From Oscillospiraceae bacterium (GTDB taxonomy: Bacteria; Bacillota; Clostridia; Oscillospirales; Oscillospiraceae): 32,674 bases of DNA. The notes beneath the pieces are model-generated. The model was not told the origin of the DNA. It saw nothing but the letters and a program-made list of their open reading frames with translations, and did no database searches. This document shows positions 1 to 32,674 of this stretch, piece by piece. The first letter of the stretch is position 1, and every line of letters begins with the position of its first letter. The DNA lies in contig JAFQFH010000065.1 in assembly GCA_017398685.1 (NCBI GenBank), positions 1 to 32,674 on the forward strand, given 5' to 3'. The translations under genes and the position numbers were made by a program.

Positions 1-1391
1 ACAGATTCAGATTCCCTGTCGAGATCGTACAGGCTATCAAGAGAGAATGCGGACAGGACTTCCCTGTTGCACTGAGATACTCCGTAGTATCCAAGACAAA
101 GGGCTGGCTCCAGGGCGCACAGCCGGGCGAAGAGTTCGAAGAGTTCGGACGTGACATGGCTGAATCTGAAAAGGCCATCAAGTATCTCGGAGATATGGGA
201 TACGACATGTTCAACTGCGACAACGGAACATACGACGCATGGTACTGGGCTCACCCACCTGTCTACATGCCGGATAACTGCAACCTGGCAGATGTTCAGC
301 ACATCAAGAAGTTCACCGACAAGCCCGTGGTCTGCGCAGGCAAGATGACCTTCGAGGCCGGTGCTCAGGCAGTTGCAGAAGGCACTCTGGACGGCGTGGG
401 CTACACCCGTCAGAACCTTGTTGACCATGAGTGGGTCACCAAGCTGAGAGAGGGCCGCGAAGAGGAGATCAAGCCCTGTATCCGCTGCCACAACGGCTGC
501 TTCAACTTCTCCAAGTCCAAGGGCACTACCAATATGCAGAAGCTGGATGACTCCCTGCATCTCGCCCGCTGCGCCCTGAACCCCACCACCATGCAGCACA
601 ACAGATACAAGATCGTTCCCACCAGGAAGGTCAAGAAGGTCGCCATCATCGGCGGCGGTATCGGCGGTATGGAGTGTGCACTGGTTCTGCATCAGCGCGG
701 CCACATCCCCGTGATCTTCGAGAAGGCAGACCAGCTGGGCGGCCTGTTCCTCACCGCTTCCGCCATGACCTTCAAGGAGAACGACAAGGAACTGCTGGCA
801 TGGTACAAGAGAGAGATCGAAAAGGCCAAGATCGAGGTCCGTCTCAACACCGAGATCAACGACATCGGTACCCTGCGCGGCTTCGAGGAAGTCATCATCG
901 CTACCGGTTCCGTTCCCAGAACCATGCCCATTCCCGGCTTTGAAAAGTGCCTGAGCTTCACCGACCTTCTGGTCGACAAGAAGGAATGCGGCGACAAGGT
1001 GCTGTTCTTCGGCGGCGGCCAGTCCTCCTGCGAAGCAGCTTACGACCTTGTTCTGGCCGGCAAGCACCCCATCATCGTCGAGTACGCCAATGACCTTGTT
1101 ACCGCACAGGCTACCTGCCTTGCAAACACCTCCTTCCTGCGTGACGCAATGGAGTACCACAAGGTTCCCGTGTACCTGCAGTCCACCATCACCAAGATCG
1201 AAGACGGCTACGTCATGGTCAAGGGCAAGGACGGCAAGGAATTCAAGGTCGAGTGCGACAGCGTCGTCAACGGCATCGGCTTTGTTCCCACTCCCATCGC
1301 CGGCAAGGGCTACAAGGTTGGTGACTGTGTTGCAGTCGGCAACCTGCGTACCGTTATCTGGCGCGCATGGGATGTGTGCATGAAGATCTAA
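1..1391 (+). CDS. NADH:flavin oxidoreductase / 2-enoate reductase-like (5' partial)
   Basis: The frame is open from base 3 to the TAA at 1389-1391, giving 462 visible residues. Family members are about 640-670 residues, so roughly 200 N-terminal residues lie outside the window. Visible in order: the end of an Old Yellow Enzyme TIM barrel; a 4Fe-4S cysteine set (CIRCHNGC, then a fourth Cys in RCALNP after a 23-residue gap, longer than the 11-12 of classic 2,4-dienoyl-CoA reductase); an FAD-binding GGGIGG segment; and a second dinucleotide site (FFGGGQSS). Known for the family: NADH-driven reduction of activated C=C bonds through FMN, Fe-S and FAD in the cytoplasm of anaerobes, as in enoate, cinnamate and bile-acid enone reductases. 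The substrate cannot be read from the sequence. A terminator follows directly, so this is the last gene of its transcript. Confidence 0.9.
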   Translation, partial: RFRFPVEIVQAIKRECGQDFPVALRYSVVSKTKGWLQGAQPGEEFEEFGRDMAESEKAIKYLGDMGYDMFNCDNGTYDAWYWAHPPVYMPDNCNLADVQHIKKFTDKPVVCAGKMTFEAGAQAVAEGTLDGVGYTRQNLVDHEWVTKLREGREEEIKPCIRCHNGCFNFSKSKGTTNMQKLDDSLHLARCALNPTTMQHNRYKIVPTRKVKKVAIIGGGIGGMECALVLHQRGHIPVIFEKADQLGGLFLTASAMTFKENDKELLAWYKREIEKAKIEVRLNTEINDIGTLRGFEEVIIATGSVPRTMPIPGFEKCLSFTDLLVDKKECGDKVLFFGGGQSSCEAAYDLVLAGKHPIIVEYANDLVTAQATCLANTSFLRDAMEYHKVPVYLQSTITKIEDGYVMVKGKDGKEFKVECDSVVNGIGFVPTPIAGKGYKVGDCVAVGNLRTVIWRAWDVCMKI

Positions 1392-1422
1392 GCTTCTGCG
1401 CATATAAAAAATCAACTCACTC

Positions 1423-1454
1423 ATTGCCGGAGCTTTCGCTCCGGCAATGTTTTT
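1423..1454 (+). terminator. Intrinsic terminator after the flavin oxidoreductase
   Basis: Perfect 11-bp stem ATTGCCGGAGC / GCTCCGGCAAT with a TTTC loop, followed by GTTTTT. It begins 32 nt after the stop codon. Confidence 0.9.
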
Positions 1455-1484
1455 GGGTCAAAGAAGCCCTGCCTGTGGGCAGGC

Positions 1485-1513
1485 TTGACTTTGTGGATCA
1501 AAGAGTATAAAAT
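1485..1513 (+). promoter_or_regulatory. Sigma-A-type promoter for rubrerythrin, with overlapping imperfect palindrome
   Basis: -35 TTGACT (1485-1490), 17-nt spacer, -10 TAAAAT (1508-1513). An imperfect inverted repeat with core CCTGCC / GGCAGG (1468-1473, 1478-1483) extends into the -35 box. TCAAAGA occurs twice, near 1458 and 1498. The palindrome is placed where a repressor could bind, but no regulator can be assigned. Confidence 0.7.
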
Positions 1514-1561
1514 AATTAACAGCGGGCAACGCTAAATGTATAACTGAAGGAGATTTAAATC

Positions 1562-2101
1562 ATGGCAAATAAATATGCAGGCACCAAGACCGAGAAGAAC
1601 CTGTGGGATGCTTTTGCAGGTGAGTCTCAGGCAAGAAACAAGTACACCTATTTTGCTTCCGTTGCCAAGAAGGCCGGCTACGAGCAGATCGCTGAGATCT
1701 TCCTCAATACCGCCAACAACGAAAAAGAGCATGCCAAGCTTTGGTTCAAGGAGCTGGGCGAGCTGGGCGATGTAGCTGAGAACCTGCTGCACGCCGCCGA
1801 GGGCGAGAACTACGAGTGGACCGATATGTACGCCAACATGGCCAAGGACGCCGAGGAAGAGGGCTTCAAGGATCTGGCAGCCAAGTTCAGAATGGTCGCC
1901 GCCATTGAGAAGACCCACGAGGAGCGCTACAGAGCACTTCTGGCAAACGTTGAGACCAAGGCCGTATTTGAGAAGAGCGGCGTTCAGGTCTGGGAATGCC
2001 GCAACTGCGGTCATCTGGTAGTCGGCACCAAGGCTCCCGAGCTTTGCCCCGTCTGCGCACACCCCAAGGCCTATTTCGAACTCAGAAAAGAGAACTACTA
2101 A
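1562..2101 (+). CDS. rbr: Rubrerythrin
   Basis: 179 residues, a normal length. The N-terminal four-helix ferritin-like domain (about 1-135) carries the diiron glutamates and histidines in [25 protein letters not shown] and EKTHEERY. The C-terminal rubredoxin-like domain has two CxxC knuckles (ECRNC near 143-147 and CPVC near 160-163) for one Fe. Known role: a cytoplasmic peroxidase that reduces H2O2 with electrons from NADH via rubredoxin or flavoprotein partners in anaerobes. The start is set by GAAGGAG ten nt before ATG. The gene has its own promoter and terminator, so it is probably monocistronic. Whether oxygen or peroxide controls it is not visible beyond the palindrome at the promoter. 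Confidence 0.96.
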
Positions 2102-2113
2102 GATAAAACCAAA

Positions 2114-2146
2114 TAGCCGCCACCTTTGAGGTGGCGGCTATTTTTT
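2114..2146. terminator. Bidirectional terminator between rubrerythrin and the aldolase
   Basis: Perfect 11-bp stem TAGCCGCCACC / GGTGGCGGCTA with a 5-nt loop, followed by TTTTTT on the plus strand. The minus strand gives the same hairpin followed by TTTGGTTTT, so it can serve both convergent genes. Confidence 0.9.
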
Positions 2147-2919
2147 CAGCCTTTCAGTCTGGAAATTGCCTCTTTATAGGCATTTATAAGTATATTTACG
2201 TCCATATTATAGGTCACGCTGTCAAAGCCCAGGGCAAAACCGTCCTTCACGGCTTTTTCGTTGGCAGCGTAGATGATGCTGGGCTTGCCCGCTGCGGCGC
2301 AGACCTTCCGGATATGCCGGAGTGCGCTTTGAAACTCCTGCTTTTCAAACTGTCCGGGGATGCCCATGGAGCTGGACAGGTCAAAGGGGCCGACAAAGAT
2401 GCCGTCCACTCCGTCTATGGCCACGATCTCCTCTATGTGCTCAAGGCAGCCCAAGGTTTCACACTGGGGGAAGAGCATGGTTTCCCGGTTGGACACTTCA
2501 AAATAATGGTCAAGCCCCCTGCTGGCATAGTCCTTCATCCAGAAGTCCGTACCTGCGGCAGGTGCAACGCCCCGGCTTCCCAGAGGCATATACTTGCCCC
2601 ACTTTACTATGTTTTCAGCCTCCTCCACGGTGTTCACATCCGGGATAACAAGCCCCATTGCCCCTGCGTCCAGAAGCTTGAGGATGGCAGGGCGGCTTAT
2701 CTCCTGCACCCTTGCCAGAGGTGTCACGCCGTAGAGCTTGGCAACTCTTATGAATTCCAGCGAGGAAAGGGGGTCATAGGGGCCGTGCTCGGTGTCGATT
2801 ATCACATAGTCAAGCCCGGAGAGGGCAAGGCACTCCATTGCGCTGCCGCTGCCCAGCTCGAAAAAGCTGCCTATGGTCTTTTCCCCGGAGAGCATTTTTT
2901 CTCTCAGCTTGTTTTTCAT
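2146..2919 (-). CDS. HpcH/HpaI family aldolase (2-keto-3-deoxy-sugar-acid aldolase-like)
   Basis: 257 residues from the chosen ATG, the usual length for the class II pyruvate aldolase family (HpaI, GarL, RhmA). The barrel landmarks are an IDTEHGPYD segment with the catalytic His, an LARVQE Arg, LLDAGAMGLVIPDV with the metal-binding Asp, a GSRGVAP loop and FVGPFDLS. Known chemistry: reversible metal-dependent retro-aldol cleavage of a 2-oxo acid to pyruvate plus an aldehyde. The actual substrate (hydroxy-ketoadipate, ketodeoxyglucarate or ketodeoxyrhamnonate type) cannot be fixed here. An upstream in-frame ATG at 2985 would add 22 residues with poor family fit. The chosen start has AGGGAG eight nt before it. 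No sugar-acid dehydratase or transporter sits beside it. Confidence 0.87.
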   Translation of the reverse strand: MKNKLREKMLSGEKTIGSFFELGSGSAMECLALSGLDYVIIDTEHGPYDPLSSLEFIRVAKLYGVTPLARVQEISRPAILKLLDAGAMGLVIPDVNTVEEAENIVKWGKYMPLGSRGVAPAAGTDFWMKDYASRGLDHYFEVSNRETMLFPQCETLGCLEHIEEIVAIDGVDGIFVGPFDLSSSMGIPGQFEKQEFQSALRHIRKVCAAAGKPSIIYAANEKAVKDGFALGFDSVTYNMDVNILINAYKEAISRLKG

Positions 2920-2981
2920 GGCAAAATCTCCCTGTGTTTTTCTTTTTTTAAATATTAACACAGGCTTTGCCAAATTGAAAC

Positions 2982-3161
2982 TCATTTTACCAAGTGGATA
3001 ATTTTGCCCTGTTCTTCGCCCTGCTGGATGTACAGCTCCTCACAGTATTGCTGGGCAGCTTTCAGAATTCTTGCTGCGCTGTTTTCCTCCGGCAGTAATT
3101 CCAGCGCGTCGGTCACCGCGTTGAACAGATGCAGATACATCTTTTTGTAATCATCTTTCAT
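2982..3161 (-). CDS. Small hypothetical protein, 59 aa
   Basis: An open frame of 59 codons starting ATG at 3161 with AGGAGA seven nt upstream. The product is mostly charged and helical-looking, with KKMYLHLFNAV near the start and a Gln/Glu-rich stretch (YIQQGEEQGK) near the end. No signal peptide or membrane segment is seen. Its promoter appears to lie in the shared palindromic region at 3185-3231, so it would be divergent from the RHH genes and possibly under the same operator. It ends 63 nt before the aldolase start and could be cotranscribed with it. The family is not recognised. Support comes from the ribosome binding site, the promoter and sensible codon use. Confidence 0.6.
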   Translation of the reverse strand: MKDDYKKMYLHLFNAVTDALELLPEENSAARILKAAQQYCEELYIQQGEEQGKIIHLVK

Positions 3162-3184
3162 AACCGTTTCTCCTATTATAAAAA

Positions 3185-3231
3185 TATAATGTAGTTTAGT
3201 ACATTATAATAAATGCTTCTTGCAATTACAA
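3185..3231. promoter_or_regulatory. Divergent promoter region with 9-bp palindromic operator candidate
   Basis: Perfect inverted repeat TATAATGTA (3185-3193) and TACATTATA (3200-3208) around GTTTAG. Minus-strand promoter: -35 TTGTAA (3231-3226), 17-nt spacer, -10 TATAAT (3208-3203), where the -10 is inside the right arm. Plus-strand TATAAT occurs at 3185-3190 and 3205-3210 with no good -35. A DNA-binding dimer on this palindrome would control the 59-aa ORF and the first RHH gene together; an RHH protein from the same locus is the natural candidate. Confidence 0.6.
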
Positions 3232-3254
3232 TAATAAATATAGGAGGCGATTGC

Positions 3255-3440
3255 ATGAAGCCATTTAAAGTTGATACTCAGGAGCACAAAATCTCTGCAA
3301 TTAACCGGACTATCCGTATAAAAGCAGAGACTTTTGATAAAATAAATGATTTATCAGAAAAAACCGGAGTTTCTTTCAACAAGATAATTAACCAGTGCAT
3401 AGAATACGCACTGGCGAATATGGAAGAAGAGGAGAAATAA
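3255..3440 (+). CDS. Ribbon-helix-helix protein, Arc/CopG-like (copy 1)
   Basis: 61 residues. It fits an RHH fold: a short N-terminal tail, a beta-strand RTIRIKA (about residues 17-23) that would enter the DNA major groove as a dimer, helix A (ETFDKINDLSEKTG) and helix B after the VSFNKIINQCIEYAL turn, then an acidic tail. Known for the family: small dimeric repressors, often autoregulatory and often partnered with toxins or plasmid functions. AGGAGG seven nt before the ATG fixes the start; an upstream in-frame ATG at 3213 lacks such a site. It is a close paralogue of the gene at 3557. No toxin gene is recognisable next to it. Confidence 0.75.
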   Translation: MKPFKVDTQEHKISAINRTIRIKAETFDKINDLSEKTGVSFNKIINQCIEYALANMEEEEK

Positions 3441-3547
3441 CAAAGGCTGCGTTACAAAATCTGCATTTGAGCGCGACAGCTTCCGTAGTGGCGCTTATTA
3501 TGCTCATTGTTTATGTACATTACAAAAAAATGTTTCATGAGAGGTAA
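3395..3547 (+). CDS. Possible membrane micropeptide between the two RHH genes
   Basis: A frame that is -1 relative to the upstream RHH gene stays open past the RHH stop and ends TAA at 3545-3547, ten nt before the second RHH start. Its last 27 residues read like one membrane helix with a basic end (SVVALIMLIVYVHYKKM). Possible starts are GTG 3395, TTG 3467 or ATG 3500; none has a convincing Shine-Dalgarno sequence, so real translation is uncertain. In copy 2 the matching frame closes at once. Confidence 0.2.
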   Translation: MHRIRTGEYGRRGEITKAALQNLHLSATASVVALIMLIVYVHYKKMFHER

Positions 3548-3556
3548 AGGGGAAAG

Positions 3557-3742
3557 ATGGCGTCTTTCAAAATTGATACAAACGAGCAGAAAATTTCTTC
3601 TATCAGCCGTACTATCAGGCTGAAAGCGGAGACTTTTGACAAGATAAATGAGCTGAATTTAAAAACCGGAGTTTCCTTCAACAAAATAATAAACCAGTGC
3701 ATAGAATACGCACTGGCGAATATGGAAGAAGATGAGAAATAA
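3557..3742 (+). CDS. Ribbon-helix-helix protein, Arc/CopG-like (copy 2)
   Basis: 61 residues, the same length and layout as the gene at 3255. The beta-strand (RTIRLKA) and the helix B region VSFNKIINQCIEYALANMEE are almost unchanged, while the N-terminal tail and helix A differ. The two genes share a 41-nt identical DNA stretch at their 3' ends, which suggests a recent duplication or gene conversion. The start ATG follows AGGGGAA closely. Upstream, ATGTACAT with TACATTACA resembles one arm of the palindrome at 3200-3208, so this copy may be bound by the same protein. The target is unknown. A strong terminator follows. Confidence 0.72.
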   Translation: MASFKIDTNEQKISSISRTIRLKAETFDKINELNLKTGVSFNKIINQCIEYALANMEEDEK

Positions 3743-3747
3743 CTGAA

Positions 3748-3790
3748 AGGGCTTGTTGCTTAATTTTGCAGCAAGCCCTCTAATTTTGCA
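3748..3790 (+). terminator. Terminator after the RHH pair
   Basis: 12-bp stem AGGGCTTGTTGC (3748-3759) / GCAGCAAGCCCT (3768-3779) with one G-T pair, then CTAATTTTGC. The U-tract is weak but the hairpin is strong and sits 6 nt after the RHH stop. Confidence 0.6.
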
Positions 3791-3809
3791 AAAATCTACG
3801 TTTTGTGTC

Positions 3810-6083
3810 CTATTTCTCCGCTTCCGCCACGTACACATAGGAGCTCATGTCCCCCTGTACCCGCATGGCCTTGTCGTAGCCTGTGCCGGTGAAAAGGGAG
3901 GATAGGGCCACACCTGCGTCCAGCGCCGCGCCGGAGGCTGTGAAGCTCTCTTGCCCGTCGTCCATGGCGTAGCGGTGGTCAACGGTGCGCAGCACCACGC
4001 CGTTGGGGTCCAGATTCACAGGGGCAATGTGCTTGACCAGCGCCCCGAACTGCCCCACCCTCAGCTTCTGCTGTCGGCTTGCCACCCTGTAGCGGCGGTT
4101 TTTTTCAAGCCCGCTCATACGCAAAAACTCATAGCCGGGGGCTGCATTTATCATCCGGTGGAAGATGCCCGCGATATGGGTATTCCCCTTGGACACCTGC
4201 CAGCACTGGCAATCTTCGTTTTCAATACGGGAAAAGCGGCCAAACTGGAAGATTTCCCGGTATTTTTTGTAAAAGGCTATCTGGTTTTTTATCTCCGTCT
4301 CCTCTACGGGAAGAAAGTGCTTCAGGTCCAGCTCATAGCCCAGCAGACCGAAAAAGCTGACGTTGCCGCGGGTGCTGAGGGGCGTGGTTCTCAGGGTCTG
4401 GGCGTGGGGCGCGGCGGACACATGGGCGCCCATGCAGGACTGGGGATAGAGGTAGGATAGCCCCTGCTGTATATCCAGCCTTTCTATGGGGTCAGTGTCA
4501 TCGGAGGCCCAAATCTGGGGCGAGAAGCAGAGCATAGCCAGATCAAAGCGGTTGCCGCCGGAGGAGCAGTTTTCAAGGAGAATATGGGGTCGGGGTCGGA
4601 AAATCCGGCCCATGATTTCGTAAAGCCCCAGAATATATTCGTGGGCTTTTGCGCCCAGGGCTGTAGAGTGGCGGTTCATGTCCCACTTCACATAGCGGAT
4701 GTCCGCGCTGTCCAGCACCTTGCCCACGGAGTCAACGATATAATCGCGCACCTCTTGTTTCGTAAGGTCCAAAAGCAGCTGATGCCGGCCGTATATCTCG
4801 CCCAGCTCGTCAACGATGGCCCAGTCGGGATGGGCGCGATACAGGTCGCTGTCCGGGTTTACAGACTCCGGCTCTACCCAGAGGCCAAAGTCCAGACCCA
4901 GAGCGCGCATTTTCTTTGCAAGGCCGGAAAGGCCCTCCGGCAGCTTTTTAAGATTCACATTATAGTCGCCAAGTCCGGCGCAGTCGTTATTCCTTGCGCC
5001 AAACCAGCCGTCATCCAGTACGAAAAGCTCGCAGCCCAGCTGCGCGGCCTTTTTGCCAAGGGAGAGAAGCCTTTTCTGGTCAAAGTCGAAAAAGCAGCCT
5101 TCCCAGCTGTTGTAGAGCACGGGCCGGGGTCTGTTGCGCCAGTATTGGGGCACGATATGCTCATTTACAAAGCGGTGAAAGCGCGCGGAGAGGCCGTTGA
5201 AGCCCTCGCCCGACCAGCCCAGCACCGCCGCCGGAGCCTCAAACTCAGCTTTCGGCGCAAGGGGCATTTTGAAGTTTGCAAAGTTTATGCCCTGCATGAT
5301 GCGGTTCAGGCCCTGATGGGAACGCTGGGCAGAGGCATAGTGGTTGCCGGAGTAGATGAGGTTGAAGCCGTAGACTGTGCCATGCTCTTCAGTGGCAGCA
5401 GGGGAGGCCAGAAGAAAGCCCGGCTGATGCCGGTTGGAGGACGCCCCGGTGACGCTGTCCCGGACAATGCGGGCCCGGTCTACGGGGGTGATGGACTTGT
5501 GGGCCTCGGCTATCCATGCCCCGTCAAAGCCCACAAGCTCGTACTTGCCGGGGATATCCAGCATGAAGCTCATAAGCTTGCCCAGCTCATACTCCCGCTC
5601 CGATATATTTTTCAGCACCGCTCTCCGGCAGAGCACATCTTCATAGGCTGTGTAGTACAGTGTAAGCTCCAGCGCGTCCAGATGGGAAAGGCTTATTTCA
5701 AGGGTTTCCGCCTCGCCCTCCGGCAGGGGGAGTGTGCTTTCCATGGGGGGCGCGGCCTTTAAAACCCGGTGGGATTTATACACAAAGTCCGTGGGCAGGG
5801 GGCGACTGCCCTCGAATATCTCAATGGGGCTTTCCCTGTAGTCTCCCCGGCCGTGGCCGGAAAACTCCAGCGCGGCTGCATCAAGGCAGGCCATATCCCC
5901 CTCGTCATAGAGCACATTACTGCCCCAGCCCAAGAGGGGCTTGAGGCGAAAAGCGTCCGCATCCATGCTTTCTATGGGCGCGCCGAAGTGGAGCTGCTGC
6001 AAGTGTCCGTGGGGCTCTGCCTCAAAGAGGTAGGAATAGTTTCTGGTTTTTATATGAAAGAGCTTATCTTTTACTTCTATCAT
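3810..6083 (-). CDS. Alpha-galactosidase, glycoside hydrolase family 36
   Basis: 757 residues, typical for bacterial GH36. N-terminal beta-sandwich (about 1-310), central TIM barrel (about 320-650) and C-terminal beta domain. Active-site landmarks: FVLDDGWFG (near 354-362), KWDMNR with the nucleophile Asp468, ENCSSGGNRFD (504-514) and WASDDTD with the acid/base Asp near 528. Known reaction: retaining hydrolysis of terminal alpha-1,6-galactose from raffinose, stachyose, melibiose or galactomannan side chains. No signal peptide, so it is cytoplasmic and works on imported sugars. Its ATG overlaps the stop of the GH1 gene by 4 nt (ATGA), a mark of translational coupling in one operon. A dedicated transporter is not adjacent. 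Confidence 0.96.
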   Translation of the reverse strand: MIEVKDKLFHIKTRNYSYLFEAEPHGHLQQLHFGAPIESMDADAFRLKPLLGWGSNVLYDEGDMACLDAAALEFSGHGRGDYRESPIEIFEGSRPLPTDFVYKSHRVLKAAPPMESTLPLPEGEAETLEISLSHLDALELTLYYTAYEDVLCRRAVLKNISEREYELGKLMSFMLDIPGKYELVGFDGAWIAEAHKSITPVDRARIVRDSVTGASSNRHQPGFLLASPAATEEHGTVYGFNLIYSGNHYASAQRSHQGLNRIMQGINFANFKMPLAPKAEFEAPAAVLGWSGEGFNGLSARFHRFVNEHIVPQYWRNRPRPVLYNSWEGCFFDFDQKRLLSLGKKAAQLGCELFVLDDGWFGARNNDCAGLGDYNVNLKKLPEGLSGLAKKMRALGLDFGLWVEPESVNPDSDLYRAHPDWAIVDELGEIYGRHQLLLDLTKQEVRDYIVDSVGKVLDSADIRYVKWDMNRHSTALGAKAHEYILGLYEIMGRIFRPRPHILLENCSSGGNRFDLAMLCFSPQIWASDDTDPIERLDIQQGLSYLYPQSCMGAHVSAAPHAQTLRTTPLSTRGNVSFFGLLGYELDLKHFLPVEETEIKNQIAFYKKYREIFQFGRFSRIENEDCQCWQVSKGNTHIAGIFHRMINAAPGYEFLRMSGLEKNRRYRVASRQQKLRVGQFGALVKHIAPVNLDPNGVVLRTVDHRYAMDDGQESFTASGAALDAGVALSSLFTGTGYDKAMRVQGDMSSYVYVAEAEK

Positions 6084-7366
6084 CTTATATTGTACTCCTC
6101 AGCGGCCACGTATTTTTCGTAGAGCTCCCTGTCCACGCCGTTTTTCTGGATGATTTCAGCGTAGAAGCTGCCGGATTTTTTCACAACCCGCTTTTTCTCT
6201 GCGCCCTCGATGGAGACAATGCCGAATTTGGCGTGATTGCCCTCTATCCACTCAAAGTTATCGCAGAAGCACCAGTGGTAATAGCGCTCAAAGGGCAGGG
6301 TGGACTGGGCAATGGCCCTGAGATGCTCGTATATATAGCGGCTGCGAAAGCTGTCATTTAAGTCGCAGGTTCCGTTTTCGGTGATGTATATGGGCCGGGG
6401 CAGGATATCATGGAGCATTTTTGACACTCTCACAATGCCCTCCGGGTATATCTCCCAGCCAAGGTCGTTCTTGGGGCAGTTTTTACGCACCCCGTCGGCA
6501 GGGCCGGAGATGGTGGAGCGGCTATAGTAGTTGACACCGATAAAGTCAGAGTATTCCCCTCTGGGCAGGCCCCAGCGGTTTTTGAGGGGCAGAGGGAAGT
6601 CCCCAAGGCTCATGGCCCGGCTCAGTGCGCCCTGGAAAAGATGGTCAATGCCTTTTGCAAAAAACACATGGGCCGGGTTTCTGGGGTTTTCCGGCTCAAA
6701 GACGCGCACATGGTTTGCAAAGCCCACCTTTGTGTCGCTATAGCCCATTTTCCGGCGCAGGCTATGGATAATGCCGTAGGCCTTGATGTGGGCGCAGGCC
6801 ATGTTCTCCATGACTGCCACGGTCTCCTTGAAACTTTTATGTCCCGGCGGCCACATGCCGAAGCACCAGCTGTTGGTGGCGTAGACATTGGGCTCGTTGA
6901 TGGTGATATAGTCGGAAACGATATCCCCGAAATGCTCCACCACCTGACGCACCAGAGCCAGAAAGTCCGCAATATTCTCACTTTTTGAAAATCCGCCCTT
7001 GTTTTCATACCACATGGGTACGGAAAAATGGTGGATGGTGAGAAGGGGGACTATCCCCTTTTCCTTCATCAGAAGTATTTCGTCCCGGTACTGGGCGAAG
7101 GCGGCCTCATCGTAGCGGCCCTTTTCCGGCTCAAGCCTTGACCACTCAAGGGAGAAGCGGTAGGTCTTTATGCCAAGCTCCGCCATAAGAGCCGTATCCT
7201 CACGCCAGCGCAGCCAGTGGTCGTTGGCGGTGGCGGGGTCTGTGCCGTCGGTGATGCGGCCTTTTTTGTACCAGTCGTTCCAGTTGGAGTTTGTGTCGCC
7301 CCCTTCTATCTGGGTAGCGGCGGTGGAAACGCCCAGCAGGAAGTTTCCGGGCAGGGTAAATTCCAT
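6080..7366 (-). CDS. Beta-glucosidase-type glycoside hydrolase, family 1
   Basis: 428 residues, slightly short of the usual 440-470. GH1 landmarks: FSLEWSRLEPEKG (71-83), TINEPN with acid/base Glu158, YITENG with nucleophile Glu330, and DNFEWIEG near 369-376. The position normally read as YWSLLDNFEW is HWCFCDNFEW, so the +1 region is not standard. Known chemistry: retaining hydrolysis of beta-linked glucose or galactose. A 6-phospho substrate is not indicated. No signal peptide. The start has GGAGGTG six nt upstream. First gene of the GH1-GH36 operon; a palindromic repeat (7399-7458) lies just upstream, and no clear promoter could be read between them. Confidence 0.93.
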   Translation of the reverse strand: MEFTLPGNFLLGVSTAATQIEGGDTNSNWNDWYKKGRITDGTDPATANDHWLRWREDTALMAELGIKTYRFSLEWSRLEPEKGRYDEAAFAQYRDEILLMKEKGIVPLLTIHHFSVPMWYENKGGFSKSENIADFLALVRQVVEHFGDIVSDYITINEPNVYATNSWCFGMWPPGHKSFKETVAVMENMACAHIKAYGIIHSLRRKMGYSDTKVGFANHVRVFEPENPRNPAHVFFAKGIDHLFQGALSRAMSLGDFPLPLKNRWGLPRGEYSDFIGVNYYSRSTISGPADGVRKNCPKNDLGWEIYPEGIVRVSKMLHDILPRPIYITENGTCDLNDSFRSRYIYEHLRAIAQSTLPFERYYHWCFCDNFEWIEGNHAKFGIVSIEGAEKKRVVKKSGSFYAEIIQKNGVDRELYEKYVAAEEYNIR

Positions 7367-7398
7367 ATTACACCTCCGGTGTATAGTTTTGTGGTTGA

Positions 7399-7458
7399 CA
7401 CCTCATCCGCCCCTTCGGGGCACCTTCCCCTCAAGGGGAAGGCCTTGAGGCCTTTTTT
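7399..7458 (+). repeat. Palindromic repeat, copy R1 (forward), with terminator-like tail
   Basis: Order: box CACCTCATC (7399-7407), hairpin GCCCC-TTC-GGGGC (7409-7421), hairpin CCTTCCCCTCAAGGGGAAGG (7423-7442), then AAGGCC-TTGA-GGCCTT and a T-run (7439-7458). The same box, two-hairpin order and TTC loop recur in R2-R4. R1 faces R2 with 122 nt between them. Confidence 0.88.
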
Positions 7459-7580
7459 GACACTGGGTTTCCTCTCAGCTGGAAAGCCAAGGTCACAGCT
7501 TACGCACGCATTCAAGAGAAACCCACAGCTTTTGATTGTGTGCATATATTGGATTGCAAAATGCTGTCATTCACTAAAAG
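7459..7580. other. Spacer between repeats R1 and R2
   Basis: No gene seen. It holds an inverted repeat GGGTTTCCTCT (7465-7475) / AGAGAAACCC (7515-7524). The last 7 nt are the end of the DUF559 frame, including its stop. A promoter for the GH1 operon could lie here, but no convincing -35/-10 pair was found. Confidence 0.5.
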
Positions 7581-7972
7581 CCTTCCCCTTGAGGGGAAGG
7601 TGCCGAGCACAGCGAGGCGGATGAGGTGGACATATGCCGGAGTATATCCTCACACACACTTTCAAAATGCTGATTTATGTCCCGGTTTGAATAGCGCAAA
7701 ACACGAATTCCTTGAGACTTCAAGTATTCATCCCTGATTTTGTCCGCATCCTGACCCTCCGGCTCATAGTGCTGACTTCCGTCCAGTTCTATAACCAGCT
7801 TTGCTTCGGCACAGTAAAAGTCAACAATATAGTTTCCTATTGTTTTCTGACGATTTACAGTCTGCGGCAGCTGTTTAAGGAAGTCATACCAAAGTTTTCG
7901 TTCTTCCTTAGTCATCTTTTTCCGCAAGCTTTGCGCGGTCGGAGTTAGGCGGCGGTTATTTCTATTGTTCAT
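7574..7972 (-). CDS. DUF559 / Vsr-like endonuclease domain protein embedded in repeats
   Basis: 132 residues. The DUF559 (COG2852, PD-(D/E)XK-like) core is visible: helix MTKEERKLWYDFL, then NYIVDFYC with the probable catalytic Asp, LVIELDGSQHYE with the acidic and Gln residues, then RVLRYSNRDI. Known for the family: related to very-short-patch-repair nucleases, cellular role largely unknown. The last 18 or so residues, Ser/Ala/Pro-rich and ending SPQGEGF, are encoded by repeat R2 and are not part of the fold. The start ATG at 7972 sits six nt after GAGGTG, which is the end box of repeat R3. So both gene ends depend on repeat copies. Longer in-frame starts run backward through R3 and are less likely. 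Confidence 0.85.
   Translation of the reverse strand: MNNRNNRRLTPTAQSLRKKMTKEERKLWYDFLKQLPQTVNRQKTIGNYIVDFYCAEAKLVIELDGSQHYEPEGQDADKIRDEYLKSQGIRVLRYSNRDINQHFESVCEDILRHMSTSSASLCSAPSPQGEGF
7581..7628 (-). repeat. Palindromic repeat, copy R2 (reverse)
   Basis: Reverse complement of the R1 layout: stem CCTTCCCCTTGAGGGGAAGG (7581-7600), a weaker middle stem GCC...GGC (7602-7618), box GATGAGGTG (7620-7628). It is translated as the C-terminal tail of the DUF559 protein. Confidence 0.86.
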
Positions 7973-7978
7973 ATAAAA

Positions 7979-8023
7979 CACCTCATCAGTCACTTCGTGA
8001 CAGCTTCCCCTCAAGGGGAAGCC
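7979..8023 (+). repeat. Palindromic repeat, copy R3 (forward)
   Basis: Box CACCTCATC (7979-7987), hairpin GTCAC-TTC-GTGAC (7989-8001), hairpin GCTTCCCCTCAAGGGGAAGC (8003-8022). Relative to R1 the outer pair of the second stem changes from C-G to G-C, and the first stem differs on both arms while keeping pairing and the TTC loop. Confidence 0.87.
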
Positions 8024-8091
8024 AAGCCTTATTTTCAGGGCGTACGCATTTGCCAAAACTTGCAGCAACATCCTTAGTCAATCGTCAAAGG

Positions 8092-8141
8092 CCTTCCCCT
8101 TGAGGGGAAGGTGGCAGCCCGAAGGGCTGACGGATGAGGTG
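8092..8141 (-). repeat. Palindromic repeat, copy R4 (reverse)
   Basis: CCTTCCCCTTGAGGGGAAGG (8092-8111), hairpin CAGCCC-GAA-GGGCTG (8115-8129), box GATGAGGTG (8133-8141). It ends 9 nt before the stop codon of the SdpI-like gene. The spacer to R3 (8024-8091) holds no gene. Confidence 0.87.
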
Positions 8142-8150
8142 GAGAAAAAG

Positions 8151-8537
8151 CTATCTTTCCTTTTTCCGTCTGCCGGCCTCGTCAAAACTTCTTTTCAGCG
8201 CTCTTTCTATTGGGATAATAGAGCACATCATCACCACAAGCTGTACGCCGCATATGACAAGCCCTACCAGAGCGATCGTATCAATATCCCTGCCGAAGCA
8301 AAAGAAAAGGGGCAGCACCGAAGCGAGCAGCGCAAGCCCCAGCCTTATCCAGAGCTTGCCGCAGTAAGCATGGGCAAATTCCCAGGTCTCCACGCTTTTC
8401 ATGGACATGGCAGTCCTGTAGCCGTAGGTCATATTTATCTTCTCCGGCGGATTTTTCATGAACACCCGGCCAAAGCCTATCATCGTAAAAGGGATAATGA
8501 GATCCACAAGTATCATAAATATCAAAAAACCGAGCAT
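8151..8537 (-). CDS. Small SdpI-family membrane protein, 128 aa
   Basis: Four probable membrane segments: residues about 2-25, two hydrophobic stretches in 65-100, and one near 88-112, with a basic C-terminal end. The motif between them, TYGYRTAMSMKSVETWEFAH followed by CGKLW, is the SdpI signature also seen in the larger SdpI gene at 29175. Known: B. subtilis SdpI gives immunity to the SdpC toxin, but most family members are uncharacterised. No toxin gene lies nearby. It starts 2 nt after the trmO stop, with AAGGGG inside the trmO 3' end as ribosome binding site, so it is the last gene of the miaB-mutS-CPBP-trmO run. It could be an orphan immunity or envelope-stress protein. Confidence 0.72.
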   Translation of the reverse strand: MLGFLIFMILVDLIIPFTMIGFGRVFMKNPPEKINMTYGYRTAMSMKSVETWEFAHAYCGKLWIRLGLALLASVLPLFFCFGRDIDTIALVGLVICGVQLVVMMCSIIPIERALKRSFDEAGRRKKER

Positions 8538-8539
8538 TT

Positions 8540-9223
8540 TTATCCCCTTTTCTCCACCTTGCGCACTGTGAGCACTTCTCCCGCCACTGTGAACTTCACT
8601 TCAAGCCCGGCAAAGTCCAGAGTATAGACCCTCTCCGGGTCGTGCTGGTAGGAGGGGCGGGGGTCGGCGGCAAGGATGCCGGCAAGGGCGGCCCGCTTAT
8701 CCTCCGGAACCTGAGTTTCCAAGCCCCCTTCAAAGTCCACTTTCAGCTTCTTCCCCGGATCTGGTGCAAAGCCGCCTGCGGCATCGGGGTGGGCATCGGC
8801 ATAGGGCAGATAGGGCTTTATGTCGTAGATGGGCGTGCCGTCCATAAGGTCGGCCCCGGCAACTACAAGGTACGTACCCAGCTCATCAGATTTTTCCACC
8901 GACACAAGGCGCACGCAGGAAAGCCCCAGATTATTGGGGCGGAAGGGTGAGCGGGTGGCAAAAACGCCCATGCGCGTATTCCCGCCGAGTCTCGGCGGAC
9001 GCACCGTGGGCGACCAGTCCTGCCGTATATTTTCCGAAAACTGCCAGATGAGCCAAAGATGGGAAAAGCCCTCGATGCCCCGTAGGGCATCGGCGTTCCT
9101 GTACTTTGGCTCGAAAACTATTTTTGCGCGCAGCTCGTCCACTATCCCGCTCTGGCGGGGTATGCCGAACTTTTCCTTGAAATCTGAACGGATGCGCGCT
9201 ATCACATCAAGCTGATGGCTCAT
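8540..9223 (-). CDS. trmO: tRNA (N6-threonylcarbamoyladenosine-37-N6)-methyltransferase TrmO
   Basis: 227 residues, TsaA/YaeB family. Landmarks: GIPRQSG near the start, FSHLWLIW, TRSPFRPNNLG (SAM-binding core) and DLMDGTPIYDIKPYLPYAD. Known reaction: SAM-dependent methylation of t6A37 to m6t6A37 in tRNA-Thr decoding ACY, which tunes decoding. The start is a choice between GTG at 9241, overlapping the CPBP stop as GTGA, and ATG at 9223 preceded by AAGGCGG; the ATG fits family alignments better. Third tRNA position-37 enzyme in this window with MiaA and MiaB. A C-terminal extension of about 60 residues (from DPGKKLKVDFEGG) is common in the family. Confidence 0.9.
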   Translation of the reverse strand: MSHQLDVIARIRSDFKEKFGIPRQSGIVDELRAKIVFEPKYRNADALRGIEGFSHLWLIWQFSENIRQDWSPTVRPPRLGGNTRMGVFATRSPFRPNNLGLSCVRLVSVEKSDELGTYLVVAGADLMDGTPIYDIKPYLPYADAHPDAAGGFAPDPGKKLKVDFEGGLETQVPEDKRAALAGILAADPRPSYQHDPERVYTLDFAGLEVKFTVAGEVLTVRKVEKRG

Positions 9224-9237
9224 AAATCTGCCGCCTT

Positions 9238-9966
9238 TCACAAAAGCTGCTGTGCCGCCGTGAGCACTTTCAGGGAAATACCGTTTATCAGCATATGGAA
9301 GAAGATGCTGCTCCAGATGCTGTTGGTGCTCTCATAAATCCGGCACAAAAGGAAGGACACGGGGATATACTGCAAAACATATATCCAGTAGGAAGGCTCA
9401 ATAATGGCAAAGCTCCATACATGGTACACGGAAAAGCTCAGCACGCCGATTACATACGCGCTTATGCGGTTATAGTGGCGCAGAGTGCCGAAAATGCCGG
9501 CGCGAAACAGCATCTCCTCCACAATGGGGGCAAGGTACACCGCCATTGCCGCAACCGGGCCATAGCTTATCAGGGCCATATCCGTCACCGCCTGATTGTT
9601 GGGGTTTCCCTCGCTGGAGATGAAATTCAAAATCATCCCAAAGAGCATATTGCAGCAGAGCATCACGCCATAGCTGCCAAGAAGCTCAGCAATTACCTGA
9701 AAGGGTCTTTCGCAGAGGGCGTCAAAATCCCGCCGGAGAAACTTAAAGCAAAGCCCCAGCATGAAAAGAGTACCCACAAGGTAAATTCCCACATTGGCAC
9801 CCGTATCGTCCACAATGCCCTTTTGCATCAAAGCCACAAAAGCAAGCGGCAGAAAACCCACGTGCACCGGCAGATAGGAGAGCACCGCTATGCTCTCCAT
9901 CCTGCCAAGACGGCTTGTAAATTCAATTTTTCTGGGGGGCAGGGGGCTGCCCTTTTCCTCGTTCAT
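9238..9966 (-). CDS. CPBP family intramembrane metalloprotease (CAAX/Abi type)
   Basis: 242 residues with about six to seven hydrophobic segments. The conserved motifs lie in the C-terminal half: EEMLFRAGIFGTL (motif 1, Glu-Glu and Arg), SFSVYHVWSF (motif 2, with His) and IFFHMLING (motif 3, His). Known for the family: membrane-embedded proteases related to Rce1, in bacteria linked to bacteriocin immunity or protein processing; the substrate is unknown here. The start overlaps the mutS stop by one base (TGATG), so it is translationally coupled to mutS. Its presence beside an SdpI-like gene is suggestive, because both families include bacteriocin-immunity proteins. Confidence 0.87.
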   Translation of the reverse strand: MNEEKGSPLPPRKIEFTSRLGRMESIAVLSYLPVHVGFLPLAFVALMQKGIVDDTGANVGIYLVGTLFMLGLCFKFLRRDFDALCERPFQVIAELLGSYGVMLCCNMLFGMILNFISSEGNPNNQAVTDMALISYGPVAAMAVYLAPIVEEMLFRAGIFGTLRHYNRISAYVIGVLSFSVYHVWSFAIIEPSYWIYVLQYIPVSFLLCRIYESTNSIWSSIFFHMLINGISLKVLTAAQQLL

Positions 9967-12566
9967 CAGCCTCTCGCTTTCCTTTGTAGCTCAAAGAGCA
10001 TATTCATGGCCTCAATGGGGGTGAGGGTATTTATATCCGTCTCCATGAGCATTTTCCGTACCTCATCGGCGCCCACGTCCTGAAAGCTTATCTGCTCTGT
10101 AGGGGCGTGCTGAGTCTGCGGTATTGCCGCGCCCTCCTTTTCAAGCTCCTTAAGGCAGCTTTTGGCCCGGCTTATTATACCCTCAGGCAGACCGGCAAGC
10201 TTTGCCACTTCGATGCCGTAGCTGTCGTCTGCGCTGCCTCGGACTATCTTTCGCAAAAACACCAGATTTCCGTTTTGCTTTTTGGCGCTTATGTTGTAGT
10301 TTGTCACTCCCGCCAGCTCCCCTTCAAGGGCGGAAAGCTCGTGGTAGTGGGTGGCGAACATGGTCTTTGCACCCAGCTTCCTTTTGTCGGCGCAATGCTC
10401 CAGAACGGCGCGGGCTATGGCCATGCCGTCAAAGGTGGAGGTGCCCCGGCCTATCTCGTCGAGAATGAGAAGGGAGGCGGCGGTGGCGTTTTTGAGGATG
10501 TTTGCCATCTCGTTCATCTCCACCATGAAGGTGGACTGGCCGGAGGCAAGGTCGTCGGAGGCGCCGATGCGGGTGAACACCCTGTCCACAATGCCGATGA
10601 CGGCGCTTTTTGCCGGGACAAAGGAGCCCATCTGCGCCATTAAAACGATAAGGGCGGTCTGGCGCATATAGGTGGATTTACCGGCCATATTGGGGCCTGT
10701 TATAATGGCCACCCGCTCGGCGCTGTCATTCAAAAGGGTATCATTGGGGACAAAGAGCACGTCCTTCAATGTCTGCTCCACCACAGGGTGGCGTCCCTCA
10801 ATTATCTGAAGGCTGCGGCTTTCGTCCACCTCCGGCATGGTGTAGCCGTTTTTCACCGCAACCTCGGCAAGAGAGCAGAGCACATCCAGCTCCGCCACGG
10901 CCTGCGCCGTGGCCTGAACCCGGTGCACCTTGCCCGCAACGCTGCGGCGTATCTCGTCAAAGTAGTCAAACTCAAGGGTGTTGACCCGATCCTTTGCCGT
11001 GAGCAGGGTGCTCTCCAGCTCTTTAAGCTCCTGAGTGAAGTAGCGCTCATTGGAGACAAGAGTCTGCTTTCTTATATAGTCTTCCGGGATATTGTCCTCC
11101 CCGGCGGACTTGGGCACGTCAATATAATAACCAAAGACCTTATTGTAGCCCACCTTCAGCTTTTTTATGCCGGTGCGCTTTCGCTCTCTGTCCTCAAGCT
11201 CTATGACCATGGCCTTGCCATTGTCCCTTATGGCGCGAAGCCTGTCCACTTCCTCGGAGTAGCCCGGGCGGAGGATGCCGCCTTCACGGACGGAGAAGGG
11301 GGGCTCATCGCAGATGGCACGGTCAATCTCAAAGCGCATATCCTCCAGCGCGTCCATGGCGCAGATGCTCCTTAAGTACTGGGAGGAAAAGCCGGTCAAA
11401 AGCTCCTTGAGCCGGGGCAGCACCGCCGCGCAGTTTGCAAGGGAGCGAAGGTCCCGCCCGCCGGCAGAGCCGTACACACAGCGGCCCACAAGCCGCTGCA
11501 TATCGCTTATCTCTTTAAGGTTCAGCATAAGCTCGGCCCGGCACACATTGTCCCGCCTCAGCTCGTCCACCGCTGCAAGGCGGCGGCGGATGGCAACCGC
11601 GTGGAGCAAGGGTCTTTCCACCCAGGCACGGAGCATTCTGCCGCCCATGGGGGTTTTGGTCTTGTCCAGCACCCAGAGAAGGCTGCCCCGCTTCTCGCCG
11701 GAACGGAGAGTTTCGGTAAGCTCAAGGGAGTGGCGGGTGGCCCAGTCCAGCTCCATATATCTGCCGCCGTGGATAAGCTCCATGCGGTTTATGTGGCTCA
11801 GGTCAAATTTCTGAGTCTCTTTCAGGTAGGCAAGGAGCGCACCGGCGGCGGAAGCCGCGGCAGGGCAGGCTCCAAGGCCGCTTTCGTCTATATCCTTATA
11901 GCCAAACTGCTCACAAAGCAGCGCGGCGCAGGGGAAAAACTCAAACTTCTCCTGAGCCCGCTCGATTATCGCGCCCAGCTTTGCGCCCAGAAAATCCACA
12001 ACGGCAGGGTCGGCAGCGGCGCTGTCGCTTAAAAGCGCTTCTTTCGGCGCAAAGCGGCCCAGCTCGTTTACAATGTGGGTGGAAGCTCCGCTTTCAAAGG
12101 CGGCAGCATAAAATTCGCCGGTGGAGATGTCGCAGAGGGCAAGGCCGCCCTCGCCGCCGTTTATGTTCACCGCACAGATATAGTTTGAGCGCTTTTCCTC
12201 CAGCATGGAGCTTTCCGTCACTGTGCCGGGGGTGATGATGCGGATGACCTCACGGGCAACAATGCTTTTGGCAAGGGCCGGGTCCTCGGTCTGCTCGCAG
12301 ATGGCAACTTTGTAGCCCTTGGCGATGAGCCGGGCGATATAGGCCTCGGCGCTGTGGTAGGGCACGCCGCACATGGGAGTGCGCTCATCAGGATTTTCCA
12401 CGTTCCGGTCACGGGTGGTAAGGGCAATGTCCAGCTCCCGTGAGGCGATCTTCGCGTCCTCGTCGAACATCTCGTAAAAGTCCCCAAGGCGGAAGAACAA
12501 AAGGCAGTCCTGATGCTGGGCCTTTATCTCGTTATACTGCTTTTTCATGGGTGTAAGCTCAGCCAT
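9966..12566 (-). CDS. mutS: DNA mismatch repair protein MutS
   Basis: 866 residues, full length. The mismatch-binding domain holds FFRLGDFYEMF (about 24-34) with the Phe-x-Glu wedge; then connector, core and clamp domains; then the ATPase domain with Walker A GPNMAGKST (about 624-632), STFMVEMNE, Walker B LDEIGRGTSTFDG (about 702-714) and ATHYHEL. The C-terminal helical dimerisation segment (TDINTLTPIEAMNMLFELQ) is intact. Known role: recognises mismatches and small loops and recruits MutL. It lies downstream of miaB, separated by 134 nt that hold nested inverted repeats. The ribosome binding site is weak (AGAGAG about a dozen nt upstream), which hints at low expression. Confidence 0.98.
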   Translation of the reverse strand: MAELTPMKKQYNEIKAQHQDCLLFFRLGDFYEMFDEDAKIASRELDIALTTRDRNVENPDERTPMCGVPYHSAEAYIARLIAKGYKVAICEQTEDPALAKSIVAREVIRIITPGTVTESSMLEEKRSNYICAVNINGGEGGLALCDISTGEFYAAAFESGASTHIVNELGRFAPKEALLSDSAAADPAVVDFLGAKLGAIIERAQEKFEFFPCAALLCEQFGYKDIDESGLGACPAAASAAGALLAYLKETQKFDLSHINRMELIHGGRYMELDWATRHSLELTETLRSGEKRGSLLWVLDKTKTPMGGRMLRAWVERPLLHAVAIRRRLAAVDELRRDNVCRAELMLNLKEISDMQRLVGRCVYGSAGGRDLRSLANCAAVLPRLKELLTGFSSQYLRSICAMDALEDMRFEIDRAICDEPPFSVREGGILRPGYSEEVDRLRAIRDNGKAMVIELEDRERKRTGIKKLKVGYNKVFGYYIDVPKSAGEDNIPEDYIRKQTLVSNERYFTQELKELESTLLTAKDRVNTLEFDYFDEIRRSVAGKVHRVQATAQAVAELDVLCSLAEVAVKNGYTMPEVDESRSLQIIEGRHPVVEQTLKDVLFVPNDTLLNDSAERVAIITGPNMAGKSTYMRQTALIVLMAQMGSFVPAKSAVIGIVDRVFTRIGASDDLASGQSTFMVEMNEMANILKNATAASLLILDEIGRGTSTFDGMAIARAVLEHCADKRKLGAKTMFATHYHELSALEGELAGVTNYNISAKKQNGNLVFLRKIVRGSADDSYGIEVAKLAGLPEGIISRAKSCLKELEKEGAAIPQTQHAPTEQISFQDVGADEVRKMLMETDINTLTPIEAMNMLFELQRKARG

Positions 12567-12616
12567 GATAAAATATCTCTCTTTCTAAGAATAAACATTC
12601 TCCCCATAATCCGGAC

Positions 12617-12718
12617 AAAACCCAGCGAAGCGGTTTTGGCCGGAAGAGGCAGAATTGCATCCTCGCTCATTCTGCCTGAGCGCAGGGAAGGCAGAAGAGC
12701 TCAGGGTGCAATTCTGCC
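12617..12718. repeat. Nested inverted repeats between miaB and mutS
   Basis: Outer arms GGCAGAATTGCA (12648-12659) and TGCAATTCTGCC (12707-12718) are perfect. Inside them TTCTGCC (12670-12676) pairs with GGCAGAA (12690-12696). Next to them is a smaller hairpin AAAACC / GGTTTT (12617-12622, 12632-12637). The outer right arm encodes the last residues of MiaB. There is no long U-tract, so this is more like an intergenic repeat or an mRNA-processing structure than a classic terminator. Confidence 0.7.
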
Positions 12719-14116
12719 GTATAATGCCCAGTTGTTGCTGGAAACTATCTCAACTTCCACAAACTGCCCTATAAGGCTCCTGTCGCCTTTAAGGTGCACA
12801 AGCCTGCCGCCGTTTGTGCGGCTGGAGAGATTATATTCGTCCTTGCCCGTCTCCCCGTCAATGAGCACACGGAGGGTTTTGCCCTCGTACTCTTTGTGCT
12901 TTTCGCCGGAGATGGTGTTTGAAAGCTCCATGAGGGCGTCAAAGTGGCGCTGCTTGTCGGCCCTTGTGTAGGGGTCGGGCATGGTGGCGGCGGGAGTGCC
13001 CTGACGCTTGGAGTAGATGAAGGTGAACATGGCGTCGTAGCGTATCTCCTCACAGAGAGAGAGGGTGTCGGCAAAGTCGGCCTCTGTCTCGCCGGGAAAG
13101 CCTACAATAATGTCGGTGGTCACCACAAGGTCCGGCATATAGCTTCGGGCAAGCCTCGCCTTTTCGATATACTTTTCCCTTGTGTAGACCCGGTTCATAA
13201 GCTTCAAGATCCTGTCCGAGCCGGACTGGACCGGCAGGTGCAGCTGGTGGGCGCACTTTTCGCATTCGGCCATGGTTTTGAAAAGCTTTTCTGTTGCGTC
13301 CTTGGGATGGCTTGTCATGAAGCGGATGAGAAAGTCACCGGGGATGTCGTTTATCATGCGGATAAGGTCTGCAAAGTCCACGTCCTCTTCCAAGTCCTTG
13401 CCGTAGGAGTTTACGTTCTGACCCAAAAGGGTAATGTCCTTGTAGCCTGCCGCCACAAGCTCCCTTGCCTCCTTGAGTATCTCTTCCGGATGGCGGGAGC
13501 GCTCACGGCCCCTCACATAGGGCACTATGCAGTAGGAGCAGAAATTGTTGCAGCCGTACATGATGGAAAGCCAGGCCTTCACGCCCCGGTCACGGTGTAT
13601 GGGCATGCCCTCAATGACCGCGCCCTCGTCGGCAGCTGCGGCAAAGCGGCGCTTATGAGAGTCCATCACGGCCTTGAGATGCTCGGGAAAACGCCAGAGC
13701 TCATGAGGACCGAAGACAAGGTCCACCACAGGGTAGCTCATCTTTATCTTCTGCGCCATATGCTCCTGCTGCACCATGCAGCCGCACACAGCGATTATCT
13801 GGCTGGGTCTGGCCTTTTTGGAGTGGTTGAGCGCGCCCACGTTGCCAAGAACACGCATCTCCGCGTGCTCGCGGACAGCGCAGGTGTTGATAACTATTAC
13901 ATCGGCCTCAAACTCATTGTCCGTAAAGCCGTAGCCCATTTCGGCAAGGTAGCCCCGTATCTTCTCGCTGTCGGCCTCGTTCTGCTGGCAGCCGTAGGTG
14001 TCCACCATGGCAAGGGGAGTAGCTCCCGCCTGCTGGTTTCTCCCCAGTATCTCCCCGCATATATCCTTTTGCCGCTGTACCTGGGCGATGTCTATTTCTT
14101 TTCTTTGGTATGCCAT
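12701..14116 (-). CDS. miaB: tRNA-2-methylthio-N6-dimethylallyladenosine synthase MiaB
   Basis: 471 residues. The N-terminal UPF0004 domain has the auxiliary-cluster cysteines in YGCQQNEADSE (Cys43), INTCAVREHAE (Cys79) and VCGC (Cys113). The radical SAM domain has CxxxCxxC as YGCNNFCSYC (Cys189, 193, 196). The C-terminal TRAM domain ends the protein. Known reaction: methylthiolation of i6A37, made by MiaA, to ms2i6A37 in tRNAs reading codons that start with U. The start ATG at 14116 has GGAGGGG eight nt upstream; an upstream in-frame ATG at 14158 is rejected. First gene of the minus-strand run with mutS; divergent from mutL-miaA. Confidence 0.96.
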   Translation of the reverse strand: MAYQRKEIDIAQVQRQKDICGEILGRNQQAGATPLAMVDTYGCQQNEADSEKIRGYLAEMGYGFTDNEFEADVIVINTCAVREHAEMRVLGNVGALNHSKKARPSQIIAVCGCMVQQEHMAQKIKMSYPVVDLVFGPHELWRFPEHLKAVMDSHKRRFAAAADEGAVIEGMPIHRDRGVKAWLSIMYGCNNFCSYCIVPYVRGRERSRHPEEILKEARELVAAGYKDITLLGQNVNSYGKDLEEDVDFADLIRMINDIPGDFLIRFMTSHPKDATEKLFKTMAECEKCAHQLHLPVQSGSDRILKLMNRVYTREKYIEKARLARSYMPDLVVTTDIIVGFPGETEADFADTLSLCEEIRYDAMFTFIYSKRQGTPAATMPDPYTRADKQRHFDALMELSNTISGEKHKEYEGKTLRVLIDGETGKDEYNLSSRTNGGRLVHLKGDRSLIGQFVEVEIVSSNNWALYGRIAP

Positions 14117-14163
14117 ATTCAAAACCCCTCCGGGAGTGTAAAATTTCTTCAAAATCAAAGTTT

Positions 14164-14210
14164 ATATTAGCATAAAACGGGTGGAACTTTCAACTAAATT
14201 GTGGTACACT
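14164..14210. promoter_or_regulatory. Divergent promoter region between miaB and mutL
   Basis: Plus strand: extended -10 TGGTACACT (TACACT at 14205-14210) without a good -35. Minus strand: TTGAAA (14193-14188), then 18 nt to TAATAT. Both are weak matches. The position between two divergent genes is the main support. Confidence 0.35.
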
Positions 14211-14250
14211 GCATCTATTGTGAGAGTATTTTCTACCCGTGGAGGTACAT

Positions 14251-16272
14251 ATGCCTGTTATCAACATTCTCGCGCCCCACGTGGCGGACATGATAGCCGC
14301 CGGCGAGGTGGTGGAGCGTCCCGCTTCCGTTGTGAAGGAGCTGGTTGAAAACGCCATAGATGCCGGCGCACGCAACATCACCGTGGAGATACGGGGCGGC
14401 GGCGCCACCTATATCCGCGTCAGCGATGACGGCTGCGGCATGGCGCCCGAGGATGCGGGCGTGGCCTTCATGCGCCATGCCACCTCCAAGCTTTCTGATG
14501 AGAGAGGGCTTGAGTGCATAAGCACCATGGGCTTTCGCGGCGAGGCTCTTGCCGCTATCAGCGCCGTATCACGCATAGAGCTTAAAACCCGCAGAGCTTC
14601 CGACAGTGAGGGCTGCTATGTGCGCCTTGAGGCCGGGGAGATACAGGATATGGGCCTTTGCGGCTGCCCGGTGGGCACCGTGATGACCGTGCGGGATATT
14701 TTCTACAACACCCCCGCAAGGCTTAAATTTTTAAAATCCGACCGGAGCGAAGCCTCCGCCTGCGAGCAGATCGCCCTGCGCTGCGCCCTTGGCCACCCGG
14801 AGATATCTGTGCGCTTTTTAAAGGACGGGCGGGAGATGTTCTTCTCCCCCGGTGATAACAGAGCGGAATCCTGCGTCTACTCCCTTCTGGGCCGGGACAT
14901 TGCCCAGAGCTTTCTCCCCGTGAAGGCCGACGATGAGACGGGTATGAAGGTGACTGGCTTTGTGTCCTCCCCGGCTGCGGCCCGGGGCAACCGGAGCTGC
15001 CAGTATTTTTACTGCAACGGCCGCTATATCCGCTCTCCCCTTATGCAAAGCGCCCTGGAGCAGGCCTACAAAAATTCCCTTCTCACAGGCCGCTACCCGG
15101 CCTGCGTGCTGTACCTGAGCCTGGGCCACAGCAATGTGGATGTAAACGTGCACCCGGCAAAGACCGAGGTGAAGTTTTCCTACGAGCGCAAGGTCTTTGA
15201 GCTTGTGTATCAGGCGGTGGCGCTGGCCCTTGAAAACGAGCGGCCCACAGCACCCAGACCCGCCGCGCCTGTAAATAAGCCTGCCGCCGCTGCCGCCGTT
15301 TCCGCAAGGCCCCAGCCCAAGGCGGACTTTTATCAGCACATGAGCGCCCAGAGCTTCCGGGAAAATGGCTACGCCGCGAAAAGCGAAAAGGCCCAACCCA
15401 AGGCCGTGCCCATTTCCGCCGCTCCCGCCGCCGCTGTTGTAAGCCCTGTGCGTCCCGTGGCCCCGGCAGCTCCCGGCAGTGTGAAATTTGCCGAGCCTGT
15501 TGAGGTTTTCAACAGCGCCAAAGAAGAGGTTTCCGAAAAATTACAGCCGGAAACAGTCTTTCAGCCGGTGCAGACGGAAATTTCCCTGCCCAGCACCCCG
15601 GTTTCCCACGCAAAAAGCGACAAATTTCTACATAGTGACGATTTTTCCACCGGAGCATCGGTCAAATCTGTGGAAAACTCTGTGCAAAATGTTGAAAATG
15701 ATTTGTTACCATTCACCCTCATCGGCGAAACTCTCAAAACCTACATCATAGTGGAGCAGGGAGAGAGCCTTATACTCATAGACAAGCACGCCGCCCACGA
15801 GCGGATGATATTTGACCGCCTCAAGGAGCAAAAGCGCAGCATTATGGCCCAGACCCTGCTCAGCCCTGTCTCCATCTCCCTTTCCGGTGAGGATGCGGAA
15901 ATTCTGGAAAATAACTGTGAGCTTTTATATGAGCTGGGCTTTGAGACAGAGCCCTTCGGTGACAACAGCTTTGTTGTCCGGGCCGTTCCTGCGGACATGG
16001 CAAGCGCCGACGCTGCCGCCGCCATAGAGGAGATATGCGAAAAGCTCAGAGCCGGAAAGAGCCTTTCGGCGGAGGATGCACGGGACCATGTGCTGCACAC
16101 GGTGGCCTGCAAGGCCGCCATCAAGGCCGGCTGGGACACCCACAGAGCCGAGCTTGAGACCCTTGTGAAAAAGGTCCTCTCCGGGGAAATAAAGTACTGC
16201 CCCCATGGCAGACCCGTTTCCGTGGCCCTCTCCAGAAAAGAGCTGGACAAGATGTTCAAAAGGATAGTATGA
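14251..16272 (+). CDS. mutL: DNA mismatch repair protein MutL, endonuclease type
   Basis: 673 residues. N-terminal GHKL ATPase: ELVENAIDAGA, DDGCGM, RHATSKL and GFRGEALAAIS, then PARLKFLKS and the second half to about 330. A low-complexity Ala/Pro/Val-rich linker follows (about 335-410). The C-terminal dimerisation domain carries DKHAAHERMIFD, a variant of DQHA(x2)E(x4)E with Lys for Gln and Asp for the last Glu, plus ACKAAIKAG and CPHGRP, the expected zinc-site partners. Known: latent nicking endonuclease in bacteria lacking MutH. GGAGG five nt before the ATG sets the start; the upstream in-frame GTG overlaps that site. It overlaps miaA by 4 nt (ATGA). Confidence 0.97.
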   Translation: MPVINILAPHVADMIAAGEVVERPASVVKELVENAIDAGARNITVEIRGGGATYIRVSDDGCGMAPEDAGVAFMRHATSKLSDERGLECISTMGFRGEALAAISAVSRIELKTRRASDSEGCYVRLEAGEIQDMGLCGCPVGTVMTVRDIFYNTPARLKFLKSDRSEASACEQIALRCALGHPEISVRFLKDGREMFFSPGDNRAESCVYSLLGRDIAQSFLPVKADDETGMKVTGFVSSPAAARGNRSCQYFYCNGRYIRSPLMQSALEQAYKNSLLTGRYPACVLYLSLGHSNVDVNVHPAKTEVKFSYERKVFELVYQAVALALENERPTAPRPAAPVNKPAAAAAVSARPQPKADFYQHMSAQSFRENGYAAKSEKAQPKAVPISAAPAAAVVSPVRPVAPAAPGSVKFAEPVEVFNSAKEEVSEKLQPETVFQPVQTEISLPSTPVSHAKSDKFLHSDDFSTGASVKSVENSVQNVENDLLPFTLIGETLKTYIIVEQGESLILIDKHAAHERMIFDRLKEQKRSIMAQTLLSPVSISLSGEDAEILENNCELLYELGFETEPFGDNSFVVRAVPADMASADAAAAIEEICEKLRAGKSLSAEDARDHVLHTVACKAAIKAGWDTHRAELETLVKKVLSGEIKYCPHGRPVSVALSRKELDKMFKRIV

Positions 16273-17213
16273 GCAATAAACTTATTGTTGTGGCAGGGCC
16301 CACCGCCTCTGGCAAGACCGCAACGGCCATTGCCCTTGCCGAAGAATACGGCGGCGAGATAGTCTCGGCAGACTCCATGCAGGTCTACCGGGGCATGGAC
16401 ATAGGCACTGCCAAGGCCAGCCCCCAAGAGCAAAGCCGCTGCCCCCACCATATGCTGGATGTGGCGGAGCCGGAGGAAAACTACTCCGTGTCCCTCTATG
16501 TGCAGAGTGCCCAGAAGGTCTGTGACGACATCATCGCCCGGGGGAAGCTGCCCATAGTCACCGGCGGCACCGGGCTTTATATAGACTCGCTCCTCCGGGG
16601 TACGGACTTTGCCCCCATAGAGGAGGACAAGGCCCTGCGCCGTGAGCTTGAAGCGGAATATGAAAAGCTGGGCGGCGAGGCCATGCTGAAAAGGCTTTCC
16701 GTCTTTGATCCCCAGCGGGCCGCAAAGCTCAGCCCTGCCGACAAAAGGCGCATAGTCCGCTCCATCGAGGTTTTTATGCTCACCGGCAAGACCGCCACAG
16801 AGCACGACATTGACTCCCGCAGCCGCCCGCCCCGCTATGACGCGGCCTACATGGTTTTGAACTTCAAAGACAGGCAAAGGCTTTACGACAGGATAGACCT
16901 GCGGGTTGACCTTATGGTGAAGGAAGGGCTTTTTGACGAGGTCCGGGGGCTTCTTGACCGGGGCATAGACCCAAACTGCACCGCCATGCAGGCCATAGGC
17001 TACAAGGAGGCTGCAATGGCCCTTCGGGGCGAGATAGGCTTTGACCAGGCAGCGGAGCTTATAAAGCAGGGCTCCCGCCGCTACGCAAAGCGGCAGCTTA
17101 CCTGGTTTCGCCGGAGAGAGGACGCTTTCTGGATAAACTGGGAGGAAGGCCCCGATTTTGAACTTGCCCGACAGCTTTCGAGGGAATTTTTAAACTCCAA
17201 GGGTATATCATAG
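16269..17213 (+). CDS. miaA: tRNA dimethylallyltransferase MiaA
   Basis: 314 residues, normal length. P-loop AGPTASGKTA (about 8-17), ADSMQVYRGMDIGTAK (about 35-50), HHMLDVAEPEENYSV, TGGTGLYIDSLL, and QAIGYKE with KRQLTWFRR near the end. Known reaction: transfer of dimethylallyl from DMAPP to N6 of A37 in tRNAs for codons starting with U, the substrate step for MiaB. It is coupled to mutL by ATGA. The neighbour hfq keeps the widespread mutL-miaA-hfq order known from E. coli and many Firmicutes. Confidence 0.97.
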   Translation: MSNKLIVVAGPTASGKTATAIALAEEYGGEIVSADSMQVYRGMDIGTAKASPQEQSRCPHHMLDVAEPEENYSVSLYVQSAQKVCDDIIARGKLPIVTGGTGLYIDSLLRGTDFAPIEEDKALRRELEAEYEKLGGEAMLKRLSVFDPQRAAKLSPADKRRIVRSIEVFMLTGKTATEHDIDSRSRPPRYDAAYMVLNFKDRQRLYDRIDLRVDLMVKEGLFDEVRGLLDRGIDPNCTAMQAIGYKEAAMALRGEIGFDQAAELIKQGSRRYAKRQLTWFRRREDAFWINWEEGPDFELARQLSREFLNSKGIS

Positions 17214-17305
17214 TGTACCGCCTGACCCGGCATGAGCCGGAAGGGCGCAGATACATTATGACAAGGCGGCGGATATGACCGCTTTGCGAAAAGGAGTTGG
17301 CACAT

Positions 17306-17533
17306 ATGCAGAAAACCCAAAACCTTCAGGACTCTTTCCTCAATCAGCTCAGGCGCGACAGGACCAATGTGACCATGTTTCTGATGAACGGCTTTCAGAT
17401 GCACGGGGTGGTACGGGGCTTTGACGGCTTCACCGTGGTGCTGGAGAGCGAAGGAAAGCAGCAGCTTATCTACAAGCACGCCATATCCACCGTGGTCACA
17501 CCCAGAGCCGTGGAGCTTTGCGCCGATACATAA
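17306..17533 (+). CDS. hfq: RNA chaperone Hfq
   Basis: 75 residues, normal for a Gram-positive Hfq. Sm1 motif about residues 9-47 ([41 protein letters not shown]), Sm2 motif [10 protein letters not shown] near 55-64. Known: a hexameric ring binding poly-U 3' ends and A-rich RNA. The Gln of the QDSFLNQLR segment and the YKHAIST motif are both present. The start is ATG at 17306 with AAGGAG nine nt upstream; TTG at 17297 directly follows that site and is rejected. No acidic long C-terminal tail. Confidence 0.95.
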
Positions 17534-17537
17534 AGGT

Positions 17538-18194
17538 GTGGCCGGCTGTTCCTACTTAAAGAGCGTGGCTGCGGTGTTTTTTGCGGCAGTCTGCGCGTAT
17601 CTTGGGGCATGGCTTTTCCCCTCCCTGTCCGAAAGATTTCAGGCTCTGCCTGTGCTGACGGCGGCCGAGACTCATATAGGTCTGGAGGGGATCGCCCTTC
17701 GCCACGAGCTGTCCCTTGACCCAAGCGGGGACAGCGCCTTTCTCCCCGGCGATGGGGAGCGCATCCCCGCCGCTTCCTTTCTCTGGCGCAGCGCCGGGGG
17801 CGAGAGCTTTCTGAGCGGCAAAAGCGCCATTTTCATGCGCGGCTGCGACGGTTTCGAGCATCTCTCCCCGCCGCAGGACGAAAAGCTCAGCATGGCCGGG
17901 CTTATTGAATATCTGAGCTCGGCACCCCGGGAAAATCCCGGTCAGGCCCGGCTGGTGGAGGGCTTTTACTGGTATTACGCCGCCCTTGCCCCCGCCGCAG
18001 CCCCGGAGATCGCCGAGGGCAGTCACTATCTTAAATTCGAGGGCTTTGAGGAATACACAAAGGCCCTGCTTGTAAGCCGGGAACCGGGCTCGGAGGGACA
18101 AGCCCTGCTTTTCAGGCTCCGGCTTGGGGATCCGGCCTGTCTTGAACTCAGAAAATGCAGGGCGGAGCTTCTCATCTCCGACCCTATGACATAG
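17538..18194 (+). CDS. HlyD-like membrane-anchored protein
   Basis: 218 residues from GTG 17538; GTG 17565 is the alternative, and neither has a good ribosome binding site, so coupling to hfq four nt upstream is likely. An N-terminal membrane anchor (VAAVFFAAVCAYLGAWLF, about residues 10-27) precedes an extracellular part. The stretch GLEGIALRHELSL...GDGERIP (about 50-78) resembles the opening beta-barrel of HlyD-type adaptors that Clostridia commonly carry beside hfq and yggS. Family members are usually 350-450 residues, so this one is short and lacks a clear coiled-coil hairpin. No partner ABC exporter is nearby. Assignment is by resemblance and position only. Confidence 0.55.
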   Translation: MAGCSYLKSVAAVFFAAVCAYLGAWLFPSLSERFQALPVLTAAETHIGLEGIALRHELSLDPSGDSAFLPGDGERIPAASFLWRSAGGESFLSGKSAIFMRGCDGFEHLSPPQDEKLSMAGLIEYLSSAPRENPGQARLVEGFYWYYAALAPAAAPEIAEGSHYLKFEGFEEYTKALLVSREPGSEGQALLFRLRLGDPACLELRKCRAELLISDPMT

Positions 18195-18206
18195 AGAGGG
18201 ATATAT

Positions 18207-18908
18207 ATGAGCATCAAAGAAAGGCTCGATGAGGTAAACGCACGCATCCGCCGCGCCGCCACAGAGGCCGGCGTGGATCCGGAGAGCATTATCCTTGTGG
18301 GCGCAAGCAAGACCAACGACGCCTCCCGTGTCCGGGAGGCTATTGCCGCTGGGCTGAAAGTCTGCGGCGAAAACCGGGTGCAGGAGATGCTGGAGAAAGA
18401 GGGGCAGGGCGCCTATGAGGGCGCAGAGCTTCATTTTATCGGGCATCTGCAGAAAAACAAGGTAAAAAACGTGGTGGGGCTGGCTTCACTCATCCACAGT
18501 GTGGACTCCCTTTCCCTTATGGATGAGATAGAAAAGCAAGCTGCAAAGCTTTCTCTTGTGCAGGATGTGCTTTTGGAGATAAACATAGGCAGGGAAGAGG
18601 CAAAAAGCGGATTTTTCGCTGAAGATCTGCCCGCGGCCCTTGAAAAAGTGTCCTCACTGCCCCATATAAGGGTGCGCGGACTCATGGCCGTACCCCCCAT
18701 CTGCGCCAATGGCGAAGAAAACCGCCCATATTTTCTTGCAATGAAGCAGCTTTTTATTGACAATATGGGAAAAAAATACGATAATGTATATATGGACTTT
18801 ATGTCCATGGGCATGAGCGGCGATTTTGAGACCGCCATCGCCTGCGGCGCAAACATGATACGTCTCGGCTCCGTCATATTCGGGGCCCGCGATTATTCCC
18901 GGAACTGA
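18207..18908 (+). CDS. yggS: YggS-family PLP-binding protein (PLPBP)
   Basis: 233 residues. A single PLP barrel (fold type III, no C-terminal domain) with the PLP lysine in VGASKTND (about 33-36), ENRVQEM, LHFIGHLQKNKVKNV, IHSVDS, LLEINIGREEAKSGF, VRGLMAVPP and SMGMSGDFETAI...IRLGSVIFGAR. Known: binds PLP without enzyme activity and affects vitamin B6 and amino-acid homeostasis. In Gram-positives it lies upstream of sepF and divIVA, as it does here. ATG starts 12 nt after the preceding stop, following GAGAGGGA. Confidence 0.95.
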   Translation: MSIKERLDEVNARIRRAATEAGVDPESIILVGASKTNDASRVREAIAAGLKVCGENRVQEMLEKEGQGAYEGAELHFIGHLQKNKVKNVVGLASLIHSVDSLSLMDEIEKQAAKLSLVQDVLLEINIGREEAKSGFFAEDLPAALEKVSSLPHIRVRGLMAVPPICANGEENRPYFLAMKQLFIDNMGKKYDNVYMDFMSMGMSGDFETAIACGANMIRLGSVIFGARDYSRN

Positions 18909-18924
18909 GCCTTTGTACAAAGGC
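18909..18924. repeat. Perfect 16-bp palindrome between yggS and sepF
   Basis: GCCTTTGTACAAAGGC, starting 1 nt after the yggS stop and followed closely by GAGCTC. There is no U-tract, so it is not a standard terminator. It could be a protein site or an mRNA hairpin. Confidence 0.6.
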
Positions 18925-18970
18925 GAGCTCGGTTATTTGATGCGCTAGTACACTGTATGGAGGCAATACC

Positions 18971-19597
18971 ATGGGTTTCATGGATGAACTTAGAAAGCTT
19001 ACCCAGCCCTATGACGATGAGGATGATTTTTTTGAAGGCGCGGATGTGAGCTTCAAGCCCCAGCCCAAGCCTCAGCCCCAGCCTGCCGCCCCCGCACAGG
19101 CGCTTTTTGAAAGCAGCTTCGTTGATGAGGGCGCCGCAGCTCCCGCTGCCGCTCCCGCGCAGGCCCCGGCTCCGGCTCCCGGCAGGAAATTCGGCTTCAA
19201 GGGCGAGGGCAAGGCCCCGAAGGCGGCTCCCGCTCCCAACCCCAACTCCGAGGGCAGCGTTTTCGGCAATCTGGGCGGCAAAAAGCCCGCCAAGCGCGAG
19301 CGCACCGTCAACTTTGCAGGCAGGGAGGCTCAGGTCATCCTTTTCAGCCCCAAGACCTTTGACGAGGCAGGCGAGGTGGTAAACCACATTCTCCAGAACA
19401 ACTCCGTAGTCATGACCCTTGAAGGTCTGCCCACGGACCTTGCAAGGAGACTTCTGGACTTTATATCCGGCATAGCCTTTGCCCTTCAGGGGAAGATAAC
19501 CCCCGTATCAGCCAAGACATATTTCATCACCCCCCAGAATGTGGACATAGTCGGCGCTCAGGCCGACGGCGCCGTCTCTGACGGGCAGTATTTCTAA
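18971..19597 (+). CDS. sepF: Cell division protein SepF
   Basis: 208 residues; most SepF proteins are about 150. N-terminal amphipathic membrane-binding helix (MGFMDELRKLTQ), an acidic patch (YDDEDDFFEG), then a long Pro/Ala/Gln-rich linker (about 35-105), then the SepF core from about 115 (VILFSPKTFDEAGEVVNHILQNNSVVMTLEGLPTDLARRLLDFISGIAFALQGKI). Known: membrane anchor for FtsZ that builds arc-like polymers at the septum. GGAGG eight nt before the ATG fixes the start. The long linker matches the Ala/Pro-rich regions in MutL and LspA in this window. Confidence 0.93.
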   Translation: MGFMDELRKLTQPYDDEDDFFEGADVSFKPQPKPQPQPAAPAQALFESSFVDEGAAAPAAAPAQAPAPAPGRKFGFKGEGKAPKAAPAPNPNSEGSVFGNLGGKKPAKRERTVNFAGREAQVILFSPKTFDEAGEVVNHILQNNSVVMTLEGLPTDLARRLLDFISGIAFALQGKITPVSAKTYFITPQNVDIVGAQADGAVSDGQYF

Positions 19598-19633
19598 GAT
19601 AGTTTATAAGTCAATGGAAAGGTGGATAAATGT

Positions 19634-20254
19634 ATGATTACTGCACAGGATATTCGCGAAAAGACCTTTGAAAAGTCCCGCATAGGCGGATACGACATGG
19701 CCTCCGTGGACGATTTTCTGGAAGAGCTTGCCGACGATATTACCGCTTCCCAGAAGGAAAACGCCGTTCTCAAGAGCAAGATGAAGGTGCTGGTTGACAA
19801 GATAGAGGAGTACCGCGCCAACGAAGAGGCTCTCCAGATGGCCGTTCTCTCCGCACAGAAGCTGGCAGTTCAGATAGAGAATGACGCCCGCGCACGCGCC
19901 AGCGCCATGATCGAGGACGCAGAGCGTCAGGTCAAGGCCCGCACCGGCAACATTGAAAACGAAGTCAGGATACAGCAGCAGCGCCTTGCCGAGGCTACCG
20001 CCGCCAGCGAGAAGTTCTTTGACAGCATACGCGCCATGTGCAACGCCCAGCTGAAGAATCTGGACGCTATAGCCACCAAGACCTTTGACGGCAAGGACAA
20101 GGCCCCCGCCGTTGAGGAGGAAGCCGTACGAATTACCGAGGAAGAGGCTGAGGACGTAAAGCCCGAGGCCGAGACCGTTGCAGAAGCACCCGTAAGAAGA
20201 GCCCCCGCCAAGCCCAAGAGAAATCTGGACAGCACCCAGCCCTTCTCTTTCTGA
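19634..20254 (+). CDS. divIVA: DivIVA domain protein
   Basis: 206 residues. N-terminal DivIVA domain (ITAQDIREKTFEKSRIGGYDMASVDDFLEEL, about 2-32) binds curved membrane; a coiled coil spans about 40-135; then an acidic region and a basic Pro/Ala tail ending with STQPFSF. Known: marks the septum and poles and recruits division or growth factors. The start is ATG at 19634 with AAAGGTGG before it rather than the GTG inside that site. It lies 36 nt after sepF, as in the usual ylm-divIVA-ileS order of Gram-positives. A terminator-like hairpin follows. Confidence 0.93.
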   Translation: MITAQDIREKTFEKSRIGGYDMASVDDFLEELADDITASQKENAVLKSKMKVLVDKIEEYRANEEALQMAVLSAQKLAVQIENDARARASAMIEDAERQVKARTGNIENEVRIQQQRLAEATAASEKFFDSIRAMCNAQLKNLDAIATKTFDGKDKAPAVEEEAVRITEEEAEDVKPEAETVAEAPVRRAPAKPKRNLDSTQPFSF

Positions 20255-20270
20255 CAAAGCTTAAATAATG

Positions 20271-20299
20271 GGGCGCCGCGGCAAGCGTGCGCCCTTTTT
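20271..20299 (+). terminator. Terminator or attenuator hairpin between divIVA and ileS
   Basis: GGGCGC (20271-20276) pairs with GCGCCC (20289-20294); inner CGC pairs with GCG with one bulged T. TTTTT follows at 20295-20299. It ends 27 nt before the ileS start, which leaves almost no room for a promoter after it. Confidence 0.7.
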
Positions 20300-20325
20300 A
20301 CCTTATACACATAGGAGAAAGATAT

Positions 20326-23127
20326 ATGGCAACCGATTACAACAGCAGCCTCAATCTGCCCAAAACCGACTTTCCCATGCGCGCCGGTCTCCCCAAGAGA
20401 GAGCCCGAGATGCTCAAAAACTGGGAAAAGCTGGATATTTACAACGAAATGCTCAAGAAGAACGAGGGCAAGCCCCGCTTCAATCTCCATGACGGCCCTC
20501 CCTTCTCCAACGGCAACATCCACATGGGCCACGCCCTGAATAAGTCCATCAAGGACTTTATCACCCGCTCCTACGCCATGCGCGGCTACTACACCCCCTA
20601 CATCCCCGGCTGGGACAACCACGGCATGCCCATTGAGTCCGCCATCATCAAGGAACAGAAGCTCAACCACAAGGAGATGAGCGTGGCAGACTTCCGCTCC
20701 GCCTGCTATGACTATGCCAGCAAGTACGTTGACATCCAGATGGATGGCTTCAAGCGCCTTGGCGTCATCGGCGACTGGGAGCACCCCTATCTGACCATGG
20801 CCCCCGGCTTTGAAGCCGATGAGATCCGTATCTTCGGTCAGATGTACCTCAACGGCCACATCTACAAGGGCCTCAAGCCCGTTTACTGGTGCGCCAAGGA
20901 CGAGACCGCCCTGGCCGAGGCAGAGATCGAGTATCAGGACGATCCCTGCACCACCGTTTACGTCAAGTTCCCCGTGAAGGACGATCAGGGCAAGCTCAGC
21001 CATCTTGATCTTTCCAAAGCCTCCTTCATCATCTGGACCACCACCATCTGGACCCTGCCCGGAAACCTTGCCATCGCCCTGCACCCGGATGAGCAGTACG
21101 CTCTCGTAAAGGCTGCAAACGGCGAGACCTATATTCTGGCAGAGCCTCTGGTGAATAAGGTCATGAAGATCGGCGGCATTGAGGACTATGAGATCCTTGA
21201 GTCCCATCCCGGTGCCTTCTTTGAGAATATGCTGGCCCAGCACCCCTTCCTTCCCAAGACCTCCCGCCTGCTGCTGGCAGACTATGTTACTATGGAGTCC
21301 GGTACCGGCTGCGTACACACCGCACCCGGCTTTGGTGCAGAGGACTATCAGACCTGCCTGCGCTACGGCATTGAGATGGTAGTGCCCGTGGACGATCAGG
21401 GCCGCCACACCGAGTACGCCGGCAAATACGCAGGTCTCGGCACTGAGGAATCCAATCCCGTCATTCTCGCCGACATGAAGGAAAGCGGTGCTCTCTTCGC
21501 CTCCGAGCAGATCATCCACAGCTATCCCCACTGCTGGCGCTGCAAGAGCCCCATCATCTTCCGCGCCACTCCCCAGTGGTTCTGCTCCGTTGACGGCTTC
21601 AAGGAAGAGGCCGTGGCCGCCTGTGAGGATGTCCGCTGGCTGCCCGCATGGGGCAAGGAGCGTATGGGCGCAATGATCCGCGAGCGCGCCGACTGGTGCA
21701 TCTCCCGTCAGCGCCGCTGGGGTCTGCCCATCCCCGTGTTCTACTGCGACGATTGCCACAAGCCCGTCTGCACCGCAGAAACTATCGAGTCCGTGGCCTC
21801 CATCTTCGAGGAAAAGGGTTCCAACGCATGGTTTGAGCTGGAAGCTGAGGAGCTTCTGCCCAAGGCTTTCGTGTGCCCCCACTGCGGCGGTGTCCACTTC
21901 ACCAAGGAGACTGACACCCTTGACGGCTGGTTTGACTCCGGCTCCACCCACTACGCCTCCATGAAGCGCGATCAGGGCTTCTGGCCCTCCGATATGTACC
22001 TTGAAGGCGGCGACCAGTACCGCGGCTGGTTCCAGTCCTCTCTTCTGGTTGCAGTCGGCGCAATGGGACAGGGCGCACCCTACCGTGAGTGCCTGACCCA
22101 CGGCTGGACCGTTGCAGGCGACGGCCGCGCCATGCACAAGTCCCTTGGCAACGGCGTTGACCCCTCTGAGATGATCAACAAGTTCGGCGCAGACATGGTG
22201 CGTCTCTGGGCCGGCTCCGCCGACTACCATGTGGACGTGCGCTGCTCTGAGGATATCTTCAAGCAGTTGAGCCAGAACTATCTGAAGTTCCGCAACACCG
22301 CCCGCTACTGCCTTGGCAACCTGGACGGCTTTGACGCCAACAATCTGGTAGCCCCTGAGGATATGCTGCCTCTGGACCGCTGGGCCATCACCAAGCTCAA
22401 CGCCCTTATCGAAAAGTGCGAGGAAGCTTTCAAAAACTACGAGTTCCATGTTATCTCCCACGCCGTCAATGACTTCTGCGTGGTTGAGCTTTCCAGCTTC
22501 TATCTGGATATCATCAAGGATCGCCTCTACTGCGAGGAGAAAAACGGCCTCAAGCGCCGCTCCGCCCAGACTGCCCTCTGGCTCATCCTTGACACCATCA
22601 CCAAGATCTTCGCCCCCATTCTGGCCTACACCTGTGACGAGATCTGGCTGGCAATGCCTCACAGAGCCGAGGATGACGAGAGAAACGTTGTTCTCAACCA
22701 GATGAACAAGCCCTTTGCAGACTATGCCCTCAACTGCGACGAGATGGCCCGCTGGGATACCCTCGTTGCCCTGCGCGACGATGTGAACGGTGTTCTGGAA
22801 GCCGCCCGCGGCGCAAAGCTCATCGGCAAGCCCCTTGAGGCCGCAGTCAGCCTCTACGCCGCCGACGCAGATGCCGCAGCCGCTCTTGAGAGCGTGAAAG
22901 GTCTGGATCTGGCAGAGCTGTTCATCGTGTCCAAGTGCACTGTCGTGGAAAGCGACTTTGCCGATGACGCCGGCACTGTTGGCTCCGGCAGCCGCTTTGC
23001 AGGACTGAAGATCGCCGTGACCGAGGCTCCCGGCCTCAAGTGCCCCCGCTGCTGGATGCACTCTGAAGATGCCGACAGCGAGACCGGGCTTTGCCCCCGC
23101 TGCGCCGCTGTTATGGCCGCTCTTTAA
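20326..23127 (+). CDS. ileS: Isoleucine--tRNA ligase
   Basis: 933 residues. Class I landmarks: HMGH (residues 66-69, the HIGH motif) in PPFSNGNIHMGHALNK; the editing domain (about 190-400) with WTTTIWTLPGN and the GTGCVHTAPGFG segment; MHKSLGN (about 603-609), the KMSKS-equivalent; an anticodon-binding domain; and a C-terminal zinc finger with CPRC pairs near 906-909 and 924-927. Known reaction: charging tRNA-Ile with proofreading of Val. AGGAGA seven nt before ATG 20326 sets the start. The 71-nt upstream region is too short for a T-box leader. Codon use is strongly biased, as expected for a highly expressed gene. Confidence 0.98.
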   Translation: MATDYNSSLNLPKTDFPMRAGLPKREPEMLKNWEKLDIYNEMLKKNEGKPRFNLHDGPPFSNGNIHMGHALNKSIKDFITRSYAMRGYYTPYIPGWDNHGMPIESAIIKEQKLNHKEMSVADFRSACYDYASKYVDIQMDGFKRLGVIGDWEHPYLTMAPGFEADEIRIFGQMYLNGHIYKGLKPVYWCAKDETALAEAEIEYQDDPCTTVYVKFPVKDDQGKLSHLDLSKASFIIWTTTIWTLPGNLAIALHPDEQYALVKAANGETYILAEPLVNKVMKIGGIEDYEILESHPGAFFENMLAQHPFLPKTSRLLLADYVTMESGTGCVHTAPGFGAEDYQTCLRYGIEMVVPVDDQGRHTEYAGKYAGLGTEESNPVILADMKESGALFASEQIIHSYPHCWRCKSPIIFRATPQWFCSVDGFKEEAVAACEDVRWLPAWGKERMGAMIRERADWCISRQRRWGLPIPVFYCDDCHKPVCTAETIESVASIFEEKGSNAWFELEAEELLPKAFVCPHCGGVHFTKETDTLDGWFDSGSTHYASMKRDQGFWPSDMYLEGGDQYRGWFQSSLLVAVGAMGQGAPYRECLTHGWTVAGDGRAMHKSLGNGVDPSEMINKFGADMVRLWAGSADYHVDVRCSEDIFKQLSQNYLKFRNTARYCLGNLDGFDANNLVAPEDMLPLDRWAITKLNALIEKCEEAFKNYEFHVISHAVNDFCVVELSSFYLDIIKDRLYCEEKNGLKRRSAQTALWLILDTITKIFAPILAYTCDEIWLAMPHRAEDDERNVVLNQMNKPFADYALNCDEMARWDTLVALRDDVNGVLEAARGAKLIGKPLEAAVSLYAADADAAAALESVKGLDLAELFIVSKCTVVESDFADDAGTVGSGSRFAGLKIAVTEAPGLKCPRCWMHSEDADSETGLCPRCAAVMAAL

Positions 23128-23137
23128 TGTAATTTTC

Positions 23138-23172
23138 GCCGAAGCTTTGTCCCAAAAGGGCAAAGCTTCGGC
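23138..23172. promoter_or_regulatory. Strong hairpin between ileS and lspA
   Basis: Perfect 12-bp stem GCCGAAGCTTTG (23138-23149) / CAAAGCTTCGGC (23161-23172) with inner CCC/GGG pairs. No U-tract on either strand. It may stabilise the ileS 3' end or act as a Rho-independent site with poor U-tract. Confidence 0.6.
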
Positions 23173-23238
23173 AGTCCAAGCTAATTTGAATAGGCAATCC
23201 ACTCTTTTTCATTGCATATTCAACCTGGTTTGGACAAA

Positions 23239-23276
23239 TATAATTCGCGCGCCATCACCCTGATGGCAGATAGGAG
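23239..23276 (+). promoter_or_regulatory. Possible lspA promoter and start-site hairpin
   Basis: -10 TATAAT (23239-23244) with no good -35 at 17 nt. A hairpin GCCATCA-CCC-TGATGGC (23251-23267) ends just before the AGGAGA ribosome binding site of lspA and could affect its access. Confidence 0.35.
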
Positions 23277-23282
23277 AAAGAT

Positions 23283-24542
23283 ATGCTTTACGCGATAGTC
23301 GGTATGCTGGTCATTATCCTTGACCAGGGGGTCAAGTTCTGGGTGACCAACCACATAGCTGTTGATACGGTTACACAGCCCCTTATACCCGGTGTGATCA
23401 GTCTTGTCCGCATGCACAACGACGGTGCCGCATTCAGCTTTCTGGCAGGCGGCGGCGCCCGTATCTACTTTATAATTCTCACCGGTATTTTTACGGTAGC
23501 CGTGATCCTTGCACTGGCTACAGGCTTCATCTCCGGCCGCTTCGGCCGCTGGTGCCTTGTGCTGGTCACAGCAGGCGGCCTGTCCAACTGCCTTGACCGT
23601 ATCCTTTACGGCTTTGTGGTGGACATGTTCAGAGTCGAGCTTTTTGACTTCGCCATTTTCAACGTGGCAGACATTTTCATTACAGTATTTTGTCTTTTGT
23701 TTATTATCTATATCATCTTCGGCGGGGAGGAGAAACGCCCTGTTGTGGATGAATTTGATGAGGACAATGAGGACCTTGACCGTCCCTCCTACAAGGAAAG
23801 CCTCAAGCGTGAGCGCCGTGAGGAGAAGGAAGACAAGGCCGCTGCCCGTCTTGCCAAGCGCGAGAAGAAGCGCAAGGCCAAGTACGAGGACGAGGAGGAC
23901 GAGTTCTCCGCAGCCTTCATGCCCAAGAAGGCCGGACGCAGCGAGGCCGAGGCTCCCGCCCGTCCCGGCAGAAAACGCGCCGCTGTGGAGGAAGAAGAGC
24001 TTCCCAGAAGAAGCGCTGTGAGCAGGGAAGGCCGGGCACAGGCTGCTCCCGCAGGCCGCAACGCCGCTCCCGCCAAGAAAAAGAGCCGCTACGAGGAAGA
24101 GTATGAGGCATACATGGCCTCCCGCCCCGACGCCAGAGCCGAGATGGCCAGAAGCAGCGCAGCAAAAACTGCCCAGAACGACGATCCCTTCGCCGCATGG
24201 GAGCGCGCCAACGCAAGGGCCGAGTCCCGCAGCAACAGCAGCTACACCGCCAAGGCCATGGGCGTGGCAAAGCCCAGCGCAGGCCCTGCCGCCCTTGAAA
24301 ATCTTGAGCGCGAGGAGCTTGCTCCCAGACGTCCCGCAGCTCCCGCAGCCGCACAGCCTGCACGCCGTCAGGCTCGCGCCCTGCCCGAGTATGAAAGTGC
24401 AGCCCCTGAGCAGCCCCGCCGCAGCGCAGCAGCTCCTGCCCGTCCCGCCGCCCCTGCTCCTGCACCCAAGCCTGCACCTGCACCCAAGGCGGACGAGAGT
24501 CTGGAATTCTCTCTGGACGATATCCTTTCTGAGTTCAGATAA
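23283..24542 (+). CDS. lspA: Signal peptidase II with a ~270-residue cytoplasmic tail
   Basis: 419 residues; ordinary LspA is 150-170. Residues 1-147 are a complete lipoprotein signal peptidase with four membrane segments: DQGVKFW (14-20), HNDGAAFSF (45-53), and catalytic Asp105 in NCLDR and Asp130 in FNVAD. Known reaction: cleavage of prolipoprotein signal peptides before the lipidated Cys. From about 148 the chain becomes an acidic then Lys/Arg/Glu-rich, then Ala/Pro-rich tail, ending with ESLEFSLDDILSEFR. The tail is in frame with no stop or frameshift and keeps the same codon style, so it looks like a true fusion or extension. By topology it should be cytoplasmic. The stop overlaps the next ATG by 1 nt. 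Confidence 0.92.
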   Translation: MLYAIVGMLVIILDQGVKFWVTNHIAVDTVTQPLIPGVISLVRMHNDGAAFSFLAGGGARIYFIILTGIFTVAVILALATGFISGRFGRWCLVLVTAGGLSNCLDRILYGFVVDMFRVELFDFAIFNVADIFITVFCLLFIIYIIFGGEEKRPVVDEFDEDNEDLDRPSYKESLKRERREEKEDKAAARLAKREKKRKAKYEDEEDEFSAAFMPKKAGRSEAEAPARPGRKRAAVEEEELPRRSAVSREGRAQAAPAGRNAAPAKKKSRYEEEYEAYMASRPDARAEMARSSAAKTAQNDDPFAAWERANARAESRSNSSYTAKAMGVAKPSAGPAALENLEREELAPRRPAAPAAAQPARRQARALPEYESAAPEQPRRSAAAPARPAAPAPAPKPAPAPKADESLEFSLDDILSEFR

Positions 24543-25465
24543 TGGACGAAAATATTATCAGCATCAATGCCAAGGAGAGCGGGGAGAGAATCGACGCTCT
24601 CCTTGCTGATACTCTGCCCCAATTGAGCCGCAGCGCCGCCCAGCGCCTTATTGACGAGGGCCATGTGACGCTTTCCGGTCAGCCTTTGAAGAAGAATCAC
24701 AAGTGCAAGGCCGGGGAAGTCTATGAAGTCATCCTGCCCGAAATGGAGGAGCTGCCCCTTGTGGCGCAGGATATCCCGCTGGACATTGTGTATGAGGACG
24801 AAGATCTTATTGTTGTGAACAAGGCCCGGGGCATGGTGGTGCATCCCGCCCCCGGCCATCCCGACGCTACTCTGGTCAACGCCCTTTTGCACCACTGCGC
24901 TGACTCTCTCTCCGGTATCGGCGGAGAAAAGCGGCCCGGTATTGTGCACCGGATAGATAAGGATACCTCCGGCCTTCTGATAGTTGCCAAAAACGACTTT
25001 GCCCATCAGGCCCTCTCTGCCCAGCTTGCCGACCGCAGCCTTTCCCGGGTATACGAGGCTGTAGTCCGCGGCAATTTCAGGGAGGACTCCGGGCGCATCG
25101 ACCGGCCCATAGGCCGCCACCCCACCGACAGAAAGCGTATGGCTGTGACGGAGAAAAACTCCCGCCACGCCGTGACCCACTGGCAGATGATCGCCCGCTA
25201 CCGGGGCTACTGTCATGTGCAGTGCTCTCTGGAGACGGGCCGCACCCACCAGATAAGAGTCCATATGGCGTCTCTCGGTCATCCCCTGCTGGGTGACGGA
25301 GTTTACGGAGCGCCCTGTCCGGAAAAGGGACTGGAGGGCCAGTGCCTGCACGCACGAAAGCTTAAATTCATCCATCCCCGCACTATGGAGCAGGTAGTTC
25401 TGGAAACGCCCCTGCCTCAGTATTTTCTCGATGTTCTTTCAAAACTGGGCCCTCAGGAAGGCTGA
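24542..25465 (+). CDS. RluA/RluD-family 23S rRNA pseudouridine synthase
   Basis: 307 residues. N-terminal S4 RNA-binding domain (about 14-75, with AAQRLIDEGHVTLSG), then the catalytic domain with VVNKARGMVVHPAPGH, GIVHRIDKDTSGLLIVAKND containing catalytic Asp139, and TGRTHQIRVHMASLGHPLLGD. The product could be RluD-like (helix 69 of 23S rRNA) or another RluA-type; sequence alone does not separate them. The lspA-rluD pairing is common in bacteria. ATG overlaps the lspA stop by one base (TAATG), so the two are coupled. Confidence 0.93.
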   Translation: MDENIISINAKESGERIDALLADTLPQLSRSAAQRLIDEGHVTLSGQPLKKNHKCKAGEVYEVILPEMEELPLVAQDIPLDIVYEDEDLIVVNKARGMVVHPAPGHPDATLVNALLHHCADSLSGIGGEKRPGIVHRIDKDTSGLLIVAKNDFAHQALSAQLADRSLSRVYEAVVRGNFREDSGRIDRPIGRHPTDRKRMAVTEKNSRHAVTHWQMIARYRGYCHVQCSLETGRTHQIRVHMASLGHPLLGDGVYGAPCPEKGLEGQCLHARKLKFIHPRTMEQVVLETPLPQYFLDVLSKLGPQEG

Positions 25466-25488
25466 AAATTATAAAAGGAGCATAAACT

Positions 25489-25677
25489 ATGAAGCATATG
25501 GGTAAGATCGTGGTCGGCCTTACATTTCTGGCCGTTGTGATAGCTATCATTGTTTTCGCCTTCAAGCTCATTTCCGGGCTTGTCAGCGGCGCTTTGAATC
25601 TGGTTTTGGGCATAGGCGTGGTCATCGCTCTTATCGTGATCGTCATATGGATGTTCATTTACGCCTCGAGAGATTGA
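25489..25677 (+). CDS. Small two-helix membrane protein, 62 aa
   Basis: 62 residues with two hydrophobic stretches (about 6-29 and 35-58) and a basic N-terminus (MKHMGK), so both ends may face the same side. No recognised family. AAGGAG eight nt before ATG 25489; ATG 25498 is the alternative. It is the last gene before a terminator and follows the rluD-type gene by 23 nt, so it is in the lspA transcript. Confidence 0.75.
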   Translation: MKHMGKIVVGLTFLAVVIAIIVFAFKLISGLVSGALNLVLGIGVVIALIVIVIWMFIYASRD

Positions 25678-25700
25678 TGCCCAGATAATCAGGTAATATA

Positions 25701-25732
25701 AAATGCAGTGTGCTTAGGCATGCTGCATTTTT
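25701..25732 (+). terminator. Terminator after the lspA-rluD-small membrane protein transcript
   Basis: AAATGCAG (25701-25708) / CTGCATTT (25723-25730) with inner TGC/GCA pairs, continuing into a short T-tract. Confidence 0.8.
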
Positions 25733-25790
25733 GTTCTGACCGGCTTTTACTAAAAATTTTGTATATTTTCATTTTATCATTCATTTTCTC

Positions 25791-25819
25791 TTGACATACC
25801 ACTTCTTTTCTGTTATGTT
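25791..25819 (+). promoter_or_regulatory. Promoter for the MFS-aminotransferase leader
   Basis: -35 TTGACA (25791-25796), 17-nt spacer, extended -10 TGTTATGTT (TATGTT at 25814-25819). A leader of about 245 nt would run from here to the MFS start. The 394-nt gap 25678-26071 has no gene: it holds the terminator at 25701, this promoter, an AT-rich stretch and two terminator-like hairpins. TTGACATAC recurs at 26035-26043, but no -10 lies at a proper distance after it. Confidence 0.6.
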
Positions 25820-25980
25820 GTGTTATGCAAATTGACTATATTGTCCTTTCAATCATCTGAATTTCATATATTATTTTACTGTTTTGCACAATTTCTGTAA
25901 GCAGAGGCAACCGGTACTGAGTTCTATGACATACCCGCGCGGCATATCATATACCCAGTTTTCGCCCTTTCCCACGTAGG

Positions 25981-26036
25981 GGGGCGGACATCGGCGCCCC
26001 TGCTTTTTTCGCACTTTTTTGCTGTAAAGCAATTTT
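25981..26036 (+). terminator. Tandem terminator-like hairpins in the MFS leader
   Basis: GGGGCG (25981-25986) / CGCCCC (25995-26000) followed by TGCTTTTTT; then TTGCT-GTAA-AGCAA (26019-26032) followed by TTTT. Both lie between the promoter at 25791 and the MFS ribosome binding site at 26059, so readthrough control is possible. No known riboswitch class was recognised in 25826-25980. Confidence 0.6.
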
Positions 26037-26071
26037 GACATACGGAAAATTTTATGTTAGGAGGCGTTATT

Positions 26072-27382
26072 TTGAACAGGGAAAAATCATTTTACGGTAA
26101 ATGGATTGTGATTGGTTCACTGATGATAACCGTGTTCACCATGGCTATCATCAACAATACCACCACATTCTACATGACCCCTGTCTGTCAGGAGCTGGGC
26201 TTTTCCATAGGCGCTTTCTCCGCTGCCTACTCCATGGCTGCTGTGGGTGCCACCATCGGCGCGATCCTTGCAGGCTCAATGCTGGCAAAGCTGCCCCTGA
26301 AGGCCATGATGTGCATCGGTGCCATCGGCACGGGCCTTTCCATTGTGGGCTTGAGCTATGCGGATAAGCTCTGGCATTTCTATGTGCTTTTGCTGACGGC
26401 AGACCTTTTCATGGCCTTTGTTACAAATGTGCCAATTACCACGATGATCAACAACTGGTACGTGGACAACAGGGGCATGATGACCGGTCTCGTCTTTGCC
26501 GGGGCAGGCTTCGGCTCCATCTTCCTCTCTCCCCTGACCGAGTGGATGATAAAATCCCTGGGCTGGCACGCCAGCGCTACCATCTCCGGCCTCATTATCA
26601 TTGTTACCGCTCTTCCTGCCTGTATTTTCCTCTTCAAAAAGAGCCCTGCCGACAAGGGTCAACAGCCCTATACCTTCCCCGAAGGCTCTGCCGCCGCTAT
26701 CAAGGCCGCAAAAAAAGCGGAAGCGGAAAAAGCCCAGAATGCCGGCGTGGACATGAGCGAAGGCTTTACCAAGCAGGAGGCCACCCATTCCAGAGCCTTT
26801 TTGTGGCTGGCACTGGGCCTTTTGTGCATGGGCATGGTGTCCTCGGGCGTCATGGTGCATATCCCCAATTTCCTTGATGAGCTGGCTATGAACGCAGGCT
26901 TTGTTATCTCGGTTCTCTCCATCGGCAGACTGATCGGCACCTTCTCCACCGGCGTTATCATGGATAAGCTGGGGCTTGTAAAGGCGCTTTTCATAAGTAC
27001 CTGCCTTTTCATAGGCGGTATGGTCTGCCTTGTTTTCACTTCCGCTCAGGCAGCGGTGCTCCCGTACATAATGGCCCTTCTTGTGGGGTTGAGCGTGTGC
27101 GTGGCCTCGGTGGCGCCCCCCATGCTCACCTCGGAGATTTTCGGCATGAAGGCCTACTCCTCACTCTACGGCCTAAACTACGCCATCTTTCTTATCGGCT
27201 GTGTGCTGGGTCCAGTGATCTGCGGCATCATCTACGAAATAAGCGGCTACAACCTTGTGTGGCTTATCTACATAGTCTTCGCCGTGGGTATGTTTGTATT
27301 TTCCGCCATGGGCATCAAGGCAGGGAAAAAGTACAGAAAAGAGCTGGCCCTTAAAGCCGCCGAAAAAGAAGCCCAGCAATAA
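26072..27382 (+). CDS. MFS transporter, oxalate/formate-antiporter-like group
   Basis: 436 residues with about twelve hydrophobic segments in two halves, split by a polar loop near 190-240 (KSPADKGQQPYTF to EGFTKQEATHSRAF). The overall plan fits MFS carriers of the OFA or monocarboxylate type; the substrate is not readable. The start is TTG 26072 with AGGAGG seven nt upstream; the ATG at 26054 sits ahead of that site and is rejected. The next gene is a class III aminotransferase 45 nt on with its own AGGAGG, so one transcript is likely and the transporter may import the amine or 2-oxo acid that the enzyme uses. Confidence 0.88.
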   Translation: MNREKSFYGKWIVIGSLMITVFTMAIINNTTTFYMTPVCQELGFSIGAFSAAYSMAAVGATIGAILAGSMLAKLPLKAMMCIGAIGTGLSIVGLSYADKLWHFYVLLLTADLFMAFVTNVPITTMINNWYVDNRGMMTGLVFAGAGFGSIFLSPLTEWMIKSLGWHASATISGLIIIVTALPACIFLFKKSPADKGQQPYTFPEGSAAAIKAAKKAEAEKAQNAGVDMSEGFTKQEATHSRAFLWLALGLLCMGMVSSGVMVHIPNFLDELAMNAGFVISVLSIGRLIGTFSTGVIMDKLGLVKALFISTCLFIGGMVCLVFTSAQAAVLPYIMALLVGLSVCVASVAPPMLTSEIFGMKAYSSLYGLNYAIFLIGCVLGPVICGIIYEISGYNLVWLIYIVFAVGMFVFSAMGIKAGKKYRKELALKAAEKEAQQ

Positions 27383-27427
27383 TACGAAAGTCCAAATTAC
27401 TGAAAATAAATTTAGGAGGAAAAACGC

Positions 27428-28774
27428 ATGAAAGCCTATGAACTGCATCCGCACATATTCCTTTCTGACTGGAACAACCCCAACATTGCTCTCGTAAAGG
27501 GCAAAGGCATGTACCAGTGGGACGTACACGGCAATGAGTATATTGACTCCTGCTCCGGCGCCGTGAACGTGGGTCTGGGCTACGGCCGTGAGGACATGGC
27601 CGAGGTTTTGAAAAAGCAGGCTATTGAGCTGAGCTATCTGACCCGCTTTACCTCAGTGCCTCCCATTCTGGATGAATGCTCCGAGTTAATGGCAGAGTTT
27701 ACCGGCATGGACCGCTTCTTCATGACCTCCGGCGGCTCCGAGGCCAACGAGATGGCCTTCCGTATAGCCAAAGCCTACTGGTTCAACATGGGTTATCCCA
27801 CCAAGAACAAGATAATGTCCCGCTGGCTCAGCTACCACGGAAACACCTACGCCACCGCCTGCGCCGGCGGCAATCTGGCCAGAAAGAACGACATGGCCGC
27901 CTACGCCGTGGACGACGGTCACATCAACGCCCCCACCTGCTACCACTGCCCCTACCACAAGACCTGCGAGACCTGTAACTTTGAGTGCGCCAACGAGCTT
28001 GAGGACGCTCTCATCAACCGCGGTCCCAGCAACTACGCAGCCTTCCTCATGGAGCCCATCGGCGGCACCACCACCGCCGCAATGACTCCCCCCGAGGGCT
28101 ACTTCAAGCGCATCAAGGAAATCTGTGACAAGTACGATCTGCTGATAATCGCCGACGAGGTACTTGCAGGCTACGGCCGCGCCGGTAAGCCCATGAGTAT
28201 TGACTGGTTCGGCATCCAGCCGGATATCGCCTCCCTTGCAAAATGTATCTCCGGCGGCTACTTCCCTGTGGGCGCCGTGGCCGTGAACAAGAGAGTTTCC
28301 GAGGCCTTCCAGAAAGTGGGCCACTACTATGCAGGATTCACCTGGGCCGGCAACCCAATCGCCTGCGCCGTCACCATAGAGAACACCAAGATAATCCAGA
28401 GAGAAAATCTGCTGGAGAACGTCAATCTCCAGGGCGACTATCTGAAATCCGAGCTCATCAAGATGCGTGACAGGCACCCGCTCATAGGTGATGTACGCGG
28501 CAAGGGCCTGCTTATAGGCGTAGAGCTGGTAAAAGACCATGCCACAAGAACCTGCCTGCCCAATGAACAGAGGGCTCTGGCCAAAGTAATGCAGGCCGGA
28601 TACGCCAACGGCGTTATCCTTGAAGCCGCCTCCGGCAAAATGAAGAGAGGCCTGGAAGGTGAAGCCATACTCCTTGCTCCCTACTTCTCCATAACAAGGG
28701 CCGAAACCGACCTGCTGCTGGAAAGACTGGATGCCATCTTCACCATGGCTGAAAAACAGATAGACTTCAACTGA
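27428..28774 (+). CDS. Class III PLP-dependent aminotransferase
   Basis: 448 residues, normal for fold type I class III (GABA, ornithine, taurine and beta-alanine transaminases). Landmarks: SGGSEANEMAFRIAKAY (101-117), IADEVLAGYGRAGKP with Asp243 for the PLP pyridine nitrogen, and LAKCISGGYFPVGA with PLP Lys272. A cysteine cluster CYHCPYHKTCETCNFEC (171-187, five Cys) stands where related transaminases have a CYRCPFG...C segment with fewer Cys, so a metal or disulfide site is possible. Known reaction: amino transfer between an omega-amino or amino acid and pyruvate or 2-oxoglutarate. The substrate is unresolved. Terminator follows. Confidence 0.92.
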   Translation: MKAYELHPHIFLSDWNNPNIALVKGKGMYQWDVHGNEYIDSCSGAVNVGLGYGREDMAEVLKKQAIELSYLTRFTSVPPILDECSELMAEFTGMDRFFMTSGGSEANEMAFRIAKAYWFNMGYPTKNKIMSRWLSYHGNTYATACAGGNLARKNDMAAYAVDDGHINAPTCYHCPYHKTCETCNFECANELEDALINRGPSNYAAFLMEPIGGTTTAAMTPPEGYFKRIKEICDKYDLLIIADEVLAGYGRAGKPMSIDWFGIQPDIASLAKCISGGYFPVGAVAVNKRVSEAFQKVGHYYAGFTWAGNPIACAVTIENTKIIQRENLLENVNLQGDYLKSELIKMRDRHPLIGDVRGKGLLIGVELVKDHATRTCLPNEQRALAKVMQAGYANGVILEAASGKMKRGLEGEAILLAPYFSITRAETDLLLERLDAIFTMAEKQIDFN

Positions 28775-28788
28775 TACTCCTTAATCGG

Positions 28789-28824
28789 GAAAAGGCCGCC
28801 TGCTGGCGGCCTTTTCTATTTTTT
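28789..28824 (+). terminator. Terminator after the aminotransferase
   Basis: Perfect 12-bp stem GAAAAGGCCGCC / GGCGGCCTTTTC with loop TGCT, followed by TATTTTTT. Confidence 0.93.
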
Positions 28825-28833
28825 CGTTTCCCC

Positions 28834-28884
28834 TTGACTTTTGCTGCTCTCCATGCTATCATATATTTAACCTTTAGGTTAAAT
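28834..28884 (+). promoter_or_regulatory. sdpRI promoter and operator
   Basis: -35 TTGACT (28834-28839), 17 nt, extended -10 TGCTATCAT (TATCAT at 28857-28862). A perfect palindrome ATTTAACC-TTTA-GGTTAAAT (28865-28884) covers the expected transcription start, the position for an ArsR-type repressor to block the promoter. Autoregulation by the SdpR-like protein just downstream is the natural inference. Confidence 0.8.
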
Positions 28885-28906
28885 GTTAAATGAAGGAGCT
28901 GTTATT

Positions 28907-29185
28907 ATGGGCTTGCAGCAGACCTTGAAGGCCCTGTCCGACCCTATCCGCCGGGAAATTCTCAATATGCTCAAAACCGGCAGGCTCAGCGCCGGGGAGA
29001 TTGTGGAGCGTTTTGACGTGACCGGTGCCTCCATATCCCGGCATCTTTCGGTTTTGAAAGAGGCCGACCTTATAAGAGACAGCCGGGAGGGCAAATATAT
29101 TTACTATGAGCTGAACGCCTCGGTGCTTGAGGAGATCATGCTGTGGATACACGATCTGAAAGGGGATGCGTCTGATGAAAAATAA
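28907..29185 (+). CDS. SdpR-like ArsR-family autorepressor
   Basis: 92 residues, winged helix-turn-helix. LKALSDPIRREILNML is the N-terminal helix pair, GEIVERFDVTGASISRHLSVLKEADLI the recognition helix region, REGKYIYYELN the wing. No metal-binding Cys pair is seen, which separates it from ArsR/SmtB sensors and fits SdpR/YvbA-type regulators. Known model from B. subtilis: SdpR represses sdpRI, and SdpI at the membrane traps SdpR when toxin is present. AAGGAG eight nt before ATG 28907; ATG 28883 is inside the operator and rejected. It overlaps the SdpI gene by 11 nt. Confidence 0.88.
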   Translation: MGLQQTLKALSDPIRREILNMLKTGRLSAGEIVERFDVTGASISRHLSVLKEADLIRDSREGKYIYYELNASVLEEIMLWIHDLKGDASDEK

Positions 29186-30269
29186 ATTTCGCACAAAAGT
29201 GATTATTTCTTCTCTTATTACCCTTTTGCCCATGTTAACAGGGCTTATTTTGTGGAATAATCTGCCGGAGCTGCTGACTACCCACTGGGGCTTTGAGGGT
29301 CAGGCCGACGGCTGGCACGGGCGGGGGATGACCGTATTTGTGCTGCCGCTTATTCTTCTGGCGGGGCACTGGCTTTGCATCTTTGTCACCTCAAAAGACC
29401 CCAAGAACAAGAATTTTGAGGGTAAGAGCCTGAATCTTATTTTCTGGCTCATCCCTGTCATATCAAACTATGCCTTCGCCCTCATCTACTCCACGGCCTT
29501 CGGCAAGAACTGGGATCAGCACATGATTCTTTTTCTTCTCTTTGGTGTTTTGTTTATGGTTATCGGCAACTACCTGCCCAAGACCCGCCAGAACTATACC
29601 ATGGGTATCAAAGTCCCCTGGGCGCTCAACAATGAGGAAAACTGGAACGCCACCCACCGCTTTGGCGGCAAGGTCTGGGTCATAGGCGGCGTACTTTTCC
29701 TTTTTGCAAGCCTGCTGCCGGAGGAGCTTACGCCCTTTGTGCTGCTTGTTCTGGTGTTGATACTGGCCCTTGTGCCCACGCTTTATTCTTACCTCTATTA
29801 TAAAAAGCAGCTCCGTGCCGGTACTGCCACAAAGGAAGATGCAAAGCTCATCCCCAAGGGTACAAGCAAAAAGACAGCTTATATTTCTTTAATCATTATA
29901 CTTTTGGTTTTTGTTCTGGTGGCTGTGCTGATGTTTACCGGGGATATTGAAGTAATATTCGATGAGGACAGCTTTACCGTAAAGGCCGACTACTATGGCG
30001 ACCTCACCGTAAAGTACGAGGCTGTGGACAGCATTGAGTATCTTGAAAGCCACTCTTCCGGCCTGAGGCAGAATGGCTACGGCTCCGCAAGACTGGGCAT
30101 GGGCATGTTCAAAAGCGAGGCTTTGGGCACTTATACCCGCTACTGCTACACCAAATGCCCCGCTGCCGTGATGCTGGAGGTCGAGGGCAAGACACTTTTG
30201 ATAAACGGCATTGACGAGGCCGCCACCATGGAGATTTACAATTTACTCCTTGACAAATGCGGAAAATAA
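29175..30269 (+). CDS. SdpI-family membrane protein with C-terminal PH-like domain
   Basis: 364 residues; B. subtilis SdpI is about 207. An N-terminal DUF1648-like part (LPELLTTHWGFEGQADGW, about 30-47) and several membrane helices come first, then the SdpI motif MGIKVPWALNNEENWNATHRFGG, further helices to about 260, and a soluble C-terminal part (about 255-364; FTVKADYYGDLTVKYEAVDSIEYLE, GMFKSEALGTYTRYCY, VMLEVEGKTLLING) that reads like a bacterial PH domain. Known: SdpI confers SDP-toxin immunity and signals to SdpR. No sdpABC toxin genes are present. Start ATG 29175 with AAAGGGG before it; ATG 29166 is possible. Confidence 0.8.
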   Translation: MKNKFRTKVIISSLITLLPMLTGLILWNNLPELLTTHWGFEGQADGWHGRGMTVFVLPLILLAGHWLCIFVTSKDPKNKNFEGKSLNLIFWLIPVISNYAFALIYSTAFGKNWDQHMILFLLFGVLFMVIGNYLPKTRQNYTMGIKVPWALNNEENWNATHRFGGKVWVIGGVLFLFASLLPEELTPFVLLVLVLILALVPTLYSYLYYKKQLRAGTATKEDAKLIPKGTSKKTAYISLIIILLVFVLVAVLMFTGDIEVIFDEDSFTVKADYYGDLTVKYEAVDSIEYLESHSSGLRQNGYGSARLGMGMFKSEALGTYTRYCYTKCPAAVMLEVEGKTLLINGIDEAATMEIYNLLLDKCGK

Positions 30270-30274
30270 TATAT

Positions 30275-30310
30275 GGACTTGTTGCTTATTTTTGCAACAA
30301 GTCCTTTTTT
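30275..30310 (+). terminator. Terminator after sdpRI
   Basis: 11-bp stem GGACTTGTTGC / GCAACAAGTCC (30275-30285, 30294-30304), then TTTTTT. It begins 5 nt after the stop. Confidence 0.93.
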
Positions 30311-30352
30311 CAAAGCTTTACTTTTTCTTCATAATTGTGCCCGGTATTCGCC

Positions 30353-30381
30353 TTGACAGTTCATATTCTTTCTTATATAAT
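30353..30381 (+). promoter_or_regulatory. Consensus sigma-A promoter for the CNNM leader
   Basis: TTGACA (30353-30358), 17-nt spacer, TATAAT (30376-30381): a perfect match to consensus at both boxes. The transcript would begin near 30388, about 160 nt before the CNNM start. Confidence 0.88.
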
Positions 30382-30419
30382 TCCCTCCGATATATTCCCA
30401 AGGAGGCCCGACCCATATA

Positions 30420-30482
30420 ATGGACCAGGCAGACAACAGCGACGCTGACCGATACTATTATAACTTTACACATATAAATTAA
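30420..30482 (+). CDS. Possible 20-residue leader peptide, Asp-rich with a Tyr run
   Basis: ATG 30420 to TAA 30482, 20 codons, reading MDQADNSDAD then RYYYNFTHIN. AAGGAGG lies 13-14 nt upstream, a long but usable spacing. It ends at the base before the terminator stem at 30483, the position expected for an attenuation leader. Translation is not proven; it could be a chance frame in a structured leader (CCTCC...GGAGG and CAGCGACGCTG pairs are also there). Confidence 0.35.
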   Translation: MDQADNSDADRYYYNFTHIN

Positions 30483-30519
30483 GGCACAGGTCCCGGATTT
30501 TCCGGAGGCTGTGTCTTTT
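30483..30519 (+). terminator. Terminator-like hairpin in the CNNM leader
   Basis: GGCACAG (30483-30489) / CTGTGTC (30509-30515) with one G-T pair, inner CCGGA-TTT-TCCGG (30493-30505), then TTTT. It sits between a consensus promoter and the gene, so it should act as an attenuator. Confidence 0.72.
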
Positions 30520-30549
30520 GCTGTTTATTTATGCAGAAAGGTTTGAAAA

Positions 30550-31872
30550 ATGTTAGGTTTACTTGTATTTCAGATTGTTCTTATTGCTTTGAATGCGGTT
30601 TTTGCCTGCGCGGAGATCGCGGTACTGTCCATAAACGAAACAAAGCTTGAGCATATGGCCGCCGAGGGCAACAAAAAGGCCAAGCGGCTTTTCAGCCTCA
30701 CCCGTGAGCCTGCCCGCTTTCTTGCCACAATTCAGGTGGCTATCACTCTCTCCGGTTTTCTGGGCAGCGCCTTTGCGGCGGACAATTTCTCCGAGCCGCT
30801 GGTAGACTGGGTGCTCTCCCTTGGGGTAAAGCTGCCCCGCGGCACGCTGGACACCATTGCCGTGGTGCTCATCACCCTCATACTCTCCTACTTTACCCTT
30901 GTTTTCGGTGAGCTTGTACCCAAGCGTGTGGCCATGAAGCGCTCAGAGCAACTGGGTCTGGGTATTTCCGGGCTTATCAGCGGAATCTCCGTGATTTTCA
31001 AGCCGGTGGTCTGGTTTCTCTCTGTTTCCACAAACGCCGTTCTTCGCCTTATGGGTATCGACCCCAACGAGGCCGATGAGCAGGTCAGCGAGGAGGAGAT
31101 ACGCATGATGGTGGATGCAGGCAGCGAAAAGGGTGCAATCGACCATCAGGAGAAGGAGTTTATCCAGAACGTCTTTGAGTTTGACGACCTGACCGCCAAG
31201 GAGATCGCCACCCACAGGGTGGACGTGACCATGCTCTATACCGAGGAGAGTATGGAGGACTGGGCCCAGACCATCCATGAAAGCCGCCACACCCTCTACC
31301 CGGTATGCAAGGACTCGCCCGACAATATCATCGGTGTTCTCAACGCCAAGGACTATTTCCGCCTTGAGAGCAAAGACAGGGAGAGCGTCATGACCATCGT
31401 CAAGCCCGCCTTCTTTGTGCCTGAAACCATCAAGGCCGATGTGCTTTTCCGCAATATGAAGAAAAACCGCAGCTCCATGTCCGTGGTGCTGGACGAGTAC
31501 GGCGGTATGGTGGGCATTGTGACCATGTTCGACCTTCTGGAGGAGCTTGTAGGCGATCTGGGCGAGGAGAGCGCCGAGCAGGAGGCCGCCGAGCCGCATA
31601 TCCAGCAGCTTGACCACAACAGCTGGGCCATCCACGGCAACGTGGAGCTCTGCGACCTTGAGGATGCGCTGGACATCCACATAGAGCAGGAAGAGGTAGA
31701 CACCTTCACCGGCCTTGTCTTTGCTGAGCTGGATATGATACCCCCCGATGGAAAGCAGGACATTCGCCTTTCAGTGGAAGGGCTTGAAGTGCAGGTGCTG
31801 CGCATTGAGGAGCACCAGATAAGCTATGCCATCGTGAAAAAGCCTTCTGAAAATACACAGACTACAGAATAA
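30550..31872 (+). CDS. CNNM/CorC (HlyC) family transporter
   Basis: 440 residues. N-terminal DUF21 membrane domain (about 1-190, three to four helices, with NAVFACAEIAVLSINETKLE and FLGSAFAADNFSEPL), a pair of CBS domains (about 205-330, with VDVTMLYTEE and VVLDEYGGMVGIVTMFDLLEELVGDLGEE) and a C-terminal CorC_HlyC domain (about 350-430). Known for the family: Mg2+ or Na+/Mg2+ transport (MpfA/YhdP efflux) in the membrane, often named hemolysin without basis. AAAGG eight nt before the ATG. It is the only gene between the leader and a bidirectional terminator, so the leader hairpin would control it alone. Confidence 0.93.
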   Translation: MLGLLVFQIVLIALNAVFACAEIAVLSINETKLEHMAAEGNKKAKRLFSLTREPARFLATIQVAITLSGFLGSAFAADNFSEPLVDWVLSLGVKLPRGTLDTIAVVLITLILSYFTLVFGELVPKRVAMKRSEQLGLGISGLISGISVIFKPVVWFLSVSTNAVLRLMGIDPNEADEQVSEEEIRMMVDAGSEKGAIDHQEKEFIQNVFEFDDLTAKEIATHRVDVTMLYTEESMEDWAQTIHESRHTLYPVCKDSPDNIIGVLNAKDYFRLESKDRESVMTIVKPAFFVPETIKADVLFRNMKKNRSSMSVVLDEYGGMVGIVTMFDLLEELVGDLGEESAEQEAAEPHIQQLDHNSWAIHGNVELCDLEDALDIHIEQEEVDTFTGLVFAELDMIPPDGKQDIRLSVEGLEVQVLRIEEHQISYAIVKKPSENTQTTE

Positions 31873-31906
31873 AAAAGAACCGGAACGAGTTGTTCCGGTT
31901 CTTTTT
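31872..31906. terminator. Bidirectional terminator between convergent genes
   Basis: Perfect 15-bp stem AAAAAGAACCGGAAC / GTTCCGGTTCTTTTT with loop GAGTT. A-rich and T-rich ends serve both the CNNM gene and the ABC ATPase gene. Confidence 0.93.
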
Positions 31907-31920
31907 GGATTATAAAGTGA

Positions 31921-32674
31921 TTACCACTCCAGGTTTCTCTCAGTCTCCTTGGAGAAGACGTGTGCAACGGAGCCGTCGAAGGTGAAGTGAACGGTGTCGC
32001 CCATTGCGAAGTTGCCCTTCATGTCGATGGTGGGAACGATGATGATGACATCGCGGCCCTCTGCGCTTACGTGCAGGTGGACGGAGGAGCCCATCATTTC
32101 GCTGACGTCGACCTTTGCCACAACGCCGGTGTCGGCGATGGTGGTGTGGTCAGGACGGACACCGAGGGTAACAGCCTGGGACTGGACGTTGTTGACCAGC
32201 AGGCGTGCTTCCTTCTCTGCATCAAGCTCCACCTTGATGCCGCCGACTTCCACGAAGAACTTGTCGCCCTCGCGGGTGAGCTGTGCATCGAAGAAGTTCA
32301 TCTGAGGAGTGCCTATGAAGCCTGCAACGAAGAGGTTGCGGGGATTGTTGAACACTTCCTGGGGAGTGCCGATCTGCTGGATGTAACCGTCGCGCATGAT
32401 GACGATTCTGTCGCCGAGGGTCATAGCTTCGGTCTGGTCGTGGGTAACGTAGATGAAGGTGGTGTTGATACGCTCGCGCAGCTTGATGATCTCAGCGCGC
32501 ATCTGGTTACGCAGCTTTGCGTCCAGGTTGGACAGAGGCTCGTCCATCAGGAAGACGGCGGGGTCACGGACGATAGCGCGGCCGATAGCGACACGCTGAC
32601 GCTGACCACCGGACAGTGCCTTGGGCTTACGATCCAGATACTGGGTGATGTCCAGGATCTCAGCAGCTTCACGG
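31921..32674 (-). CDS. Sugar ABC transporter ATP-binding protein, UgpC/MsmK type (5' partial)
   Basis: The frame is open to the right edge; 250 residues visible, missing the N-terminal ~110 with Walker A. Seen: signature LSGGQRQRVAIGRA, Walker B VFLMDEPLSNLDAKLR, D-loop, H-loop YVTHDQTEAM, then the MalK-type C-terminal regulatory domain (from about GTPQEVFNNPRN, with TOBE-like GVRPDHTTI and the FDGSVAHVFSKET end). Known: an ATPase shared by several oligosaccharide importers in Firmicutes, which could feed the GH1/GH36 glycosidases. It is not next to permease genes in this window. Codon use is strongly biased, suggesting high expression. Confidence 0.93.
   Translation of the reverse strand, partial: REAAEILDITQYLDRKPKALSGGQRQRVAIGRAIVRDPAVFLMDEPLSNLDAKLRNQMRAEIIKLRERINTTFIYVTHDQTEAMTLGDRIVIMRDGYIQQIGTPQEVFNNPRNLFVAGFIGTPQMNFFDAQLTREGDKFFVEVGGIKVELDAEKEARLLVNNVQSQAVTLGVRPDHTTIADTGVVAKVDVSEMMGSSVHLHVSAEGRDVIIIVPTIDMKGNFAMGDTVHFTFDGSVAHVFSKETERNLEW

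Follow-up and report, generated by a model that had tools for sequence, protein, structure and literature searches.

The window analysed here, the whole stretch of 32,674 nucleotides from an Oscillospiraceae bacterium, is contig C63 of a draft 2.1-Mb genome. It contains a small gene of the DUF559 (PF04480) nuclease family, identified by profile and fold matches, whose coding sequence likely runs from 7574 to 7972 on the minus strand (132 amino acids, stop codon at 7574-7576). Four copies of a structured repeat, denoted R1 to R4, surround the gene within 743 nt (7398-8140), as an earlier reading of the DNA, made from its letters alone, had noticed. R1 (7398-7446, minus strand), R2 (7577-7627, plus strand) and R4 (8088-8140, plus strand) belong to subtype A, and R3 (7979-8027, minus strand) to subtype B. 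Each copy is ordered as a palindrome with the core CTTCCCCTTGAGGGGAAG, a copy-specific second hairpin and a GATGAGG tail. The outer context ..GGTG..CGGATGAGG is common to R1, R2 and R4, and ..GCTGTC..GACTGATGAGG is found in R3 alone among the four; the subtype names rest on this context and are only analogous to types A and B of BoxC/PIT/TM repeats. R2 and R3 are inverted, again as that reading had it, and provide the gene with matching ends whose tails both point inward, the tail of R3 lying 6 nt from the ATG. The gene had been placed exactly between the two, a point we correct: its final codons (..SAPSPQGEGF-stop) read through R2, which encodes the C-terminus of the open reading frame. The draft genome holds six palindrome matches with at most one mismatch, and since four of these lie at this locus (the other two are on contig C54) the clustering is not due to chance. 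A known RNA family was considered and rejected, as a search of 7300-8250 gave one sub-threshold match (E = 0.52), inside the gene.

The protein matches PF04480 with 108.4 bits (E = 2.2e-31, curated cut-off 20.6), in agreement with its initial assignment to DUF559, and NCBIfam PRK09767 with 69.5 bits (E = 2.5e-19), under the family cut-off of 218. Residues E24, D51, E62 and D64, among others, are invariant in 51 aligned DUF559 sequences. A structure model (mean pLDDT 84.5, with low confidence at residues 117-132) matches the DUF559 structure 3hrl (Foldseek, E = 5.8e-06), which is also found by sequence profile. The homing endonuclease I-Bth0305I (3r3p) is likewise matched by the model (Foldseek, E = 5.6e-05 and 8.4e-05; TM-score 0.71-0.77 by target) and by sequence profile (E = 0.0011). 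The match to Vsr is weaker (E = 0.06), and a set of mitochondrial ribosome proteins ranks between the stronger fold matches and Vsr. As modelled, the fold is of the PD-(D/E)XK/homing type. The likeness to I-Bth0305I, an EDxHD homing endonuclease, lies in the catalytic-domain fold and the profile match; unlike that enzyme, the window's DUF559 domain stands alone and has structured repeats as its ends. The EDxHD family is described, in the available text of PMC3943268, as derived from phage and as having additional DNA-binding regions and long targets. The DUF559 family of the window protein also includes YcjD of E. coli and VsrA of Caulobacter. YcjD has been assigned to the PD-(D/E)XK superfamily and matches Vsr by profile (PMC1189080), and the Caulobacter DUF559 protein leads to a damage response in cells without a cytosine methyltransferase (PMC12907096); the accessible portions of these two papers treat the proteins as host nucleases and make no mention of such repeats.

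Peptide tails encoded by a repeat, such as APSPQGEG, end DUF559 open reading frames in the window (7574-7627) and at other loci, and may mark the repeat in databases. A mutS gene (9966-12566) lies about 2 kb from the window's DUF559 gene, and in three genomes of the genus DUF559 is found, by eye, directly upstream of a mutS-like gene (L036, L054, L055). At L017, L022 and L057 DUF559 continues in frame into an apparent RNase H gene (by eye) through a linker that holds repeat-encoded peptide, and at L023 an RNase H-like gene (by eye) follows just downstream.

The repeat is built from a first hairpin, a second one that is hypervariable, and a G-rich tail in which the first stem is partly mirrored. 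Across loci this tail tends towards a mirror image of the purine arm (arm AGGGAGG and tail GGAGGGA, for example), which is the signature of an intrastrand DNA triplex. In 39 of 47 types the tail is fitted better by the mirror of its own stem than by the mirrors of other stems (p = 4e-6). Compared with a direct copy, the mirror fits better on average (p = 0.005), yet in just 26 of the 47 types; it is exact in several stem types and imperfect in the window (GGGGAAGG versus GGATGAGG). The second hairpin is hypervariable but paired, in 72% of 81 distinct type-1 linkers versus 13% with shuffled partners. Inward tails on both sides are present at 62 of 129 loci, in the orders A-gene-B (40), B-gene-A (4, the form seen in the window), A-A (11) and B-B (7). 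Unlike A/B pairs show no excess beyond the side biases at these 62 loci, which counts against a mobile unit. In 53 of 145 sequence windows, overlapping ones counted, the triplet AAA lies close to the outer end of a type-1 copy.

This layout recalls the BoxC/PIT/TM repeats. Known from the 1990s onward, these have been found in over 260 genomes and flag unstable loci (Holder et al. 2015, PMC4666352, in the text available). The two share a stem followed by a third, G-rich block, which in the clostridial repeats tends to mirror the purine arm, and two types that pair as inverted repeats; in E. coli K-12, TM types A and B form 5/5 inverted pairs, and some TM pairs in E. coli lack parts, which allows a stem-loop to form (PMC4666352). 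No mobility gene or activity was found near these repeats according to the same text, and the main text of that study names no nuclease, DUF559 or ycjD. The TM finder of Holder et al. permits loops of 1-6 nt (PMC4666352, as far as its text was available), whereas the clostridial repeats carry the hypervariable second hairpin, with linkers of 14-52 nt, and the mirror in the window is imperfect. Because the linkers exceed the permitted loops, we call the clostridial repeats TM-like, not TM.

The sequence-only reading had compared the locus with REP sequences and their RAYT enzymes. RAYT genes are flanked by REPs, and RAYTs are HUH/Y1 tyrosine transposases. The comparison (for REP/RAYT see Di Nocera 2013, PMC3733652, in its accessible part) holds as an analogy, in that short dispersed palindromes lie in inverted copies on either side of an enzyme gene. 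The locus differs in that the enzyme is a PD-(D/E)XK/homing-type nuclease, that no GTAG is seen by eye in any of R1-R4 (CGTC is present on the reverse strand of R4 only), and that the layout is triplex-like. A plain REP/RAYT system is rejected, since the enzyme is DUF559 and not RAYT. In appearance the repeats are closer to BoxC/intrastrand-triplex repeats than to REPs, a likeness that the sequence-only reading had missed.

Comparison with G038, the nearest relative found (flanks 93-95% identical, 71% complete), revealed alleles that differ at both DUF559 loci of this genome. At the window locus G038 has 15 bp instead of 7400-8130, keeping the 3′ part of a subtype A repeat; this allele suggests either a loss or the presence of an older repeat there. 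The second DUF559 gene (contig C72) is flanked by a different repeat, built on CTCCCTC/GAGGGAG, and here G038 has one 32-bp palindrome in place of stem-gene-stem, which resembles the stem-loops of reduced TM pairs in E. coli described by Holder et al. The expected alleles with and without the unit thus exist, but neither is a clean empty site: remnants of repeats persist in both G038 alleles, a target duplication is visible at neither, and the change may have run in either direction, which counts against a mobile unit. Contig C54 has an A/B inverted pair of the same repeat type as the window's, with no gene between the copies (G000:C54, L039 1887-2050) and the A copy interrupted by other DNA; G038 is without a 686-bp stretch that includes this pair, a difference that exceeds the repeats alone.

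DUF559 matches were identified in 32 of 61 genomes of the genus, at 60 places, of which 49 were examined and 46 used in a flank test (three were dropped at contig ends). At most of the loci listed, the ATG comes shortly after one repeat tail, the stop falls within or close to another repeat's inverted tail, and the repeat sequence varies from locus to locus. The two flanks match each other with at least 40 bits at 30/46 of the DUF559 loci and at 2/288 control open reading frames, the latter drawn from 18 of the genus genomes (20 regions, each of 15-20 kb). In a scan of named genomes, for which the best 80 of at least 570 DUF559 relatives were kept (mostly clostridial bins, with Selenomonas, Negativibacillus and one Gastranaerophilales bin), flanks match at 40 of the 74 loci with enough flank. 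Pooling the genus and named loci gives 129, or 125 non-redundant, 118 of them flanked by 150 bp at either end. Within 350 bp, 115/118 of these have a hairpin-plus-tail motif, compared with 11/288 control open reading frames (p = 9e-84), and 74/118 have one on both sides, compared with 0/288 (p = 2e-50), so small DUF559 genes are paired with such repeats far more often than control genes, in support of the sequence-only reading. These counts were made with a loose mirror-tail detector that barely tells mirror from direct or shuffled tails; they therefore stand for a hairpin with a G-rich tail, not for a triplex, and the mirror question was addressed by the covariation tests above.

The association is confined to part of the family. 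Among 29 Bacillota-wide DUF559 loci, the motif was found in 0/9 with proteins of at least 1000 amino acids (fused domains) and in 5/19 with stand-alone proteins, of which three score as close relatives (one of the 29 loci is in neither class). The idea that all DUF559 proteins are alike in this respect is rejected; as fused and divergent members mostly go without the motif, the pairing belongs to a branch of small DUF559. The scarcity of repeats at divergent stand-alone Bacillota genes also speaks against a mobile unit.

To look beyond these taxa, we picked 22 DUF559 loci for taxon spread from 40 and 43 plasmid-collection records, two sets that largely overlap. Flanks match with at least 40 bits at 13/22 loci and at 5/164 control open reading frames from four 50-kb regions. 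Four of the five matching controls are annotated IS transposases and one is a Uma2 endonuclease, and since the matching controls are mostly IS transposases, DUF559 behaves like IS genes in the flank test. The Uma2-family gene (L301 6949-7516, on a Pseudanabaena plasmid; 76 bits, direct) is the sole non-IS control above 40 bits, and its flank match raises the possibility that other small nucleases have repeat partners. Below 40 bits are the loci of E. coli, Deinococcus NW-56 (38.3 bits), Azospirillum brasilense, one Sinorhizobium, Photobacterium, Shinella, Methylobacterium and two Synechocystis plasmids; in several of these nine, repeats can still be made out by eye, in some cases on one side alone, and we count the 9/22 against a mobile unit. 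Best flank matches across loci are direct as well as inverted. An unverified contig labelled bacteriophage from human faeces (L272, MT835749.1), kept out of the 22-locus count, has a DUF559 gene with similar repeats upstream, so that the unit may also travel on phage-like DNA.

Some of these units occupy operon junctions. Sphingomonas has units between sufB and sufC and between transhydrogenase genes, and Deinococcus psychrotolerans has one between paaD and paaZ. Three Deinococcus species carry the unit at different junctions of one hpa cluster; the oxidoreductase gene and hpaE overlap by 4 bp in D. proteolyticus, and at that junction NW-56 has the unit in a 511-bp gap. Such repeats flank DUF559 in Clostridia, Deinococcus, Cyanobacteria and Alphaproteobacteria. 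In E. coli they lie beside it: ycjD is located between sapF and fabI, and three TM-like copies, of which two are degenerate, come after it. Of 5426 E. coli genomes, 3365 contain ycjD and 3312 the adjoining repeat stretch (80% coverage). In two alleles without ycjD the repeats are absent too in the stretches inspected, but other genes occupy the site. E. coli genomes with the ycjD-side stretch (n = 39) have a median of 3 repeat places elsewhere, compared with 1 in the other 21 (p = 2e-5), in a comparison of 60 listed of 5108 matching records that leaves out genomes without any match and does not control for relatedness.

The stem co-varies with the nuclease lineage as it does with the tail: the nearest nuclease relative (below 90% identity) has the same stem core in 77 of 125 cases, with 24.5 expected, part of which physical linkage alone could produce. 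Type-1 palindromes per genome have a median of 6 with DUF559 and 0 without (p = 0.002; p = 0.02 at 90% completeness or more); relatedness is uncontrolled in these cross-genome comparisons. Type-1 copies elsewhere in the genome are not significantly more numerous with a cognate DUF559 than with other DUF559 genes (p = 0.12), a point against a mobile unit. So are the repeat matches in genomes in which no DUF559 was detected, namely G039 (30 matches, 97% complete) and G022, G056 and G037 (23, 22 and 18 matches; 67-79% complete). An exclusive link between DUF559 and the repeats is rejected on these grounds, and the sequence-only reading, for which repeats common in genomes lacking the gene would be adverse, is in part contradicted, for example by G039.

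Small DUF559 genes are associated with the repeats across this range of taxa and between inverted ends, and alleles with and without the unit occur. We propose, with a probability of roughly 0.6, that R3-DUF559-R2 is a very small element that is, or once was, mobile, whose ends are repeats of BoxC/PIT/TM layout and whose nuclease is DUF559. In favour are the flank matches and motif counts, the fit of tail to its own stem and of stem to nuclease lineage, the varied hpa junctions in Deinococcus, the G038 alleles, the homing-type fold and the closeness of listed palindromes to DUF559. Movement, recognition, cutting, copying and triplex formation in cells are what we infer from these patterns. DUF559 would recognise its cognate stem and tail, perhaps folded as a hairpin or triplex on single-stranded DNA, and would cut at the unit ends or at a target; host repair or replication would then copy the unit, or its ends alone, elsewhere. 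Solo repeats and A/B inverted pairs that lack a gene may be non-autonomous copies or relics, and loss of a unit could leave a bare hairpin.

A serious though rather unlikely alternative is that the repeats came first and were spread by other means, with DUF559 a free-standing homing-type passenger that uses them as landing sites and homology arms. It has to be taken seriously because the enzyme has a homing-type fold, and homing at repeats already in place would produce much of the same picture. The genomes that hold repeats without DUF559, the G038 allele that is a bare hairpin, and hence a possible target, and the lack of a significant type-1 excess in cognate genomes all suit a passenger. 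Against this, gene borders regularly abut repeat tails, DUF559 genomes are richer in type-1 copies, and the agreement of stem with nuclease lineage together with the dominance of the A-gene-B order among loci with inward tails favours a true unit. An ordinary host repair nuclease, Vsr-like, with the repeats as its terminators, regulators or decoys, is considerably less probable: Vsr is among the fold matches, the Caulobacter damage response (PMC12907096, in its accessible part) fits such a role and many flanking repeats with T-runs resemble terminators (by eye), but matching repeats stand on both sides and differ between loci and between the two DUF559 genes of one genome, they occur at operon junctions (sufB-sufC and paaD-paaZ, for example), and presence/absence alleles exist. 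Chance encounters with abundant repeats, conceivable where a genome is as repeat-rich as the richest here (105 matches), are rejected as highly improbable by the control open reading frames in the genus and in other phyla, and 13 of 66 palindromes among the matches listed in nine genomes lie within 500 bp of DUF559 (0.09 expected).

No report of a link between DUF559 and such repeats was found in the literature searched, a scope outside which most subscription journals and bioRxiv fall. Seen as the nuclease of a mobile or formerly mobile element, DUF559 becomes a named candidate enzyme for the spread of BoxC/PIT/TM repeats, and one that is directly testable with ycjD in E. coli K-12. More tentatively, at somewhat less than even odds, the units may represent a kind of transposable element found across bacterial phyla, with intrastrand-triplex (BoxC-like) repeats as ends and a small Vsr/homing-type DUF559 protein as sole enzyme. 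If true, this would explain the origin, spread and local instability of BoxC/PIT/TM repeats, would add a second, unrelated enzyme class for nuclease-linked palindromic repeats beside REP/RAYT, and would link homing-type nucleases with triplex-forming DNA. It would also suggest a role for small DUF559 proteins that are annotated merely as unknown.
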